Of a stretch of DNA of 64,000 nt, positions 1 through 64,000 are shown in pieces. Position 1 is the stretch's first letter. Every line of letters starts with the position of its first letter. A model generated the notes under the pieces. That model saw only the letters and a list, made by a program, of their open reading frames with translations. It searched no databases and had not been told where the DNA came from. This DNA is from Frigoriglobus tundricola (lineage in GTDB: Bacteria > Planctomycetota > Planctomycetia > Gemmatales > Gemmataceae), in the NCBI RefSeq assembly GCF_013128195.2, contig NZ_CP053452.2, forward strand, positions 5,394,001-5,458,000. Reading direction: 5' to 3'. The position numbers and the translations under genes were made by a program.

Positions 1-94
1 TTTTTCGCACCGTCACCCATTCGGCCTGCGGAACCACTTCCGCCAGATCCTGTTCGGCCGGCGCAGAGAGACGGGGAGCGGCGTCACGGTCCAT
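1..94 (-). CDS. N-terminal fragment of a CDS running off the left edge
   Basis: An open frame starts at the ATG whose first base is 94 and stays open to base 1, giving 31 residues that begin MDRDAAPRLSAPAEQDLAEV. The codon pattern (G/C third positions) looks like a real planctomycete N terminus, but the piece is too short to assign a family. About 390 bases without a gene separate it from the next gene on the other strand. Confidence 0.45.
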   Translation of the reverse strand, partial: MDRDAAPRLSAPAEQDLAEVVPQAEWVTVRK

Positions 95-482
95 GACGGG
101 CCTCAGTGTTCGACAGGGCTGCACGTACCTTACCCAATCGGCGGGAGGGCACTAAGGGCATAACCGCATTTCGCCCCCCGGTGTTGGCCCCGAATCGCCT
201 CCGGGCGCACCACCCGCAACAAAATCAGATATTACCATCCGCAATTCAGGTACACAAGTGAGGGCCGTCGGCTAGCTCAGCCGTGTAAACTACCCAAATT
301 ACCGTTGACTCCTAAATCACCCGGCCTTACGATCCTCCATAACACAACACCGCCCGCCACACACGGTTGGGGTTGCACAACTTAAGGCGACAACTGCACG
401 CGAGATCGGCCCTGTTTAGCTGCGGACACGGAGCCGCGGCCGGGGGTGTTCGCACGTGCGGCGGGCAGCGGAGGGCTTCTTG
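95..482. other. intergenic region, AT-richer than its surroundings
   Basis: This stretch of nearly 400 bases lies between two divergent genes and has no convincing ORF. It is visibly less GC-rich than the flanking genes around 220-340, as expected for a promoter region. It holds the candidate promoter listed separately. I see no riboswitch, tRNA or strong hairpin in it. Confidence 0.5.
305..333 (+). promoter_or_regulatory. candidate sigma-70-type promoter for the Cys/His repeat gene
   Basis: TTGACT at 305-310 (5 of 6 match to the -35 consensus) and TACGAT at 328-333 (4 of 6 to the -10) are separated by exactly 17 bases, within an AT-rich patch. The predicted start point near 340 leaves a leader of about 140 bases before the ATG at 483. 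Pattern match only; planctomycete promoter consensus is not well defined. Confidence 0.3.
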
Positions 483-923
483 ATGTACAGCGTCGTTTTG
501 CTGGTGGCTGCGACTTCGGGCGGTGACATGGCCAGCTTCGGTGGCTCCAAGGGGAGCGGCTGCACGGGTTACACCGCCGGCTGCACGGGTTACACGGCCG
601 GCTGCCACGGCTCGAGCTGCCACGGCAGCGGGTTCCTGGGTATGAAGAGCAGCGGCGGGTTGTTCAGCAAGCACAAGGGCGGCTGCCACGGCAGCACCTA
701 CGCCGGCAGCTGCACGGGCGCCCCGGTGGTCGCTTCGGCTCCCCCGGTCGCGACGACCCCGGTCGGCTGCACGGGTTACACCGCCGGCTGCACCGGCTAC
801 ACGGCCGGCTGCCACGGCTCGAGCTGCCACGGCGGCGGCTTCCTGGGCCTGCGGAACAGCAGCGGTGGCGGGCTGTTCAGCAAGCACAAGGGCGGCTGCA
901 GCGGCAGCTGCCACGGCTGGTAA
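483..923 (+). CDS. small secreted-looking Cys/His-rich repeat protein
   Basis: This 146-residue protein begins MYSVVLLVAATSGG, a start type I recognise from small planctomycete proteins, so the ATG at 483 was chosen over the in-frame upstream start at 456. The body is two copies of one module of about 50 residues: a doubled GCTGYTA unit, then CHGSSCHG, a GGFLG patch, a Ser/Gly run and LFSKHKGGC. The first copy is near residues 25-75 and the second near 90-146, joined by an Ala/Pro/Val linker. At least 16 Cys and many His residues suggest metal binding or disulfide cross-linking, but no function is known to me. The two modules are similar at DNA level, which indicates internal duplication. Confidence 0.75.
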   Translation: MYSVVLLVAATSGGDMASFGGSKGSGCTGYTAGCTGYTAGCHGSSCHGSGFLGMKSSGGLFSKHKGGCHGSTYAGSCTGAPVVASAPPVATTPVGCTGYTAGCTGYTAGCHGSSCHGGGFLGLRNSSGGGLFSKHKGGCSGSCHGW

Positions 924-1049
924 GACCGGGCCGTGAATCATGACCGCACGAACGGGGGCCGTCTGGCCTCCGTTTCTGCTTTATGGGCGCGTTATAATCC
1001 CCTCGGAGGAGCTGTCACCGGACCCGATTCAGCCGTTGGGGGGGAACGA

Positions 1050-1592
1050 ATGGGCGTGCCGATCGTGCGGCCGCGAGTGGCGGAGGTCGTGTTCCGGTTG
1101 TACGACCGGCCGCTCCACCCCGAACTGTTCGACGTGGTCGCCACCAAGACGGTGGTGCGCGCCGGCCACCGGCTCACCGTGCGCCTCACCCGGACCGGGC
1201 ACACGTTGGGCTGGACCGATGGGAGGGCACACCTGGAAGAGGTGATCGCGGCGGCCGATCAGGAACTGCCGGACGCGGGGCGCCGACTGGCCCACCGGTT
1301 CGACGCCCGCCGCCGCGGCCGGTACGAGGGGGCGGGGGTGGCGTACCAGATGGAGTCCCAGGTCGAGGTGCTGGCCCCGGAACCGTTCGTTCACCTCCAC
1401 GCGGAACTCGTGGCCGACGGCGAGCGGAAGGGGCTGGTGTACCACTGCCAGCGGGGCAACCGGGTCGGGCTGTCGCCCCTGGGGGTCGTGATTGTGGAGG
1501 CGCTGCCGCGGTGCCTGAGCGTGACCGCGTTCCACACCTTCCCCGACGAGTTCGCCGTACTGAAGACGCAATCGCTCATCGAGTACCAGTGA
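1050..1592 (+). CDS. DUF2617 family protein
   Basis: A 180-residue protein matching my recollection of the DUF2617 family, of unknown function, found in planctomycetes and actinobacteria. The start MGVPIVRPRVAEVVF at 1050 is preferred because family-like sequence begins there; the frame stays open upstream to 933 without protein-like sequence. Conserved-looking blocks are FRLYDRPLHPELF near the N terminus, a central acidic and arginine-rich stretch, and the hydrophobic end GVVIVEALPRCLSVTAFHTF. There is no signal peptide or membrane segment, so it is probably cytoplasmic. Confidence 0.75.
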   Translation: MGVPIVRPRVAEVVFRLYDRPLHPELFDVVATKTVVRAGHRLTVRLTRTGHTLGWTDGRAHLEEVIAAADQELPDAGRRLAHRFDARRRGRYEGAGVAYQMESQVEVLAPEPFVHLHAELVADGERKGLVYHCQRGNRVGLSPLGVVIVEALPRCLSVTAFHTFPDEFAVLKTQSLIEYQ

Positions 1593-1672
1593 CGAACGCG
1601 GTGAGCCTGCACGAGAGGGGCTCATACACCGGCTGCGCGACAACAAGGGGTCCGAGCCGTTGAAACGACCGG

Positions 1673-2008
1673 CTACTTGAACAGCTTGAAGTACCGGAAC
1701 AGCTTCGGGTAATCGGTCCGCGGGCGGAAGGCGATCGCGACCTCCTGACCACCGAGCGCGGCCTCGGTGACGACGACGTGGTCGGCCGTCTCCTTCGCCC
1801 GCGCGAACTCTTCGTCCGTGACGCGGCACACGGCTTTGTAAAACGGCCCGGTCAGCCACTCCGCGACTTCCGGCGTGTCGGCGAACGCGAGGTGCGCCGC
1901 CAGCGACGCGTGTGCGGCCGCCAGCACCGCGAACCCGATCGGCACCGATTCGCGAATCAGGATGTACATGCGGAGCTTCGGCGGCGGGGCCGGTGTGTCG
2001 TCGAGCAT
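1673..2008 (-). CDS. PTH2-like small protein (peptidyl-tRNA hydrolase 2 superfamily)
   Basis: A 111-residue protein whose layout follows the PTH2 fold: first strand with R at LRMYILIRES, helix with AAAHASLAAHLAF, WLTGPFYKAV, a helix EEFARAKE, then VVVTEAALGGQEVAIAFRP and a C-terminal hydrophobic end. Bacterial members of this superfamily are often uncharacterised and lack part of the classical active site, so peptidyl-tRNA hydrolase activity is not claimed. It is the last gene of a leftward run, 18 bases after the coiled-coil gene upstream, which suggests cotranscription with the Uma2 gene. Confidence 0.6.
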   Translation of the reverse strand: MLDDTPAPPPKLRMYILIRESVPIGFAVLAAAHASLAAHLAFADTPEVAEWLTGPFYKAVCRVTDEEFARAKETADHVVVTEAALGGQEVAIAFRPRTDYPKLFRYFKLFK

Positions 2009-2026
2009 GTCTGTTGCCGGCCTGCG

Positions 2027-2410
2027 TTACGGCTCGAAGCCGTATGCGGAGAGCTGAGCGAAGGTCAACTCGAACGTTTCATCGTCCGCGAGGTGCGTGG
2101 TCACCAGCCGCAACCGGCGGATTTCTGATTCCAGCTCGAAGATCCGCTCGCAGATCTTGCGGATCTCCTCCATCTGTTCGCCGGAGATTTCGGTCCCCGG
2201 GTGGAGCGGCGCCCCGCCTTCGGGGTTCCGGTACCGGACCCGGCCGCCGATCGCGCGAATCAGGTACGAGCGGACCCGCGCCCGATCGTTGAGGAACTCG
2301 TCCAGCGCACCGTCACGCCGGGCCAAGCGCTGTTGAAGTTGGTCGAGCCGTTTGCCGACCGCGGCTTTGATCTCGCGCCCCGATTTCGTGAACCGAATGC
2401 CTTTCGCCAT
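2027..2410 (-). CDS. hypothetical coiled-coil protein
   Basis: I do not recognise this 127-residue protein. The start MAKGIRFTKSGREIKAAV at 2410 is chosen because the upstream in-frame extension is Arg/Cys-rich shadow sequence overlapping the Uma2 gene. Two charged helical stretches, residues 14-45 and 88-105 (EQMEEIRKICERIFELESEI), look like coiled coils. No membrane segment is seen. It sits 19 bases after Uma2 and 18 bases before the PTH2-like gene, so the three probably form one transcript. Confidence 0.65.
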   Translation of the reverse strand: MAKGIRFTKSGREIKAAVGKRLDQLQQRLARRDGALDEFLNDRARVRSYLIRAIGGRVRYRNPEGGAPLHPGTEISGEQMEEIRKICERIFELESEIRRLRLVTTHLADDETFELTFAQLSAYGFEP

Positions 2411-2429
2411 CGGTGTGCTCTCCTTGCGA

Positions 2430-3014
2430 CTACACGGCCGGAGGCGCGGGTGGCGATTGCGGGAAGAGTTCCGACAGCGGAAGCGCGAAGCCGGACAGCA
2501 CCACGCCACCGTCGAGCGTATCGGCGCGCGTCAGGCGGCGAACCTGACTCGCGGACTCGTACACGTAAAGCCGTTCTTGGCGCGGATACACCACCCAGAT
2601 CAGACTCACACCGGCGCGGAGGTATTCGTCCACCTTCGTCTCAATTTCATCGCCCGTATCGTTCGGGCTGACCACCTCGACGCAGAGTTCGGGGAGCACG
2701 TCCCACGCGTTCGTATCCGGCATCGGCTGGTACTTCGGCCACCGCGCGTACGACACGAACGCGACATCGGGTTTCCGGTTCCGTTCTTTCTGGAACGGTA
2801 ACTTGAAAAGGACTTCGACGTAAGCCTCTCCAATGTTCTGCGCGACGCCGTAGTTGCTCAAATGACGAAGCAGCCGGGAGCCAAGAACTTGCGAATCGAC
2901 ACTCATGGGCGGAAGCTCCACGCGCTGCCCGTCGATGATCTCGTAGTGGTCGCGGTTGTCCGGATCGTCGTGGGCACGTTTCGGCAGCGGCGTCAGCACT
3001 CCGGCGGCGTTCAT
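2430..3014 (-). CDS. Uma2 family (DUF820) putative restriction-endonuclease-fold protein
   Basis: A 194-residue Uma2/DUF820 protein, a PD-(D/E)XK-like family hugely expanded in planctomycetes and cyanobacteria, of unknown role. Family marks: YEIIDGQRVELPPMS near the N terminus, the nuclease-like core KPDVAFVSYARW, then ELCVEVVSPNDTGDEIETKVDEYLRAGV and WVVYPRQERLYVYE. The start at 3014 (MNAAGVLTPLPKR) is chosen because the open frame upstream to 3254 includes decayed thiG-like sequence (see findings). It heads a tight three-gene unit with the two genes downstream. Confidence 0.85.
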   Translation of the reverse strand: MNAAGVLTPLPKRAHDDPDNRDHYEIIDGQRVELPPMSVDSQVLGSRLLRHLSNYGVAQNIGEAYVEVLFKLPFQKERNRKPDVAFVSYARWPKYQPMPDTNAWDVLPELCVEVVSPNDTGDEIETKVDEYLRAGVSLIWVVYPRQERLYVYESASQVRRLTRADTLDGGVVLSGFALPLSELFPQSPPAPPAV

Positions 3015-3047
3015 GGTGGCTCGTCCTTTTGGGCTTAACCCCAAATT

Positions 3048-3119
3048 CGTTGCGGCAATCATACCCTCGGTCGGACTGCCGGTGTTGAGGCGATTCGGAA
3101 AGCGGCCGGTGAGAAACGC
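3048..3119 (-). pseudogene. decayed copy of the thiG 3' end
   Basis: Translated in the Uma2 frame, this non-coding stretch reads AFLTGRFPNRLNTGSPTEGM followed by IAAT. The C terminus of the neighbouring ThiG reads [20 protein letters not shown] followed by GLIATS. The DNA also aligns: the CCCTCGGTCGG and GCGGCCGG blocks occur in the same order at 3062-3110 and 3805-3860. I infer a duplicated remnant of the end of thiG, one gene further downstream in the operon. Confidence 0.55.
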
Positions 3120-3250
3120 CGGCCCCCGGTCAGTCGAGGAAAAAGCTTGCCGCGCCGCGCGGCTGAGCGAACCCGTCCGGAAGGAACCGCGGTTTCGATC
3201 CGAATGCGTTCCGACAGTGAGGGCGACCGTCCATCGCGCGTGGGTACTCC

Positions 3251-3769
3251 TCACCGGGTGACGTACTGACGCAACAGCGCCAAGAAGTCTTCGAGGTTCG
3301 GCTCGCAGCCCCGGCCGAGGTTGACGTTCTTATCCGGTGAAACCCGCCGCAACGTGGTCCGCGCGTCGGGCGACTGCCCGAGGACGAAGCAGCGGACCTC
3401 GTTCGAGCCGCGATCGATCACGACGGCCAGGAAGTACGGCGCGAGGACGTACCCGCCCGGCGGCGCCGGCCCGCCGGACGGGTCCGCGAGCAGATCGACC
3501 GCCGGGAACAGCGGGAACTGGATGACGATGTAGTCGCGTTTCCCGTCGAGCCGCCCCGTGTGCCCGCGGACGGCGCTGACGAGTTCGGCCCTCGGCTGCT
3601 TCCGGCGGCCCTTGGCCGCTTCGGCGAAGTAGAACTGCGCCCGCCCGTCGGGCGATTCTCCGAACTCCGCTCGCAGCCCCGGGGCGTCCGCGTGCGCGCG
3701 GCGCGGGAGCACGGAATACGCCACGTCGTAGGCAATTTGCGCGCCCGTGTTCTCTGCGGCTGTTCGCAT
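3251..3769 (-). CDS. hypothetical protein in the thiSG operon
   Basis: I do not recognise this 172-residue protein. It starts MRTAAENTGAQIAYDVAYSV seven bases after the thiSG stop codon, so it is almost certainly cotranscribed with thiSG. It has no signal peptide; the middle is hydrophobic (YIVIQFPLFPAVDLL and YVLAPYFLAVVIDRG), typical of a small alpha/beta fold rather than membrane spans. Whether it takes part in thiamine synthesis is unknown; the tight spacing is the only hint. Confidence 0.7.
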   Translation of the reverse strand: MRTAAENTGAQIAYDVAYSVLPRRAHADAPGLRAEFGESPDGRAQFYFAEAAKGRRKQPRAELVSAVRGHTGRLDGKRDYIVIQFPLFPAVDLLADPSGGPAPPGGYVLAPYFLAVVIDRGSNEVRCFVLGQSPDARTTLRRVSPDKNVNLGRGCEPNLEDFLALLRQYVTR

Positions 3770-3776
3770 CGCGGCC

Positions 3777-4811
3777 TCACTTCACCCCACTTGTGGCAAT
3801 GAGCCCCTCGGTCGGGCTGCTGGCGTTGGCGTACAGCCGCTTCGGGATGCGGCCGGCGAGGTGCGCCAGGCGCCCGGCGTCGGTCGCGTACCGCATCGCC
3901 CACGCCATCCGGAGCGGGTCGCGGGCCGACGCGATCGCGGTGTTCAACAGCACGCCGTCGCACCCCAGCTCCATCGCCGCCGACACGTCGCTCGCGGTCC
4001 CCACGCCGGCGTCCACGATCACCGGGTAGTCGGGGTCGTTCTCCTTCAGGTACTCCAGGCAGATGCGGATGTTGTTCGGGTTCAGGATGCCCTGCCCGCT
4101 CCCGATCGGGCTGCCCGCCGGCATCACGCTCGCCGCGCCCGCCTCCTTGAGGCGCTTCGCCAGCACGGGGTCGTCGCTCGTGTACACGAGGACCGTGAAC
4201 CCGTCCTTCACGAGTTGCTCGGTCGCCTTCAGCGTGTCGATCGGGTCCGGCAGCAGCGTGCGCTTGTCCGCGAGGCACTCGAGTTTCACCCAGCCGGCGC
4301 CGGGGTTCTCCAGGTTCGTGAGCAGTTCGCGGGCGAGCCGGGCGTGGCGGACCGCGTCCTCCGCGCTGAAGCAGCCCGCCGTGTTCGGCAGTATGGTGAG
4401 CGTCTTCAGGTCCAGGAAGTCCAGAATGCTCCGCCCGTCCTTGTCGATGAGCCGCTCGCGGCGGACGGCGACGGTGGTGACCTCGCACCCGCTCGCGGCC
4501 ATGCACTGGCTCATGAGGTCGTACGACGCGTACTTCCCCGTGCCCGTGAACAGCCGGCTCCGAAACGTGAACGGCCCGACCTTCAGCGGCGCGTCGGCCG
4601 GCGGGCCGCTCCCGCCGCCGACGAGCGTGACGATCTCCACCGCGTCGCCGTCGCTCAGCCGGCGGGCGGCGTGTTCGGTGCGCGGGACGACGGCGCGGTT
4701 CACCTCCACGGCGAGCTTCCGCGCGTCCTTGCCGAGGCGGGCCAACAGGTCCGCAACGGTGATCGGGTCGGGGAACGTCTGGCGTTCGTCGTTCAGAGTA
4801 ATGGTCGGCAT
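3777..4811 (-). CDS. thiG: ThiS-ThiG fusion: sulfur carrier plus thiazole synthase
   Basis: A 344-residue fusion. Residues 1-67 are a ThiS beta-grasp sulfur carrier ([11 protein letters not shown] ... VTLVGGG) and residues 77-344 are ThiG, which condenses deoxyxylulose phosphate, dehydroglycine and ThiS thiocarboxylate sulfur into the thiazole of thiamine. ThiG features seen: FTGTGKY, the Schiff-base lysine at about K176 in WVKLECL, LLPDP, and the phosphate-binding [20 protein letters not shown] near the end. Such fusions are known. The ThiS double glycine is internal here, so thiocarboxylation needs processing or another mechanism. The start at 4811 begins exactly at the ThiS domain. Divergent from the kinase gene, 134 bases away; no TPP riboswitch is seen in that gap. 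Confidence 0.93.
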
Positions 4812-4945
4812 CGGCACGGCTCCGGTCTCGGTACCGTTCAACATACCGGAAGCCGGGCCGCGAACGAAGGGCGGGCGGCTACCTCCCGCGGCCGCGAATC
4901 GGTACAACAACGGGGAGCCACTTCGCGACCCCCGGTGACCGTCCG

Positions 4946-7162
4946 ATGAGCAGCGCCGCCGACCCGACGGCCACGTTCTTCCAGAACCTGCAGTCCTGCG
5001 GGCTGTTGACGGCCGCGCAGTTGCGCGAGCTGTGGGGCTGGGTCGCGCACCAGAAGCCCGACCTGCCGACGATGGCCAAGGAGATCAGCCGCCGCGGGTG
5101 GCTCACGGCGTTCCAGATCAAGGAGGTCGCGCGGGGCCGGGCCGCGGCGCTGCTCGTCGCCGGCCGGTACCGCCTGCTCGACGTCCTGGGCGAGGGCGGG
5201 ATGGGCCGCGTGTACAAGGCCCACGACACCAAGATGGGCCGCGACGTCGCGCTCAAAGTGATCCGCAAGGAGAAGCTCGTCAACCCCGCCGCCGCCGGGC
5301 GGTTCGCTCAGGAGATCCTGGCGCTCGGGCAGCTGACCAAGCACCCCAACGTGGTCGAGGTGCTCGACGCCGATCAGGTCGGCGACAGCCACTACTGCGT
5401 GATGGAGTACATCGACGGCTCCGACCTGACGCGGACCGTCCGCGACCGCGGGCCGCTGCCGATCCCCGAGGCGTGCGAGATCATCCGGCAGGCGGCGCTG
5501 GGCCTCCAGCACGCGTCCGAGTCCGGCCTCGTCCACCGCGACATCAAGCCGTCGAACATCATCGTCCCGCGGGCCGGCGGGCCGGTGAAGCTCGTGGACC
5601 TGGGGCTGGCCCGGCTGATGGGCGCGCCCGCTGACGAGGACTCGCACCGCATCACCCAAGAGGGGTTCGTGATCGGCACGCCCGACTTCCTCGCCCCCGA
5701 ACAGGCCCGCGACCCGATGTCCGTGGACGTCCGCGCCGACATCTACGCGCTGGGCGGCACCCTCTTCTACGCCCTCACCGGTCGCGCGCCCTACGAGGGC
5801 GGCAACCCGACCGAGAAGCTGCTCAAGCACTGCACGGAGCCGCCGCCGCCGCTCCGCCCGCTCCGGCCGGACGCGCCGCCGCAGTTGGAACACTTGATCC
5901 ACTGGTTCATGGCGAAGCGGCCCGAGGACCGGCCCCAGGCGCCGCTGCACATGGCGCTCGCCCTGCAACCGTTCTGCCCGCCGCCCGCTCCGGGAACGGG
6001 CGCGTTCGCTGCGCCGGGGGGCGCGGGCTACGGACCGGCCCCCGTCCGGCACCCCCGAGCGAGCGGGACGTACCCGCTCCCGCACGCCGCGCCCGCGCGG
6101 GGCCTACCCCGCGCCCGGCCATCCCCGGGCTACCCGCCGGCGTACCCGCACCCGCCGGGGTACGGGCCGCCGGCCCTGCCGCTCCCGCCGCCCGAGCCGA
6201 GCCCCAGCAACCAGGTGTTCAAGCTCCCCCCCCAAGCGACGGACAGGGACCCGATCCGCAGGCGGAGCGAGGCCCGGTTCCCCGTCGGCCCCGTCCTCGT
6301 TGCACTGGGCGCGCTGTTCGTCGTCGCCGTCATCGGGATCGCCGTGTACCGGCTGCTCCTCCAGTCCCAGCCGGCGGTCCCGGAACCGTTCACCAACACG
6401 TCCGGCATGAAGCTCGTGCGGCTGGAGGGCGGGACGTTCCGCATGGGCTCGCCCGACACCGAACCGGGGCACCGGCCCGACGAGGCGCCGGTCCACGAGG
6501 TCACGGTCCGCGGGCCGTTCTTCGTGTCCGCCACCGAGATCACCAACGGTCAGTACTTCAAGCTGATGGGGTCGAACCCGTCGAAGGGCGCCAAGATCGC
6601 CGCCAGGCCGGAACACCTCCCGGTCGATAACGTCACCTGGGACGAGGCGAACGAGTTCTGTCGCAAGCTCACGGAGAAGGAAAGGGGCTCCCCGTGGGCG
6701 CGCAAGAACTGGGAGTACCGGCTGCCGACGGAGGCCGAGTGGGAGTACGCGTGCCGCGCCGGGACCGCCACGCCGGTCGCCTTCGGCGAGCGGATGGTGT
6801 TCGGCAACCAGGCGGTGTTCAAGCCGGACGGGACCGACCCGCTCGAAATCGCCGACGAGACGCTGAGGCCGCTCCCGGTACCCCAGGAAACGGGCAAGAC
6901 CGAACCGAACAAGTTCGGCCTCTACGACATGCACGGCAACGTGGCCGAGTGGTGCAGCGACTGGTACAAGTCCGAGGCGTACCGGGACGCCGCCAAGGAC
7001 AACCCGACCGGTCCGGCCGACGGCGACCGGCGCGTGGTCCGCGGCGGCTCGTTCCGCGACGCGGCCTCCCTGACGCGCTCCGCCGCCCGCACGGGCGTCC
7101 GCCCGACGGACCGCCACGACACCATCGGCTTCCGGATCGTGTACGCGCCCGTCGTGAAGTGA
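4946..7162 (+). CDS. Ser/Thr protein kinase fused to a sulfatase-modifying-factor (FGE-like) domain
   Basis: A 738-residue membrane kinase. Residues 75-340 form a Hanks-type kinase: GEGGMGRVY (82-90), ATP-binding K104, catalytic HRD at 197-199, N204, and DLG (218-220) in place of DFG. A Pro/Gly/Tyr-rich linker (345-430) leads to one membrane span (about 447-471), then a FGE/SUMF1-like domain (485-735: [55 protein letters not shown]). In this family the outer domain often acts as a sensor or binding module rather than an oxidase. The planctomycete-type N-terminal region (1-65, [19 protein letters not shown]) precedes the kinase. Residues 1-475 are probably inside and the C terminus outside the cytoplasm. 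Confidence 0.93.
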
Positions 7163-7197
7163 CGCGGTTCCGAGCCGGGTGCGGGGTGAACAACGTT

Positions 7198-7279
7198 GAC
7201 CGCCCGTTGGTTTCTGCGTTCCTCGGGTGTGTTCCTCGAGTTCCGCTCGGACCGCCCGTTGGTTTCTGCGTTCCTCGGG
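7198..7279. repeat. 30-bp direct repeat downstream of the kinase gene
   Basis: The same 30 bases, starting GACCGCCCGTTGGTTTCTGC, occur at 7198-7227 and 7250-7279, 52 bases apart start to start. The second copy runs into a small inverted repeat, GGGGGGCTCACGCCCCCC. This lies between convergent genes and codes for nothing I can support; it may be a dispersed repeat or part of a terminator region. Confidence 0.7.
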
Positions 7280-7373
7280 GGGCTCACGCCCCCCGCTCGC
7301 CGGGGTCGTGTACGCGCCCGACGCTCAGCTCGCCCCCCCAGGAACGGTGCGAGCGCATCACCGGGTGCGGGTA

Positions 7374-8945
7374 TCAATTCACCAACAGGGCATCGCGAGC
7401 CAGGGCATCCAGCGTCGGGCCGAGGGCCGCGGCCAGCGCGGCGCGGACCTCGGTCGGTTCGCTCATCGCGTGCCCGCCCTTCTGCACGGTCAACTGGCCG
7501 GCCAGTGCCCGCTCGGTGAGCGCGTCCGTCAGTGCGGCCCGGTCGCGGGTGCCGTCCAGCAGCGGGAGCAGGTGCAAGCTCAGATCGGCGAGCTTCACGA
7601 CCTCGTGCCGGCGGTTGGCGACCGTCGCGTGCCCGTCGGCCGCACGCAACCGGGCGTGAACGAGCGCCACCGGCGCCTCGCCCGGCACCCGGGCAAACGA
7701 CACCGGCACGGCGTGCAGTTCGACCAGATCGGACGCGATGTGCGCGTTCAGCAGCCCCAGCGCGAGCGCCGATGCGTCCCCCGCGGTCGCGGCCCTGCTG
7801 AGCTTCTCGACCGCCCGCTGAAGCAGGTCGGTGAAGGGGACGGTACCCGGCCACTCTTCCGTGAGGGTCAACAGCGCCGCTTTGAACAGCGGCGCGCTGG
7901 CGGACACCACCATTCCGGTGCGGCTCTGGAACTGCGCGGCGGAGCCGGACCCGAGATCGAGTTTCCGGCCGACCAGCTTCCCGCCGGAGGCAAAAGAGAG
8001 CCCGCGAACCCGGTCCGGCTCGATGCCCCAGTTCGGCGTCTGGTCGGCGCGCACCAGGAGCGTTTCGCGGAACGTGCGGTTGCGGACGAAGTCGAGGTAC
8101 TGTTCGGTCTGGATCTGGTCGGGGGCGAGCAGCGCCAGGGTCTTCTGCACGTCCGCGCCGAAATTGCCCGATACCATCGTGGACACGCGCGCCTCACCCA
8201 GGTAGGACAGGCCGCGGGCCGTGGCCCGCTCGACGAACTGGTGGAAGTACACCGGCTCGTTCACGTCTTCGAGCTGCTCGTGGTAGATGTAGTGGTCCGA
8301 CTGGTCCCGCATGAACTCCAGTTCGCTCCGCAGCAGCACCGCATAGGCGCCCGTGTCCTGCTTGGCCGTTTGTGCGAGGAAATCGAGCAGCGCGCGGGCC
8401 TGGCCGATGCGCTGGACCGGGTCCTCGAAGCGGAGCGCGTGGTACCGCATCATGTCGCGGATCATGCCGCGCATGTGCCAGCCGGGGTACGTGTTGTAGC
8501 TGATGTACGCCACGCCGTTCGGCGCGAGGTGGTCCGCGCACACCGTCAGGATCTTCTCCTGCACCGCGCGCGGCACCCACGAGAACACGCCGTGGCACAG
8601 GATGTAATCGAAGGAGCCGTAGCCGGCATCGATGTCGGTGATGCTGGCGTGCCGCAGGCTCACGTTGGTGAGACCGGCCGCGCGGACGACGCGCGCGCCG
8701 TCGTCGATCTGCCGGGCCGACAGATCGACGCCCACGAACGTGCTCTCCGGCAGCGCCTCGGCCATCGGGATGAGGTTGCCGCCGGCCGCGCAGCCGAGTT
8801 CGAGGACGCGGCACCGCGCCGGCGGCGGCGGGGTCAGTCCGAACAGCGTGGCAACGGTGGCGAGCCGGGACGGGTGCGTCTGCGCGAACGGCAGGCTGTC
8901 GTACGGAACGGCGTCGTAACTGTTGGTCGCGGGAGTGTCGCTCAT
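7374..8945 (-). CDS. SAM-dependent methyltransferase with regulatory and C-terminal domains
   Basis: A 523-residue three-part protein. Residues 40-180 are a class I methyltransferase with the SAM-binding motif VLELGCAAGGNL (near 46-57), acidic VGVDLSARQID and FDYILCHGVFSWVP. Residues about 220-300 match the methyltransferase regulatory domain family (PF10119-like: SELEFMRDQSDHYIYHEQLE). The rest resembles the winged-helix-containing C terminus of bacterial protein-lysine methyltransferases (RDRAALTDALTERALAGQL). Substrate unknown; protein lysine methylation is one possibility. Start MSDTPATNSYDAVPYDSLPF at 8945. It is the first of four unrelated-looking methyltransferases within 7 kb. Confidence 0.85.
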   Translation of the reverse strand: MSDTPATNSYDAVPYDSLPFAQTHPSRLATVATLFGLTPPPPARCRVLELGCAAGGNLIPMAEALPESTFVGVDLSARQIDDGARVVRAAGLTNVSLRHASITDIDAGYGSFDYILCHGVFSWVPRAVQEKILTVCADHLAPNGVAYISYNTYPGWHMRGMIRDMMRYHALRFEDPVQRIGQARALLDFLAQTAKQDTGAYAVLLRSELEFMRDQSDHYIYHEQLEDVNEPVYFHQFVERATARGLSYLGEARVSTMVSGNFGADVQKTLALLAPDQIQTEQYLDFVRNRTFRETLLVRADQTPNWGIEPDRVRGLSFASGGKLVGRKLDLGSGSAAQFQSRTGMVVSASAPLFKAALLTLTEEWPGTVPFTDLLQRAVEKLSRAATAGDASALALGLLNAHIASDLVELHAVPVSFARVPGEAPVALVHARLRAADGHATVANRRHEVVKLADLSLHLLPLLDGTRDRAALTDALTERALAGQLTVQKGGHAMSEPTEVRAALAAALGPTLDALARDALLVN

Positions 8946-9083
8946 GCGGAGGTTATGAGCACGTGATGCGGTCGCGGCAAGCTCCGCGCGAATTTCGGCA
9001 GCCGGTCTTGAGCGGACCCGGTGCGCCTGCTACGAAACCGCAGGGATTGTTGCCCGGGAGCGTGGGCCGTCTGAACGAGTCGA

Positions 9084-9770
9084 GTGGAGCAGACCGTGAG
9101 CCAGGTTCAATGGGACGCAGTGGACCGGTATTTGGGCGACCTGTTGATCGCGCCCGACCCGGCGCTCGACGCCGCGCTGGCGGATAGCGCAGCGGCGGGG
9201 CTTCCGGCGATCAACGTCTCGCCGATGCAAGGGAAGTTCTTGCACCTGCTGGCCCGTATCCGCGGCGCAACAAACATTCTGGAGATCGGAACGTTGGGCG
9301 GGTACAGCACGATCTGGCTCGCCCGGGCGCTCCCGCCGAACGGAACGCTCGTCACGCTGGAGTCGGAACCCGGGCACGCCGCGGTCGCCCGCGCCAACAT
9401 CGAACGGGCCGGGCTCACCCACCGCGTCGAGTTGCGGCTCGGCCGGGCGATCGACACGCTCCCGCAACTCGCGACCGAGGGCCGCGGCCCCTTCGACCTG
9501 GTGTTCATCGACGCGGACAAGCCGAGTACGCCGGACTACTTCCGCTGGGCGCTGCGGCTGACGCGCACGGGCAGCGTGATCGTGGTGGACAACGTCATTC
9601 GGAACGGGGCCGTGGCGGACGCGGCGAGCGATGACGAGCGGGTGCGGGGCATTCAAGAGTTCCTGAAGCGGGCCGCGGCCGAACCGCGTGTGACTACGAC
9701 CGCGATACAGACCGTGGGCGCAAAGGGGTACGACGGGTTCGCGATCGCGCTGGTCACGTCCGACGGCTGA
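9084..9770 (+). CDS. O-methyltransferase, caffeoyl-CoA OMT-like (family 3)
   Basis: A 228-residue class I O-methyltransferase. Seen: NILEIGTLGGYSTIWLARAL (SAM loop), LVTLESEPGHAAVARANIER, and the metal/substrate acid FIDADKPSTPDYFRWAL, followed by GSVIVVDNVIRNGAV. This pattern fits cation-dependent family 3 enzymes acting on catechol-like substrates. The frame opens with GTG at 9084; a second GTG at 9096 (MSQVQWDAV) is equally possible. The MFS exporter follows 82 bases downstream on the same strand, so the pair may be cotranscribed. Confidence 0.88.
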   Translation: MEQTVSQVQWDAVDRYLGDLLIAPDPALDAALADSAAAGLPAINVSPMQGKFLHLLARIRGATNILEIGTLGGYSTIWLARALPPNGTLVTLESEPGHAAVARANIERAGLTHRVELRLGRAIDTLPQLATEGRGPFDLVFIDADKPSTPDYFRWALRLTRTGSVIVVDNVIRNGAVADAASDDERVRGIQEFLKRAAAEPRVTTTAIQTVGAKGYDGFAIALVTSDG

Positions 9771-9852
9771 GCGAAACGAAGTGCCCGCAAGCCCACATTT
9801 CGCCCCAAGCCCGGTAGGCGTTCGACACACAGGCACACGGACCGGAAGTTTC

Positions 9853-11106
9853 ATGGCCGACACAGGGACGTTCGCAACCACTTCCGACAACGACGCACTG
9901 TTCCGCCGCTCCTACGTGCTCTACCTGACCGGGCGCTTCTGCGGCACCCTCGCCACCACCTCCCAGGCGGTCGTCATCGCCTGGGAGGTGTACGAAATCG
10001 CCCGCGGGGCGATGTCCGTCGCGGAAGCCGCGTTCGCGGTAGGGATGATCGGACTGGCCCAGTTCCTCCCGCTGGTCGCGCTGACCCTGCACGCGGGCGA
10101 AGTCGCCGACCGGCACAACCGTCGCCTCATCCTGACGCTCTGTTATCTGGCCCAGTTCCTCACGGCCGTGGGGCTGGCGCTTCATTTGGAGTTCGGGAGC
10201 GGGCTGTGGCCGGTTTTCGCGCTTTCCGCACTGTTCGGGTCGGCGCGGGCGTTCTTCCAGCCGACGGCCAGCGCCCTCGGCCCGATGCTCGTGCCGCCGC
10301 GCCTACTGCCGCGGGCGATCGCCACGAACTCGCTGGTCGCGCAACTGGCCGGCATTCTCGGCCCGGCCCTCGGCGGGGTGCTCTGCGCCGTGTCCCCGCT
10401 CGCCGGGTACGCGATGTGCGCCGGGCTGTACGCCTGCGCCGCCGCGTCCGCCCGACTGATCCGCGCGAACACGCAGCCCGTCGTCGAGCCGGGCCGGTCG
10501 CGCGCGACGCAGATCCGTGAGGGGCTCGAATACGTTTGGGGTAACAAGCTGGTGTTCGGCGCGATCTCGCTCGACCTGTTCGCCGTCCTCCTCGGGGGCG
10601 CTACGGGGCTGCTTCCCGTGTTCGCCCGCGACGTGCTGCACGTCGGCCCGGAGGGGTTCGGCGCCCTGCGGAGCGCGCCCGCGGTCGGGGCGCTGTTGAT
10701 GGCCGGCTGTCTCGCGGTCCGGCCGATCCGCCGCCACATCGGGCTGAAGATGTTCGGAGCGGTGGCCGTCTTCGGGCTGATGACGCTCCTGTTCGCTTTT
10801 TCGGAGTCGTTCCTGTTCTCGGCGGCGTGCCTGGCGGTGCTGGGCGGGGCCGACATGGTGTCGGTGTTCACGCGCCAGAGCCTCGTCCAGATCGCCACCC
10901 CGGACCGGATGCGCGGGCGCGTATCGGCCGTTTCGACGCTGTTCATCGGGGCATCGAACGAGTTGGGCGAGTTCGAGAGCGGGGTGACGGCCCGGTTCCT
11001 CGGGCCGATTGGAGCCGTTGCGTTCGGCGGGATCGGGGCGCTGATCGTGACCGGCGTGTGGGCGCGGCTGTTTCCGTCGCTCCGGAAAGCGGACCGGCTG
11101 ACCTGA
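9853..11106 (+). CDS. MFS exporter, EntS-like
   Basis: A 417-residue inner-membrane transporter of the major facilitator superfamily with about 11-12 hydrophobic helices. The cytoplasmic loop HAGEVADRHNRRLILT carries the typical MFS D-R-R motif, and TPDRMRGRVSAVSTLFIGASNELGEFESG is typical of the EntS/MFS_3 exporter subfamily. Start MADTGTFATT at 9853 is chosen because the upstream in-frame stretch to 9781 is not protein-like. Efflux of a small molecule is likely; the methyltransferase genes around it give no substrate. Confidence 0.88.
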   Translation: MADTGTFATTSDNDALFRRSYVLYLTGRFCGTLATTSQAVVIAWEVYEIARGAMSVAEAAFAVGMIGLAQFLPLVALTLHAGEVADRHNRRLILTLCYLAQFLTAVGLALHLEFGSGLWPVFALSALFGSARAFFQPTASALGPMLVPPRLLPRAIATNSLVAQLAGILGPALGGVLCAVSPLAGYAMCAGLYACAAASARLIRANTQPVVEPGRSRATQIREGLEYVWGNKLVFGAISLDLFAVLLGGATGLLPVFARDVLHVGPEGFGALRSAPAVGALLMAGCLAVRPIRRHIGLKMFGAVAVFGLMTLLFAFSESFLFSAACLAVLGGADMVSVFTRQSLVQIATPDRMRGRVSAVSTLFIGASNELGEFESGVTARFLGPIGAVAFGGIGALIVTGVWARLFPSLRKADRLT

Positions 11107-11192
11107 GGGTAATGGCCTTTCGTGCGGTCCGTGCGGAACGAGTGAATCACACGAAAGGCCGCTTCGGCAAACGGCCGGTGTGAGGCCGTAGA

Positions 11193-11338
11193 TGTAGGTC
11201 GCGGTCGAGCGTGGCTTTGCACGCGAGGCCCGACGGCGGATCACCTGTGCGGGTCGGCGAAGTCGGCGGCGCGGGCGAGATCCGCAGAGGCCAGGGGCGT
11301 CGGGCCTCGTCGCAAAGCCTCCTCGACCGCGACCTACA
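11193..11338. repeat. MITE-like imperfect palindrome, copy 1
   Basis: A 146-bp element whose ends are inverted copies of each other. The left arm begins TGTAGGTCGCGGTCGAG and contains GAGGCCCGACG; the right arm ends with the complement, CTCGACCGCGACCTACA, about 45 bases long with a few mismatches. A nearly identical unit follows 25 bases downstream in the same orientation. No ORF is supported inside it. Confidence 0.8.
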
Positions 11339-11363
11339 AGTCCGCGTCCGTCGCGGTCGTGGT

Positions 11364-11511
11364 TGTAGGTCGCGGTCGAGCGTGGCTCTGCACGCGAGGC
11401 CCGACGGCGGACCGGCCATGCGGATCTGTGCAAGCCAAGCGGCGCAAGCGAGACCCGCATCGCGGAGGGCCGTCGGGCCTCGTCGCCAAGCCTCCTCGAC
11501 CGCGACCTACA
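11364..11511. repeat. MITE-like imperfect palindrome, copy 2
   Basis: A 148-bp second copy of the palindrome at 11193, same orientation and ends, with the central 50 bases less conserved than the arms. Transcribed, each unit would fold into one long hairpin. Confidence 0.8.
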
Positions 11512-11763
11512 ACATCGCCCGTATGCCACTCAGGCGAATGACCGGTGTGAGCCAGCTGGTCAGACCGACACGCCACCCGGCACGCCCCGATGCGAACGAA
11601 CTGCGCGGAGCGAGCAGACCGCACTCAAGGCCACCACCGATCTGAGCGATCGGCTCGTGCGACCTCACGACTTGAAACTCTGCGAGGCCGTATGCTACGC
11701 GGTGGTGCGAACCTTGACCGGACTCACGCACTCTTGATGTGATACCCTGGAGACAAGACACAC

Positions 11764-12525
11764 ATGGTTGTGGACGAACAGCGGCGGTTGATCCTGGACC
11801 AGTTCACCCGCCAGGCGGTCCCGTTCTCGGAAATGCACGCCCGGGACGATGCGGAGATCCACCAGCTCCTCATCACGACCGCCGGGATCACTTCGGTCGA
11901 TCAGGTGCTCGATGTGGCCTGTGGGCCGGGGCTCGTCGCGTGCGAAGTCGCGAAGGTGGCCGGTCACGTCACCGGAGTCGATCTGACCCCGGCGATGATC
12001 GACCAGGCCCGGACCCGCCAGCGGTCCCTCGGGCTGGTCAACCTGACGTGGGTGCTCGGCGACGCGCAGCCGCTCCCGTTCCCGGACGCGACGTTCTCGC
12101 GGGTCGTGACCCGGTATTCGTTCCACCACTTCTCCGACCCGCGCGGCGTCTTCGCCGAGCTAGCGCGGGTCTGCCGCCCCGGCGGTCGGGTTACCGTCTG
12201 CGACGTGTTCACGACCTCGCCGCAGCAGGCCGAAGCCTACGACCGGTTGGAGCGCTTCCGCGACCCGTCCCACACCCACGCCCTTCAGCTCGCCGAACTC
12301 GAGGAACTGTTCGCCGGGCTCGCGGATGTGCGGCGGGAGTTCTACAAGTACCCCGTCCGAGTTAACGAGCTCCTGTCGCGCTCGTTCCCGGACGCCGGCG
12401 GAGCGGACGCGTTCCGGCACGCGGTGCGGGCCGACATCGGGATCAATGCTCTGGGCATCGACGCCGCGAACAACAGCGGGCTCCAGTTCTCGTTCCCGGT
12501 TGTCATACTGTCCGGTGTGAAGTAA
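11764..12525 (+). CDS. class I SAM-dependent methyltransferase, UbiE-like
   Basis: A 253-residue methyltransferase with the full set of motifs: VLDVACGPGLVACEVA (motif I), VTGVDLTPAMIDQAR, GDAQPLPFPDATFSRVVTRYSFHHF (post-I and II), and LARVCRPGGRVTVCDVF (III). This is the Methyltransf_11/UbiE type, which methylates small molecules such as quinones; substrate unknown. The start MVVDEQRRLILDQFTRQAV at 11764 has GGAGA about 9 bases upstream. It ends in a strong hairpin and is transcribed alone. Confidence 0.88.
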   Translation: MVVDEQRRLILDQFTRQAVPFSEMHARDDAEIHQLLITTAGITSVDQVLDVACGPGLVACEVAKVAGHVTGVDLTPAMIDQARTRQRSLGLVNLTWVLGDAQPLPFPDATFSRVVTRYSFHHFSDPRGVFAELARVCRPGGRVTVCDVFTTSPQQAEAYDRLERFRDPSHTHALQLAELEELFAGLADVRREFYKYPVRVNELLSRSFPDAGGADAFRHAVRADIGINALGIDAANNSGLQFSFPVVILSGVK

Positions 12526-12527
12526 CT

Positions 12528-12570
12528 CGCCGCGTCGAACCCGCCCACAAGGGGCGGGTTCGGCGCGGCG
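12528..12570. terminator. hairpin between convergent genes
   Basis: A stem of about 19 bases (CGCCGCGTCGAACCCGCCC with its near-complement) closes on the loop ACAA right after the methyltransferase stop codon. There is no clear T run, so it may act as a bidirectional stabiliser or terminator for this gene and the leftward BI-1 gene. Confidence 0.65.
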
Positions 12571-12618
12571 GATGAGTCACTTCCGATCCGACACCGAGAC
12601 GGGGCCAAACTGTCCGCA

Positions 12619-13347
12619 CTAATCGTCCCGCGCGATCATGAAGATCCGGAGGATGTAGTAGAACAACATCGCGAACGAGCCGAACAGGGCCATACTCGCG
12701 GCCACGTGCTCGTTCGTGCCGTACCGGTGCATCACGTTCGACGTGTCGTAGACGATGTACCCGGCGAACAGGGCCACCATCAGCCCGAAGAACACGAGCC
12801 CCAGGCTGAACCCGAACAGCACGGCCGCCAGGATCACGCCCAGTGCCACGAACGACCCGATCGCCAGTATCGGCCCCATGAACGAGAAGTCCTTGCCGGA
12901 CACGAACACGGCCACGGTCAGCGCCCCGAACGCGGCCAGCGTCACGATCCCCGCTTGGATCGGCAACTGCGGGTTCCCGATGCCGAACTTCGGGTTCGAC
13001 GCGATCAAGAGAATCGGCAAGAACAGGACGGTATAGAGCGACACGTACAGCGCCAGCCCCGCGTACTGCATCCCGACCGACGCCCGCGACCGGGCCATGT
13101 ACTGGGCGGCCATCGTGCCGCCCATGAACACGATCATCAGGATGAACCACGCGAACCGGTGCGCCATGAACACGTCGCGGACGATCTGTTCGGCCGCTCC
13201 GGTCGCAATGAGCGCCGCCGAGGCGGCGACCCAGGCCAGAACCGCACCCGCCAGGTGCGCATAAGTGCGGCGGATGAACCGCACCCGTTCGCTCGGCGGG
13301 GCCGAAGCGACGCTCTCACCGTAGTATCCGTCGACGAGATAGCTCAT
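12619..13347 (-). CDS. Bax inhibitor-1 / YccA family membrane protein
   Basis: A 242-residue integral membrane protein with seven hydrophobic helices, matching the BI-1 (UPF0005) family of pH-gated calcium leak channels and stress proteins. Family marks: RVRFIRRTYAHLAGAVL at the first helix and the C-terminal GYIVYDTSNVMHRYGTNEHV with the conserved aspartate of the sixth/seventh helix, then ALFGSFAMLFYYILRIF. The start MSYLVDGYYGESVAS at 13347 is preferred over the in-frame 13383 because the added residues are not family-like and a purine-rich AGGAAAG lies 5 bases upstream. Confidence 0.9.
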   Translation of the reverse strand: MSYLVDGYYGESVASAPPSERVRFIRRTYAHLAGAVLAWVAASAALIATGAAEQIVRDVFMAHRFAWFILMIVFMGGTMAAQYMARSRASVGMQYAGLALYVSLYTVLFLPILLIASNPKFGIGNPQLPIQAGIVTLAAFGALTVAVFVSGKDFSFMGPILAIGSFVALGVILAAVLFGFSLGLVFFGLMVALFAGYIVYDTSNVMHRYGTNEHVAASMALFGSFAMLFYYILRIFMIARDD

Positions 13348-13408
13348 GTGGGCTTTCCTCCAAGGGTTACCCACTTTATGCATGCGGCGTGCCGCGAAGC
13401 AAGCGATT

Positions 13409-14290
13409 TCAGGCCACGCGGCGGGCCGGCGCGTCGCGAAACCGCGGGTCGTAAGCGTGTAACCCTAATGGCGGCTGGTAGTAATGGAGGTCCACCTCGC
13501 CCTCATAAGGGGCACAGATCAGGACGGCCGTCTTGCTGGCATCTTCTCGCGGCATCACGGAATTCAGGTGTGCGTGCATCTCCTCACGCGCGCCGCGTAA
13601 GGCGGCCCGGCACATTTTGACGCGCCACCGCCACCCGAGCCGCCCCGGAGGGGTCTCCGCGGTGCCGTCGAAGTACGCGCCGGTCGGGTCGGTGAAATAC
13701 GTGGCCTTGAGCAACTGCCGCAGCGCCCCTTCTGTCGGCAGCCACTCGCAGTTGTGATCGGCGAAGTTGTACAGCGCCCCTTTCGCCCCGAGCCCCAGCC
13801 CGAGCGGGCCGCCGATCACCACGGTCGTGCCCGGGTGGCAGCAGTGGCGGATCTGGGCCAGCGCGTAAAACGGGTCGTGCAGGTGGTAGTACACGCCCAT
13901 GAACAGGATCACGTCGAACTTCTTTCCCCGGGACGCGAGATCGTAAACCGACAGGTTCTGGTCGATCTCCACCGAGGAGCCGAGTAGCTCCTTCGCCAGG
14001 TGGATGCCGCGCCCATGGGACCAGTTCTGGCCGAGGTCGTCGCTCGCCAGCACCGCCCGCGCGCCGCGCTTCTCGGCGTAGAAGCTCCAGTACCCGTCCC
14101 ACGCGCCGATGTCGAGGACCGACTTGCCGCGGAAGTCCACGGTCGCGAGCTGCGATTCGATGAGCCGCCAGACGCGCCGGTGCTCGTCGAGCTGGTGGCA
14201 GTGGGTGCGGGTCCGGAGCCCGTTACCGAAATCGAACTCGTGGTACCAGGTGACGGCGTCCAGTTCTGCCTGTTTGGCCGTGATGTCCAT
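13409..14290 (-). CDS. SAM-dependent methyltransferase, CmoB/DUF1698-like
   Basis: A 293-residue class I methyltransferase with SVLDIGAWDGYWSFYAEKRGA (the WDG variant of motif I), VLASDDL, and FDVILFMGVYYHLHDPFYAL. The VLDIG-WDG-(Y/F)WSF and GVLYHL-type blocks are characteristic of CmoB/DUF1698 enzymes, which act in wobble uridine tRNA modification, but many homologues methylate other substrates. Start MDITAKQAELDAV at 14290. A strong hairpin followed by a T run lies only 11 bases upstream of this start (see 14302-14347), which is unusual. The final 60 residues are outside the common fold. Confidence 0.8.
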   Translation of the reverse strand: MDITAKQAELDAVTWYHEFDFGNGLRTRTHCHQLDEHRRVWRLIESQLATVDFRGKSVLDIGAWDGYWSFYAEKRGARAVLASDDLGQNWSHGRGIHLAKELLGSSVEIDQNLSVYDLASRGKKFDVILFMGVYYHLHDPFYALAQIRHCCHPGTTVVIGGPLGLGLGAKGALYNFADHNCEWLPTEGALRQLLKATYFTDPTGAYFDGTAETPPGRLGWRWRVKMCRAALRGAREEMHAHLNSVMPREDASKTAVLICAPYEGEVDLHYYQPPLGLHAYDPRFRDAPARRVA

Positions 14291-14301
14291 TCGCTCCCCC
14301 C

Positions 14302-14347
14302 AAAACAAAAAACGGACCGCGCGCCCGGATTACTGACACGCGGTCCG
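14302..14347 (-). terminator. hairpin plus T run next to a start codon: terminator or attenuator
   Basis: On the minus strand the stem CGGACCGCG / CGCGGTCCG (14347-14339 with 14321-14313) encloses a 17-base loop and is followed by TTTTTTGTTTT. This is a textbook intrinsic terminator. It lies 144 bases after the DUF1571 stop and 11 bases before the CmoB-like gene's start. It could end the DUF1571 transcript or attenuate the methyltransferase gene. Confidence 0.75.
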
Positions 14348-14490
14348 CGGTCACTCGCCCCCCGACGAGTGAGCCGATGTCTCTTGTGTTCTCGTCGGGC
14401 GGGACGAGGCGTTGCGCCGTCCCACCGTCCCGCAAAGCAACGGCGGAACGGTGGCAAAGGCTTGTCCCGCCATTTCGTCGTCGAACCCGA

Positions 14491-15279
14491 TCAACTGTCG
14501 AAGGTGCTCTCGCCCACGCCGGGGTTCGCTTTCATATCGGTGAAGCTGTACGCTTCGAGCAGGTCACCGACGGCGGCCCCGGACTTCGGCTGGTCGTACG
14601 CCTCGTACCGCACCAGCATCTTCGTGTCCTTGTCCACGTAAATCAGCATCCGATAGGCGTAGCGGAAGGCGTGCTGGCGGCGGGTGAGGACCTCGTAACG
14701 GGTCACGTTCTTGCCCGCGAACTGGTACTCGCCGGCGTACACCTCGACCGGGTTGTTCAGCGTCTTCTCGCGGGCCGTGGCGGCCGAGATGCGGTCGAGG
14801 ACGGCGGCCATCGTCCACTCGGTCACCGGGTGCCGGTTGGCGGCCAGGAACTTCTCGTCGTCGAGGTCGATCGAGTGGAACCCCTTCGCCCCGGCGGCGC
14901 CGGCCGGGCGGTAGCGCATCTTCATGGTCTTGCGCGCCGCGGAGTAGGCCACTTCCATGCCGGCGACCTCGCTCGGGCGGGCGAACCGCACGTACACGCC
15001 CACCGGCTTCGTCCGGACCTTCATCTCCGCGACCTGCTCGGCGCCGATCTTGTCCTTCACCATTTCCTGACGGGTGAACGTGCAACTGTAGTCGCGCAAC
15101 TTGCCCAGCGCGGTTTGGGCGTCGCCGAGCACGGTCACGAGCGATTCGCCACCGACCTTCGGGTGTTCGACCGCGGCCGGTGCCGACTTGGCCGGCTCGC
15201 CCTTGGGCGGCTGGGCAACGACCACCCCGCCCGCCAGAAGCCCGGCGCACGCCACCGCTGCCCACGTCTTCGTTCGCAT
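14491..15279 (-). CDS. DUF1571 family secreted protein
   Basis: A 262-residue protein of the DUF1571 family, common in planctomycetes and of unknown function. The start at 15279 gives a signal peptide MRTKTWAAVACAGLLAGGVV followed by an Ala-Gln cleavage-like site, so it is probably exported; the open frame upstream to 15474 is rejected. Family marks: LGKLRDYSCTFTRQEMVKDKIG, PVGVYVRFARPSEVAGMEVAYS, MKMRYRP, and the C-terminal YVDKDTKMLVRYEAYD. The fold resembles LolA/LolB-type lipoprotein carriers as far as I recall. A terminator-like hairpin lies about 140 bases after the stop. Confidence 0.85.
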   Translation of the reverse strand: MRTKTWAAVACAGLLAGGVVVAQPPKGEPAKSAPAAVEHPKVGGESLVTVLGDAQTALGKLRDYSCTFTRQEMVKDKIGAEQVAEMKVRTKPVGVYVRFARPSEVAGMEVAYSAARKTMKMRYRPAGAAGAKGFHSIDLDDEKFLAANRHPVTEWTMAAVLDRISAATAREKTLNNPVEVYAGEYQFAGKNVTRYEVLTRRQHAFRYAYRMLIYVDKDTKMLVRYEAYDQPKSGAAVGDLLEAYSFTDMKANPGVGESTFDS

Positions 15280-15542
15280 GGTTTCGCTCCCCCCATCGAC
15301 CCAGTAGATCGGCCTTTGGGCAGGCTCATAACAACCGAGCGCAGCCAGGGGAAGCCAAAAAATGCCAATTTCGCAAAGGAAACTACACGAGATGCGCGGA
15401 GTGCGGGGGTTCTCGAATCTCGCCCGTGCGGGCGAGATGGGGCGTCGGCCCGAAGGGGAACGGGTGCTCGGCACCGGAACCGCGGAGCGCCGAATAGGAT
15501 GAGGGAGGGTTCGGGGGCGTCCTTGTCGTGGCCGGAGCGCAT

Positions 15543-16187
15543 ATGTCCGTTCAGATCCTGACCATCGAGTCGCAGCCGTTCGCCGAAAACTCGTACCTGG
15601 TGTGGAACGATGGGGGCACGGAGGCGTTCGTCATCGACCCCGGCTTCGAGCCCGAACTGATCGTCGAGGCCCTCGATGAGCGTGGCCTGACACTCGTGGC
15701 GATCGTCTGCACGCACGGGCACTGCGACCACATTGCGGGGAACGCCGCACTCAAGCGGGCGTACCCGACCGTCCCGATCATTATCGGGGCCGGCGACGCG
15801 GTCATGCTCACCGACGCGATGAAGAACCTGAGCGGGCCGTTCGGCTTCGACGTGACCAGCCCCCCGGCCGACCGCACGGTCACCGACGGCGAGGCGCTCA
15901 CCGTTGCGGGCATCACAATGGACGTGGGCGAGATCCCCGGGCACTCGCCCGGTCACGTCGTGTACGCCCTCCGCGACACGAAGCCGACGCTCGTCCTTGG
16001 CGGCGACGTGCTGTTCCGCGGCGGCGTGGGCCGCACCGACTTCCCCGGCGGCAGTTTCGCGCAGCTCAAAGCGGGCATCCGGCGCGTGTTGTGGCCGCTC
16101 CCGGATGATACCGTTGTTTACCCCGGTCACGGCCCGACCACGACCACCGGCCACGAGAAACGCACCAACGCGTATCTCGCGGACTGA
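15543..16187 (+). CDS. MBL-fold metallo-hydrolase, glyoxalase II-like
   Basis: A 214-residue zinc hydrolase. The metal-binding motif THGHCDH is at 57-63, followed by the histidine in IPGHSPGHVVY, the bridging aspartate in LVLGGDVLF and the last histidine in VYPGHGPTT. RTDFPGGS and length fit the glyoxalase II-related hydrolases that open thioesters such as lactoylglutathione; a glutathione substrate cannot be assumed in a planctomycete. The ATG at 15543 (MSVQILTIESQPFAEN) is preferred over GTG at 15528. Not in an operon with the large gene that begins 42 bases further on unless they share one promoter. Confidence 0.9.
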   Translation: MSVQILTIESQPFAENSYLVWNDGGTEAFVIDPGFEPELIVEALDERGLTLVAIVCTHGHCDHIAGNAALKRAYPTVPIIIGAGDAVMLTDAMKNLSGPFGFDVTSPPADRTVTDGEALTVAGITMDVGEIPGHSPGHVVYALRDTKPTLVLGGDVLFRGGVGRTDFPGGSFAQLKAGIRRVLWPLPDDTVVYPGHGPTTTTGHEKRTNAYLAD

Positions 16188-16229
16188 ACCCGTGGTAAAC
16201 TGGGGCAACCCGCCTTCGGAGCTGCCCCG

Positions 16230-18440
16230 ATGCGCTTCTCGTTCCTGCCCGCACTCCTTGTCGTTTTCACCCCCGTCACGGCGTCCGCGGCCGATGTGTC
16301 CTTCGAGCGGGACGTACTCGCGGTTCTCACGCGGGCCGGGTGCAACGCGGGCGCGTGCCACGGCAACCTCAACGGCAAGGGCGGCCTGAAACTGTCCCTG
16401 AAGGGTGAAGACGCGGCCGGCGACTTCGCGGTGCTGACCCGCGACATGCTCGCCCGCCGCACCGACCCGCTCCGCCCGGACGAGAGCCTGATCCTCAAGA
16501 AGGCCACCGGGCAGGTGCCGCACGAGGGCGGCGCGCGGTTCGCTCAAACGAGCCGCGAGTACGCCCGCCTCCGCACCTGGATCGCCAGCGGCGCGCGGGT
16601 CGATGCCCCCGGCGGGCCGATGCTCCGCAAACTGGTCGTCACGCCGGCGAGCCGGATTCTGGTCGCCCCCAGTGACCGGTTCCGCGTCTCGGCGGTCGCC
16701 CACTTCTCTGATGGCAGCACGCGCGACGTGACGACGCTCGCGGCGTACGAGTTCACCGCCGTCGGCATCGCGAAGGTCACGCCGGACGGCGAAGTGGTCC
16801 GCGAGCAGACCGGCGAGGTCGTCCTTCTGGTCCGCTATCTGTCCCTGGTCGAACCCGTGCGGATCGTGTTCCTGCCGGACCGACCGGTTACCGAAACCGG
16901 CACACTTGTCGCCAACAATGAAATCGACACGCTCGTCTTCGCGCAACTGAAAGAACTCCGGTTGAAGCCGGCCGAACTCGCTCCGGACCGCGTGTTCTTG
17001 CGTCGCGCCTACCTCGATGCGATCGGCATCCTGCCCACGCCCGCCGAGACGCGGGCGTTCCTCGCGGACGCCGATCCGAAGAAGCGCGAGAAGCTCATCG
17101 ACGCGCTACTCGCGCGCCCCGAGTTCGCGGAGTACTGGGCACAGAAGTGGTCCGACCTGCTCCGCAACGAGGAGAAGGCGCTCGACCGGAAGGGCGTCGC
17201 GGTGTTCTACCGGTGGATCGCGGCCCAGCTCGCCGCCGACCGCCCGCTCAATGAGTTTGCCCGCGACGTCATCGCCGCCCGCGGCAGCACGTACTCCCAC
17301 CCGCCGGCGAACTTCTGGCGCGCCGTTCGTGACCCGCTCCAGCGGTCCGAGTCGGTCGCGCAAGTGTTCCTGGGCGTCCGCATCGGCTGCGCGCGGTGCC
17401 ACAACCACCCGTTCGATCGCTGGACGATCGACGACTACTACGGTTTCGGCGCGCTGTTCGCGCGCATCGAGTACCGCGTGCTGGAGAACAACCGGAAGGA
17501 CAACCTCGACAAGCACGAGTTCGACGGCGAGCAGGTCGTTTGGCAGAACCGCACGTCGGAAATGCCGAACCCGCGCACGAAGCAGGCCGCGAAGCCGCGG
17601 TTCCTCGGCGCGCCGACGCCGGACATCGGCGACGGGGACCGCCTCGGGGCGGTCGCGGACTGGGTGGCGTCGCCCACGAACCCGTTCTTCGCCCGCGCGC
17701 AGGCGAACCGCATCTGGTTGCACCTGATGGGGCGCGGGCTGGTCGATCCGAACGACGACTTCCGCGCCACGAACCCGCCGACGAACCCCGAACTGCTGAA
17801 CTGGCTCGCGACGGACTTCGCCGCCGGCGGGTTCCGCCTGAAGCACACCGTCCGAACGGTTATGGCGAGCCGCACGTATCAGCTCGCCGCGGTCGCCCGC
17901 GACCCGGGGACGATGAGCGACGACCTGCACCACTCGCACGCGCTGGTGCAGCCGCTCGAAGCGGAGCAACTGCTCGACGCGCTCTCCCAGGTGACCGGCG
18001 TGCCGGTTCCGTTCCGGGGCTACCCGCTCGGGATGCGTGCCAACCAGATCCCGGCCCCGCCGCAGACCGGGCGCCGCGGGTTCGACGGCATGGGCGAGCG
18101 CTTCCTGAAAGCCTTCGGCAAGCCGGAGCGGCTGCTCACCTGCGAGTGCGAGCGCAACGACGACCCGGGCCTGCTGCAAGCGTTCCAGCTCATCACCGGC
18201 GACCTGATGAACGCCCTCGTGAAGAGCCCCAACAACCGACTCGGCACGATGCTCGCCGCGGGCGCATCGGATAGCGAGATGTTGGAGGAGTTCTACCTCG
18301 CGGCGCTGTGCCGCCCGCCGACCGCGACCGAATCGAAGAAGCTGCTCGCGTACCTGAGCGCCGCCGCGGACCGCCGTGCGGCGTGGGAGGACGTGCTCTG
18401 GGCGCTCCTCAACAGTAAGGAGTTTCTGCTGCGGAGGTAG
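16230..18440 (+). CDS. DUF1549/DUF1553 secreted protein with haem-like motifs
   Basis: A 736-residue exported planctomycete protein. MRFSFLPALLVVFTPVTASA is a signal peptide. Near residue 38-45 CNAGACHGN resembles the CX4CH form seen in planctomycete cytochrome-like domains, residues 120-215 form a bacterial Ig-like domain (RFRVSAVAHFSDGSTRDVTTLAAYE), DUF1549 spans about 225-440 and contains CARCHNHPFDRW (a CXXCH haem-type motif), and DUF1553 fills about 480-735 (NPFFARAQANRIWLHLMGRG). Function is unknown; the usual DUF1501 partner gene is absent here, so this copy appears to stand alone. Confidence 0.9.
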   Translation: MRFSFLPALLVVFTPVTASAADVSFERDVLAVLTRAGCNAGACHGNLNGKGGLKLSLKGEDAAGDFAVLTRDMLARRTDPLRPDESLILKKATGQVPHEGGARFAQTSREYARLRTWIASGARVDAPGGPMLRKLVVTPASRILVAPSDRFRVSAVAHFSDGSTRDVTTLAAYEFTAVGIAKVTPDGEVVREQTGEVVLLVRYLSLVEPVRIVFLPDRPVTETGTLVANNEIDTLVFAQLKELRLKPAELAPDRVFLRRAYLDAIGILPTPAETRAFLADADPKKREKLIDALLARPEFAEYWAQKWSDLLRNEEKALDRKGVAVFYRWIAAQLAADRPLNEFARDVIAARGSTYSHPPANFWRAVRDPLQRSESVAQVFLGVRIGCARCHNHPFDRWTIDDYYGFGALFARIEYRVLENNRKDNLDKHEFDGEQVVWQNRTSEMPNPRTKQAAKPRFLGAPTPDIGDGDRLGAVADWVASPTNPFFARAQANRIWLHLMGRGLVDPNDDFRATNPPTNPELLNWLATDFAAGGFRLKHTVRTVMASRTYQLAAVARDPGTMSDDLHHSHALVQPLEAEQLLDALSQVTGVPVPFRGYPLGMRANQIPAPPQTGRRGFDGMGERFLKAFGKPERLLTCECERNDDPGLLQAFQLITGDLMNALVKSPNNRLGTMLAAGASDSEMLEEFYLAALCRPPTATESKKLLAYLSAAADRRAAWEDVLWALLNSKEFLLRR

Positions 18441-19062
18441 ACGCTCGGCCCCGCGGCCGTCACGCCACCGGACAGACGACTTTTCGTTCGAGCGGGCTTC
18501 TCCAGCAAGGAATGCCGACATCTCTTACGGACGCTCGAACCCGACAGTTCGTTCCAGACGCAGTGAGCCGCGTCCCCGCAGCGGGGACGCGGCCGTCCCA
18601 CAAACACACCGGGCCGACCGGCGTTCGGAAACTGTTTTCGTCTTTCCCGCGCGGGAGAGGGCGGCGAGTCTGAAGACCGGGCAGGGGCCTTCGCTACACA
18701 ACTCCGGCCGCTTCAACGCCGCATTCGGGATTCAAAAGTGACAATATCTTACTGTTCGACAATTGGCATGTTGAAGCAAAATCGAACCCGTTAATCCTGT
18801 AGCGCGTGGCTCACGCCACGAGGACGTGACCGGCACCGAGTGCTGCGTGGTAAGGGGGGTAATCTCGTCCGCACGGACCGTTTGCCCACGCTGTTCGAGT
18901 CCCGTGGCGAAAAAATGACGCGGCGCAAACTGTTAGCCGCGGTACACAATCGTTATCGTTCTCGCAGTCGCCCGTCGGTCCGCGGCCGGGCTCGAACGGA
19001 GTCCGGCGCCGGCGCCCGGCCCGTTCGCCCGAAATCCGCTATCGCGTTTCGAGGGACACGGC
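18441..19062. other. gene-free stretch upstream of the beta-helix gene
   Basis: About 620 bases without a supportable gene. It holds a perfect hairpin at 18567-18593, a piece near 18650-18695 that resembles sequence at 29495-29540 (shared GGGAGAGGGCGGCG), and a small palindrome near 18803-18818 (CGTGGCTCACGCCACG). The stretch 18730-18790 is notably AT-rich and may hold the promoter of the next gene. Confidence 0.5.
18567..18593. terminator. perfect GC-rich hairpin
   Basis: GCCGCGTCCCCGC and its exact complement GCGGGGACGCGGC are separated by one A, 127 bases after the DUF1549/1553 stop. Without a T run it may be a dispersed palindrome rather than a true terminator. Confidence 0.45.
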
Positions 19063-21882
19063 ATGATCGGCTCATTCTGGCGCCGGTGGTTGGCCCAGCG
19101 CCCCGCTCCGCTCCGCCGGCCGCGACCGGCGCTCCGACCCCGGGTCGAAGCGCTCGAGTGTCGGTGCGTACCCGCGACACTCGTGGTGGACCCGAGCGTA
19201 CCGTCGGATTACCAGAACATCAGTGCCGCCGTTGCCGCGGCGAACACGGGCGACATCATCCAGGTCGCGGCCGGTACCTACAGCGGCGTTAACGATCTGG
19301 ACTTAACGCTCAACAAGGCGATCACCATCGAGTCCGCCAACGGCGCCGCGAGCACGATCATCGACTGCTCGGCGAGTAATTTCGCCATCGTGAACGCCGA
19401 CTGCACCATTCAGGGCTTCACGTTTAAAAATGCCAACAGTAGCGACCTCAGCGTGATTTCCGTCCAAATCTCTTGCACGATCACCGGATGCGCGTTCGAG
19501 AACGACACGAATCTTGGCGGCAACGGTGCCGCGTTCGAGCTGACCGGTGGCACGAGCACCATCAGCAACTGCACCTTCGATCACTGTGCCGGGGCCGGGG
19601 CGATCAGCGCGAGGGGGGGCAGCGCCGACATCAGCAGTTGCACGTTCACCAACGGCAACGGCCAGAATGGCGGCGCGGGCGGCGGCGGAGCGATCAACCT
19701 GAACAACGGAAACGTCACCATCACCGGGTCCACCTTCACCGGCAACACCGGGGGCAATCAAGCCGGTGGCGTGTTTTTCTGGCGCAACGGTGCTCTTACG
19801 GTCACCCTGTCCACGTTCACCAACAACACTGCCTCCTACGGCGGCGTCATTCTGGAGGGCGCCCAGGGCATCGACTCGCCCGCTTCGTTTTCGCAATGTA
19901 CGTTCAGCGGCAACTCGGCGACCATCGCCGGCGGTGTCGCCTCCCTGGAAGCCGGCTCGTCCGGCACCACGACGTTTACCGCGACCAACTGCCTCTTCCT
20001 CAACAACAGCGCGCCCGAAGGTGCCGTCATCGACGCGAAAACGGCCGGCGCCTACCCCAACGTCGCCAACGTTATCAACTCGAGCTTCTACGGAAACCAG
20101 GCGACCGGCGGCGGGAACGGCACGATCAGCGGCGGGGCCACCTCCACGGTCAACGTCACCAACAGCATCCTCTATGGCGACCTGTCGCCCGTGGAGATCT
20201 CGACGGCCGATCCGCCGGCCGCGGTCCACATCGATCACACGGACATCCAGGGCGGTCACGCGGGCACCGGCAACCTCAACGCCGACCCGTTGTACGTCAA
20301 CCCGGTCGGAGGGGACCTGCGCGTTCAGGGCAATTCGCCGGCCGTCAACGCCGGCACGACCGGCACCGGAATTCCCGCGGCCGATTTTCTCGGCACCGCC
20401 CGGGACCCGCAGCCCGATCTGGGGGCCTACGAATACGTCCTGACGGTCACCACCGGCGCGATCGCCACCACGCAATACAGCGCGTTCACCGGTGCGGTAG
20501 CGACCTTCACCGATTCGACCTCTATGACGGCGGCCGTCAGCGCCTTCACCGCCACGATCGATTGGGGCGACGGAACGGGCACGTCCGCCGGAACGGTGAC
20601 CCAACCCGGCGGGGCGGGCACGCCGTACGTCGTATCGGGGACCCACACGTACACCACGTTCGGCCCCGAGACCCTCACCGTGACGGTCGCGGCCGTGACC
20701 ACACTGGGTTCGGGAACGAGCGGGATCACCGTCAACCAGGACGTGGTCACCCATTTCGTGGTGACCGCGCCGACCGCGGGCACGGCGGGCACCGCCTTCG
20801 GCTTCACCGTTACCGCCGCGGACGCGGCCGGCAGCACCGTGCCGGGTTACACCGGAACCGTCCACTTCACCAGTTCGGACGGCCGCGCGGTGCTGCCGGG
20901 CGACGGCACCTTGACCAACGGGAGCGGTACGTTTACCGCGACCCTGAACTCGGCGGGCCAGCAGACGATTTCCGCCGCAGACACGGTGACCTCTTCCGTC
21001 GCCGGCAGCACCGGTTCGATCGGCGTCGCCCCCGTCGTCACGGCCAGTACCGCCGGCCTGGCCGCCGACACCCCCGAGATCGTGATCCACGGCTCCGGCT
21101 TCGATCCGAACGTTGCGAACGACCGTGTCGCCTTCAACAACGGCGCCGCCGGTACGGTCACCGCCGCCAGCCCGACCGCGCTCACCGTGACCCTTACCAC
21201 GCGCCCGGCCGGCGTCGGCGGCCTGACCGCCATCGTCACCGTCGACACGATCGACAGCGGCCCCGCCGTGCAGGTCGCCACGGTGACGCCCGTCGCCTAC
21301 ACGCCGACGGTCGCCGTCGCGTTCGGACCGCTCGGAGAGGTGCTGGAGGTCGTCGACTCGGCGGGCGTGCTGACGCAGTACGACGCGACCGGGGCGCACG
21401 TGATCAGCGGCGGCGTGCGGGGCGCGAGCGTGGCGTTCGAGCCGACCGGCGAGGTGCTGCTGGTGACGTTCCGGACCGGCGCTCTGGTGCGGTACGATCC
21501 CACCGGCACGTACGTGTTGAACACCAGCGGGGTACAGAGCGCGAGCTTGACGTACGGGCCGTTCGGGGAGGCGGGTGAGGTCGTTGATTCGACGGGTCAA
21601 CTGACCCGGTACGACGCGGCGGGGGCTCACGCCCTCGCTGGCGGGGTGTCGAGCGCGAGTCTGGCACAAACCCCGTTCGGGGAGGTGCTGTTCGTCACGT
21701 ACCGGGACGGCTCACTGGTGAAGTACGATGCGACGGGGGCTCACGCCGTCGCTGGCGGGGTGTCGAGCGCGAGTCTGGCGCGGGTGGAACCGGCCGGCGA
21801 AGTGCTGTACGTCCTCTACCTGGACGGCTCACTGGTGAGGTACGACGCGCGGGGCGCTCGTCCCCTTGGCACGGTCGCGTGA
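19063..21882 (+). CDS. large surface protein: beta-helix, Ig-like domains and C-terminal repeats
   Basis: A 939-residue extracellular protein. The N terminus is Arg-rich and carries RPRVEALECRCVPATLVVD (about 26-44), the planctomycete VEALE-R-CVP motif of exported proteins (usually LEDR; here LECR). Residues about 45-460 form a right-handed parallel beta-helix (repeated NCTF, GCAFEN, ITGSTFTGNTGGN, choice-of-anchor type), followed by PKD/Ig-like domains (about 465-680), an IPT/TIG-like domain (about 690-755, EIVIHGSGFDPN) and five repeats of 38-39 residues of the form GEVL-V---G-LV-YDATGAH---GGV-SAS. Likely a cell-surface or matrix protein; adhesion is an inference. DNA of repeats 4 and 5 is nearly identical, so they are recent duplicates. 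Confidence 0.85.
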   Translation: MIGSFWRRWLAQRPAPLRRPRPALRPRVEALECRCVPATLVVDPSVPSDYQNISAAVAAANTGDIIQVAAGTYSGVNDLDLTLNKAITIESANGAASTIIDCSASNFAIVNADCTIQGFTFKNANSSDLSVISVQISCTITGCAFENDTNLGGNGAAFELTGGTSTISNCTFDHCAGAGAISARGGSADISSCTFTNGNGQNGGAGGGGAINLNNGNVTITGSTFTGNTGGNQAGGVFFWRNGALTVTLSTFTNNTASYGGVILEGAQGIDSPASFSQCTFSGNSATIAGGVASLEAGSSGTTTFTATNCLFLNNSAPEGAVIDAKTAGAYPNVANVINSSFYGNQATGGGNGTISGGATSTVNVTNSILYGDLSPVEISTADPPAAVHIDHTDIQGGHAGTGNLNADPLYVNPVGGDLRVQGNSPAVNAGTTGTGIPAADFLGTARDPQPDLGAYEYVLTVTTGAIATTQYSAFTGAVATFTDSTSMTAAVSAFTATIDWGDGTGTSAGTVTQPGGAGTPYVVSGTHTYTTFGPETLTVTVAAVTTLGSGTSGITVNQDVVTHFVVTAPTAGTAGTAFGFTVTAADAAGSTVPGYTGTVHFTSSDGRAVLPGDGTLTNGSGTFTATLNSAGQQTISAADTVTSSVAGSTGSIGVAPVVTASTAGLAADTPEIVIHGSGFDPNVANDRVAFNNGAAGTVTAASPTALTVTLTTRPAGVGGLTAIVTVDTIDSGPAVQVATVTPVAYTPTVAVAFGPLGEVLEVVDSAGVLTQYDATGAHVISGGVRGASVAFEPTGEVLLVTFRTGALVRYDPTGTYVLNTSGVQSASLTYGPFGEAGEVVDSTGQLTRYDAAGAHALAGGVSSASLAQTPFGEVLFVTYRDGSLVKYDATGAHAVAGGVSSASLARVEPAGEVLYVLYLDGSLVRYDARGARPLGTVA

Positions 21883-22006
21883 GCGGCGCCCTCCGTTGCC
21901 GGCGCGGGGGGGGCGTGAGCCGTCGCCACGGGTAAAAGTTGGCCGTAGGGCCGCCGTCGGCGGTAGCCAGATTGGTCACCGGCGCGTGCAGGGGGAACGA
22001 CGCCTT

Positions 22007-23245
22007 TCACGGCGTCGCCGCTTCTGGGGTCGCCGCCGGCCCGTGCGGCTTCGCGCACACCTCTTCGGCCTGACCGCGTGTGAGCAACTTGTCGCGCTCG
22101 TCGGCGCGGCGGTTGAACCACGCCGCCACCAGCAACACGCTGTCCACGGCCACGTCCGACAGCTCCGCCGATGCGGGGTGATCGGTGAACGTGGCCGCGA
22201 GCAGGTTCGTCACCTGCGGCGCCGACTCCGGGGCCGGCGGGAAGCACACCGCTTGCACCTCACCGCGGTGGATCAGGTACCACCGAACGCGGTTATCGTG
22301 CCCGACGAGCGGGTAGACGAACGAGTTCCGGTCGCGGGCCTGCCGCAGTAGGCCGAGGCGGTCGTCGAGCCACTGCACCGCTTGCAACTTGTCGCGCAGC
22401 GACATCGCCTTCTCGAACTCGAGCGCCGCGGACGCGGCCTCCATCTGCTCGCGGAGCGTCTTCAGGATGGACCGGTTGCGGCCGTCGAGAAACGCCTTCG
22501 CGCCGCGCACGCCGGCGCCGTAGTCCTTGCGCGTGCACGCGCCGGCGCACGGTCCGCTGCACGTGCCGAGTTCGAACCGCATGCACTTCGCGGCGCGGTC
22601 GTGCTCGAACAGCTCGCCCTGTTCGGCGAAGTTCATCGCCACCGTTTGCGGGCAGTCGCGGAGCTTGAACCAGTGGTTGAGTCGGCGGGCGCCGTCTTCG
22701 GACTGGGTCCGGCGCACGAACGGGCCGTAGATGCCCTGTTCCTTGCCGGTCGGGGTCTTGGTGACGTACACGTACGGGGCCGGCGTTTTACCGATGCAGA
22801 TGTAGTGGTGCCGCTGGAACCCGGGCACGCCGAGGACGTTGAACTTCGGCCGGAGCCGCTGGATCAGTTCCAGTTCGCGCAGGAGCGCCGCGAACTCGTC
22901 GCCCGTCTGCTCCCAGAGCAGCCGCCGCGTCTGGCCGATGATCTTACCGGCCTTCGGGTCGCGGCTGTTCTCGCGGAAGTACGACAGCAGCCGGCAGCGG
23001 AGGCTCTTCGCCTTGCCGACGTAGATGAGGCGGTCGCGGCCGTCGAGCATCCCGTACACGCCGGGCGCCTTCGGGGCGTGCTCCTTCACCCCGCGCTTGA
23101 GGCGGCTGACCCGCTTCCCGACGATCACGCGGGCGGGCGGCTCCTCGTCCGCCGGGCGGAAGCGGCTCGGCCCGAAGCCGTCGAAGTCGTCGCCCGCGAA
23201 CAGGCGCGGCTGGCGTTTCTTCCCGTCCGTGGGTGTTCGGCTCAT
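22007..23245 (-). CDS. UvrC-like GIY-YIG protein lacking the C-terminal nuclease half
   Basis: A 412-residue protein with the N-terminal half of the excision nuclease UvrC: GIY-YIG domain at about 59-135 (PGVYGMLD, LIYVGKAKSLRCRLLSYF, catalytic-type glutamate in ELELIQRLRPKFN), the four cysteines that bind an iron-sulfur cluster in UvrC (C198, C221, C229, C233; LRDC, AKC, GTC, GPC), and a UVR motif near 266-297 (MEAASAALEFEKAMSLRDKL). The RNase H-like endonuclease and helix-hairpin-helix domains of full UvrC are missing; full UvrC is about 600 residues. It could act like Cho, which makes only the 3' cut, or be another structure-specific nuclease. Confidence 0.85.
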   Translation of the reverse strand: MSRTPTDGKKRQPRLFAGDDFDGFGPSRFRPADEEPPARVIVGKRVSRLKRGVKEHAPKAPGVYGMLDGRDRLIYVGKAKSLRCRLLSYFRENSRDPKAGKIIGQTRRLLWEQTGDEFAALLRELELIQRLRPKFNVLGVPGFQRHHYICIGKTPAPYVYVTKTPTGKEQGIYGPFVRRTQSEDGARRLNHWFKLRDCPQTVAMNFAEQGELFEHDRAAKCMRFELGTCSGPCAGACTRKDYGAGVRGAKAFLDGRNRSILKTLREQMEAASAALEFEKAMSLRDKLQAVQWLDDRLGLLRQARDRNSFVYPLVGHDNRVRWYLIHRGEVQAVCFPPAPESAPQVTNLLAATFTDHPASAELSDVAVDSVLLVAAWFNRRADERDKLLTRGQAEEVCAKPHGPAATPEAATP

Positions 23246-23403
23246 GAGGTGCGTTTTCGCCGCTTGTGGGTCGTGGTGTACGCGAGTATTCTACCCCTGG
23301 GCGGCGGTCGAGAGAACGGCGAATTCGAGTCGGGCGGGTGGCGCGAGCAAGGCGCCCGCGCTCGTTAACCGCGAATCGGGACACGCGAGTAACGGAGAGG
23401 TCG

Positions 23404-23898
23404 ATGAAGGTCCGGTTGTTCGCCGCGGGCGCCCTCGCTGCGCTGATCGGTCTGACGGCGCCGCGGTCCGGCCCCGCGGCCGACACGTCGTCCATTTATG
23501 AAACGCTCAAACTGATGCAGAACCACACGGTGCTGTTCGTCGCGACGACCGAGGCGAAGGAGGCCGAGACGCTGAAGGGCGACGGGCCGCACACCCTGTT
23601 CGCGCCGACCGACGCCGCGTTCAAAAGGCTCGACGACGCGACCATCAAGAAGATCGCCACCGATAAAGACACGGTGAAGCAGCTCCTCCGCTCGCACCTG
23701 GTTTCGGGTAAGCGCATGGCGGCCGATTTGAAGAAGCTCGACGGAATGGACCTGCGGACGCTTCGCGGCAACGCGCTCAAGGTGGAAGACGCGAAGGACG
23801 GCCTGCGGGTCGGCGGGGCAAAACTCGTGGACGCGGACATTCGGTGCAGCAACGGGGTGATCCACGTCATCGACACCGTGCTGCCCGTGACGAAGTGA
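23404..23898 (+). CDS. secreted fasciclin (FAS1) domain protein
   Basis: A 164-residue protein with a signal peptide (MKVRLFAAGALAALIGLTAP) and one FAS1 domain: H1 box HTLFAPTDAAFKRL and H2 box NGVIHVIDTVLPVTK at the end. FAS1 domains mediate adhesion or ligand binding at the cell surface. The start at 23404 has GGAGAGG upstream at 23394-23400. Followed by a strong hairpin before the convergent BON gene. Confidence 0.9.
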   Translation: MKVRLFAAGALAALIGLTAPRSGPAADTSSIYETLKLMQNHTVLFVATTEAKEAETLKGDGPHTLFAPTDAAFKRLDDATIKKIATDKDTVKQLLRSHLVSGKRMAADLKKLDGMDLRTLRGNALKVEDAKDGLRVGGAKLVDADIRCSNGVIHVIDTVLPVTK

Positions 23899-23904
23899 AA
23901 ACGA

Positions 23905-23941
23905 CGCACCCGCCGCGGCCCTTGGGGCCGCGGCGGGTGCG
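23905..23941. terminator. bidirectional hairpin between fasciclin and BON genes
   Basis: A perfect 17-base stem, CGCACCCGCCGCGGCCC with its complement, around a 3-base loop, 6 bases after the fasciclin stop and 19 bases past the end of the leftward BON gene. Confidence 0.75.
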
Positions 23942-23960
23942 AGTGGGTCCGCGCGATCCG

Positions 23961-24185
23961 TCAAGTCAGTTCCGGGTTCACTTCGACGCGGTTGAGGAGC
24001 GTGCGGGCGCCGAGGACCGGCCGAACGGTTTCCTGCGCCATCTGTTTGAGGTAGTAGCTCGACACGCGCCCCGTGATGACGACCTGGGTACTGTCAGCGG
24101 TCACAACCAGCCGACGGAGCTGGCCGAGGGGGCTGCTCGTGAGGGCATCGGCGGGCTCGGGGGAGAGAACCGGACAGGTGGTCAT
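23961..24185 (-). CDS. small BON-domain protein
   Basis: A 74-residue protein, start MTTCPVLSPEPADALTSS at 24185. Residues 28-74 resemble a BON domain (LRRLVVTADSTQVVITGRVS, then a helix and LLNRVEVN), a small fold found in envelope and osmotic-stress proteins. There is no clear signal peptide. Assignment is tentative because of the short length. The frame is open upstream to 24392 but that part is Arg/Pro-rich shadow sequence. Confidence 0.6.
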   Translation of the reverse strand: MTTCPVLSPEPADALTSSPLGQLRRLVVTADSTQVVITGRVSSYYLKQMAQETVRPVLGARTLLNRVEVNPELT

Positions 24186-24564
24186 GGCGTCGCTCCTGCG
24201 GGGGGGCCTTGGACGATGCACAGAACCGAGAAGGTTCACGGAAGGCCGGAGGGGCGTCGGCTGCCGCGGGGTCGGGATGGCTCCGACAATGGAATTTTTG
24301 GCAAGAGGGGCGTGAGTCCGTCCAGGTTGCCGAGCGAGTCGGAAGCATCCATTTCCACACGGGATCGTATCCTCCCGAAAAATGGGTTGCAACGATTTTT
24401 CGCATTTTCCTCAATTTTCTCACACTTGATGCGGTCACGCTTCGGGCATAGACTTCCGCCGCTGCCGCCCCTTGTGGGTGTCCGGATTTCGTGCCGAAAA
24501 GAACCGAGCCCCCGTCCCGAAGTACGAGTCGGGCTGCGCACCACCGACAGTCACCGGAGCCCAC
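24186..24564. other. divergent intergenic region
   Basis: About 380 bases between the leftward BON gene and the rightward DUF4337 gene. The 24360-24430 part is AT-rich for this genome. It holds a candidate promoter at 24426-24454; no gene or strong hairpin was seen. Confidence 0.45.
24426..24454 (+). promoter_or_regulatory. candidate promoter for the DUF4337 / GT-C operon
   Basis: TTGATG at 24426-24431 and TAGACT at 24449-24454 are separated by 17 bases, each matching 4 of 6 consensus positions, just downstream of an AT-rich stretch. The leader to the ATG at 24565 would be about 100 bases. Pattern match only. Confidence 0.28.
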
Positions 24565-25419
24565 ATGGCGAACACGCACGAGCACCTGGAACACGCCGAA
24601 CACGCCGAGCACAACTCCCACGACCCGTTCAACCAGCGCGTCGCGGTGTCGATGGCGATCGTCGCCGCGCTCCTGGCCGGGATCAGCATGGTCGGGCACC
24701 GGACCCACAACGCGGTGCTCCAGTTGCAAGGCGACTCGAACCGCCTGCTGGGCGACGTGAACCGGGTCATCGGTGACGCGAACCGGGTCGGGACCGAGGC
24801 GGCGTCGGCCGAAACGGAGAAGTCCAACCTGTTCGCGTGGTACCAGGCCAAGCGGCAGCGGCAGGCCCAGTTCGAAAATGATGCCACGATCATCGAGCTG
24901 ATGCCCGGAACGGAGCTGTTGGGCAAAGACGCCGACGAGGAGGCGAAGAAGCGGGCCGCGGGCAAGGACGCGAAACGGGCGGAAACGGTTACCGGCTTCA
25001 GGAAGCGGGTGGCGGAGTACAACAAGACGAACGAGAAGAAGGACAACCTGCCGGACCTGATCGAGCGCGGCGACGAGGCCGGGAAGCGGGCCGAGCGGCT
25101 GCGGGCGGAGGCGGCCAAGATCCGCAGTGAGGCCGACACGTTCCGCACGCAAGCCGAAAAGAAAACGGCGGAGGCCGAACACACGCACCACCAGGCCGAC
25201 CGCCTCGACATCGCCCACCTGTCGGCCGAGATCGGGCTCGTGCTGTGTTCGATCGCGCTGCTGACCAAGAAGAAGGTGTACTGGTTCACCGGCCTCGGTG
25301 CGGCCGTGGTGGCGATCGGCCTGACCGCCTCCGCGTACACGATCCCGCACCACCACCCGGCCGATTCGCACGACGCACCGACGCACGCCGCGCCCGACGA
25401 TAAGGGGAAGCCGCACTGA
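24565..25419 (+). CDS. DUF4337 family membrane protein
   Basis: A 284-residue protein, start MANTHEHLEHAEHAEHNSHD, with a His-rich N terminus, a first membrane span (about 26-45, VAVSMAIVAALLAGISMVGH), a long charged coiled-coil region (about 70-210, many Lys/Glu/Ala) and a C-terminal hairpin of two spans (about 218-260). This matches DUF4337, unknown function, frequent in bacterial membranes. The last bases overlap the proposed CTG start of the following membrane gene, so the two are probably translationally coupled. Confidence 0.85.
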   Translation: MANTHEHLEHAEHAEHNSHDPFNQRVAVSMAIVAALLAGISMVGHRTHNAVLQLQGDSNRLLGDVNRVIGDANRVGTEAASAETEKSNLFAWYQAKRQRQAQFENDATIIELMPGTELLGKDADEEAKKRAAGKDAKRAETVTGFRKRVAEYNKTNEKKDNLPDLIERGDEAGKRAERLRAEAAKIRSEADTFRTQAEKKTAEAEHTHHQADRLDIAHLSAEIGLVLCSIALLTKKKVYWFTGLGAAVVAIGLTASAYTIPHHHPADSHDAPTHAAPDDKGKPH

Positions 25420-27425
25420 CCGCACCTCAGAACGAACCCGGCCCGCGGTGGCCGCTCCCGTGGCGGTCGGCGGCGGCCGGCTGGGCGGTGGCGGCCGCCG
25501 TGCTCGTTGCCGGCGTCCCGCTGTTCCTCTGCATGCCGCCGTGGACCGACGTGACCCTGTACGACATGGCCGCGCGGGCGGTCCTGCGCGGCGGCGTGTA
25601 CTACCGCGACGTCTTCGACACGAACCTGCCGGGCATGGGCTGGTCGATGGCCGCGGTGCGGTACGGCTTCGGCCCGAGCTACGAAGCGCTGCGTGCGGCC
25701 GATCTGGTCGTGATCGGCGCGACGGTGGCCGCGCTGTGCGGGTGGGTGCGGCGCTGCGGCGGCACGGGCTACGCCGTGGCGTGGTTCGTGGCGGCGGCGG
25801 CGCTGTTCTACCCGTTCCTGTCCGAGTTCAACCACGTCCAGCGCGACCCGTGGCTCCTGCTGCCCGCGATCGTCGCCGCGCGCCTGCGGCTCAGACGGGT
25901 CGCAAGACTGATCCCGCCGGCCCCCGGAGAACCCGCCCCCAACCCCTCCCTGAAGGGAGGGGAGCAAGACCTTCGGAGTTCCGACGCTTCGAGAAGGGCG
26001 GAGGAGGCTATGCGCGCGTTCCCCCCCCTCCCTTCCTCCCGCCCGCGAGAAGCTCCGCTGACAGGGCCGGGGAGGGAACCGAGCATGGCCGGGGGAGTGG
26101 GTTCGTCGATCCTCGAAGGGTTCGTGTGGGGGTTGGCGGTGTGGCTGAAGCCGCACGTCGTGGTGCCGGCGCTCGCGGTGTGGGCGGTGTCCGCGGTGCT
26201 GCTCGCGCGGCGCGAACCGCGGAAGCGGATCGTTGCCGACCTCGGCGGCCTGATCCTCGGCGGGCTCCTGGCCGGCGCGCCCGGGGTGCTGTGGCTCGTC
26301 GGGACCGGGGCGTGGCCGTACTTCCTGGACATCTTCCTCAACTGGAACCCCGACTACCTCTCGGAATCCGGCTCGGTTCAGATGCGGTTCAACACCGTGT
26401 TCAACTGTTTCCGGCCGTGGAGCCTCGTGCAGTTCCTCGCGCTCCCGACCGCGGCCCTTTCGCTCTGGGAAGCCCGCGTCTGGTCGCGCCGCCCGTGCGG
26501 CCCGAGGGCCGTACCCGGTTCCGGGTGGTTCTACCAGCCGGCTGGAGACGCGTGCGCGGTCCCCGCCCGCGCGCTCCTGGCCGCGTGCTACCTCGGGTGG
26601 CTCGCCCAGGTGGTGCTGATCCAGAAGGCATTCGATTACGTTCACGTCCCGCTCGTGTTCCTGGGCATGACGGTTGTCGCGGGGCAGCGGTGGTGCTTCG
26701 GCTTTGCGTACCTGCTGTGGTTCGGGGCGGTCGGCGTGCTGATGAACGCCGCCGACGTGTCGCCACCGCTCCGGCACGCGGTGGAAGCGATCTCCCCGCC
26801 AGAGAGCCGGCTCCGGCCGTACGTGCATCTGGAAAAGCACCCGCTCGCGGACGGGGAGGTCATGACGCTGTGGCCGCGGTGCTGGACCGAGGGCGGTTCG
26901 GCGGAAATGCGCGACCGGCTCGGGCAGTACACCGACGTTCACTGCGGCACGCGGTGGCGGGAACTCGAAAAGGTGGCCGCGTATTTGCGCACGGTCGATC
27001 CGCCGCTCGGGCCGGGCGAACTGAACTGCTGGCACGACGGCACGCACCCGTTGTACCTGATGCTCGACCTCGACCCCGCGACGCGGTACATGCACTTCGG
27101 CACCGCGTTCGGCATCCGGTCCAAGCGCGCGTCGGTCGCGGCCGAGGTGGCCGCGAGCCGGCAGCGGTACGTGGTGAGTGACCTCTTGCGGACGAACTGG
27201 GACCGGACCGCGGCCTACGCCCCGGCCGCGTGGCGCGCCGGCGACCCGTTACCGGTGTGGCTCCCGCCCAACGAGCGCGAGAAGTTCCCGTGGAACCAGC
27301 CGGTCGTGTTCCGCTCCGGCCGGTACCTGGTCCACAGGCTCGATCCGACGAAACCGCTCGGGGTGATCCGCGTGCCGGACTGGGACCGGCTCGACAAGCT
27401 CGCCGAGTTCGGGCCGGACGAGTGA
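25416..27425 (+). CDS. GT-C/GT39-like multi-spanning membrane protein, paralogue 1
   Basis: A polytopic membrane protein with the GT-C glycosyltransferase signature near its first outer loop (GVYYRDVFDTNLPGMGW), as in GT39/ArnT-like enzymes using lipid-linked sugars. About 47% identical by eye to the next gene. Homology with that gene begins at PWRSAA-GW, upstream of the first ATG/GTG/TTG in frame (GTG 25488); the only plausible earlier start is CTG at 25416, overlapping the preceding TGA as CTGA, hence this start. Residues about 167-228 are a repeat-derived Pro/Gly-rich insert absent from normal family members (see findings). The C-terminal 200 residues are soluble. Acceptor and donor are unknown. 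Confidence 0.75.
   Translation: MTAPQNEPGPRWPLPWRSAAAGWAVAAAVLVAGVPLFLCMPPWTDVTLYDMAARAVLRGGVYYRDVFDTNLPGMGWSMAAVRYGFGPSYEALRAADLVVIGATVAALCGWVRRCGGTGYAVAWFVAAAALFYPFLSEFNHVQRDPWLLLPAIVAARLRLRRVARLIPPAPGEPAPNPSLKGGEQDLRSSDASRRAEEAMRAFPPLPSSRPREAPLTGPGREPSMAGGVGSSILEGFVWGLAVWLKPHVVVPALAVWAVSAVLLARREPRKRIVADLGGLILGGLLAGAPGVLWLVGTGAWPYFLDIFLNWNPDYLSESGSVQMRFNTVFNCFRPWSLVQFLALPTAALSLWEARVWSRRPCGPRAVPGSGWFYQPAGDACAVPARALLAACYLGWLAQVVLIQKAFDYVHVPLVFLGMTVVAGQRWCFGFAYLLWFGAVGVLMNAADVSPPLRHAVEAISPPESRLRPYVHLEKHPLADGEVMTLWPRCWTEGGSAEMRDRLGQYTDVHCGTRWRELEKVAAYLRTVDPPLGPGELNCWHDGTHPLYLMLDLDPATRYMHFGTAFGIRSKRASVAAEVAASRQRYVVSDLLRTNWDRTAAYAPAAWRAGDPLPVWLPPNEREKFPWNQPVVFRSGRYLVHRLDPTKPLGVIRVPDWDRLDKLAEFGPDE
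25915..26100. repeat. genomic repeat modules inside the coding sequence of GT-C paralogue 1
   Basis: This in-frame segment contains module A (25936-25985, beginning CCCCCAACCCCTCCCTGAAG and containing a short hairpin) and module B (26041-26074, GCCCGCGAGAAGCTCCGCTG and onward). Both recur inside the neighbouring paralogue, module B there in reverse orientation. The translated insert (PNPSLKGGEQDLRSSDAS ...) is of low complexity and lies between two membrane segments. Confidence 0.75.
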
Positions 27426-27451
27426 CGCCGCGGCGCGTGCTACACTTCGCT

Positions 27452-29308
27452 ATGTCCAAAGTTGCTCGTACTCGTTGGGCGCCCTGGCGGTCGGCCGCGT
27501 GCGGCTGGCTGGTTGCGGGCGCGTTTCTGGCCGCGGGCGCCCCGCTGTTTCTGCGCATGCCGCTCTGGTGCGACCCCACGCTCTACGCGGTCGCCGCGCG
27601 GGCCGTCGCGTCCGGCGGCGTCCACTACCGCGACGTGTTCGACACCAACCCGCCCGGTTTCGTGTGGCTCCTGTGCGGCGTGCGGGGGGTTCTGGGGACG
27701 AGCAGCGAAGCGCTCCGCCTCACGGACCTGCTTCTCGTGGGCCTCGTAACGGCCGGGCTGCTGTGGTGGGCGCGGAAGGCGGGCGCGGACCGCGCCGCCG
27801 TCGCGTGGGCCGCGGCGGCGGGGGCCGCGTTCTACCCGTTCACGCACGAGTTCAACCACGTCCAGCGCGACGTGTGGATGATGCTCCCCGCGGGAGCCGC
27901 CCTCGTGCTGCGGTTGCGGCGCGCGGAAGACCCCACCCCCCCGGCCCCCCTCCGTTCGCTCCCCGGCCCTGTCAGCGGAGCTTCTCGCGGGCCGGGGCAA
28001 GGGAAGGGGGAAGAAGACAAAGACCCCACCCCCAACCCCTCCCTGAAGGGAGGGGAGCAAAACCTTCAGAGTTTCGACACCTCTGCGGGGGCAGAGGAGG
28101 CGCCTCGCGCCGTCACACTCTCCCTGAAGGAAGGGGGTCGGGGGGTGGGCCTCTCCCCCTTCCTTGAGGGGCTTTTGTGGGGCGCGGGGTGCTGGATCAA
28201 ACCGCACCTGTTGTTCATCGCGTTGGCCGCGTGGCTCGTGACGCAGCGCCGGTTGCGGTGGCGAGATCACCTCGCGGTATTCGCGGGCGGCGCGGTCGCG
28301 GGCGGCGCGGGGGCCGGCTGGCTCGTCGCGACGGGGGCGTGGCCGTACTTCCTGGACGTCTGGCGCACGTGGAACGCGGACTACCTCGCCACCGTGTACC
28401 GCGAGCTCCCGTTTCGCGTGCTGATCCAACTGGAGTACTTTCCGCCGTATAGTGCGTGCGCGCTCCTGGCCGTGCCGCTCGCGGTGGCAAACGTCCGCGC
28501 CCGCTCCGACGCCCCCGGGCCGTTCCGGCGGAGGGTTCTGGCGGCGGTGTACCTCGCGTGGCTGGTCGTGACGTTACTCCTTCAGCGGCCGTTTCATTAC
28601 CTCCACGTCCCCGAGACGCTGCTGATGATCGCGGTCTTCGCCGCGAACCGCTGGCCGGTGCCGTTCGCGCTGGTGCTGCTCCCGACGACCGCGGGCCTGG
28701 TCCTCGCGCTCAGCGGGCGGAGCGTTTCGCACGTCCCGCCGCACCCGGTGTTCGATGCGGCCCGCACGCAGTGGTGGGTGCGGTGCCTCGACCGCGACCC
28801 GCCGCGCGAGGTCCGGCGCGGGGTGGCGATGTGGGCACAGCACTTCGGCGGGACCGACCCGGTGGAACTCGGCGCGGTGGCCGACTATCTCCGCGGGCAG
28901 AACGTTCGGGACGGCGAACTCATCGCCTGGCACGATTCGCCGCACGGGCTGTACCTGGACCTGGGCGTGGAACCCGGGTTCCGGTTCATGCACGTCGGCA
29001 CCGCGGCCGGGCTCGGGAAATGGCAGGAGCGGACGGTCCTCCGCGAACTCCGAACCGCGGTCCCCCGCGCGCGGTTCGCGGTCTCCGACATGCACCGCGT
29101 CACCGCGCGGTACGCCGACCTGAACGACCCGAGCGCCGATGGCCTGCCGAACGTGTTGCCCGGGTGGCAGCGGGACGAGTTCCCGTTCGATCAGCCGGTG
29201 GTGTTTCGGTCGCCGAGCGGGCGGTACCTCGTTCACCGCATCCTGAAACCGGTAACGAGCGCCCGCATCCCCGATCGGCTGGACCAGGCGGAGCCGAACA
29301 AGGAATGA
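27452..29308 (+). CDS. GT-C/GT39-like multi-spanning membrane protein, paralogue 2
   Basis: A 618-residue paralogue of the preceding gene, start MSKVARTRWAPWRSAACGWL at 27452, 26 bases after its stop. Shared blocks: the first span, PLFLRMPLWCDPTLYAVAAR, the GT-C-type loop GGVHYRDVFDTNPPGFVWLL, FYPFTHEFNHVQRD, GCWIKPHLLF, WPYFLDVWRTWNADYL and the C-terminal soluble part ending VFRSPSGRYLVHR. About 8-9 spans. Residues about 160-237 are a second, larger repeat-derived insert at the same place as in paralogue 1. Role: probably transfer of sugar from a polyprenyl donor; substrate unknown. Confidence 0.82.
   Translation: MSKVARTRWAPWRSAACGWLVAGAFLAAGAPLFLRMPLWCDPTLYAVAARAVASGGVHYRDVFDTNPPGFVWLLCGVRGVLGTSSEALRLTDLLLVGLVTAGLLWWARKAGADRAAVAWAAAAGAAFYPFTHEFNHVQRDVWMMLPAGAALVLRLRRAEDPTPPAPLRSLPGPVSGASRGPGQGKGEEDKDPTPNPSLKGGEQNLQSFDTSAGAEEAPRAVTLSLKEGGRGVGLSPFLEGLLWGAGCWIKPHLLFIALAAWLVTQRRLRWRDHLAVFAGGAVAGGAGAGWLVATGAWPYFLDVWRTWNADYLATVYRELPFRVLIQLEYFPPYSACALLAVPLAVANVRARSDAPGPFRRRVLAAVYLAWLVVTLLLQRPFHYLHVPETLLMIAVFAANRWPVPFALVLLPTTAGLVLALSGRSVSHVPPHPVFDAARTQWWVRCLDRDPPREVRRGVAMWAQHFGGTDPVELGAVADYLRGQNVRDGELIAWHDSPHGLYLDLGVEPGFRFMHVGTAAGLGKWQERTVLRELRTAVPRARFAVSDMHRVTARYADLNDPSADGLPNVLPGWQRDEFPFDQPVVFRSPSGRYLVHRILKPVTSARIPDRLDQAEPNKE
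27930..28165. repeat. genomic repeat modules inside the coding sequence of GT-C paralogue 2
   Basis: In-frame insert of about 235 bases carrying module B (27961-27992, reversed relative to paralogue 1) and module A (28029-28078, same orientation), plus a second CTCCCTGAAGGAAGG-type hairpin near 28120. Translated it gives PAPLRSLPGPVSGASRGPGQ and a Glu/Ser/Gly-rich stretch that breaks an otherwise conserved membrane-protein alignment. Confidence 0.75.
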
Positions 29309-29801
29309 TCCTGATACACGGTCCGGTTGATGCGGTCCGTGTTCTGTATTTGTGGTGGCGGATTAACCGACGAGGTGGCCCCGGGCGTGTGGCGAGCACC
29401 GCGGGGCCGTGCGGAGTCGCGCTTTTCATCGGCCCACGGGGCGCCCGTCGGCGGAACCGACCATTCCGAGCGGCCCCGAGTGAGCTTCCCCAAGGGCGGG
29501 GAGAGGGCGGCGGGTCTTCGAGCCGGGTGAAGGGGCCGCGACGCGACAGTAGCGCCCTCGGCGTTTCAAGAGCGAGCGATGGGGCCAGACCGACCGGAAG
29601 TCGCATCGCGGTTCGTGCGCAGAGAACCGCTCACCTCCCGAACCGCGGCCCCGTGCGAACGCTGATCCACATGCAGTTCTTGGGGGACATTCAAAAATGC
29701 CCTCGCACCTCCGGCTGCGGCGCCCTTCTTGCTAACCCCTCACCACGCCGCTCCGAGCCGCGTGGTCGTGGCGGAGCAGAAACCTTCACCCGGAGATTCC
29801 G
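29309..29801. other. gene-free stretch, nothing recognised
   Basis: About 490 bases between the GT-C pair and the DUF4142 gene. Short ORFs here have no protein-like features. The part near 29495-29540 (GGCGGGGAGAGGGCGGCGGG) resembles 18650-18695, which suggests a dispersed repeat. Confidence 0.45.
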
Positions 29802-30311
29802 ATGATCCGCTCGATAGCACTGGTCGCCTCGGTCGCACTTCTCGCCGCCCCGTTCGGCGCCCGTGCGCAGGACGAGCCATCGGCTCCGGCCTTCGACGAC
29901 GCCAAGTTCGTGCAAGGGGTCGCGGTCGGCGGCATGTACGCGGTGTACCTGAGCGAGTTGACCGGAATGCAAACCCGAAACAGCAACATCAGGAAGTTCG
30001 CCCTTCTCATGGTGAAAGACCATCTCGCGGCCAAGGAGGAACTCGCGGCGGCCGCGAAGGCCGCCGGGGTCACGCTCCCCACGAAACTCGACGCCGAACA
30101 CCAGAAGCGGTACGAGACGTTCAAGGACTATAAGGGCGATAACCTCGACCGGGACTACGTCAAGGCGATGGTGAAGTGCCACACCGACGGAGTGGCCGCG
30201 TTTGCCCTCGCGAGCAAGGGGGCGAAGAACCCGGCCGTCAAGGACTTCGCGGCGAAGGCGCTCCCGACCCTTCAGAAGCACCTGGAGATGGCCAAGGCCC
30301 TCGAGAAGTAA
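29802..30311 (+). CDS. DUF4142 secreted protein
   Basis: A 169-residue exported protein: signal peptide MIRSIALVASVALLAAPFGA, then a helical ferritin-like DUF4142 domain (FVQGVAVGGMYAVYLSELTG, SNIRKFALLMVKDHLAAKEEL, ALPTLQKHLEMAKALEK). DUF4142 proteins are periplasmic or outer-membrane proteins of unknown function, sometimes linked with envelope stress. Followed by a perfect 22-base-stem hairpin 17 bases after the stop, so it is probably a single-gene transcript. Confidence 0.88.
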   Translation: MIRSIALVASVALLAAPFGARAQDEPSAPAFDDAKFVQGVAVGGMYAVYLSELTGMQTRNSNIRKFALLMVKDHLAAKEELAAAAKAAGVTLPTKLDAEHQKRYETFKDYKGDNLDRDYVKAMVKCHTDGVAAFALASKGAKNPAVKDFAAKALPTLQKHLEMAKALEK

Positions 30312-30328
30312 ATTCGGTACGTTCGGGT

Positions 30329-30376
30329 GGTAACGCGACACGGGCCGGGGAGTTCCCCGGCCCGTGTCGCGTTACC
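30329..30376 (+). terminator. perfect long hairpin after DUF4142
   Basis: A 22-base perfect stem (GGTAACGCGACACGGGCCGG GG and complement) around the loop AGTT, 17 bases after the DUF4142 stop. No T run; typical of the GC-rich hairpins placed after genes throughout this window. Confidence 0.75.
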
Positions 30377-30391
30377 GGACGGTGGTTCGGC

Positions 30392-30482
30392 AAAGTAGGC
30401 GACTCGCACCGCGAGTCGCGCCCTTCCATTGTGGAGGCCGTAACTGGCGTCAACTCGCGGGATGAAAGGCCGGCCACGACCC
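30392..30482. repeat. dispersed intergenic repeat, copy upstream of the ECF-WD40 gene
   Basis: Begins AAAGTAGGCGACTCGC and continues through GTGGAGGCCGTAACTGGCGT to CACGACCC. The part 30410-30482 is about 85% identical to 34271-34342, and the opening matches 57492 onward. The remaining 250 bases up to the ECF gene (to 30731) show no gene. Confidence 0.7.
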
Positions 30483-30731
30483 GACAGCCGGGACACGCGG
30501 GCCCGCCCAGGCCGCCATCACAAGTGACCAAATCGTCGAACAGCGGCGAGGTTACAGCTAACGGGCATCCGCCAATTGATCAGATGCGGGGTGCCGGCGA
30601 CGGCAGGCTTCCGATCCCATCACCGCTCCGGGGCTCAGTTGGTAAATCAGGACCACGGCTGCCCCCCTGTGCCATCCGGCGCACATGAAATGGGTGAAGG
30701 TAGCTCGCGAGGGCGTGGCGTGACGAACCAT

Positions 30732-33700
30732 ATGACCGCGGCGACCCGTGTGGCGCGGGCCGCGGCCAAAGCCGAACTGTCCGCACTCAGTGACCGCTCG
30801 CTCCTGACGCGCTTCGTCGCAAGCGGCGATCAGGCCGCGTTTGCCGCGGTTGTGGCACGGCACTCGGCAATGGTCCTCGGCGTGTGCCGCCGGGCACTGT
30901 CGCGCGCGCACGACTCGGAGGACGCGTGCCAGGCCGTGTTCCTATTGCTGGCGCAGAGGGCCGCCGCCACCCGGTGGCAGGCGTCGGTCGCGAACTGGCT
31001 CTACTCGACCGCCCGGAACGTGGCACGCAACGCCCGCGTCGCGGCGCACCGGCGGAGCCGCCGGGAGTCCCGCGCCGCGGTGCCCGAAGCGGTGTCACTG
31101 GCGGACGCGATGACCGGGCGGGAACTGTCGGCAGCCCTCGACGAGGAACTCGACAAGCTCCCCCCGCGATACCGTGAGCCGCTCGTCCTGTGCTACCTCG
31201 AGGGGCTCACCCAGGACGAGGCCGCCGCCCGACTGGGCGTGCCCGAAGCCACGCTGAAGAGCCAGCTCAAACGCGGCCGCAAGAAGCTGGCCGACGCCCT
31301 CACCGCCCGCGGCTGCGAACTGGGCGTGGTCCTGCTCGTGGTCGCGCCCGCGGCGGGCGCGGGGGCGTCCCCGCCGGGGCTGAACGATTCCATTCTGGTC
31401 GCCGTCTCCGGTTCCTCATCGGACGCCGCGACCGCACTCGCACGGAGGGTAGTTGTGGACTCGGTGCTCGCTCGCGTCAAAGTGGCACTGCTGGTGGTGA
31501 CCGTTACTGCGGCCGTCGGTCTGGGGGTCGCTCTCACCCCCCCGCCGGTCGCCGTCCCGCCCGAGGTCGATCCCAAGCCGGTACCCGCCGTGACGGACCA
31601 GCTCCCCGCGATGCGCATCGCCTCAGCGCGGTTCCGGGCTGCCGGGCCGATCGAGGACGCCCGCTATAGTGCCGATGGGAAGCGGGTCGTCGGCCGCGTC
31701 GGGGGCACCCTCTACGTCTGGGACGCCGCCGACGGCTCCCTCCTCCGCACGATCGACACGAAACTGGACCCGCTCCAAGACCCCACCAAGCATGGCGAGA
31801 AGGCGTTGGCGTTCGCCGTCCACCCCAAGGAGGCTCGCGTGGCCTGTGGCGGAGCCAATGGCGACAAGACGTACCTCCAGGTCTGGAATTTCGAGACGGG
31901 CAGAGTCGTCGCCGAGAAGGTCGCCAGTTGCGACGCTTTGCAGGTGCTGGCCTGGACGCCGGACGGCAAGTGGCTCCTGGAGCGGGCCAACGTCGGGTGG
32001 GAGAAGCCGACCGGGTGGAAGCTGATCGTCCACGACGACACGCTCGGGGCGCGCCGGTCGTTCGACTTACCGGACAAGTTCGGAGAGTGGGCGACCGTCT
32101 TGTGCCCGCTGGCGGGCGGGAAACGGGCGGTCCTGTGGCAGCAGGGCCGCGAGCCGACCGTTTTCGACCTGGAGTCGGGCGAGGTCGTCTGCACGATCCC
32201 GCACAAGGTGGGGTGCCCGTCCGATCTGGTTGCCTCCCCGGACGGCAAACGGCTCGCGGCCACTAGCACCGAGGACATCCGGCTCCTTACCCTACCGAGC
32301 GGGGACACCGACAAGCAGCTGCCGGTCCTCCGCAAGGCGTGGTGGAAGCCCCGCCCGCTCTTCTCCCCTGACGGCAAGACCATCTTCGTGTGGGACCACC
32401 GCCCGATCGCCTACGACGTGGCGTCCGGTGCGGAGAAGTGGAAGGCGACGTTCCGCACCCTGCACACGGTGCGGGTCGCACTGTGCGACGTGTCGCCGGA
32501 CGGGTCCACGGTGCTGGTCCGCCACGGCCACGGGCTGTCGCGGCTCGACGCGAAGACCGGGGCCGAACGCGACCCGACCGAACCGCCCTCGGTCCCGAGC
32601 GGCCTGGTCTGGTCGCCGGACGGTCGGACGCTCTTCACCCGCGCGGAGAACCACGACCGCACCTGGACGGCGTGGGCGGCCGCGACCGGCAAGCGGCTCT
32701 ACGACCTCCGGCCGACCGGGTTCGTGAAGGGCGATGACTGGAAGATGACGCCGGGCCTGTTCTTCATCCGCAGGGGCCGGGAGATCGCCGTCTGTCTGGA
32801 GAGGGCCGAATCGACCGAGAAGGCGGGGCCGAAGGAGTTCCTCGTTTTCGACGCGGCCACCGCGCAGTGCAAGGGGCCGCTCGGCGAACCGCTCCCCGAC
32901 GAGACGTTCCGCTGGATGCACCCGCTCGGTGTCGAGGACGACGGGGCGACCGTCCTGATGCAGGCGTACGCCGTGAGTGACCTCGAAAACCTCCGGTACG
33001 CGACGATCCGGTGGAACTCGGCGACGAAGACGAAACTCCGGGAGTGGACCGTGGAGGGGAACCGCTCCGGGACCGTGGGCCGGTACGGCCCCTTCGATGT
33101 CGCCGTCGCGGCCAAGGTCCCGGACCTCAACAAGAAGGACGCGAAGCCCGACCCGGCCCGAATCCGCTGCTACTCGCTGACCGACGGCAAACTGGTCCAC
33201 GAGTTGCGAACCGACTTCGCCAGCCTCGATCTCGACCGGGCGCAGGGGAACTTCTTGCTGGCCACGGGGTACGACAGCAAATGGGTCGCCCTTTCCAAGA
33301 ACAGCTCCCGGTACGCGCCCCAGCCGCCCTATGCCTACGATCTCTGGGACCTGACGAGCCGCGAGAAGATACGCGTCTTCGAGCAGGGCTGGCTAACGGC
33401 GGTCGCCCTCGCCCCGGGCGGTCAGTACGTTCTCCGCGTGCTCGACGACAACGCGTTTGAGGTGTACGAGCCGTTCGCGCTCAAGAAAGCGGTCGCGAGG
33501 ATCGCCACGCCCAGTCGAGTTGAGCATTTCGAGTTCTCTCCGGACGGCGGCCGGTTGGCCGTTTCGTTCGCCGACACCTCCCTCGCGGTCTGGGACACGA
33601 CGCCCTGGCAGAGGCAGGTGACCGAGCGGCTCGCCGGTACAGCACCGGCCGACTTGTCGCCGCTGTGGGACGACCTCGCCAAGGACGCGGTGACCGGCCT

Positions 33701-34127
33701 GCGCGCCGCCCGGTTGTTGAGCGCCACCGGGGACAAAGCCGTCGTCCTCTTGGGTGAGAAGATCGCGGCCAAGAAGGCTCCGGACGAGGGTCCGATCAAG
33801 GCCCTCATCGCCGACCTGGATTCACCCCAGTTCGCCGTGCGGGAGAAGGCCGAAAAGGATCTGCGGGACCTGTCCGTCTCGGCCGAGCGGCACCTGCGCG
33901 ATGAGTTGGTGGTGAGCCAATCACCCGAAGTCCGGCAGCGTGTCGGGAAGTTGCTCAAGGCTATTGAAGCCCGAAAACTGACCGCCGTTGAGAGCCGTGA
34001 GGTGCGGGCCGTTCAGGCGCTCCGGTGGATGGATACCGAGGCGGCCCGTGAGTTGTTAGCGAAATGGGCCAAGGGCGACCCGAGTGCGACCCTGACCAAA
34101 ACGGCGGGGAATCCCCTCAGCCGTTAA
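30732..34127 (+). CDS. ECF sigma factor fused to a membrane segment and WD40-like propeller
   Basis: A 1131-residue planctomycete-type ECF sigma factor. Region 2 covers about 26-105 (DQAAFAAVVARHSAMVLGVC, DSEDACQAVFLLLAQRAA) and region 4 about 135-190 (LPPRYREPLVLCYLEGLTQD, LGVPEATLKSQLKRGRKKLA). A membrane span at 251-269 is followed by WD40/PQQ-like blades (about 295-880; repeated FSPDGK/ASPDGK, LYVWDAADG, VWDTTPW) and a C-terminal helical domain (RDLSVSAERHLRDELV, VRQRVGKLLKAIE). This matches the Gemmata ECF group with long C-terminal extensions, thought to sense through the fused domain. The start at 30732 could also be GTG 30720. Related repeats lie on both sides. Confidence 0.88.
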   Translation: MTAATRVARAAAKAELSALSDRSLLTRFVASGDQAAFAAVVARHSAMVLGVCRRALSRAHDSEDACQAVFLLLAQRAAATRWQASVANWLYSTARNVARNARVAAHRRSRRESRAAVPEAVSLADAMTGRELSAALDEELDKLPPRYREPLVLCYLEGLTQDEAAARLGVPEATLKSQLKRGRKKLADALTARGCELGVVLLVVAPAAGAGASPPGLNDSILVAVSGSSSDAATALARRVVVDSVLARVKVALLVVTVTAAVGLGVALTPPPVAVPPEVDPKPVPAVTDQLPAMRIASARFRAAGPIEDARYSADGKRVVGRVGGTLYVWDAADGSLLRTIDTKLDPLQDPTKHGEKALAFAVHPKEARVACGGANGDKTYLQVWNFETGRVVAEKVASCDALQVLAWTPDGKWLLERANVGWEKPTGWKLIVHDDTLGARRSFDLPDKFGEWATVLCPLAGGKRAVLWQQGREPTVFDLESGEVVCTIPHKVGCPSDLVASPDGKRLAATSTEDIRLLTLPSGDTDKQLPVLRKAWWKPRPLFSPDGKTIFVWDHRPIAYDVASGAEKWKATFRTLHTVRVALCDVSPDGSTVLVRHGHGLSRLDAKTGAERDPTEPPSVPSGLVWSPDGRTLFTRAENHDRTWTAWAAATGKRLYDLRPTGFVKGDDWKMTPGLFFIRRGREIAVCLERAESTEKAGPKEFLVFDAATAQCKGPLGEPLPDETFRWMHPLGVEDDGATVLMQAYAVSDLENLRYATIRWNSATKTKLREWTVEGNRSGTVGRYGPFDVAVAAKVPDLNKKDAKPDPARIRCYSLTDGKLVHELRTDFASLDLDRAQGNFLLATGYDSKWVALSKNSSRYAPQPPYAYDLWDLTSREKIRVFEQGWLTAVALAPGGQYVLRVLDDNAFEVYEPFALKKAVARIATPSRVEHFEFSPDGGRLAVSFADTSLAVWDTTPWQRQVTERLAGTAPADLSPLWDDLAKDAVTGLRAARLLSATGDKAVVLLGEKIAAKKAPDEGPIKALIADLDSPQFAVREKAEKDLRDLSVSAERHLRDELVVSQSPEVRQRVGKLLKAIEARKLTAVESREVRAVQALRWMDTEAARELLAKWAKGDPSATLTKTAGNPLSR

Positions 34128-34423
34128 TCCGCTCACCGGGTACCGGCTCAGCGGACACTCTGGGTTTGCGCCTGGGGTGCGCCACGGTCGTCGCGTCACC
34201 CGACTGGTAACTGTCTCGGGCATCAACTCACTTGGCGGACCCGCCATTTAGATCAGACCGTACGAGGCTCCGCGGGTCGCGCCCTCCCATGTGGAGGCCG
34301 TGGCTGGCGTCAACTCGCGGGATTCCAGGCCGGGCACGACCCATCTGGAGACAGTGGGGGGTGTCACTCGCGGAGCGCGTGACCGACTTACAGAGGTGAG
34401 TCGCTCCCGTCCCGGCTACCGGC
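34128..34423. other. repeat-bearing gap between convergent genes
   Basis: About 295 bases between the ECF-WD40 and MMPL genes. It contains two adjacent copies of the dispersed repeat (34271-34342, and 34343-34390 matching 57511-57555). No gene or clear terminator is seen. Confidence 0.5.
34271..34390. repeat. dispersed intergenic repeat, double copy downstream of the ECF-WD40 gene
   Basis: 34271-34342 matches 30410-30482 in direct orientation (CGCGGGTCGCGCCCT, GTGGAGGCCGTGGCTGGCGT, CAACTCGCGGGAT, CACGACCC). The next piece, 34343-34390, contains GGGTGTCACTCGCGGAGCG, as at 57528-57546. Confidence 0.7.
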
Positions 34424-36790
34424 CTACCCCACAGTCACGTGCGGTTCGGACCGCACGACCCCGCGCGGGCGCCACCGGGCGCCGAGCAACAGGAACGCGG
34501 GCACCAGCACCGGTCGGACAATGAGCGTATCGAGCAGCACCCCGCAGGAGAGTGCGAACCCCATTTGCCACAATTCCGAAAGCGAGCCGGTCAACAGCGT
34601 GGTGAAGGTGCCGGCCATGACGAGGCCGCACGTCGTGATGACGCCGCCGGTCTTCTCCAGCGCCACGGTCGCCGCGCCGGCCGCACCGTGCCGCTCCTCT
34701 TCTTCGCGCACGCGCGTCAGGAGGAAAATGTTGTAGTCCTCCCCGACCGCCACCAGGATCGTGAACAGGAACAGCGGCACCTTCCAGTCCGGTCCGGGGA
34801 ACGGCCGCGGACCGATCGCTTCGAACACCAGGTGCGTCAGCCCCAGCGTGGTGAAGTAACTGAACACGACCGTGAGGATCAGGTACGCCGACAGTCCCGG
34901 GCGGCGCAGTAGCACGAGCAGCACCACGAACACGGCGGCCACCACGAGGGCGTCAATGCGGCGGCGGTCGCGGTCGGTCACGGCTTGTAAGTCGCGCAGC
35001 CCCGCGGCCGGACCGGCCATGCGCACCTCGGTGCCGGTGCGCAGCGTGGCCGGGAGTTCCGCCTGCAAAGCGCTCTCCAGTTTGTCCAGCGCCAGCACAC
35101 CGGGGCCGCTGAACGGGTCGGCCGTCGGCACCAGATCGACGCGGGTGACGTGCCCGCCCGAACCGACGTAATACTGCACGGCCTGGTCGTGAACGACACC
35201 GGCCCCGACCGAACCGATCCGCGCCAGGGCCGCCCGCCCCTCGGGACCGGTGCCCAGCGGCTCGGTCACGCCGCGCACGTCCGCGAGGCCCAGTTCGCCG
35301 GCCCGGGCCCGGAGGCCGTCGATCAGCGCTCCCACCGCCGCGGTTCCGGCCGGTGTGCGGAAGTCGATCCCGTCGTTCCGCAGCACCGCGGTGACGGGTG
35401 CGGTCGTGCCCGCGGGAAAGTGTTCGCGCAGCACGCGGATCCCTTCCGCACTCGGGGCCCCGATCGGCACGTTGCGGGTGAGGTCGTAACTGACCGCGTC
35501 GGCCCGCGCGGCCCCCAAGAGCGCGAACGGCAGCATGAGCGCGACGGCCGCGCCGCCGATCGTCCCCGGTCGGCGTGCGAGCACGCGGCCGACGTGCCCC
35601 CAGAAGCGCTCCCCCGGGCTCGCACACTGCGGGGCCCGAACGTGCCGCGGCCACAGGGCGAACCGCCCGGTCAGGCACAGGAGCGCCGGGGCCAGAGTGA
35701 GGGCGGCGGAGAGCACGACGGCCAGGCTGAACGCGATCCCGAGCCCGGCCTGGCGGATCTTGCCGAACTCGGCGGTCCCCATCATCGCCACCCCGATCGC
35801 GACCGTCGCCGCGCTGGCCGCGATCGCCGGGCCCACCTTCGCGACCGCGTCGCGCACGCCGCCGGCGGGGCCCGCCCCGGAGCCCCATTGTTCCTTGCTC
35901 CGGGCGATGAGGAACAGGCAGTAATCGACGCCCGCACCGTAGCCCACAACGGTCACGTAGAGCCGCGTGCCCTGGTTCAGTCCCAGATCGGCCCGTTCGG
36001 ACGCCAGTCCCAAGAGCCGCAGCGCGACCTCGATCGCCACCGACACCGAGAGCAGGGGGATGACGGCCAAGAGCGGCGCGCGGTAAACGATCAGGAGCAG
36101 CCCCACCACGACCGCGACCGTCCACCGCAGGACCGTGCCGGCGCTCTGCGCTTCCGCCCGCCCGGTGTCCCGGCCGAGAACGGCGCTGCCGGTCAGCGCC
36201 ACGTCCAGCCCGGTCGGAACGGCCCCGCGCACGCGGAGGTCGTTGAGCAACTGTTCGACGGCGGCGACCGTGGGCCAGTTCCGCGCGTCGAGGAAGTCGG
36301 CCTTCAACTCGACGGCGACCAGCTCGGCGCGCTGGTCCGGACTTTTCAGAAGCGCACCGGTCGGGCCGTCGTCGGGCGCGCGGACGCGGACCACGGGCGG
36401 ATTCGGTCCGCTCGTCCCGCCCGGCACGAGCGCGTGCCGCAGTTCGGGCGCGAGCGTCCCGCTTACGAACGCCCGGTCCTCGGGGCGGAGTTCCTGACCG
36501 TCGGCACGAGTGACGACCAGAACGATGCCGCTCCCGGCCCGTTGGCCCGGGAACGCTTCGTCGAAAGTGGCCGTGGCCCGATTGGAGGGAGCGTCGGCGG
36601 GAAGGTAAATGAACTGCCCGGTCTTGCCGACCTGCTCCCAGGCCGGCGCGCCGAACCAGAGAGCAACGAACAGCACGGCCCACAGAAGCAGGAAAGCCGG
36701 CCACGCCTGTTCGACGAGCCGGCCGAGAAGTCGGAACACGGGCGCCCTCCGTGCAGTGAGTTGATCGGTAGTCGGGTGGGCTTGTGGCAA
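34424..36790 (-). CDS. MMPL family RND-type membrane transporter
   Basis: A 788-residue MMPL protein with about 11-12 membrane helices and two large outer loops: helix 1 at about 28-48 (AWPAFLLLWAVLFVALWFG), first loop to about 215, a helix bundle with GYGAGVDYCLFLIARSKEQ and KVGPAIAASAATVAIGVAMM (the family GxGxDY hallmark), second loop about 420-600, and a second bundle with TILVAVGEDYNIFLLTRVRE. MMPL proteins export lipids or other hydrophobic molecules using the proton gradient. Start MPQAHPTTDQLTARRAPVFR at 36790, directly after a hairpin that separates it from the small membrane-protein gene upstream. Confidence 0.92.
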   Translation of the reverse strand: MPQAHPTTDQLTARRAPVFRLLGRLVEQAWPAFLLLWAVLFVALWFGAPAWEQVGKTGQFIYLPADAPSNRATATFDEAFPGQRAGSGIVLVVTRADGQELRPEDRAFVSGTLAPELRHALVPGGTSGPNPPVVRVRAPDDGPTGALLKSPDQRAELVAVELKADFLDARNWPTVAAVEQLLNDLRVRGAVPTGLDVALTGSAVLGRDTGRAEAQSAGTVLRWTVAVVVGLLLIVYRAPLLAVIPLLSVSVAIEVALRLLGLASERADLGLNQGTRLYVTVVGYGAGVDYCLFLIARSKEQWGSGAGPAGGVRDAVAKVGPAIAASAATVAIGVAMMGTAEFGKIRQAGLGIAFSLAVVLSAALTLAPALLCLTGRFALWPRHVRAPQCASPGERFWGHVGRVLARRPGTIGGAAVALMLPFALLGAARADAVSYDLTRNVPIGAPSAEGIRVLREHFPAGTTAPVTAVLRNDGIDFRTPAGTAAVGALIDGLRARAGELGLADVRGVTEPLGTGPEGRAALARIGSVGAGVVHDQAVQYYVGSGGHVTRVDLVPTADPFSGPGVLALDKLESALQAELPATLRTGTEVRMAGPAAGLRDLQAVTDRDRRRIDALVVAAVFVVLLVLLRRPGLSAYLILTVVFSYFTTLGLTHLVFEAIGPRPFPGPDWKVPLFLFTILVAVGEDYNIFLLTRVREEEERHGAAGAATVALEKTGGVITTCGLVMAGTFTTLLTGSLSELWQMGFALSCGVLLDTLIVRPVLVPAFLLLGARWRPRGVVRSEPHVTVG

Positions 36791-36798
36791 TAGTGCGG

Positions 36799-36868
36799 CG
36801 ATCGTGCGCGTGGTTCTTCGGGGGCCGGACCGGTGGGCCCGGGTCCCGAAGAACCACGCGCACGATCG
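36799..36868. terminator. long inverted repeat between two leftward genes
   Basis: Perfect 24-base arms beginning CGATCGTGCGCGTGGTTCTT (36799-36822, complement 36845-36868) with a 22-base GC-rich loop. It sits 15 bases past the stop of the small membrane-protein gene and 8 bases before the MMPL start, so it probably terminates the former. Confidence 0.7.
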
Positions 36869-36883
36869 AATGCGAGGAGCCGC

Positions 36884-37363
36884 TCACCCGTTCGCCGGAG
36901 GCGTGTACGGCGTCGTCATTGCGGCCAGCCGGTTGGGGGCGGTGTTGAACCAGAAGAGGATCGCTACAGCCCAACAGCCGGCAAACCCGATCTCAACCCC
37001 GGCATCGACCAGGACGAGCGGCGGTAGAACACCCGTGGCGAGACACACGGTATCCAGTACAGCGATAACGAGGGCCACACCCATCGCCAGGCTGCCCCCG
37101 ATGAACGGCCCCTCCTTCTTCCGTCCGGACGCGATCAGGGCCGCTCCGAACCCCGCGACGAGCAGGCCGACGGCGCGGACCGCCCACATTCGAGACAGGT
37201 CGTAGTGCGGCAACGTCACCGACTGGAACATCGAGATCAGGAGGGCCACCCACAGCCCCCCGATAACGTAATAGAGCCCTTGAATGGTCTGAATGGCTTG
37301 ACCACCCGTACTGTGAGCAATCGGGTGCTTCTCAGGCGGGGTGTTCGGGTGTGCTGCGGACAC
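36884..37363 (-). CDS. small four-span membrane protein, unknown
   Basis: A 159-residue membrane protein I cannot place in a family. Four hydrophobic helices: about 30-47 (YYVIGGLWVALLISMF), 60-80 (WAVRAVGLLVAGFGAALIA), 88-115 (GGSLAMGVALVIAVLDTVCL ATG) and 120-142 (GFAGCWAVAILFWF). Polar N and C termini probably face the cytoplasm. Start MSAAHPNTPPEKHPIAHSTG. It ends in a long inverted repeat. Confidence 0.7.
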   Translation of the reverse strand: MSAAHPNTPPEKHPIAHSTGGQAIQTIQGLYYVIGGLWVALLISMFQSVTLPHYDLSRMWAVRAVGLLVAGFGAALIASGRKKEGPFIGGSLAMGVALVIAVLDTVCLATGVLPPLVLVDAGVEIGFAGCWAVAILFWFNTAPNRLAAMTTPYTPPANG

Positions 37364-37541
37364 GGGTGCCTCCTCGTACCGGACCGGCGACGGGTTTTAA
37401 AAAAGCAAACCAGGTGCCGGTTCATCCGCGGCTCGGCCGGCATCCAACGAAATGTGCTCCGGCTGATGTGAGGGCCGTTTGTGGAACCATCCCCGGCACC
37501 CCGGTAGCGCGGGGCGTTCTCGTCGGGTGTTTGATACCCCG

Positions 37542-37686
37542 TCGTGTGTATTGCTGACGCTGGGACCGCGGGCGTCCCGCCCGCTGCGTTGCGGATCATA
37601 TCGCGATACGAGGCCCGCCCGCGTGATTTCGCGGGCGTAGCAAGCGGGCGGGACGCCCGCGGTCCCAGCGTCAGCAATACACACGA
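37542..37686. repeat. MITE-like palindromic element, copy 1
   Basis: A 145-bp element with long inverted arms: TCGTGTGTATTGCTGACGC at the left and its complement at the right, each continuing into TGGGACCGCGGGCG and its complement. The inner part contains CGTATCGCGATATGATCCGC when read on the minus strand. A second copy in opposite orientation lies at 53382-53509. Confidence 0.85.
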
Positions 37687-37730
37687 TCCCATATAAGAGC
37701 ATGACATCGGGACCCCGGCCCCTCGGGACC

Positions 37731-37900
37731 GTAGTCATCACGCTCCGCGTGATGTCCCCAAGCCGATGCGGTTCGGGCGGGAGCGGCGCCCTTCCGACCT
37801 GAGCGGGCATCACGCGGGGCGTGATGACTACGATGGGAGTCTCAGACGGGAGCGACAAAGTTTCGCTCTCCGCGGACATCACGCGGATCATGATGACGCC
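37731..37900. repeat. three short palindromic repeats (CATCACGC / GCGTGATG)
   Basis: Three related 26-27-base units at 37731-37756, 37805-37831 and 37874-37900. Each has a CATCACGC arm facing a GCGTGATG-like arm (the third is degenerate, ATCATGATG) with 3-4 central bases. The first two are in opposite orientation (GTAGTCATCACG versus CGTGATGACTAC). Spacing is about 70 bases, too few and too irregular for a CRISPR array. Confidence 0.7.
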
Positions 37901-38127
37901 GATGAAAGCCCCCACACCCGCTTTTCCCGCCACCACTTCTAACGCAATCTGTGAACCCAACTGACCGCAATGTGACCGCGGCTACCCGGAATGAGCGCGC
38001 GGCAATTAGGAGACGGGCAGCAGAGAGGGAAGGGGGCTCGATATAGGATCACGTGACGTGCAATACAGCCGATCCCGCCTGGCCGATCTGTGCCAAGGTC
38101 CGCCACTCGATTTCGCTCGCGCGTGAT

Positions 38128-38727
38128 CTATACGGATTTCCGCATCGCGGCCCGCACGGCGTCGGCCCCTTCGGTCCGGAGACGCGCCAACCAGTGCCAG
38201 TCAGCGAACGCGTCCAGCAGCTCGCGGCGGCGGGTCTCGTCGGGCACCGTCGCGAGTACCTCGGCGCGCAGTTCCGCCAGTAACCGCACCCACTCCGCGA
38301 ACGTCGCGTCGAACTCCGCTTCGAGCTTTTCTCGAACGCGGCGGGCCAGCGCCGGCGCCGCCCCGCCGGTGCTCACGGAGAGCGTGAAGTCGCCCCGGCG
38401 CACGACCGCCGGGAGCGTGAAGTCGCCGTCGGACGGAGCCGTCGCCGCGTTCACCCACACGCCCCGTGCGCGCCCGTCGCCGACGACCCGGGCGTTGACT
38501 TCGGGGGGCGCACACGCGAACGCGAGCGCGGCGCCGTCGAGGTGAGGGGCCCGATAAGGTTCACAGACGTGACGGACCCCCGACGGGAGCCCCGAGAGGG
38601 ACCGCGGGTCGATGACGCGGGCGACCGCGCCGCATTCGAGCACCGCGGCCAGTTTCCGCATCCCGACCGGGCCGCCGCCGACGACGGCGACGAGCTTACC
38701 GGCCAGGTTCAGCATCACGGGGAACAC
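38128..38727 (-). CDS. precorrin-2 dehydrogenase / sirohydrochlorin ferrochelatase-like
   Basis: A 199-residue protein of the CysG N-terminal/Met8 type: MFPVMLNLAGKLVAVVGGGP VGMRK carries the NAD-binding GGGPVG at 17-22, then ARVIDP, WVNAATAPSDGDFTLPAVVR with the family N-(A/D)-(D) region, and GDFTLSVSTGGAAPALARRV with the TGG-SP-like loop. It oxidises precorrin-2 to sirohydrochlorin and may insert iron for sirohaem, cofactor of sulfite and nitrite reductases. The family aspartate of the C(N)V-D-P-stretch reads NAATAPSDGD here. Four bases separate it from the sigma-54 activator upstream, so the two are one operon. Confidence 0.88.
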   Translation of the reverse strand: MFPVMLNLAGKLVAVVGGGPVGMRKLAAVLECGAVARVIDPRSLSGLPSGVRHVCEPYRAPHLDGAALAFACAPPEVNARVVGDGRARGVWVNAATAPSDGDFTLPAVVRRGDFTLSVSTGGAAPALARRVREKLEAEFDATFAEWVRLLAELRAEVLATVPDETRRRELLDAFADWHWLARLRTEGADAVRAAMRKSV

Positions 38728-38730
38728 GGC

Positions 38731-39885
<1,155 letters not shown>

Positions 39886-39952
39886 GAAATAAAGATATGT
39901 TCTCCTGCGCACACTTGCAACATGAATCGCCCGGAAAATGGGCATGGATGAT

Positions 39953-40579
39953 TCAGGGCAAGAGATTACCGACAAGAACGCCCGCGTTCGGCGCCGCGAG
40001 TAACGAAACGTGATCTGTCGGGCCGAGCGTGAGGTGCGTCTTGTAAGCAGTTGCTCCCAATCCCTGCGGGAGTGGTTGCGGGTCGCGGAAGACAATCAAC
40101 TGCCGGTGCTCGAGGTCGAGTACCCAGTATTCGGGCACGCCGGCCGTCGCGTACAGTTCGGCTTTGGTCGTTGTGTCGATGGCGAGCGTTGTGTGGGCGA
40201 TTTCGACGATCAAGATGGCGCGGGTTGGCGTCGCGGTCGCGTAATCGCGCATCCCGCCGGGCACGACGGCGAGATCCGGACCGGGGTCATTGTCGGTGCC
40301 GATGTCGGAGCCCATTTGGTTGCGAACGGAGTGCCCGGCTGGGCATACCGAACGAAGAAATTCTTAAGTTGCGCCGAGCGCGAAGTCGTGCGGGGCGCTG
40401 GGCATCCCCATGACGTACAACTCCCCGTAAATGAGCATGGTCTTCTTGTCGTTGAACAGCCCCGTATGGGACAGTTCGCGGTACTCGCGGATTGTGAAGC
40501 TGTGCGGCTTCGGTCCCCTCGCGTGTGGCGGCGGGGTACTCGTGGGCAACGGGGTCGGGGGCATCGTGATCGCGGACAT
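39953..40579 (-). pseudogene. Uma2 family gene with an in-frame stop codon
   Basis: Read from 40579 (MSAITMPPTPLPTSTPPPHA) the frame gives a Uma2 N terminus, then TAA at 40366-40364 right after HDFALGAT, then the same frame continues EFLRSVCPAGHSVRNQ ... GPDLAVVPGGMRDYAT, AILIVEIAHTTLAIDTTTKA, YWVLDLEHRQLIVFRDP to the normal end. The stop therefore replaces one codon (probably GAA or CAA) of an otherwise complete gene of about 208 residues. Either a recent nonsense mutation or a base-call error; the downstream half could restart at 40315 (MGSDIG). Confidence 0.8.
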
Positions 40580-40606
40580 GATTGCACCTCCACGCACAGC
40601 GTACCG

Positions 40607-41446
40607 TCACACGGCGCCGAGAACGAGGTCAACCACCCAGCACCCGCGCACGTGATTCGCGGAGGCGTCGCGGCAGTGATTGAGCACGTCGGCGCCGTCG
40701 CACCCGGCATCCTGGAGGGCGTCCGCAAGAATCGGCATCGCGCCGAACTCGCGCGATTCGTACATCTGCCGCGCGAGTGCTAGCGCGGTGTCGGTGCGCC
40801 ACGCGGGGGCGAACGGCACCGGCCGGAACGGGCTCCCGAAGATGTCGTTGAGGTGCGCGGCTTGGTACTCGACTTCTTGCTGGTGAATCTTCCGATTGGT
40901 CGCGCTGCCCCGGAGCAGCCGGTCCCACACGCGACCGACCGTTCCGCGTGTGCCGACCGGGTGCTGTCGCGCGTCGTCTTCCGCCAACCACCGCGTCATC
41001 CGACAACTGTCCGCGATACGGTGAATGGCCCTCATGTCCTCGAACGTGTCGGAGATCGCGCTCCCGTCTCCGGCGCGCAGTAGCGTTTCGGCGTCTGTGG
41101 CGATGACAAGGGCGAGGGCACACGTGAAGAGATCGTCGGTGAGCGTCGCCGTACACCACGGGCGCCCGACGGGGTGCGGGCCGATGTACCCGCCACTCGA
41201 CTCGACGAGGCGGCGGAACGCCGCGAGCCGCTCGGCATCGCTCGCCCGCCCCTCCGCGAACCGCTCCGCGACGGTCAGCGCCTCTCGACCTTCGGACGGT
41301 AACGAACCCCAGCACCGCCGGCAGCAGTAGCAACCGAACAGGCGCAGCTTGCGCTGACTCACGGGCGGGCACAGGCGATCCACCTTGTCTGCCGGATCGG
41401 GCAACGCGGCCCACTGCGCGGCGGTCAACAGGGCGGTTTGTGGCAT
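40607..41446 (-). CDS. Cys-rich Gemmata-family protein, unknown function
   Basis: A 279-residue protein of a paralogous family I associate with Gemmata genomes. Pattern: an N-terminal WAALPDPADKV, then RKLRLFGCYCCRRCW (Cys cluster near 34-44), EALTVAERFAEGRASDAERL, and a conserved C terminus FRPVPFAPAWRTDTALALAR, MPILADALQDAGCDGADVLN HCRD, HVRGCWVVDLVLG. No signal peptide or membrane span. The ATG at 41446 overlaps the stop codon of an upstream paralogue (TGATG), so the two were once a translationally coupled pair; the upstream copy is now broken by IS66. Confidence 0.75.
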   Translation of the reverse strand: MPQTALLTAAQWAALPDPADKVDRLCPPVSQRKLRLFGCYCCRRCWGSLPSEGREALTVAERFAEGRASDAERLAAFRRLVESSGGYIGPHPVGRPWCTATLTDDLFTCALALVIATDAETLLRAGDGSAISDTFEDMRAIHRIADSCRMTRWLAEDDARQHPVGTRGTVGRVWDRLLRGSATNRKIHQQEVEYQAAHLNDIFGSPFRPVPFAPAWRTDTALALARQMYESREFGAMPILADALQDAGCDGADVLNHCRDASANHVRGCWVVDLVLGAV

Positions 41447-41554
41447 CACAGCTTCCCGAGAACGAGATCGACGGCCCAGCACCCGCGGACGTGCGCGAGT
41501 TGCGGGTCCCGGCAATGGTTGAGCACGTCGGCGCGGTCGCACCCGGCGTCTTGG
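41446..41554 (-). pseudogene. 3' part of a Cys-rich family gene, cut off by IS66
   Basis: Minus-strand reading gives DAGCDRADVLNHCRDPQLAH followed by VRGCWAVDLVLGKL and TGA at 41448-41446. This is the C-terminal end of a paralogue of the gene at 40607-41446. The reading frame is interrupted at the target duplication 41547-41554; the rest of the gene continues beyond the element at 43988. Confidence 0.85.
41547..41554. repeat. IS66 target-site duplication, left copy
   Basis: CGTCTTGG, repeated exactly at 43988-43995 on the other side of the element. Eight bases is the standard duplication length for the IS66 family. Confidence 0.9.
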
Positions 41555-41630
41555 GTACACGACCGGCGAACGGCGTCATTGACAGGTAAGGTAAGTTCGA
41601 TGGCATCCGTTTTCCCTGGAGGATGCCGCT

Positions 41631-41978
41631 GTGCCTGCTGTCCCTGCTGCCTCTCGCCGTGACCCGGCCGCCACCCGTCGCCGGTGGGCCGAACGACTCG
41701 AACGGTTCCGCCGGTCGGGGCAGACGATCGCTCAGTTCTGTGCCGCCGAGGGCGTCTCACCGCCGTCCTTTTATGTGTGGCGGCGAACCCTCGCGGACCA
41801 CGCCCCATCACCCGTACCGGTCACTCCGACGCTCGTCCCCATCCGCCTGACCCCGTCGCCCGCCGGACCGCCGATCGAGGTGGTGTTCCCGTCGGGAACC
41901 GTCCTGCGGTTCCCGGTCGATGCCCGACCGGAGGTCATCGCCGCCCTCGTGCATGCGGTGGAGGGGCGCCCGTGCTGA
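41631..41978 (+). CDS. tnpA: IS66 accessory protein TnpA
   Basis: A 115-residue IS66 OrfA protein. The N-terminal half has a helix-turn-helix-like pattern (ATRRRWAERLERFRRSGQTI AQFCAAEGVSPPSFYVWRR), matching the usual TnpA start region, and the C terminus ends IEVVFPSGTVLRFPVDARPE. GTG start at 41631 with TGGAGG about 8 bases upstream. Its stop overlaps the tnpB start (GTGCTGA). Needed with TnpB for transposition in studied IS66 elements. Confidence 0.92.
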   Translation: MPAVPAASRRDPAATRRRWAERLERFRRSGQTIAQFCAAEGVSPPSFYVWRRTLADHAPSPVPVTPTLVPIRLTPSPAGPPIEVVFPSGTVLRFPVDARPEVIAALVHAVEGRPC

Positions 41979-42349
41979 GCATTCCACCCACCACCCAGCT
42001 CTGGTACGGCGGGGCCGTCGATCTGCGCCTCGGGTTCGACGGCCTGTACCGCCACGTCCAATCCACGCTTCAGGCCGATCCCTTGAGCGGGCATCTGTTC
42101 ATTTTCACCAATCGCTCGGCCAACCGGCTCAAGGCCCTGTACTGGACCCGCCACGGGCTCTGCTTGTGGTGCCAGCGACTCGAGCGCGGGCGGTACCACT
42201 TCCCCACCCCGACCGACCGCAAACTCGAACTCACCGCCACCGAGTTCGCCATGATCCTCGACGGCATCGACTACTCGTCGGCCAAACGTTTCACCCGTTA
42301 TTGTCGCCCGAAAGCGTCCGAATCCGACTTGCGCACCCGCACGTCCTGA
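41972..42349 (+). CDS. tnpB: IS66 accessory protein TnpB (Orf2)
   Basis: A 125-residue protein with the strongly conserved IS66 Orf2 layout: VDLRLGFDGLYRHVQSTLQA, LFIFTNRSANRLKALYWTRH GLCLW, RLERGRYHFP and the C-terminal MILDGIDYSSAKRFTRY. Its GTG start at 41972 overlaps the end of tnpA by seven bases, a coupling typical of the family. Exact biochemical role unresolved. Confidence 0.93.
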   Translation: MLSIPPTTQLWYGGAVDLRLGFDGLYRHVQSTLQADPLSGHLFIFTNRSANRLKALYWTRHGLCLWCQRLERGRYHFPTPTDRKLELTATEFAMILDGIDYSSAKRFTRYCRPKASESDLRTRTS

Positions 42350-42362
42350 CCCATCTTTCGGC

Positions 42363-43919
42363 ATGGACTCCGACGCCCCGCTGCCGACCGACGTGCTGAC
42401 CCTCCAAGGGATGGTGCGTGCCCTCCAGGCCGAAAACGCCGACCTCCGCACGCAGCTCCAACGCCAGGCCGAGCAGTTCCAACGGACCATCGACGACCTG
42501 CGTGCCGAGGTCGCGGCCTTGAAGGCGAAGTTGGACCGGGCCACGACGCACCGGTTCGGCCGGCGGTCCGAACGCACACCGAAGCCACCGAAGGTCCCCG
42601 GCGACGGACCCGCGAAGCGGCGCCACGACCACGGCCGTTCGCCACTCCCGGCGCACCTCGAACGCCGCGACACGGTCCTCGATCTGACCCCCGACGAGCG
42701 CCGCTGCTCGGGCTGTGGTGGCGACCGCGTGTGCATCGGCCAGACCCAGACCGAGCAACTCGATTGCGACCCGACCCCGTACTTCGTGCGGCGCACGATC
42801 CGCAAGACGTACGCGTGCCAACAGTGCCCCCCGACGGTCCGGGCCGAGGACCGGATCCGGACCGCCACGCCGAGTACCGTCGGACCGATCGACAAGGGAC
42901 TGTGTGGTCCGGGCTTGTTGGCCGAGGTTCTCGTCGGGAAGTTCCTCGACCACCTGCCGCTGCACCGCCAAGTCGCCCGGATCGGGCGCGCGGGGGTGAC
43001 GGTGTCCGAGAGTACCTTGGGCGATTGGGTGAAACAGTCCGCGGTGTTACTGACGTCGCTGTACCAGTTGATGCTCGAGCGGGTGCGCACGTGTCCGGTC
43101 CTCTGGTCCGATGACACCCGCTCGCGGTTCGCCCAGCCCGGTGAGCGAACGATGCCGCACGGCCACTTCTGGGTGGGGATCGGAGATCCGACGGCCCCGT
43201 ACACGGCGTTCCACTTCACGACCGGTTACGACGCCGCGAGCGGACCGGACCAGTTCTTAGGCGGCTTCCGGGGCCACGTGCATGCCGATTGCCTCGCACA
43301 GTACAACGGCCTGTTCGCCGCCGGAGCCAAGCACGTCGCCTGTTGGTCCCACGCGCGCCGCAAGTTCCTCGGCGCCGGGGACCCCGGGGCCAAGGCGGTC
43401 GAACGCATCAACCGGTTGTACCACATCGAGCACACGCTTCCGGCGCCGGACTCACCGGAGCACATCGTCGCCCGTCGCGCGACGCGGCAAGCAAGGGCGC
43501 TCCCGATCCTGAACGACCTGAAGGCGTGGCTCGACGCGGCACTCGGGACGGCGTTGCCCAAGTCGGCCCTGGGGGCCGCGATCCGGTACGTGGCGAATCA
43601 CTGGGCCGCGTTCGTCCGGTACACCGAGGACGGGCGACTCTCGATCGATAATAACCTGAGCGAGCGAACGCTCCGGCTGATCGCCGTGGGTCGGAGCAAT
43701 TGGAAGTTCGTGGGCAGTGCGAAGGCCGGTGCGCACGCCGCGGTTCACTTCTCGGTGGTGGGCACGTGTCGGCACTTGGGTCTCGATGCGACGGCATACC
43801 TGCGTGAGGTTCTTCCGGCCCTTCATGCGTTGGGCGAGAAGCCGACGGCGGACCAACTCGCACCTCTTCTGCCCGACGTGTGGGCGAAGCGTCAACAATC
43901 CCGACTCCTCGTCGCGTAA
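42363..43919 (+). CDS. tnpC: IS66 transposase TnpC
   Basis: A 518-residue DDE transposase of normal length. Order: N-terminal coiled coil/leucine zipper (about 12-62, LQGMVRALQAENADLRTQLQ), basic linker with FGRRSER, zinc-finger-like CSGCGGDRVC and CQQCPP, the catalytic core (VLWSDDTRSRF, HADCLAQYNGLF with the second aspartate, WSHARRKF) and the C-terminal SIDNNLSERTLRLIAVGRSN with the catalytic glutamate, followed by HLGLDATAYLREVLPAL. No frameshift or stop, so it is presumably active. Confidence 0.95.
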   Translation: MDSDAPLPTDVLTLQGMVRALQAENADLRTQLQRQAEQFQRTIDDLRAEVAALKAKLDRATTHRFGRRSERTPKPPKVPGDGPAKRRHDHGRSPLPAHLERRDTVLDLTPDERRCSGCGGDRVCIGQTQTEQLDCDPTPYFVRRTIRKTYACQQCPPTVRAEDRIRTATPSTVGPIDKGLCGPGLLAEVLVGKFLDHLPLHRQVARIGRAGVTVSESTLGDWVKQSAVLLTSLYQLMLERVRTCPVLWSDDTRSRFAQPGERTMPHGHFWVGIGDPTAPYTAFHFTTGYDAASGPDQFLGGFRGHVHADCLAQYNGLFAAGAKHVACWSHARRKFLGAGDPGAKAVERINRLYHIEHTLPAPDSPEHIVARRATRQARALPILNDLKAWLDAALGTALPKSALGAAIRYVANHWAAFVRYTEDGRLSIDNNLSERTLRLIAVGRSNWKFVGSAKAGAHAAVHFSVVGTCRHLGLDATAYLREVLPALHALGEKPTADQLAPLLPDVWAKRQQSRLLVA

Positions 43920-43987
43920 GCCCATCCCACACCGAACCCCGCCGATCCCGGCTGTCGCTCACCGACCGTCTTTGGCCGGGTGTGTAC

Positions 43988-43995
43988 CGTCTTGG
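43988..43995. repeat. IS66 target-site duplication, right copy
   Basis: CGTCTTGG, identical to 41547-41554. Confidence 0.9.
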
Positions 43996-44123
43996 AGCGC
44001 ATCCGCAAGGATCGGCATCGCGCTGAACTCGCGCGACTCGTACATCTGTCGCGCCAGTGACACCGCGGTGTCCGTGCGCCACGAAGGATAGAACGAAACG
44101 GGTCTGAAGGGATTTCCGAAGAT
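43996..44123 (-). pseudogene. middle part of the Cys-rich family gene beyond IS66
   Basis: Reads IFGNPFRPVSFYPSWRTDTA, VSLARQMYESREFSAMPILA, DALQD on the minus strand, about 80% identical to residues of the intact paralogue at 40607. Homology stops at 44123; the N-terminal 190 residues of the family are missing, so the gene was already truncated before or around the insertion. The adjoining frame up to 44247 (MCFVRAPSTRFGPIGVVKPA ... EYIAEGVLD) looks like a fragment of an unrelated gene joined here. Confidence 0.75.
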
Positions 44124-44273
44124 CCAGTACGCCCTCGGCGATGTACTCCAAAGACCGCGGCAAAACGGGCTCGTCGAAATTCTCGTCCGCCGGTTTAACA
44201 ACTCCGATCGGTCCGAAGCGGGTGGAAGGCGCCCGGACGAAACACACGTTCGGCTACGGGGGGGCGTATCAGG

Positions 44274-44981
44274 ATGGCGGGGCGCACGATCGCAATCGGC
44301 GACATTCACGGCTGCGCCGACGCGCTGGCCGCGGTGATCGATGCGGCCGCGCCCGACCGGACCGACACGGTCGTCACCCTGGGCGATTACATCGACCGCG
44401 GTCCGCACAGTCGCGGCGTACTGGAGCAACTCGTCGCGCTGGCCGAGCGGTGCCGCCTGGTCCCGCTCCTCGGCAACCACGAGGAAGTGCTTCTCGATGC
44501 CGTCCGCGACACCCGTCGGCTCCGGCGCTGGCTCAATCTCGGCGGCCCGGATACGCTCCGTTCCTACGGTTGGGTCGCCGGCGGACCGCGGCGGGCGCTC
44601 GCGGACTGGATACCGGCCTCACACCGGGAGTTTCTGGCGCCCTGTCGGTCCTATTACGAAACGGCCACCCACTTCTTCGTTCACGCCGGGTTCGTCCCCG
44701 AACGGCCGCTGGCGGAGCAGCCCGCGTTGGCACTGCGGTGGCGGGTGACGGACGCGACCACAGCCGTTCCGCACCACTCGGGCAAGGTCGCCATCGTGGG
44801 GCACACGCCGCAACAATCCGGAGAGCTTCTCGACCTGGGGTTCCTGCTCTGCATCGACACCAATTGTGTCCGCGGCGGGTGGCTCACCGCGCTGGACACG
44901 GGCACGGGGCAGATCTGGCAAGCAAATCGAGCGGGACAACTCAGGATGAGGAACGGGGCGAGCGCGGGGCCGTCGGCTTGA
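44274..44981 (+). CDS. calcineurin-like metallophosphatase (PrpE/bis(5'-nucleosyl) type)
   Basis: A 235-residue phosphoesterase with all metal-binding blocks: IAIGDIHGCADAL (residues 6-18), TLGDYIDRGPHSRGVLEQL, LLGNHEEVLLDAV, FFVHAGF and IVGHTPQQSG, then CIDTNCVRGGWLTAL. This is the serine/threonine-phosphatase-like ApaH/PrpA group acting on phosphoproteins or dinucleoside polyphosphates. ATG at 44274 with AGGATGG context; it lies 26 bases from the truncated gene remains on the other strand. Confidence 0.9.
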   Translation: MAGRTIAIGDIHGCADALAAVIDAAAPDRTDTVVTLGDYIDRGPHSRGVLEQLVALAERCRLVPLLGNHEEVLLDAVRDTRRLRRWLNLGGPDTLRSYGWVAGGPRRALADWIPASHREFLAPCRSYYETATHFFVHAGFVPERPLAEQPALALRWRVTDATTAVPHHSGKVAIVGHTPQQSGELLDLGFLLCIDTNCVRGGWLTALDTGTGQIWQANRAGQLRMRNGASAGPSA

Positions 44982-45069
44982 CCCGGAGCGGTGTGGCGGT
45001 TACGTGACCAGGCGCTCGCCCTATGGTGTAGTAAGACGGCCCGATTCGCCCGAAGTGGAGGCACTCGTC

Positions 45070-45627
45070 ATGAAGTCGGTACTGGCGATTGGCTTGCTGG
45101 TCTGTGCTCCGCTCGTCGCGGCCCCGCCCGCGCAAAGGTCGACCGAAACGGTCCTCGGTCCCAAGGCGTTCCGCGACGGGGACGTCATCGAAATCACCGA
45201 CGTCCGGGCCACTTCATCCAAGCTGGAACCGGGCGATTCGGTCACCGTCCGCGGCCGCGTCCGGCTCGCGAGCCATGAGCACGCTCAACTGGGCCTGTAC
45301 CTCACCCAAACGGAAGGCGACGGGCACGAGGAAACCGATCCGTCCCAGACGGTTCCGGTGAAGCGGGGGCTCAGCGACTTTGAACTCAAAGCGACGATCA
45401 AGCACCGCGGCGCCCTTCACCTGACCCTTTACGGCCGCTCGGGCGCGCCGTTCGGCGGCGTCTACTTCGGAACGGCGGCGCAAATGAAACGGATCGAGGG
45501 CTGGTCGCTCGACTACTACTTAACCGGCGACACGCGGCCACAAGTCCGACGAGAACAAGTGACAACCGCTACGGCGCCACTGGTGCCGGAACGAACGCTC
45601 TCGCCCAGCTCGTGTCCGCTGCCGTGA
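45070..45627 (+). CDS. hypothetical secreted protein
   Basis: I do not recognise this 185-residue protein. Start at 45070 has GGAGG 7 bases upstream and gives a signal peptide (MKSVLAIGLLVCAPLVAAPP); the in-frame start at 45004 would bury it. The mature part is probably all-beta: VIEITDVRATSSKLEPGDSV TVRGRVRLASHEHAQLGLYL, then ELKATIKHRGALHLTLYG, like an Ig-like or carbohydrate-binding fold. Its 3' end overlaps the convergent DUF4058 gene by 59 bases. Confidence 0.7.
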   Translation: MKSVLAIGLLVCAPLVAAPPAQRSTETVLGPKAFRDGDVIEITDVRATSSKLEPGDSVTVRGRVRLASHEHAQLGLYLTQTEGDGHEETDPSQTVPVKRGLSDFELKATIKHRGALHLTLYGRSGAPFGGVYFGTAAQMKRIEGWSLDYYLTGDTRPQVRREQVTTATAPLVPERTLSPSSCPLP

Positions 45628-46348
45628 GCGGCGGATCGGGCGGCGTGCGGTAGGTGCGGTCCTCGTAACCGGCCTCGTCATCGGTGCGGTCGAGGACGGC
45701 CTTCAGCTCGATCAGCGGTTCCGGCTCGCCCGGTCGCAGTGGGACCGGGATTGCCGGGAGCGGGTCGCGCAGCTTCAGCGGCCCAAGCCCGATCTCCGGC
45801 CGCTGCCACGCCCGGCTCACCAGCGCATAGTACTCGCACTCGGGCCGCGGGCGAATCGGCATCCGCTGCCCGCCGCGAAGGAAGTCGAGTTCAACGAAGT
45901 TCGCGGCGCTCGTCAGCACCTCGACGCGCCTCTCCAGATACTTGTCCCGGTCGGCGCCGGCCGCCTTGTTCGACGGGCTGAGAAGTTCGATCGCCGTCAC
46001 CTCGTCCTGACTCTTGCTGTCGCGGACGACCAGCCGGCGCATCTTTTTCTTCGTGACCCCCGGCACCGTCACGGTCAGGGGGGCGGCGACAACTGTTACC
46101 GTTACAGTTCCGCCAGGGCCGCGCTCTTCGGGAGCCGGATCCGCGACGGCCGAATCCGCCACCGCGAACAGCCGCGGGCCGTCTCCGGTGGGATCGATGA
46201 AGAGCGACTCTTCCAGCTCGACGTGGTACTTCGGACGGACGCGCGGAACGAGTACCGACCGTAAGGTGACCAGAAACGAGGCGTGAAAGTCCCGCCAGAC
46301 AGAGGACTGCTCCAGGTACGGGTTCATGCCCGGGAACGGCGACGGCAT
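45569..46348 (-). CDS. DUF4058 family protein
   Basis: A 259-residue DUF4058 protein, a family of unknown function typical of planctomycetes, cyanobacteria and chloroflexi. The opening MPSPFPGMNPYLEQSSVWRD FHASFL is the family hallmark (PFPGMDPYLE-P-WPDFH), followed by VEVLSPSNK-like IELLSPSNKAAGADRDKYLE RR and the C-terminal DRTYRTPPDPPLTAADTSWA. The core resembles Uma2-like nuclease folds (E-LSPSNK near the lysine), which is suggestive only. It follows pgi by 27 bases on the same strand, so it is likely cotranscribed. Confidence 0.88.
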   Translation of the reverse strand: MPSPFPGMNPYLEQSSVWRDFHASFLVTLRSVLVPRVRPKYHVELEESLFIDPTGDGPRLFAVADSAVADPAPEERGPGGTVTVTVVAAPLTVTVPGVTKKKMRRLVVRDSKSQDEVTAIELLSPSNKAAGADRDKYLERRVEVLTSAANFVELDFLRGGQRMPIRPRPECEYYALVSRAWQRPEIGLGPLKLRDPLPAIPVPLRPGEPEPLIELKAVLDRTDDEAGYEDRTYRTPPDPPLTAADTSWARAFVPAPVAP

Positions 46349-46375
46349 CTCGGTCCTCCTGCCGCCATTGTACCC

Positions 46376-47881
46376 TCACACGCCCTTCGCCGCGTCGCGG
46401 ACCTCGCCCTTGGGCAGGTTCGGCGTCGCCTTGAGGGCGCGCAGCATGTTCGCCTTGTACGCCTCCACGCCCGGCTGGCCGTACGGGTTCGTGCCGGCCA
46501 ACCGGCCCTCCACCACCGTCGCCAGCATCAGCATCTGGAGCAACTGGCCGATGGTGTGTTCGGAGATCATCGGCAGCACGATGTCGGCCGTCGGCCGGGC
46601 GACGTCCGCGTAGGCCTCGTTCGCGCCGCGGAACGCCGCGTCCAGCAGGTCCGGCATCCCCTTGCGGCTGAACTGGTTCAGGTCGTCCTCGTTCCGGTCG
46701 GCCATCCCGATCATCACCGCCGGGTGCTTCACCTGCCGCACCACGAGGTTGTTGATGAGCTTGTCGCGGGTGCCGTCCTGGTGCTGCTGCCCGCGGCTGT
46801 GCAGGTCGCGCGTGCCCACGGTCGTGATCGGCGTCGCCCCGCGGCCGGTCTTGCCCAGCGACTCGCTCAGGAGCTGGTCGTACCACCAGCCGACCGCTTC
46901 GAGCTTCTTCGACCACGCGGACAGGACCCGCGTCGTCTTGCCCCGCTCGGTCATGAGGTGGTTGACGGCGGCGAACTGGAGGACCGGGTTGCGGTCGAAC
47001 GGCTCCTCGATGAACCGCCGCGTCATGGTGGCGGCGCCGAGCAGCATGGCCCGCACGTCCAGCCCCATCACCGCGGCCGGCAGCAGGCCCACGCCGGTGA
47101 ACACGCTGAACCGCCCGCCGATCTCGTCCGGGATGGTGAGGATGTCGTCGTCGGGGATGCCGTCGGCCTTGCACAGCTCGCGGAGCTTGCTGTTCTTCGC
47201 CCCGGTGATCGGCGCGATCACCTTGCGGAGCAGCTCGGACTTCGGGCCGTAGAACTTCGCCGCCTCGCCCCGCACCGCCCGGTAGGCGGCCGCGGTTTCG
47301 AGCGTGTCGCCGGACTTGCTGATGACGACGACGCCCCACCGCTCCTCGACCAGGTCGGGTTCGACGCAGGTGTTCTCCAGCAGCTCGAACAGGTCCTGGA
47401 GCGCGTCGTTATCGACGTTGTTGCCCTCGAAGTAGATGCGCGGCTTGCCCATCCGCAGCTTCGCGGGCATCTCGTTGTGGTAGGTGTGGCAGAGGGCGTC
47501 GAAGATCGCCTTGGACGCGAGGTAGCTGCCGCCGATGCCCAGGACGACGACCCGGTCCACGGTGTCGCGGAGCCGCTGCGCGACCCGCAGGACGCGGCCG
47601 AGTTCGCTCCGGTCCTGTTTCCGCTTGTACCCCTCGAGCTGCTGCTGCGGCAGGTCGATGAACCCGGGCTGGAGGGGGCGCATGTTGGTCGGCGGGTTCT
47701 GGAGCTCGCGCTCCGCCGCCACCTGCCCACGCACCTCGGTCGCCCGCTTCTTGATCCGCTCCACCTCTTCCGGGGGGAGCAGGTGCTGGTTCTGAAGCTC
47801 GGCGAGCGGGGTCCAGGTTTCGTGCTGCGGGACCAGCAATCGCGTAAACTGGTACTCGATGTTCTCGTCGGGCAGTTGCAT
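46376..47881 (-). CDS. pgi: glucose-6-phosphate isomerase
   Basis: A 501-residue PGI, interconverting glucose-6-phosphate and fructose-6-phosphate in the cytoplasm. Seen: VVVLGIGGSYLASKAIFDAL, YFEGNNVDNDALQDLFELLE, VVVISKSGDTLETAAAYRAV (phosphate-binding SKSGDT), DEIGGRFSVFTGVGLLPAAV (GGRFS motif), and TVVEGRLAGTNPYGQPGVEA YK near the end with the catalytic-type Gln-Pro-Gly-Val-Glu. The start MQLPDENIEYQFTRLL is at 47881; 17 bases upstream begin three 48-base tandem repeats. Divergent from phosphoglycerate mutase. Confidence 0.95.
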   Translation of the reverse strand: MQLPDENIEYQFTRLLVPQHETWTPLAELQNQHLLPPEEVERIKKRATEVRGQVAAERELQNPPTNMRPLQPGFIDLPQQQLEGYKRKQDRSELGRVLRVAQRLRDTVDRVVVLGIGGSYLASKAIFDALCHTYHNEMPAKLRMGKPRIYFEGNNVDNDALQDLFELLENTCVEPDLVEERWGVVVISKSGDTLETAAAYRAVRGEAAKFYGPKSELLRKVIAPITGAKNSKLRELCKADGIPDDDILTIPDEIGGRFSVFTGVGLLPAAVMGLDVRAMLLGAATMTRRFIEEPFDRNPVLQFAAVNHLMTERGKTTRVLSAWSKKLEAVGWWYDQLLSESLGKTGRGATPITTVGTRDLHSRGQQHQDGTRDKLINNLVVRQVKHPAVMIGMADRNEDDLNQFSRKGMPDLLDAAFRGANEAYADVARPTADIVLPMISEHTIGQLLQMLMLATVVEGRLAGTNPYGQPGVEAYKANMLRALKATPNLPKGEVRDAAKGV

Positions 47882-47897
47882 CGGATAGTCTCTACTT

Positions 47898-48032
47898 GGA
47901 GCGGCCGTGGAGCAGCCCTTCGCTGCGCCAGGTCGCGAGGGACGCAGAGCGGCCGTGGAGCAGCCCTTCGCTGCGCCAGGTCGCGAGGGACACGGAGCGG
48001 CCGTGGAGCAGCCCTTCGCTGCGCCAGGTCGA
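47898..48032. repeat. 48-base tandem repeat, 2.8 copies, between pgi and apgM
   Basis: Units start at 47898, 47946 and 47994, each about GGAGCGGCCGTGGAGCAGCC followed by CTTCGCTGCGCCAGGTCGC and GAGGGACAC, nearly identical. The unit is a multiple of three, so open frames run through it (DLAQRRAAPRPL on the minus strand), but it lies upstream of both start codons. It fills most of the divergent promoter region of two glycolysis genes. Confidence 0.85.
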
Positions 48033-48174
48033 GATCCGTAGCGGGGGCCGCGGAGCCCGAAATCGGCGGGCGACAGGTCGCGGGGGCCAATTGGGCGCGC
48101 AGCGGGGCCGTGCTAACGGATTCGGCCTCCCCCTAACTGTACGTCATTATTCGCGATGCGTAAACTTTATCCTT

Positions 48175-49380
48175 ATGAACACACACGACTTGATTCGCGA
48201 TCTCCGCGAACCGGCCAAGACCAAAATCGTCCTCCTCGTCGCCGACGGGCTGGGCGGGCTCCCGCTCCACTCCGGCGGAATGACCGAACTGGAGACGGCC
48301 AGCACGCCGAACCTGGACGCCTGCGCCCGCGACGGCGTGACCGGGTTGAGCATTCCCGTGCTGCCCGGAATCACCCCCGGGAGCGGCCCCGGCCACCTCG
48401 GGCTGTTCGGTTACGACCCGCTGGAATACCGCATCGGCCGCGGGATTCTTGAGGCGCTGGGCATCAATTTCGCGGTCGGCGCGAAAGACGTGGCGATCCG
48501 CGGCAACTTCTGCACGCTGGGCGCCGACGGGACAATCACCGACCGCCGCGCCGGCCGGCCGACGAACGAAAAAAATAAGGCCGCGGTGGAGAAGCTCCGC
48601 ACGATCACGATTCCCGGCGTGGAACTGTTCGTGGAACCCGTCAAGGAGCACCGGTTCGTGCTGGTGATCCGCGGGGACGGCCTGGGCGACCTCGTGAACG
48701 ACACCGACCCGCAGGCGGTCGGCGTGGCGCCCCTGAAGGCCGCGGGCGGCGATGCCGCGTCCCAGAGGACCGCGGAGGTGGTCAACCGGTTCGTCGCGGA
48801 AGCGACGAAGGTGCTGGCGCCCGAGGCCCCGATCAACGGCGCCACGCTCCGCGGGTTCGCGACCTACCCGAAGATCGCCACGTTCGCAGACATTTATGGC
48901 CTGAAGGCCGCCGCCATCGCGGTTTACCCGATGTACAAGGGGCTGGCCCGGCTCGTCGGCATGGACATCCTCGAACCCGGCCCGACGCTGCACGGGCAGA
49001 TCGAAACGCTCGCCAATGTGTGGAACGACTACGACTTCTTCTTCCTGCACTACAAGTACACGGACAGCACCGGCGAGGACGGCAACTTCCCCGCGAAGGT
49101 GCAGATGATCGAGAAGCTGGACGCGATCGTTCCGGACATCCTCGCGCTGAAGCCGGACGTGTTCATCGTGACCGGCGACCACAGCACGCCGAGCAAGATG
49201 AAGTCGCACTCGTGGCACCCGGTCCCGACGCTGTTGCTGTCCGACGTGTGCCGCCCGGACGAGGTGGTCCACTTCAACGAGCGGTCCTGTCTCCGCGGCG
49301 GGCTGGGCCAGTTCTACGCGAAGCACCTGATGCTGCTCGCGATGGCGAACGCGGGGCGGCTGGGCAAGTACGGGGCGTAG
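48175..49380 (+). CDS. apgM: 2,3-bisphosphoglycerate-independent phosphoglycerate mutase, archaeal type
   Basis: A 401-residue member of the alkaline-phosphatase superfamily that interconverts 3- and 2-phosphoglycerate without bisphosphoglycerate. Metal and active-site blocks: VLLVADGLGGLP (first metal Asp), ELETASTPNLDACARDGVTG, GITPGSGPGHLGLFGYDP (phosphorylated Ser region), NFCTLGADGTITDRRAGR, and VFIVTGDHSTPSKMKSHSWH P. The ApgM form is about 400 residues, shorter than GpmI (about 510). Start MNTHDLIRDLREPAKT at 48175; the frame is open upstream through the tandem repeats but that part is not protein-like. Confidence 0.93.
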   Translation: MNTHDLIRDLREPAKTKIVLLVADGLGGLPLHSGGMTELETASTPNLDACARDGVTGLSIPVLPGITPGSGPGHLGLFGYDPLEYRIGRGILEALGINFAVGAKDVAIRGNFCTLGADGTITDRRAGRPTNEKNKAAVEKLRTITIPGVELFVEPVKEHRFVLVIRGDGLGDLVNDTDPQAVGVAPLKAAGGDAASQRTAEVVNRFVAEATKVLAPEAPINGATLRGFATYPKIATFADIYGLKAAAIAVYPMYKGLARLVGMDILEPGPTLHGQIETLANVWNDYDFFFLHYKYTDSTGEDGNFPAKVQMIEKLDAIVPDILALKPDVFIVTGDHSTPSKMKSHSWHPVPTLLLSDVCRPDEVVHFNERSCLRGGLGQFYAKHLMLLAMANAGRLGKYGA

Positions 49381-49414
49381 GAACGCGGAGCGCAGGCGGG
49401 AGGAGGGATGGCCG

Positions 49415-49738
49415 ATGAATCTCGACAACAACCCGACGATGGAGCAACTCCGCGACCTCTTCCGTGCCTGCGATGATCGGTACGGGCGCCACATCGCTTG
49501 GGTGGATCGCAACGGCGAGGTCAGGATCGAGCCGGTTCCCGGTGGCGACGTGCCCGGCTTCGTCCGAGGCCACACGGACTTGAAGATGTGGCTCCGGGTG
49601 TTCGAACCCGGTCACGATTACGTCGGCCCCGGTGCGGCGGAAGACACCGGCTGGGTCGAGGACGTGTTCCGCGCGCTGACGCGCGAGTGGGCCAAGGCCC
49701 GAAACCGGACGGCGATCATGGCCGTTGAGGACTGGTAA
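49415..49738 (+). CDS. hypothetical protein
   Basis: A 107-residue protein of unknown function, MNLDNNPTMEQLRDLFRACD DRYGRHIAWVDRNGEVRIEP. It is acidic and cytoplasmic-looking, and carries WLRVFEPGHDYVGPGAAED. Starting 34 bases after apgM with a GGAGGAGGG upstream (49399-49407), it may ride on the same transcript. Confidence 0.65.
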   Translation: MNLDNNPTMEQLRDLFRACDDRYGRHIAWVDRNGEVRIEPVPGGDVPGFVRGHTDLKMWLRVFEPGHDYVGPGAAEDTGWVEDVFRALTREWAKARNRTAIMAVEDW

Positions 49739-49770
49739 AGTCCGGTCGCGATCACCCTTCGGAGGCTGCC

Positions 49771-50172
49771 GTGCCGGTCATCGTCACGTTCGACGTCGAG
49801 CGCCCGACTTCGCTCGAACTGAACCGCATCCGGGGCGTCTTTGAGCGACTCGGCTGGGAGCACCTCGGCAACACCGCGTACCGGTATCCCAAACTGCACG
49901 AACACGAAGCGGTCGAGGACTGGTTCAATCACGTCGTCCCGGCGCTGATGCTGTTGCGGGCGTTCGCCCGTCACGCGGAAGCGTCCGGCCGCAACCTCAC
50001 CAAATTCTCTCTCGACGTGCAGAGCTCGACCGGGTTCAACCCCGTTACCGGCGTCGGAACGTTGCCCTTATCTGGAGACACGGTCCCGCTCTCGCGACCG
50101 TCATCGTCCGGCGAGAAGTTCGGGCAGCAACGGCTCATCGACTGGATCGACGGCGTGACGTGGCCGTACTGA
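49771..50172 (+). CDS. hypothetical protein
   Basis: A 133-residue protein that I do not recognise. GTG start at 49771 behind GGAGG (49760-49764). The first 75 residues look like a small alpha/beta domain of ferredoxin-like length (PVIVTFDVERPTSLELNRIR GVFERLGWEHLG), of the kind seen in toxin VapD or Cas2-like small proteins, but key residues are not evident and I do not assign it. It is 32 bases after the previous gene and ends in a strong bidirectional hairpin. Confidence 0.6.
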   Translation: MPVIVTFDVERPTSLELNRIRGVFERLGWEHLGNTAYRYPKLHEHEAVEDWFNHVVPALMLLRAFARHAEASGRNLTKFSLDVQSSTGFNPVTGVGTLPLSGDTVPLSRPSSSGEKFGQQRLIDWIDGVTWPY

Positions 50173-50177
50173 CCCCG

Positions 50178-50230
50178 GCCCTTGAACGCGGAGAGCCCAC
50201 CCGGGAGGTGGGCTCTCCGCGTTCAAGGGC
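50178..50230. terminator. bidirectional hairpin between convergent genes
   Basis: A 24-base perfect stem beginning GCCCTTGAACGCGGAGAGCC around a 5-base loop, 6 bases after the hypothetical gene's stop and 6 bases before the ECF gene's last base. Confidence 0.8.
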
Positions 50231-50235
50231 TGCGG

Positions 50236-52005
50236 TTACTTCTTTTCTTGCTCGACGAACAGCACCCGCACCTTCCGCTTCTCGGTCGTGAACGTGAGCC
50301 CGGTCTGCTTCTCGACGTTTCGGAGTACCAACTTCGGATCGCGGTCCTCGGCGTCGATGGCTGGATCGTAAACAATTTTTGGATCGTACTTCGGGTGCGG
50401 CGGCTCAAGGCGGAAATGTGGCGGCGTTTGTCGCACGCTCAGGCCGTAACTGATGACTCCGTCCTTGCCCGCCTTCGCCTCGTTCACGATCCGCCGCCCA
50501 AGAAACTCTCCCAGATCGATCATGAAGCCATTCAGGTCGTTTCGGCTGCCCCAGGCTTCGCCTTTCCCGATTTCCTTTGCGAACACTTCGACGTGATTCT
50601 TGTCCTGCCCCGCGAGCGGCGCGACTTTGAGCGTGCCGCGGGCAACCACGACCTCCCGCTCGACCTCCCGGAACGTCAGCTTCACGGCCAGCTTGCACTC
50701 GGCGCGGAGGATGCGATTCAGAGCCGCAACCCGTTCCTCGACCGATGACGCGCCACGGTACACGAAATCTCCCCCGACCGGAGTGGCGAGCGCACCGTCC
50801 TCCCCTTCGACCTCCAGCATGGGAATCCGAACGGCCATCATCAGCACACCCCGAACGTCCACTTCTTGTTGTTGGAGCCCCCAAGGCCGTTCCGGGTCGC
50901 CCTTGGCGTTGACCCGAAACGACAGGAAGTTGGGCCGGTGTCTGGGCGGCAAAGCGGCCATCTGCTCGTAGCCCGGCGTGTTCTTGAAGTATTCCAGCCG
51001 GCAATCCGGGAAAGGCGGGGCGATCCGCTTCATTACCTCTCCGTCCTTGAGCCCATAGGCCTTGTTGAATTCCGTCTTCCAGGCGGGGTTCGGCGGGACC
51101 GGCGCCGGAGCCTTGGCGGCCAGGGTCACCGAAGGGTTCGGTGGCCCCTTGGGGTCGCCCGCGGGCGGGTTCGCGGTGCCGCCGGCGAGCGCGCTCACCC
51201 CCGCGGCGCTCGCCATGGCAACCGCGGCGAGAACGAGGGCGCCCGTTCGGAATTGGCTCAGGAACATGGCTCTCGTGACCTCTGAAGCGATTCGCCCCAC
51301 GGCCGCCGGGACCGTCCCGGTCACGACCTTCATCGTTGCGTCTGCCAGCGCGGCCGGAACCCCGCCGGACGCAGAACTCTCCCAGACCGTGATCGCCACG
51401 ATCGGCACCGCCACCCCGCGGCGCCGGAGCCGTTCGGCGAGCATCGCGCGGGCCGTCGCCAGGCGACTCGCGAGCGTTCCCTCCCGGACACCGAGCTGCG
51501 CCGCGACCTCTTTGCGCGACCGTCCACACAGCCCGCACAGGACCAGCGGGTCGCGGTACCGTTTCGGCAAGCGAGCGAGTTCTTGCTCGATCCCCGCGAG
51601 TACGTCCGCCTGGTCGGGCATTTCCTCCGTTCCTTCGGGCCGCGCCGCGGCGGCCTCTCGCGCCCTTCGCCGCACGGCCGTTGCCCTCGCCTTGAGTGCC
51701 GACCGGCGCGCGGCTTGGTAGGCCCATCCGGCGAGTGTCGGCAGTGCGGTGAGCCCCCGCGCCTTACGGGCCAGAACGAGAAACGTCGCCTGGAACGCGT
51801 CGTCCGCGTCGTCCGCGTTTCCGACCGTTCGCCGACACACGCTCAGAACCATCGGCCCGTGTCGGCGCACCAGCTCCGCGAACGCGGCCTCGTCCCGCGC
51901 GCCCGCGAAGCGGTCGAGTAGCTGGCCGTCCGTGACGTCGGATTCGGCCAAACCCGCCCGGTGACGGATGTGTCGGCTCAGAGCGTTCGGGGAATCGACG
52001 GCCAT
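50236..52005 (-). CDS. ECF sigma factor with membrane segment and TIGR03435-like domain
   Basis: A 589-residue planctomycete ECF fusion. Region 2 about 36-115 (DEAAFAELVRRHGPMVLSVC RR, DADDAFQATFLVLARKA), region 4 about 137-195 (LARLPKRYRDPLVLCGLCGR SRKEVAAQLGVREGTLASRL), one membrane span about 255-275 (GALVLAAVAMASAAGVSALA), then a Pro/Ala linker and an outer domain to 589 whose end, LVLRNVEKQTGLTFTTEKRK VRVLFVE, matches the soil-bacterial TIGR03435/DUF3738 domain. Presumably membrane-tethered and released or signalled through the outer part. Convergent with the two unknown genes before it. Confidence 0.88.
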   Translation of the reverse strand: MAVDSPNALSRHIRHRAGLAESDVTDGQLLDRFAGARDEAAFAELVRRHGPMVLSVCRRTVGNADDADDAFQATFLVLARKARGLTALPTLAGWAYQAARRSALKARATAVRRRAREAAAARPEGTEEMPDQADVLAGIEQELARLPKRYRDPLVLCGLCGRSRKEVAAQLGVREGTLASRLATARAMLAERLRRRGVAVPIVAITVWESSASGGVPAALADATMKVVTGTVPAAVGRIASEVTRAMFLSQFRTGALVLAAVAMASAAGVSALAGGTANPPAGDPKGPPNPSVTLAAKAPAPVPPNPAWKTEFNKAYGLKDGEVMKRIAPPFPDCRLEYFKNTPGYEQMAALPPRHRPNFLSFRVNAKGDPERPWGLQQQEVDVRGVLMMAVRIPMLEVEGEDGALATPVGGDFVYRGASSVEERVAALNRILRAECKLAVKLTFREVEREVVVARGTLKVAPLAGQDKNHVEVFAKEIGKGEAWGSRNDLNGFMIDLGEFLGRRIVNEAKAGKDGVISYGLSVRQTPPHFRLEPPHPKYDPKIVYDPAIDAEDRDPKLVLRNVEKQTGLTFTTEKRKVRVLFVEQEKK

Positions 52006-52201
52006 CAGGTCATCCGATCGGTTCGGGCACAGGTTTCACCCTCAATACTCCCGGACGGGGCTGGGGCAGTCGATTATTTTGCCCGCGCATTTTTTTCCCG
52101 CGGCGGGCTTCGCTGCTGACCTTCATTCCCCGCGCCCGGAGGGGTAAACTTCACCCGGTACGAATGACCCACACTAAACGCTCGAAAACGGGAGTCGGAT
52201 C

Positions 52202-53368
52202 ATGGCCGAGAAGGCGGACAAAGTGGAGAAGGCCAAGGACAAGCACGAGGGCATGGGCAGCAAGGAACTGAAGACCGCCCTCGCGGCGATCGAGAAGGAG
52301 TTCGGTAAGGGCTCGATCATGTCGCTCGGCGACATGGGCGGCCTGGACATCGACTGCATCTCGACCGGCTCCCTCAGCCTCGACCTCGCGCTCGGCGGCA
52401 AGGGCCTGCCCCGCGGCCGGGTAGTCGAGATCTACGGTGCGGAAGCCAGCGGGAAGACGACCATCGCGCTCCACTGCATCGCGCAAGCTCAGAAGGCCGG
52501 CGGCGTTGCGGCGTTCATCGACGCCGAACACGCCCTCGACCCGAGCTGGGCGAAGCGGCTCGGCGTGGACCTCGACAACCTCCTCGTGAGCCAGCCCAGC
52601 TACGGCGAAGAGGGGCTGCGGATCGCCGAGATGCTCATCAAGTCCAACGCCGTGGACATCATCATCGTGGACTCGGTCGCGGCCCTCGTGCCCAAGAACG
52701 AGATCCAGGAGAGCGAGATCGGCGACACGAAGGTCGGCCTCCAGGCCCGGCTCATGAGCCAGGCGATGCGCATCCTGACGCCGCAGATCAACAAGAGCCG
52801 CACGTGCCTGGTGTTCATCAACCAGATCCGGCAGAAGATCGGCGTCATGTACGGCGACCCGAACACCACCACCGGCGGCCTGGCGCTGAAGTTCTACGCC
52901 AGCGTGCGGATGGAGGTGAAGCGGGTGACGCACGTGAAGGACGGCGAGGACACCATCGGCGCCGAGACCCGCGTGCGGGTGGTGAAGAACAAGATCGCCC
53001 CGCCGTTCCGCAACGCCGAGTTCGAGCTGCTCCACGACCGCGGCATCGACTTCGAGGGCGACGTCATCAAGTTGGCCCTAGAGGACGAGATCATCGAGAA
53101 GAGCGGCGCGCACTTCTCGTACAAGGACCAGCGGCTCGGCCAGGGGCTGAAGAACGCGGTCGAGTTCCTCCGCGAGAACCCGGCCGTGCGCGACGAGATC
53201 GCCGCACAGGTCCGCGAGAAGCGGAAGCCGAAGGTGGTGGACGAGGCGGCGCTGGCCGCGACCGCGGCCCAGGAAGAGGCCGAAGCCGCCGCCGAACTCG
53301 CGGCCCTCGGCGAGGACGTGGTCGCGGAAGCGCCCAAGAAGAAGCGCGGCAAGGCCGCCGCGGAGTAA
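52202..53368 (+). CDS. recA: recombinase RecA
   Basis: A 388-residue RecA: strand exchange in homologous recombination and trigger of LexA self-cleavage. Seen: [16 protein letters not shown] (P-loop; most RecAs have GPESSGKT), [94 protein letters not shown]. The C terminus is Ala/Glu/Lys-rich. Start [17 protein letters not shown] with GGGAGTCGG upstream. No known LexA box (neither the GAAC-N4-GTTC nor the CTG-N10-CAG type) was seen in the 200 bases before it. Confidence 0.97.
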
Positions 53369-53713
53369 TACCGGTCGCGTTGATTGCTGCCCTGGGACCG
53401 CGGGCGCCCCGCCCGCTTGCTACGCCCGCGAAACCACGCGGCGTGCCTCGTATCGCGATATGATCCGCAACGCAGCGGGCGGGACGCCCGCGGTCCCAGG
53501 GCAGCAATCGACACCATCCTGTATAACTGAGTCCAAGAAGAGCCGCAAATAACTCTGAAAGACGCAGATCAAACAAAGAATAGAGTAAAGGCGAAGGCGG
53601 CGGATTCGGATTGCTCTTGCTCCTCCCGCCGTCCTTTCTCAAACTCTCTTCTCGGGTCCGCGTCCTTCTGCGTTGTCTGCGGCTGATTTCGTTTTCTCAC
53701 CTGTGGAGCGGAC
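53369..53713. other. repeat-bearing gap before the flippase gene
   Basis: About 345 bases. It holds the second MITE-like palindrome (53382-53509) and an AT-richer part at 53540-53700 with GACGCAGATC and TCTGCGTTGTCTGCGGCTG, a degenerate relative of the inverted repeat at 62780-62914. No gene is supported. Confidence 0.55.
53382..53509. repeat. MITE-like palindromic element, copy 2
   Basis: A 128-bp element with arms GATTGCTGCCCTGGGACCGC and its complement. It matches the copy at 37542-37686 in reverse orientation over almost its full length, including CGTATCGCGATATGATCCGC. It starts 14 bases after the recA stop and may act as its terminator. Confidence 0.85.
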
Positions 53714-55264
53714 ATGGACGTTCGCGGTTCTTCCAACCGCTCACTCGCAATCGGGGCCGCCACCAACTGGGCGGCGTTCGCGGCCACACTCGCGGTCGGG
53801 TTCTTCCTCGCGCCGTACCTCGTGCGCGGCCTCGGTGACGCCCGCTACGGCGTGTGGTGCGTCGTCGAAAGCATCCTCGCGTACTTCACCCTGTTCGACC
53901 TCGGCATCGCGGCGTGCCTCGTGCGGTTCGTGGCGAAGCACCACGCGACCGGCGACCGCGCCGAGTTGAACCGCATCGTCTCCGCCAGTTTCGGCCTGTT
54001 CCTGCTCGCGGCGGTAGGCGTGATGACCCTGGGCGGCGCGCTCGCGCCGTTCGTTGCGCCGGGGCTGGAGCGGAAGCTCGGGGCGCCCGGCGACGTGCTG
54101 CCGTTCATGCTGCTCATGCTCGCGAACCTGGCGGTTTCGCTGCCGCTGAGCGTCTTCCCGACCGCCCTCGACGGTCTCCAGCGGTTCGGCGCGAAGAGCG
54201 GCGTGCGGCTCGGGTGCCTCGTGCTGCGCGTCGGCGGCATCGTGTGGGTGATGGAGACGCGGCCGGGGCTGTTGCCGCTCGCGGTCGTCTTCACAATCGC
54301 CAACCTGCTCGAACACGCGCTCGCGGCCCTGACGTGTTTTCGGTTCCTGCCGGGCCTGCGGCTCTCGCACCGGCTCATCGACCGCGCCACGCTGCGCGAG
54401 GTGCGCGGGTACAGCGTCGACGCGTTCCTGGCGATGCTCGCGGGCCGCATCACCGTGCAGACCGGGGCGATCGTCGTCGGCGGGTTCCTCACGGTCTCGG
54501 CCGCGGCGCACTACGCCCTGGCGTCGCGCCTGGTGGAGCTGACGAAGAACCTGCTCCGCTCCGTGACCACCACGCTCACGCCCGCGGTGAGCCAGCGCGA
54601 AGCCACCGGCGACTTCGACGGCGTCCGCCGCGTGCTGCTGGACGGCACCCGCTGGGTGCTGTACCTCGTCCTGCCGATCCACCTCGGGCTGCTGGCGTTC
54701 GGCCGCCCGTTCCTGACGCGGTGGGTCGGCGGCGCGCAGTACGCCGACTGGTGCTTCCCCGCGATGGCGGTGCTGTCCGCCACGCTCACGATCGGCGTCG
54801 CGCAATCGGTCGCGTCCCGCGTCCTGTACGGGATGGGCAAGCTGACCCTGTTCGCGCGGCTGGCGCTGGTGGAGGCGGTGGTGAATCTCGGTCTGAGCCT
54901 CGCGCTCGTCGGCCCGTTCGGGATGGTGGGCGTCGCGGTCGCGGTCGCGGTGCCGAACGTGCTGTTCTGCCTGTTCGTGATTACTTACTCGTGCCGCACT
55001 CTGGACATCGGCGCGGCGCGGTACCTGTCCACGAGCTGGCTGAAGCCGCTGGCGGCCGCGTGCGCGCCCGCGGTGGTGTGGCCGCTCGTCACGCCCGCGG
55101 AACCGACGTGGGCGAGCATCGCGACGGGGCTCGCGGCCGGGCTCGCGCCGTACGTGATCGCGGTGGCGCTGATGGAGGCCGAGCTGCGACCGATCGCCCG
55201 CCGCGCGTGGCCGGCTACGCCCGCGCGATCCCTTCAACCCGCGCCGCCAACTGCTCGGGCGTGA
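53714..55264 (+). CDS. polysaccharide flippase (Wzx/MATE-like)
   Basis: A 516-residue inner-membrane protein with about 12-14 helices, of the polysaccharide biosynthesis/oligosaccharide flippase superfamily that moves undecaprenyl-linked glycans across the membrane. Seen: NWAAFAATLAVGFFLAPYLV RGLGDARYGVW (family N terminus), QGL-free loop DGLQRFGAKSGVRLG, and GPFGMVGVAVAVAVPNVLFC. GGAGCGG 4 bases before ATG 53714. No glycosyltransferases adjoin it. Its 3' end overlaps the convergent DUF167 gene by 50 bases. Confidence 0.85.
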   Translation: MDVRGSSNRSLAIGAATNWAAFAATLAVGFFLAPYLVRGLGDARYGVWCVVESILAYFTLFDLGIAACLVRFVAKHHATGDRAELNRIVSASFGLFLLAAVGVMTLGGALAPFVAPGLERKLGAPGDVLPFMLLMLANLAVSLPLSVFPTALDGLQRFGAKSGVRLGCLVLRVGGIVWVMETRPGLLPLAVVFTIANLLEHALAALTCFRFLPGLRLSHRLIDRATLREVRGYSVDAFLAMLAGRITVQTGAIVVGGFLTVSAAAHYALASRLVELTKNLLRSVTTTLTPAVSQREATGDFDGVRRVLLDGTRWVLYLVLPIHLGLLAFGRPFLTRWVGGAQYADWCFPAMAVLSATLTIGVAQSVASRVLYGMGKLTLFARLALVEAVVNLGLSLALVGPFGMVGVAVAVAVPNVLFCLFVITYSCRTLDIGAARYLSTSWLKPLAAACAPAVVWPLVTPAEPTWASIATGLAAGLAPYVIAVALMEAELRPIARRAWPATPARSLQPAPPTARA

Positions 55265-55517
55265 CGCCGCGAACGAGGACCACCTTGTTCCGGTTCGTTT
55301 GTCCGCTGACGAGCGCCACCTGGGATCGTTGAAGGTGCAGCACTTCGCGCAACAGGGCGATCACGGCCTCGTTCGCGCGGCCGTCCTCCGGCGGCGCGGT
55401 CACACTCACCTTCAGTGCGCCGGCCTGCTCCCCGAGAACCGCGTTCCGCTTCGCTTTCGGTTGCACGCGGAGAGCGAGCGTCGCGCCTTCCGCGTGCGGC
55501 GTGATTGTGACGGGCAT
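55215..55517 (-). CDS. DUF167 (YggU family) protein
   Basis: A 100-residue YggU/DUF167 protein of unknown function, widely conserved. Seen: LALRVQPKAKRNAVLGEQAG ALKVSVTAPPEDGRANEAVI ALLREVL (V-P-ka-k-v and PP-G-AN--li blocks), LVSGQTNRNKVVLVRGVTPE QL. Start MPVTITPHAEGATLALRVQP at 55517. Convergent overlap of 50 bases with the flippase gene on the other strand. Confidence 0.92.
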   Translation of the reverse strand: MPVTITPHAEGATLALRVQPKAKRNAVLGEQAGALKVSVTAPPEDGRANEAVIALLREVLHLQRSQVALVSGQTNRNKVVLVRGVTPEQLAARVEGIARA

Positions 55518-55719
55518 CGGTGTCTCACGTGCGAGGGCGCGGTCCGCACGTCATGGGTTAAGGAATACGAAGGCGAAATTCCGTTCGGCACACATTATGC
55601 ACGGATCGAAATCGGCATTGACACAATAGCAAATCACGGTATTTCTCCTCCCCTCACGGCGGATTCGGTTCGGGGGGCACATCGGGCAACCGCTGTGCGG
55701 AATCGAGGGGAGAACTGCG

Positions 55720-56070
55720 ATGAAATGGGCACTTTGCGGTGCGGCGGCGGTGGCGCTATTGGCCGGAGTGCCGGCGAACGCCGGTGACATCGAGTTCAAG
55801 CCGATCGATACCAAGAAGCTGGTCGTCCAGCCCAGTAAGACCGCCGCAAACCTCGCGGCCGGAACGATTAACCTCGTCGGCCAAACGGCCGCCTCAGCGG
55901 CCGAAGGCAACGGCTATGTCAAGACCATCAACAACCTGTTCGGCATCAAGCGGACGTCGCCAAAAGTTCAGGCCGGGCCGAGCGCGCTGCCGGCCCCGAA
56001 CCTTTACAAGTCAACTCAATACAAAAATTACAATGTGCCCGTGATGCCCACCTACCAGACGCGGCGCTGA
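55720..56070 (+). CDS. small secreted hypothetical protein
   Basis: A 116-residue exported protein: signal peptide MKWALCGAAAVALLAGVPANA with cleavage near residue 21, mature part rich in Asn, Lys and Thr (DTKKLVVQPSKTAANLAAGT INLVGQTAASAAEGNGYVKT), Tyr-rich C terminus. Ribosome binding site GGGGAGAA 7 bases upstream. I do not know a family; the length and NLFGIK motif suggest a planctomycete-specific protein. Confidence 0.65.
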   Translation: MKWALCGAAAVALLAGVPANAGDIEFKPIDTKKLVVQPSKTAANLAAGTINLVGQTAASAAEGNGYVKTINNLFGIKRTSPKVQAGPSALPAPNLYKSTQYKNYNVPVMPTYQTRR

Positions 56071-56229
56071 TCGTTCGAGCGCCAGTGCCGCCGACCGGCC
56101 CGCCTTTCTAGCGGGCCATCTCATTTTTGAGGAACTTTCGAAGCGACCCGGCGTTTAAGGTGTGTGCAGCACTCGCCATGTTCTCCGTCGACCCCAAGCC
56201 GACGGACGCAGCACACCCGGGAGACCCCC

Positions 56230-56922
56230 ATGCGTCGAGTCGTCCTGCGCGGCGTGTTCGCCTTCACGTTAACTCTGGCACTCGTTGCGCTGCCGGTGGC
56301 GGCCGACGACACCTCGCCGTCGAAGTCGAAGGCACCGACGAAGGAGCCGGTGGCCAAGGCGCCGACCTTCCCCGGCTACATCTTCGTAACCGAGGCCGTC
56401 GGTGAGGTCGTGAAGGCCAACGATACCACCGTCACGCTGCGGGTCACGTGGTACACCGTGCAGCAGTCCCGAACCGGGAACAACCGGGTGAACTTGAGTT
56501 CCAGGAGCCGGAACTACCACAACCCGTTCGCACGGACCACCCGGCCCGCCCATGTGGTGGAACACCACCAGGATTACAACCTCGATTACCTGCCCCAGTC
56601 GCTCGTCCGCACCCGCACGCTCCCGGCCAAGACGGACGAAACCGGCAAGCGGGTGCCCCACACGCAAAAGGAAATCGACGAACTGCGCGCGCCGGACGGC
56701 GCCCCCGCCTACGCATCGAGTAAGCTCGACGTGACCCCCGGGACCTACCTCGAAGTGTACCTGATTCGCGACAAGAACATCCCCGACGAAAAGGCGACCG
56801 ACGCCGACCTGCGGATCAAATACGCCTTCGTGCTGGGCAAGGACCCGAACCCGCCCAAGGACATCGCCAGCCCGGGCAAGGGCAGCGGAACGACTCCTCC
56901 GGCCAGTCCCAAAAAGAACTGA
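56230..56922 (+). CDS. secreted hypothetical protein
   Basis: A 230-residue exported protein starting MRRVVLRGVFAFTLTLALVA L (signal peptide, cleavage near residue 25 AADD). The body has a beta-strand-like region VTEAVGEVVKANDTTVTLRV TWY, a His/Asn-rich middle, VTPGTYLEVYLIRDKNIPD and a Pro/Ser/Lys tail. No family recognised; it resembles several planctomycete secreted proteins with an OB-like or cold-shock-like strand pattern, but that is a weak hint. Start at 56230 instead of 56164 because the added residues are not signal-like. Confidence 0.65.
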   Translation: MRRVVLRGVFAFTLTLALVALPVAADDTSPSKSKAPTKEPVAKAPTFPGYIFVTEAVGEVVKANDTTVTLRVTWYTVQQSRTGNNRVNLSSRSRNYHNPFARTTRPAHVVEHHQDYNLDYLPQSLVRTRTLPAKTDETGKRVPHTQKEIDELRAPDGAPAYASSKLDVTPGTYLEVYLIRDKNIPDEKATDADLRIKYAFVLGKDPNPPKDIASPGKGSGTTPPASPKKN

Positions 56923-56935
56923 CAGGGGGAGCGAG

Positions 56936-56981
56936 GTGAAACGAACCGAGCCGGGCAAAAGCCCGGCTCGGTTCGTTTCAC
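56936..56981 (+). terminator. perfect hairpin between convergent genes
   Basis: A 21-base perfect stem beginning GTGAAACGAACCGAGCCGGG, loop AAAA, 14 bases after the secreted protein's stop and 14 bases before the end of the SnoaL-like gene. Confidence 0.8.
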
Positions 56982-56994
56982 GGCTGCGCGCAAA

Positions 56995-57429
56995 TCACAA
57001 AAGGGTCACCGACGCCGCGGGCGGACCGCCCTGGAGCGTCTGCAACAGGCCGTGCGCGTTCCAACTGTCCCAGCACTGCGCCAGCTTCCCGGCGCGCAGA
57101 CCGAGCCACGTCACGCCGCGGAACGACACGCGCTTGCCCGTCGCCGGAACGCCCAGTACGTCGCCCGTGTGTGTCCCGATCGCCCGCCACCGAACGACCG
57201 CCTGATCCCGCTCGCTCACGACGTCTTCGACGTCAACGCGCAGATCGGGGAAGCCGGTCACGAACGGGAGGTACACGAGATCCAGAAACGCTTGCGCGTC
57301 CGCGACGGGTCCGAACTCCGTCGCGCCCAGACCCGCCGGGGCGCTCAGTTCGAAGATCGTCTCGGTGCGGCGCTGGTTCCACACCTCCTCGAACCACCGC
57401 CGTGCGATCGCCGCGTTCGCGCTGCTCAT
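56995..57429 (-). CDS. SnoaL-like ester cyclase / NTF2-fold protein
   Basis: A 144-residue protein with the NTF2-like SnoaL pattern: NAAIARRWFEEVWNQRRTET IFELSA, FPDLRVDVEDVVSERDQAVV RW (D-R-V-v-RW core), GTHTGDVLGVPATGKRVSFR GV and WDSWNAHGLLQTLQG. Such proteins are cyclases, hydrolases or binding proteins; actual activity cannot be told. Ends near a strong hairpin; upstream lies a dispersed palindromic repeat. Confidence 0.88.
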   Translation of the reverse strand: MSSANAAIARRWFEEVWNQRRTETIFELSAPAGLGATEFGPVADAQAFLDLVYLPFVTGFPDLRVDVEDVVSERDQAVVRWRAIGTHTGDVLGVPATGKRVSFRGVTWLGLRAGKLAQCWDSWNAHGLLQTLQGGPPAASVTLL

Positions 57430-57490
57430 GATCGGCTCCGGGATGTTAGAAACGCCAGCGGCATCTCGCTTCCAGCGTGGAGTGGTCCGA

Positions 57491-57559
57491 GAAAGTAGGC
57501 AACTCGCTCCATGTGGAGTCGGTGGCGGGTGTCACTCGCGGAGCGAGTGACCTACTTTC
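57491..57559. repeat. dispersed palindromic repeat between SnoaL-like gene and pyrF
   Basis: Arms GAAAGTAGGCAACTCGCTCC and GGAGCGAGTGACCTACTTTC (57491-57510 and 57540-57559) are near-complementary; the centre ATGTGGAGTCGGTGGCGGGT matches the repeats at 30430 and 34290. Third locus of the family in this window. Confidence 0.75.
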
Positions 57560-57568
57560 TGCCCGCCC

Positions 57569-58465
57569 TTATGGTTTCAGTTCCGCCGCGGCTTTCTGAG
57601 CGGCGGCTACGATTTTCGCTTCCCAATCGGGGTCGTCGGGGTGGAACGGGAACGTCACCCCGCGCGAGCTGTTCACGATCGCCCCGAGCCCGTCCGGGCG
57701 GTACGCCACCTTCACGTCGGCCGCGGTGCCGCCCTGCGCGCCGTAGCCCGGCACGAGCAGCCACACGTCCGGCATCGCCGCCCGCAGCTCCGCCAGCTCC
57801 TTCGGGTGCGTCGCACCGACCACCGCGCCCACGTCCCCCAGGCCGCACGCGCCGCGCGTCGGCGCGTTCCAGTTCGCCACTTCGGCCGCGACGTGTCGGT
57901 AGACCGGCTGGCCGTTACACACCAGATCCTGAAACAGCCCCGCGCCGGGGTTGCTCGTGCGGACCAGCACGAACGTACCGCGGTCCGCCTTCTTCGCGGC
58001 CGTGAGGAACGGCTCGACGGCGTCGCGACCGAGGTACGGGTTGACGGTGAGGGCGTCGGCGTCCCACACGGGGAACGAGTCGCCGTCAACGGTGCAGCCG
58101 GCGAACGCGGCGTCGGCGTAGGCGGTCGCGGTGGAGGCGATGTCGCCGCGCTTCGCGTCGAGGACGGTGACGAAGCCGAGGAGCCGGGCCTCGCGGAGGA
58201 GGAGCTGGAGCATCTCCATCCCGTTCGGCCCGATCTGCTCGAAGAACGCGGCCTGCGGCTTCACCACGCCAGAGAACGGGCGGACCAGTTCCAGCACCTT
58301 GCGGCCGAACTCGAAATAGCCGATCGCGGCGCGCTCTTCCGGCAGTTCGTCGCGCAGCGGGTCACGAATGGCCTTCGGCAGCGATTCCCACCGCGGGTCG
58401 ATGCCGACGCACAGCGGGCCTTTCTGGCGGACGGCTTCGGCCAGTCGGTCGGCGAAGGTGGGCAT
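57569..58465 (-). CDS. pyrF: orotidine 5'-phosphate decarboxylase
   Basis: A 298-residue type 2 OMP decarboxylase, last step of UMP synthesis. Seen: PLCVGIDPRWESLPKAIRD, FSGVVKPQAAFFEQIGPNGM, the catalytic VLDAKRGDIASTATAYADAAF (102-121 region, DAKRGDI), and LVPGYGAQGGTAADVKVAYR with the phosphate-binding GA-GG and VNSSRGVTFP. The start MPTFADRLAEAVRQKG at 58465 begins at the family N terminus. An IS1595-like element sits only 30 bases upstream (58495), so the native promoter has probably been displaced. Confidence 0.95.
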   Translation of the reverse strand: MPTFADRLAEAVRQKGPLCVGIDPRWESLPKAIRDPLRDELPEERAAIGYFEFGRKVLELVRPFSGVVKPQAAFFEQIGPNGMEMLQLLLREARLLGFVTVLDAKRGDIASTATAYADAAFAGCTVDGDSFPVWDADALTVNPYLGRDAVEPFLTAAKKADRGTFVLVRTSNPGAGLFQDLVCNGQPVYRHVAAEVANWNAPTRGACGLGDVGAVVGATHPKELAELRAAMPDVWLLVPGYGAQGGTAADVKVAYRPDGLGAIVNSSRGVTFPFHPDDPDWEAKIVAAAQKAAAELKP

Positions 58466-58494
58466 GCAGCATCCTGGGCGCGATAGAGGTGTTA

Positions 58495-58503
58495 AATATC
58501 TTC
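58495..58503. repeat. IS1595-like target duplication, left copy
   Basis: AATATCTTC, repeated exactly at 59556-59564. Eight bases is usual for the family; the ninth base may be chance. Confidence 0.85.
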
Positions 58504-59555
58504 GGCTCATGAGGCCGTCGGGGTGGAACTGGTCTTTTCCCATTCCCCGGTCGAGCGTTAGAGTACGCCGGTGTTCGGTAGCCGTGGTTTTGGAGGCCGG
58601 GAGATGGACTTCCCGATCGTGGACCTGATGGACCCAGGCGCGTGCTACCGGTATCTGGTCGATTTGCTGCACCCCGACGGTCTGTCGTGCCCGCGGTGCC
58701 ACCGGTCCGATGGGATGGGGGTTCAGGCCCGGCATCGGGCACCGGTCCTGGACTACCGATGCACCCATTGCGGTCGGGTGTTCAATGCGTACACCGGAAC
58801 CCCGCTCCACGGCACCCGTCGGCCCCCGGCCCCGTGGGTTCTGATCTTCCGCGGGTTCGCGCAAGGAACCCCGACCGCTCAACTGGCGCGAGAACTGGGG
58901 TGCGATCGGATGCACCTGCTGGATCTGCGGCACCGGTTCCAGGAACGCGCCGCGGGAGCCGCCACGCAGGTCGGCGCGATCCCCGGCTCGGAGACCGAAG
59001 CGGACGAGATGTTCCAGAATGCGGGGGAAAAAAGGGGTCCGGCACCCGAACCCGGACGACCCGCCCCGACGCCGGGCCAACAAGCGGCGCGGGCACGGGA
59101 ACTTCGCCAACGACCGCCCGCCGGTGGTCGGGGTGGTGAGCCGGGACACCGGGGCCATCGTCCTGGAGGTCGTCGAACGAACGGACCAGGAGACCCTGAT
59201 CGCGTTCGTGACCGAACATACCGATGATGGCGCGACCGTATACACGGATGAGTGGTCGGGGTACGCGCGGCTGTCCGCGGAGGGCCGCGGGCATGCCACG
59301 GTGAACCACACCCCGGGCCAACGGGAGTGGGCTCGGGATGACGACGGGGACGGGATCCGCGAGGTCCACGATAACACGCTCGAGGGCCTGTGGGCGGCCC
59401 TCCGCACGTTCCTGCGACCGTTCCGCGGGATCAGCAAGCACTACCTCCACCAGTACGTTGCCGTCTTCCAATGGGCATACAACAAGGTCGGCGTTGCGGG
59501 CATGGTCCGCACACTACTGGGCCTGCCCCTGTCCACCCCGACGGCCTCATGAGCC
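58504..59555 (+). mobile_element. IS1595-like insertion sequence with 24-bp perfect terminal repeats (1052 bp)
   Basis: Perfect 24-base inverted ends (GGCTCATGAGGCCGTCGGGG and four more bases) at 58504-58527 and 59532-59555, flanked by AATATCTTC on both sides. Inside is one transposase gene of the IS1595/ISXO2 type, broken by a one-base frameshift. The stop codon of the transposase lies within the right inverted repeat. Size, ends and duplication all fit IS1595. Confidence 0.92.
58604..59552 (+). pseudogene. IS1595/ISXO2-like transposase with a +1-base frameshift
   Basis: The first frame from MDFPIVDLMDPGACYRYLVD (ATG 58604, GGAGG upstream) carries the zinc-ribbon CPRCH / CTHCGRVFNAYTGTPLHGTR typical of the family. 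At 59029-59034 a run of six A shifts the frame; the protein continues in the next frame as GVRHPNPDDPPRRRANKRRG HG, VVGVVSRDTGAIVLEVVERT, VYTDEWSGYARL, HDNTLEGLWAALRTFLRPFR GISKHYLHQYVAVFQWAYN. With five A the frame would read EMFQNAGEKGVRHPNPDD without a break. Either an inactivating insertion, a homopolymer error, or a slippage site. Confidence 0.88.
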
Positions 59556-59564
59556 AATATCTTC
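59556..59564. repeat. IS1595-like target duplication, right copy
   Basis: AATATCTTC, identical to 58495-58503. Confidence 0.85.
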
Positions 59565-59622
59565 TTGTGGTGCAGGCGTCTCGCCTGCCGAACTTCAGCA
59601 GGCGAGACGCCTGCACCACAAG
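59564..59622. terminator. perfect hairpin past the end of the alpha/beta hydrolase gene
   Basis: A 25-base perfect stem beginning CTTGTGGTGCAGGCGTCTCG with a 9-base loop, 10 bases after the leftward hydrolase gene ends. It abuts the IS1595-like element. Confidence 0.75.
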
Positions 59623-59632
59623 GACCGTGCGC

Positions 59633-60427
59633 TCACTTCAGCCCGGCGACGAAGCCGCACACGGCGGCGTTGAACGCGTCCGGGTTCTCGACGTTCGACA
59701 GGTGCCCCGCACCGGGGATGTGCAGCAGCGTGCTGCGGCGGATCTGCGCGGACAGGTTCGCCGCCGACAGCGGCGGCGTGACCGCGTCGTACTCGCCGAC
59801 GAGGACGAGCGTCGGGACCGTGATGGCCTTCAGCCCGGGGTTCGCGTCGGGCCGGTCGCGGAGCGCGCCCAGGGCCGCGATCACGCTCGGGGCCGGTTGC
59901 CGGGCCGCCAGCGCCTTCAACCGCTCGATCACGTCGGGCCTGCCGGTGAGCGTGTGCTCACTCACCACCTTCGGGAGCATCGTCTCGAACAGGGCCGCGC
60001 TCCCCTGTTCTTCCACCAGCGCGATGGACTTCGTCCGGTTCGCTTTCGTCGTCCGGTCGTCCACCCCCGCGCGCGTGTCGGCGAGGACGAGGCCGGCGAG
60101 CGTGTCGGGGTGCTTGCGGGCCAGGGCGAGGGCGACGTAGCCGCCCATTGAGAGCCCGCACACGACCGCCTTCGAGACGTCGTGCACCGCCAGGAACTCG
60201 GCCACCGCGTCCGCGGCGCCCTCGATGCCCGTTCCGGCCGGCGACGACTCGCCGAAGCCGGGCAGGTCGAGCGCGACGACGCGCGCCGCTTCCCCGAGGG
60301 CGGCCAGTTGCGGGCGCCACATGCCGCGGTCGAGGGGGAACGCGTGTAACAGCACGAGGGGCGTGCCGGTCCCGGTCTCGTCGTACCCGATCGTCAGCCC
60401 GCTCGCCGGCAGCTTGCAGAGAGGCAT
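59633..60427 (-). CDS. alpha/beta hydrolase, 3-oxoadipate enol-lactonase-like
   Basis: A 264-residue alpha/beta-hydrolase. Seen: LVLLHAFPLDRGMWRPQLAA (oxyanion region), VALDLPGFGESS, nucleophile elbow CGLSMGGYVALALARKHPDT (Ser about 93), VPTLVLVGEYDAVTPP (acid) and HIPGAGHLSNVENPDAFN (catalytic His). This is the PcaD-like enol-lactonase/esterase group; true substrate unknown. Start MPLCKLPASGLTIGYDETG at 60427; a TTG at 60448 is possible. It follows rnr by about 20 bases and is probably cotranscribed with it. Confidence 0.88.
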   Translation of the reverse strand: MPLCKLPASGLTIGYDETGTGTPLVLLHAFPLDRGMWRPQLAALGEAARVVALDLPGFGESSPAGTGIEGAADAVAEFLAVHDVSKAVVCGLSMGGYVALALARKHPDTLAGLVLADTRAGVDDRTTKANRTKSIALVEEQGSAALFETMLPKVVSEHTLTGRPDVIERLKALAARQPAPSVIAALGALRDRPDANPGLKAITVPTLVLVGEYDAVTPPLSAANLSAQIRRSTLLHIPGAGHLSNVENPDAFNAAVCGFVAGLK

Positions 60428-60448
60428 CTCGATTGGCTCCGCGGGCAA

Positions 60449-62758
60449 CTACTTCCGGCGCTTCCCGCGCTTCGGGTGGGGGAACCCGCCCGCAGGTTCC
60501 CCCGCTCCCCCCTCGCGCTTCGAAGAGGGAGCGGGATTCAGCGGCGCACCGCTCCCTCCATCTTCCGGCTTCCCCTTCGGGTCGGCTAGTCGAAGATCGA
60601 GCATCCGCCGCTGCAAGTCCACGCGGGCCACTTCGACCCGCACGCGGTCGCCCAGCCGGAACCGCCGCCGGGTGCGGCGCCCCTCGAGCGTGTGGGCGGA
60701 CTCGTCGAACCAGTAGTAGTCGTCCACGAGCGACGAAATGTGGACCAGCCCCTCGGCCGGGAACCGCTCGGCCTGGGCGAAAAAGCCGTAGTCCGCGACG
60801 CCGGTGATGACCGCGTCGAGCCGCTCGCCGAGCCGGCCGCTGAGGTACGCGAGAATGCGCGTCTTCACGAGTTCGCGCTCGGCGGTCTCGGCGCGGCGCT
60901 CCATTTTCGAGCAGTGCTCGCCGAGCGCGGCCAGTTCCTCGACGTTCGCGGACGCGGAGCCGGTCCGGACCCACTTGTCGAGCAAGCGGTGCACCTGGAG
61001 GTCCGGGTAGCGGCGGATGGGCGAGGTGAAGTGGCAGTAGTGCTGGCTCGCGAGCGCGTAGTGCTCGTCCTGAATCGGCGAATACGTCGCCTGCTTCAGG
61101 CTCCGCAGGAGCGCGAAGTGGACGGCGGCCCGCTCGGGCTTGTCGGCGGTCGCGTCGAGCACGCGTTGGAGCTCGAAGCGGTCCTGCGCCCGCTTCATGG
61201 GGTGCCCGAGCAGGTCGGCGAACTGCGCGAACGCCTCCAGTTTCTCCTCGTTGGGCGCCGGGTGGACCCGGCGCAGGAACGGCACCTCGTACCGGGTGAA
61301 GTGTTCGGCCACCGCCTCGTTGGCGGCCAGCATGAACTCTTCGACGATCTGGTGGCTGAGGTTGTGTTCCGCGAAGTGCGCGCCGCTCACGCGGCCGTCG
61401 GCGTCGTACTCCAGCACGGCCTCGGGCATCTCCAACTGGAGCGAGCCGCGCTTGAACCGCTTTTTGCGGAGCAGGAGCGCCAGGTCGCGCATCCGGCGGA
61501 GCATGGGGAGGAGGTCGTCCTCGGAGCCCGGAACCCGGACCGCGGAACGCGGAACAGAAGAACCTGCGTCATCGGCTGGGCTCTCGTTCCGGGTTCCGGG
61601 TTCCGCGTTCAAAGCTTCTAAGAGCGCCTGGACCTCGTCGTACGTGAACCGCTTGCGGTTGCGGATCGCGCCGTTGGCGAACCGGACGTGTCCCTTCTGC
61701 AACCCGGGCGTGAACTCCATCTGCACGGTCTTCACGTACCGGACCTTGCCCTCCTGCAGCGACGCCAGGCCGTTGGAGATCACCTCCGGGAACATCGGGA
61801 TGACCTTCTGCGGCAGGTACACGCTCGTCGCGCGCTTGCGCGCCTCCGTGTCGAGCGCGCCGCCGGGCTTCACGAACGCGGCCACGTCCGCGATGTGGAC
61901 CGTCAGCACCCAGTGCTTCGTCTTCGGGTCGATGGCGACGCTCACCGCGTCGTCGTAGTCCTTCGCGTCGGGCGGGTCGATGGTGACGACGAGATCGTTC
62001 GTGAAGTCCTCGCGGTCGGAGAGGTCGCTTTCCGAAAACTGGCTCGCGACCTGCCGCGCTTCCGCGAGCGCGGCCTCCGGGAACGCCTCCGGCAGCCCGA
62101 ACGCGCGGATCACGGAGAGCGTGTCCACGCCCGGTTTGCCGTGCGGGCCGAGTACCTCCGTGACCACCCCCTCGCCGCGCTCGTCCGGGGTCGGGAACCG
62201 CAGCATCTCGATGACGACCTTGTCCTGCGGCTTCGCGCCCTTCGCGCTGGCGTCGCCCACGATGACGCTGTGCGTGAAGGCGTTGCCGTCGATGCGGACG
62301 AGCCCCTCGCGGTCGCGCTCGAAGTAGGTGCCGACGAACGTGCGGGTGGCGCGCTCCAGCACGCGGACGATCTCGCCGGCGGCGTCCTTGATGTGTGTGG
62401 CCTCGCGGGTGACGCGGACCATCACCTCGTCGCCGGTCGCGGCGTCGAGGGCCTTGTCCTCGCGGATGAAGATTTCCGGCTTGAACACGCCGCCGACGGT
62501 GTGCGGCCGGACGAACCCGTGCCCGGACGCGGCCCGGCGGTACACGCCCGTCACGGACCCGTGCGCGTCGCCGGCGCGGAGCGTGTTGTTGCGGCCCATC
62601 GTGAGCCGCCCGGTGCGGATCAGCTCGCGCACCGTCCGGCGGAACTCGGGGTACGCGTCGGCGCCCAGGTTGAGCCGCTTGAACAGCGGCTTCGCTTTGA
62701 GCGGGACGTAGCTCTTGGCGGTGACGGCGTGCAGGATTTTCGCGAGAAGATCTGGCAT
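60449..62758 (-). CDS. rnr: ribonuclease R
   Basis: A 769-residue RNB-family 3'-5' exoribonuclease that degrades structured RNA. Order: N-terminal winged helix (about 10-60), cold-shock domains (about 65-200, GSVTGVYRRAASGHGFVRP), RNB catalytic domain from about 248 (DPPDAKDYDDAVSVAIDPKT, 261-280, with the metal-binding aspartates), HQIVEEFMLAANEAVAEHF, HFTSPIRRYPDLQVHRLL, and a C-terminal S1 domain (DAVITGVADYGFFAQAERFP AEGLVHISSL). Residues 384-413 are a repeat-like insert (EPGTRNESPADDAGSSVPRS) found at a natural linker. Start MPDLLAKILHAVTAKSYVP at 62758. Confidence 0.95.
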   Translation of the reverse strand: MPDLLAKILHAVTAKSYVPLKAKPLFKRLNLGADAYPEFRRTVRELIRTGRLTMGRNNTLRAGDAHGSVTGVYRRAASGHGFVRPHTVGGVFKPEIFIREDKALDAATGDEVMVRVTREATHIKDAAGEIVRVLERATRTFVGTYFERDREGLVRIDGNAFTHSVIVGDASAKGAKPQDKVVIEMLRFPTPDERGEGVVTEVLGPHGKPGVDTLSVIRAFGLPEAFPEAALAEARQVASQFSESDLSDREDFTNDLVVTIDPPDAKDYDDAVSVAIDPKTKHWVLTVHIADVAAFVKPGGALDTEARKRATSVYLPQKVIPMFPEVISNGLASLQEGKVRYVKTVQMEFTPGLQKGHVRFANGAIRNRKRFTYDEVQALLEALNAEPGTRNESPADDAGSSVPRSAVRVPGSEDDLLPMLRRMRDLALLLRKKRFKRGSLQLEMPEAVLEYDADGRVSGAHFAEHNLSHQIVEEFMLAANEAVAEHFTRYEVPFLRRVHPAPNEEKLEAFAQFADLLGHPMKRAQDRFELQRVLDATADKPERAAVHFALLRSLKQATYSPIQDEHYALASQHYCHFTSPIRRYPDLQVHRLLDKWVRTGSASANVEELAALGEHCSKMERRAETAERELVKTRILAYLSGRLGERLDAVITGVADYGFFAQAERFPAEGLVHISSLVDDYYWFDESAHTLEGRRTRRRFRLGDRVRVEVARVDLQRRMLDLRLADPKGKPEDGGSGAPLNPAPSSKREGGAGEPAGGFPHPKRGKRRK
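61520..61609. repeat. GGAAC/GTTCC-rich repeat insert inside rnr
   Basis: An in-frame 90-base segment made of repeated CGGAACCCGGAAC-type words on one side and GTTCCGGGTTCCGCG on the other, forming an imperfect inverted repeat. It codes for 30 residues that do not fit the RNB-domain pattern. Confidence 0.65.
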
Positions 62759-62779
62759 GAGGTGATTCAGAGAAGTGTT

Positions 62780-62914
62780 TATCCGCAGATTACGCAGATG
62801 AACGCGGATTTTAAAACAGAAGACCAAAAGAAGCTCTTCGTTGAATTCACTCCCCGGCCTTCTGCTTCCTCATTTGTGCCTTTAATCTGTGTCTATCTGC
62901 GTAATCTGCGGATA
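62780..62914. repeat. inverted repeat between rnr and yhaM
   Basis: Perfect 20-base arms TATCCGCAGATTACGCAGAT (62780-62799) and complement (62895-62914) around a 95-base AT-richer centre. A weaker relative occurs at 53540-53700. It lies between two leftward genes and could be a mobile palindrome or part of the yhaM terminator. Confidence 0.75.
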
Positions 62915-62926
62915 GACAATGAGTTC

Positions 62927-63931
62927 TCAGTCGTAACCGCCGCCGCTCTCGCCGAAGAGGTCGCCCAGCGCGCCGCCCTTGTAGATGCGGCGGCCCAGGT
63001 TGTGGTTGTACGGGGTCCACGCGGACGGGTTGTTGCGGTCCTCCTTCAGGTCGCGCAGGACCATGTGCATCCGCGTGTCGGTCAGGTCGATCAGGTGCAG
63101 GAGCATCGCCTCGGGGGTCATCGGCACCTTCGGACTGCCGTGATTAAGTTCCCCGTGGTGGCTCAGGATCATGTGCTGGATGCGGAGCATCAGCTCCCGC
63201 GGAAACGGTTCGCCCGTCAGGTCCGGCACCTTCGCCGCCGTTTCCGCCAGCAGCGCCACCGCGATCGGGATGTGCCCGACCAGTTGCCCCTCGTCCGAGT
63301 ACCCGAACGCGCGGCCGTAGGTCAGCTCCCGCGTCTTGCCCGCGTCGTGCAGGAACACGCCCATGAGTAACAGGTCGCGGTCCACGGCCGGGTAGAGCGC
63401 GAGCAACTTGTCCGCCGCGTCCATCATGGAAACGACGTGTTCGAGCAACCCGCCGACGTAGGCGTGGTGCAACTTCACCCCGGCCGGGCAGGTGGTGAAC
63501 GACCGCATGAACGCGTCGTCCATCAGGAAGCACTCGGCCAGCGCCCGCAGGTGCGGGTTGCCCAACCGCAGGAGGTAGCCGCGGAGCCGGTCGGTCAGTT
63601 TCGGGATGCTCTGCTCGGTCTGCGGCAGGAAGTCGGCGAAATCGATCTTCTCCGCTTCGGTCCGCTCGACGGCGGTGACGATCACCTGGAGCGCGCCCTG
63701 GAACAGTTGCACCTTACCGGTCACGTACAGGAAATCGCCCGGATCGAACCCGCGCGCGACGTGGTCGCCCGCGTTCCACATCCGGCCCTGGATGCCCCCG
63801 GTGCGGTCGCGGAGTTCCAAAAGGAGGTACGGGTTGCCGTTCCGGTTCGCGCGAAGCTGCTTGTCCGTGACCAGATACACGTCTTCGAGGTTGTCACCGT
63901 CACGGAGCTGTTCGACGAATCGGCGGGCCAT
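62927..63931 (-). CDS. yhaM: 3'-5' exoribonuclease, YhaM family
   Basis: A 334-residue OB-fold plus HD-domain nuclease. Residues 18-95 form the OB fold (YLVTDKQLRANRNGNPYLLL ELRDRTGGIQGRMW, YVTGKVQLFQGALQVIV); the HD domain from about 155 shows KLHHAYVGGLLEHVVSMMDA, LLLMGVFLHDAGKTRELTYG and IQHMILSHHGELNHGSPKVP, the metal-binding His/Asp set. This YhaM/CBF1 type trims single-stranded RNA ends. Located upstream of rnr on the same strand with a 170-base gap holding an inverted repeat, so this window groups two RNA-decay exonucleases. Start MARRFVEQLRDGDNLEDVY. Confidence 0.92.
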   Translation of the reverse strand: MARRFVEQLRDGDNLEDVYLVTDKQLRANRNGNPYLLLELRDRTGGIQGRMWNAGDHVARGFDPGDFLYVTGKVQLFQGALQVIVTAVERTEAEKIDFADFLPQTEQSIPKLTDRLRGYLLRLGNPHLRALAECFLMDDAFMRSFTTCPAGVKLHHAYVGGLLEHVVSMMDAADKLLALYPAVDRDLLLMGVFLHDAGKTRELTYGRAFGYSDEGQLVGHIPIAVALLAETAAKVPDLTGEPFPRELMLRIQHMILSHHGELNHGSPKVPMTPEAMLLHLIDLTDTRMHMVLRDLKEDRNNPSAWTPYNHNLGRRIYKGGALGDLFGESGGGYD

Positions 63932-64000
63932 TGGCGGAAACTTTCTGCTGGAATGGGCGGAAAACAGAAATCATACGGATTCTTCCGCTCTCTGATGCGC

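Follow-up and report, generated by a model that had tools for sequence, protein, structure and literature searches.

Two tandem genes, which we call P1 and P2, each carry a Pro/Gly/Ser-rich insert made up largely of a dispersed palindromic element that also lies, in frame and free of stops, inside unrelated genes of the same genome, at sites that in related genomes are either empty or filled with other versions. Both genes fall within the window, i.e., the whole 64,000-nucleotide stretch of DNA that was analysed, and the reading frame stays open across both inserts. The original prediction had described two repeat modules common to the inserts, and within-window BLASTN agrees with it on their arrangement: the region of module A keeps the same orientation in both genes (25928-26008 against 28021-28101, 84% over 81 nt, E 4e-20 to 5e-20), and that of module B is reversed (26023-26107 against 28010-27926, 86% over 85 nt, E 8e-24). 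The inserts themselves are likewise real, but their predicted limits (residues 167-228 and 160-237) differ from the ~147-205 in P1 and ~158-233 in P2 that we count from GTG 25488 and ATG 27452, presumably because other start codons had been used. The coordinates of all features are collected in Table 1.

Table 1. Host genes, palindromic elements and modules in the window.
Feature	Coordinates	Strand	Description
Host gene P1	25488..27425	+	ORF from GTG 25488, 645 aa, TM-like segments by hydropathy
Palindromic element in P1	25928..26104	+	nhmmer copy C1:5419928-5420104; frame +0; module B in right hairpin
Module A (P1 copy)	25936..25985	+	Left terminal hairpin and start of spacer
Module B (P1 copy)	26039..26073	+	22-base core 26047-26068; end coordinate by eye
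Host gene P2	27452..29308	+	From ATG 27452, 618 aa, P1 paralogue by homology
Single terminal-hairpin unit, module B in tip	27929..28010	+	Upstream part of P2 insert; limits by eye
Module B (P2 copy)	27960..27993	-	Core 27965-27986; reversed with its hairpin; end coordinate by eye
Palindromic element in P2	28020..28149	+	nhmmer copy C1:5422020-5422149; frame +0; without module B

The P1 frame has a coding score of 0.35 by the codon-usage gene caller, and its best matches across 18 genomes of the same genus are 52-73% identical, except for one short match. Further P1 homologues are found in its own genome at G000:C1:7413391-7415082 and G000:C1:5206765-5208507. The GT-C label that the two proteins had been given is unconfirmed: Pfam searched up to E 10 yielded no family for P1 and one noise match only for P2, and a PDB sequence search up to E 10 with a profile of P1 and six homologues yielded no match. 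An AlphaFold model of P1 built on a 7-row alignment was dropped as structural evidence because its mean pLDDT was only 44.8. At the RNA level, an Rfam search of 25800-28300 returned a single match, which scored under the gathering threshold and did not overlap the inserts, and the inserts had no match up to E 1. An inverted-repeat search of both inserts found no pair in P1 at the settings used and two pairs in P2. An in-frame ATG at 26010-26012, inside the P1 insert, may be an internal start.

Thirty aligned copies represent one palindromic element of ~138 bp, with two inverted terminal hairpins of ~45 bp each around a spacer of ~50 bp. Its outer inverted repeat reads GAAGAACCCACCCCC...GGGTGGGTTCTTC, the hairpin CCCCTCCCT/AGGGAGGGG adjoins each element end, and the outer arms pair in the consensus as terminal inverted repeats. 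The consensus DNA folds into one long hairpin (-52.9 kcal/mol, z -7.1 versus shuffles), and by eye half-palindromes, e.g., CCCCCCCGGCCCCC, flank several of the elements. As predicted, the modules are genomic repeats, dispersed well beyond the two genes. Searching the P1 insert against its own genome (9.86 Mb, two contigs) gave 58 scored matches, with 40 of 211 first-look candidates scored; the hairpin pattern at up to 2 mismatches gave 258+252 matches in that genome versus 7+8 for the control, counts in which a palindrome registers on both strands; and a profile search of 1.6 Mb gave 49 non-overlapping copies in 43 clusters. The 1.6 Mb, or 16% of the genome, comprises three stretches picked by position (the surroundings of the window and two others), and by extrapolation the whole genome would hold ~300 copies. 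Of 19 genomes of the genus, 14 contain element ends, the interiors between them having mostly diverged. The copies have diverged, the best being 94% identical to the consensus, and accordingly nothing in the own genome points to recent movement.

Nor did a mobilising partner emerge. A RAYT was tried as a candidate and rejected: none of the seven Y1_Tnp loci has copies on both sides within 1.5 kb, and the one Y1_Tnp gene with an element copy within that distance, on one side only, is about what chance would give (estimate 0.6). Neither an autonomous element with the same ends nor a long inverted-end pair enclosing a gene was found in 1.6 of the 9.86 Mb. No target duplication was seen by eye among the copies inspected, and no empty site was close enough at the DNA level for comparison. 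Judged by its sequence, the element is most likely lineage-specific, non-autonomous, and REPIN/MITE-like.

Module B is a smaller unit that nests in hairpins. Thirteen copies were found at E < 0.01 in the 1.6 Mb, nine inside the 138-bp family and four, the P2 copy among them, in other hairpins. By eye, all 13 occupy hairpin tips and agree in the side on which their C-rich arm lies; three more copies, beyond the 13, also sit in hairpin tips. Module B is reversed between P1 and P2 because its orientation follows the hairpin that holds it. An identical 22-base core is shared by 9 of the 13 copies; with at most one mismatch, this core occurs 40 times in the own genome, 13 times in G007, 12 in G008, 13 in G010, and 6 in G013, and in none of the 14 other genomes of the genus. 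Among the 119 genomes searched in all, one match fell outside the genus, and the control gave 0 throughout; the exact core was absent from viral contigs. The extra-genus match, locus L211 of genome G073, is module-B-like and lies in a GGCCC/GGGCC hairpin without the usual C-rich/G-rich outer arms. Among P1 orthologues, G008 and G013 carry the same version of the insert, with module B present in one and absent from the other, a difference of exactly 42 nt.

Using a codon-usage gene caller trained on 705 long ORFs, we placed 16 of the 43 clusters of the 1.6 Mb within genes, in frame and open (14 of 41 when the discovery copies P1 and P2 are set aside). The remainder comprise one cluster in the same frame with a stop, four with same-strand coding flanks in other frames, 14 with one coding flank, and eight with none. 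By the same criterion, random points fall within genes in 51.7% of cases, so that the depletion of genic copies is only mild and falls short of that expected from a pure frame filter; a simple filter by which one third survive does not predict it. When 20 clusters from loci picked by similarity to the P1 insert are added, 20 of the resulting 63 are in frame and open, and these are 20 of 28 genic clusters (P 4e-5 versus 1/3). Another seven of the 63 have same-strand coding flanks in different frames, some of which may be gene boundaries, and one has a stop. The claim that such insertions never break the frame thus holds for P1 and P2, but as a general statement it describes only the survivors. 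The core length is divisible by three in 12 of 18 in-gene copies versus 11 of 32 others (P 0.04), a weak signal obtained with a model-based length measure that replaced an ad hoc anchor measure, which had given a stronger split.

The genes that hold these copies are diverse. Not counting P1 and P2, a known family was matched by 12 of 13 scanned host ORFs, namely QueG, an SMC hinge protein, a glycosyltransferase, RsmB, GT87, TreY, TIGR03936, an SbcC-like ATPase, TrmL/SpoU, KdtA, Aas, and GlpK, and one ORF had no match; the scan took in all but one of the remaining host ORFs in the 1.6 Mb and none outside that sample. For the SMC hinge, GT87, AAA_23, FGGY_C, and TreY models, one profile match spans the insert. 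At L148:7727-10321:-, a nucleotidase domain of the NT5C type (residues 672-839) follows the GlpK frame with no intervening stop, which looks like either a fusion or a frame accident.

The 18 single, full-length in-gene copies out of the 20 in-frame clusters are read in only two of the six frames: +0 (13 copies), giving the peptide EEPTPNPSLKGGEQDLRSSDASGGSEEASRAFTPLPSGRG..., and -2 (5 copies), giving a RTHPPAPLPEGRGVNAREASSDPPEASELRRSCSPPFREGLGVGS-like peptide. Of 30 other copies, some of them perhaps close to the end of a gene, 19 are likewise free of stops in frame +2 and 12 in frame -0. With the per-frame openness of those 30 taken into account, finding 18 of 18 in frames +0 and -2 has P ~1e-6, assuming independent copies. 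The mean net charge is -1.1 and +1.0 in the used frames versus +4.3 to +6.2 in the four unread frames (charge and openness were computed on 17 of the 18 in-gene and 30 of the 32 other copies, the rest having no anchor). Because the frames that are read are near-neutral and those that are not read are basic, selection against basic inserts seems indicated; alternatively, the frame bias may arise if the preferred target sets the codon phase.

Insert-free homologues of P1 do exist. In twelve orthologues (G002, G003, G004, G009, G011, G012, G014-G018, and G025), the aligned parts are separated at the loop by 5-30 residues, with no element signature, and the P2 homologues of G003 and G011 have no element there either. 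Other palindromes occupy the P1 loop in G008, G013, and G001; that of G010 holds palindromes, an N run, and stops; the contig of the G007 P1 orthologue starts within such an element; and the G007 P2 orthologue has an apparent decayed element. A further P1 homologue, G010:C11:84719-86613, also has an element end at 85212-85268. No conserved domain occupies this site in the relatives, which show a short loop or a different repeat version instead; as the modules also occur elsewhere, neither of the two outcomes that would have refuted the prediction came about. The original prediction had proposed that shared repeat parts were either rearranged or inserted independently. Since the G003 and G011 homologues of P2 and the 12 orthologues of P1 are without an element at the loop, P1 and P2 most likely acquired their inserts independently; random shuffling does not describe the modules, module B being nested in hairpin tips and oriented with them. 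In the clade of G008, G010, and G013, descent seems to account for the P1 insert, which means that some occupied sites are not new insertions.

The same pattern was found at other host genes. Ten of them were searched in six relatives (G008, G013, G002, G004, G011, and G010), and 40 orthologous stretches, picked with the match coordinates in view, were fetched for nine genes. At least 60 nt extra over the bare host sequence is present at the insert site in 24 of the 40 (QueG 5/6, RsmB 5/6, TIGR03936 3/5, TrmL 0/3, KdtA 3/6, Aas 4/4, GlpK 1/6, GT87 3/3, SbcC 0/1). The element model built on own-genome copies recognises 21 of the 24 filled stretches and 0 of the 16 others, missing those of QueG and TIGR03936 in G002 and of RsmB in G011. 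Judged by eye, the interiors vary with the species, e.g., TPFPKKEGG...SPSPLGGGVGEG versus NPSLKGGEQDLRSSD in the own genome. The sole two inserts out of frame, those of KdtA and GlpK in G010, include N runs, and the QueG insert of G010 has stops and an N run. Among sites that were not fetched, SbcC (5), TreY (4), TrmL (3), and Aas of G004 are apparently empty, and Aas, GT87, and TIGR03936 of G010 are apparently filled, some with stops. As a control, the flanks showed 2 insertions of at least 10 residues in 80 alignments (7953 residues in all), one of them lying in repeat-derived sequence beside the KdtA insert. Altogether, the same site carries extra sequence in at least one relative for 7 of the 10 genes (for GlpK in G010 only), and P1 is an eighth same-site case. 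The QueG loops of G002 (L170) and G011 (L171) contain apparent further repeat peptides, of the PHSEFRTPHF and NHKSQI types, respectively; L170 is unmatched by the element model.

By analogy, the closest known kinds are the Rickettsia palindromic elements (RPEs) and the intragenic GTAG/CGTC REPs, and our element would work like them. A REPIN or BIME consists of two inverted hairpin units around a spacer. The element described here also has two inverted hairpins and a spacer; it differs from REPIN/RAYT systems in that no Y1_Tnp gene is flanked by copies on both sides within 1.5 kb and in its large genic share. RPEs are palindromes of ~150 bp lying in frame in unrelated genes, as is the case here, where homologues without the insert also exist. 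For R. conorii, a review (PMC10969869) gives 44 RPEs in ten families, nearly half of them within ORFs. In contrast to RPEs, which have a CGTC tag at a fixed end, the element has no such tag: CGTC occurs on either strand in 23 of 50 copies and before the right hairpin in 7 of 50. Kinship with RPEs is judged here by this tag and by Rfam. The host also differs, being a free-living planctomycete with ~300 copies by extrapolation, as do the restriction to two near-neutral frames and the repeated occupation of the same site by different versions.

The intragenic GTAG/CGTC REPs (Di Nocera et al. 2013, PMC3733652) are likewise short stem-loops inside ORFs. In two Xanthomonas species, according to that paper, recB holds different REPs at roughly one position, and the authors suggest that REPs are tolerated in flexible linkers or loops; same-site recurrence is thus not without precedent (PMC3733652). 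Compared with these REPs, the present element lacks such a tag (GTAG is found on either strand in 13 of 50 copies, at no fixed place), is longer and composite, and shows same-site recurrence in 7 of 10 genes. Peptide-encoding MITEs such as the Coxiella QMITE (PMC5896051) and the enterobacterial RU (PMC2759123) resemble it in their inverted repeats, the lack of a gene of their own, and occasional in-frame fusions; here, no autonomous partner (1.6 Mb) or target duplication (by eye) was found. Because the element has neither a CGTC or GTAG tag at a fixed place nor a RAYT association within 1.5 kb, we assign it neither to the RPEs nor to the intragenic REPs. A search of the literature on Gemmata and repeats, covering titles and the beginnings of abstracts with most subscription journals outside its coverage, returned no such elements.

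We consider it probable that a spread of palindromes, filtered within genes by frame, stops, charge, and loop tolerance, has repeatedly refilled the loops that tolerate them. A non-autonomous palindrome would spread to ~300 places in the genome, and a genic copy would survive if its net length is a multiple of three and its frame is stop-free, provided that the peptide is nearly neutral, hydrophilic, and Pro/Gly/Ser-rich and that the site is a loop tolerating extra residues. Few loops would meet these conditions, and we propose that the same loops are for this reason reoccupied in different species by whichever element version is active there. Module B, occupying hairpin tips, would add further in-frame residues. 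The sequences themselves show the family, its nesting, the restriction to certain frames, the empty sites, and the recurrence at the same sites. We infer that the element has been mobile, that the inserts are translated, and that the peptide charge is under selection; the surface-loop position of the sites is likewise suggested by alignments. A bolder version, in which self-nesting hairpins target tips and certain loops of core enzymes serve as pads re-entered across the Gemmataceae in the charge-neutral frame only, strikes us as rather unlikely.

The main rival is an ancestral insertion that was passed on by descent, with later versions replacing or overgrowing the old palindrome through tip insertion or gene conversion. 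It is less probable than repeated insertion but a serious possibility, and the two may act together. Nested units are common, as seen in module B in its tips and in the flanking half-palindromes, related P1 inserts are common to G008, G010, and G013, and the filled sites match one model, i.e., have common element ends, all of which would suit replacement. Against it, occupancy is incongruent between genes, the GlpK loop being filled in G010 only (with an N run) and empty in G008, G013, G002, G004, and G011. On a 22-row P1/P2 tree, moreover, the filled/empty label needs at least five changes, three of them forced by well-supported branches, although 99 of 500 label shuffles required equally few and the G007 P1 orthologue, found filled later, was left out. 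Domestication, in which selection retains the inserted peptides for their usefulness as linkers or interaction segments, would account for the frame and charge restriction and for the codon positions, where positions 1, 2, and 3 of in-gene copies change at 0.124, 0.133, and 0.187. A partly similar trend in the non-genic copies (0.137, 0.174, and 0.186), hosts that are unrelated, and the many orthologues without an insert make it improbable.

That the insert goes untranslated, with ribosomes bypassing the hairpin or re-initiation splitting the gene, would fit the strong hairpins and the ATG at 26010. Bypass, however, needs neither a stop-free nor a charge-restricted frame, both of which are seen, and we think this very improbable. 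Pseudogenes, or chance low-complexity G+C-rich sequence, deserve least credence and are close to negligible in our estimate: high G+C does make long open frames common, but coding bias and the conservation of orthologues both extend to either side of the insert, and the repeats exceed the controls by far.

In the parts of the literature covered here, in-frame palindromic inserts have so far come from Rickettsia and from scattered REP cases. To these the present analysis adds a large-genome bacterium in which about one third of the sampled copies are genic and in which the orthologous sites of relatives are empty or differently filled. The original prediction that a repeat keeping its frame open may be a source of new protein segments is upheld as far as nucleotide and predicted peptide comparisons reach. 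Were the self-nesting reading true, one structural position in a protein would be a long-lived, renewable source of in-frame peptide. The system lends itself to testing directly how far a proteome's tolerance extends with respect to loop, frame, and peptide charge, and whether repeats feed new protein segments.
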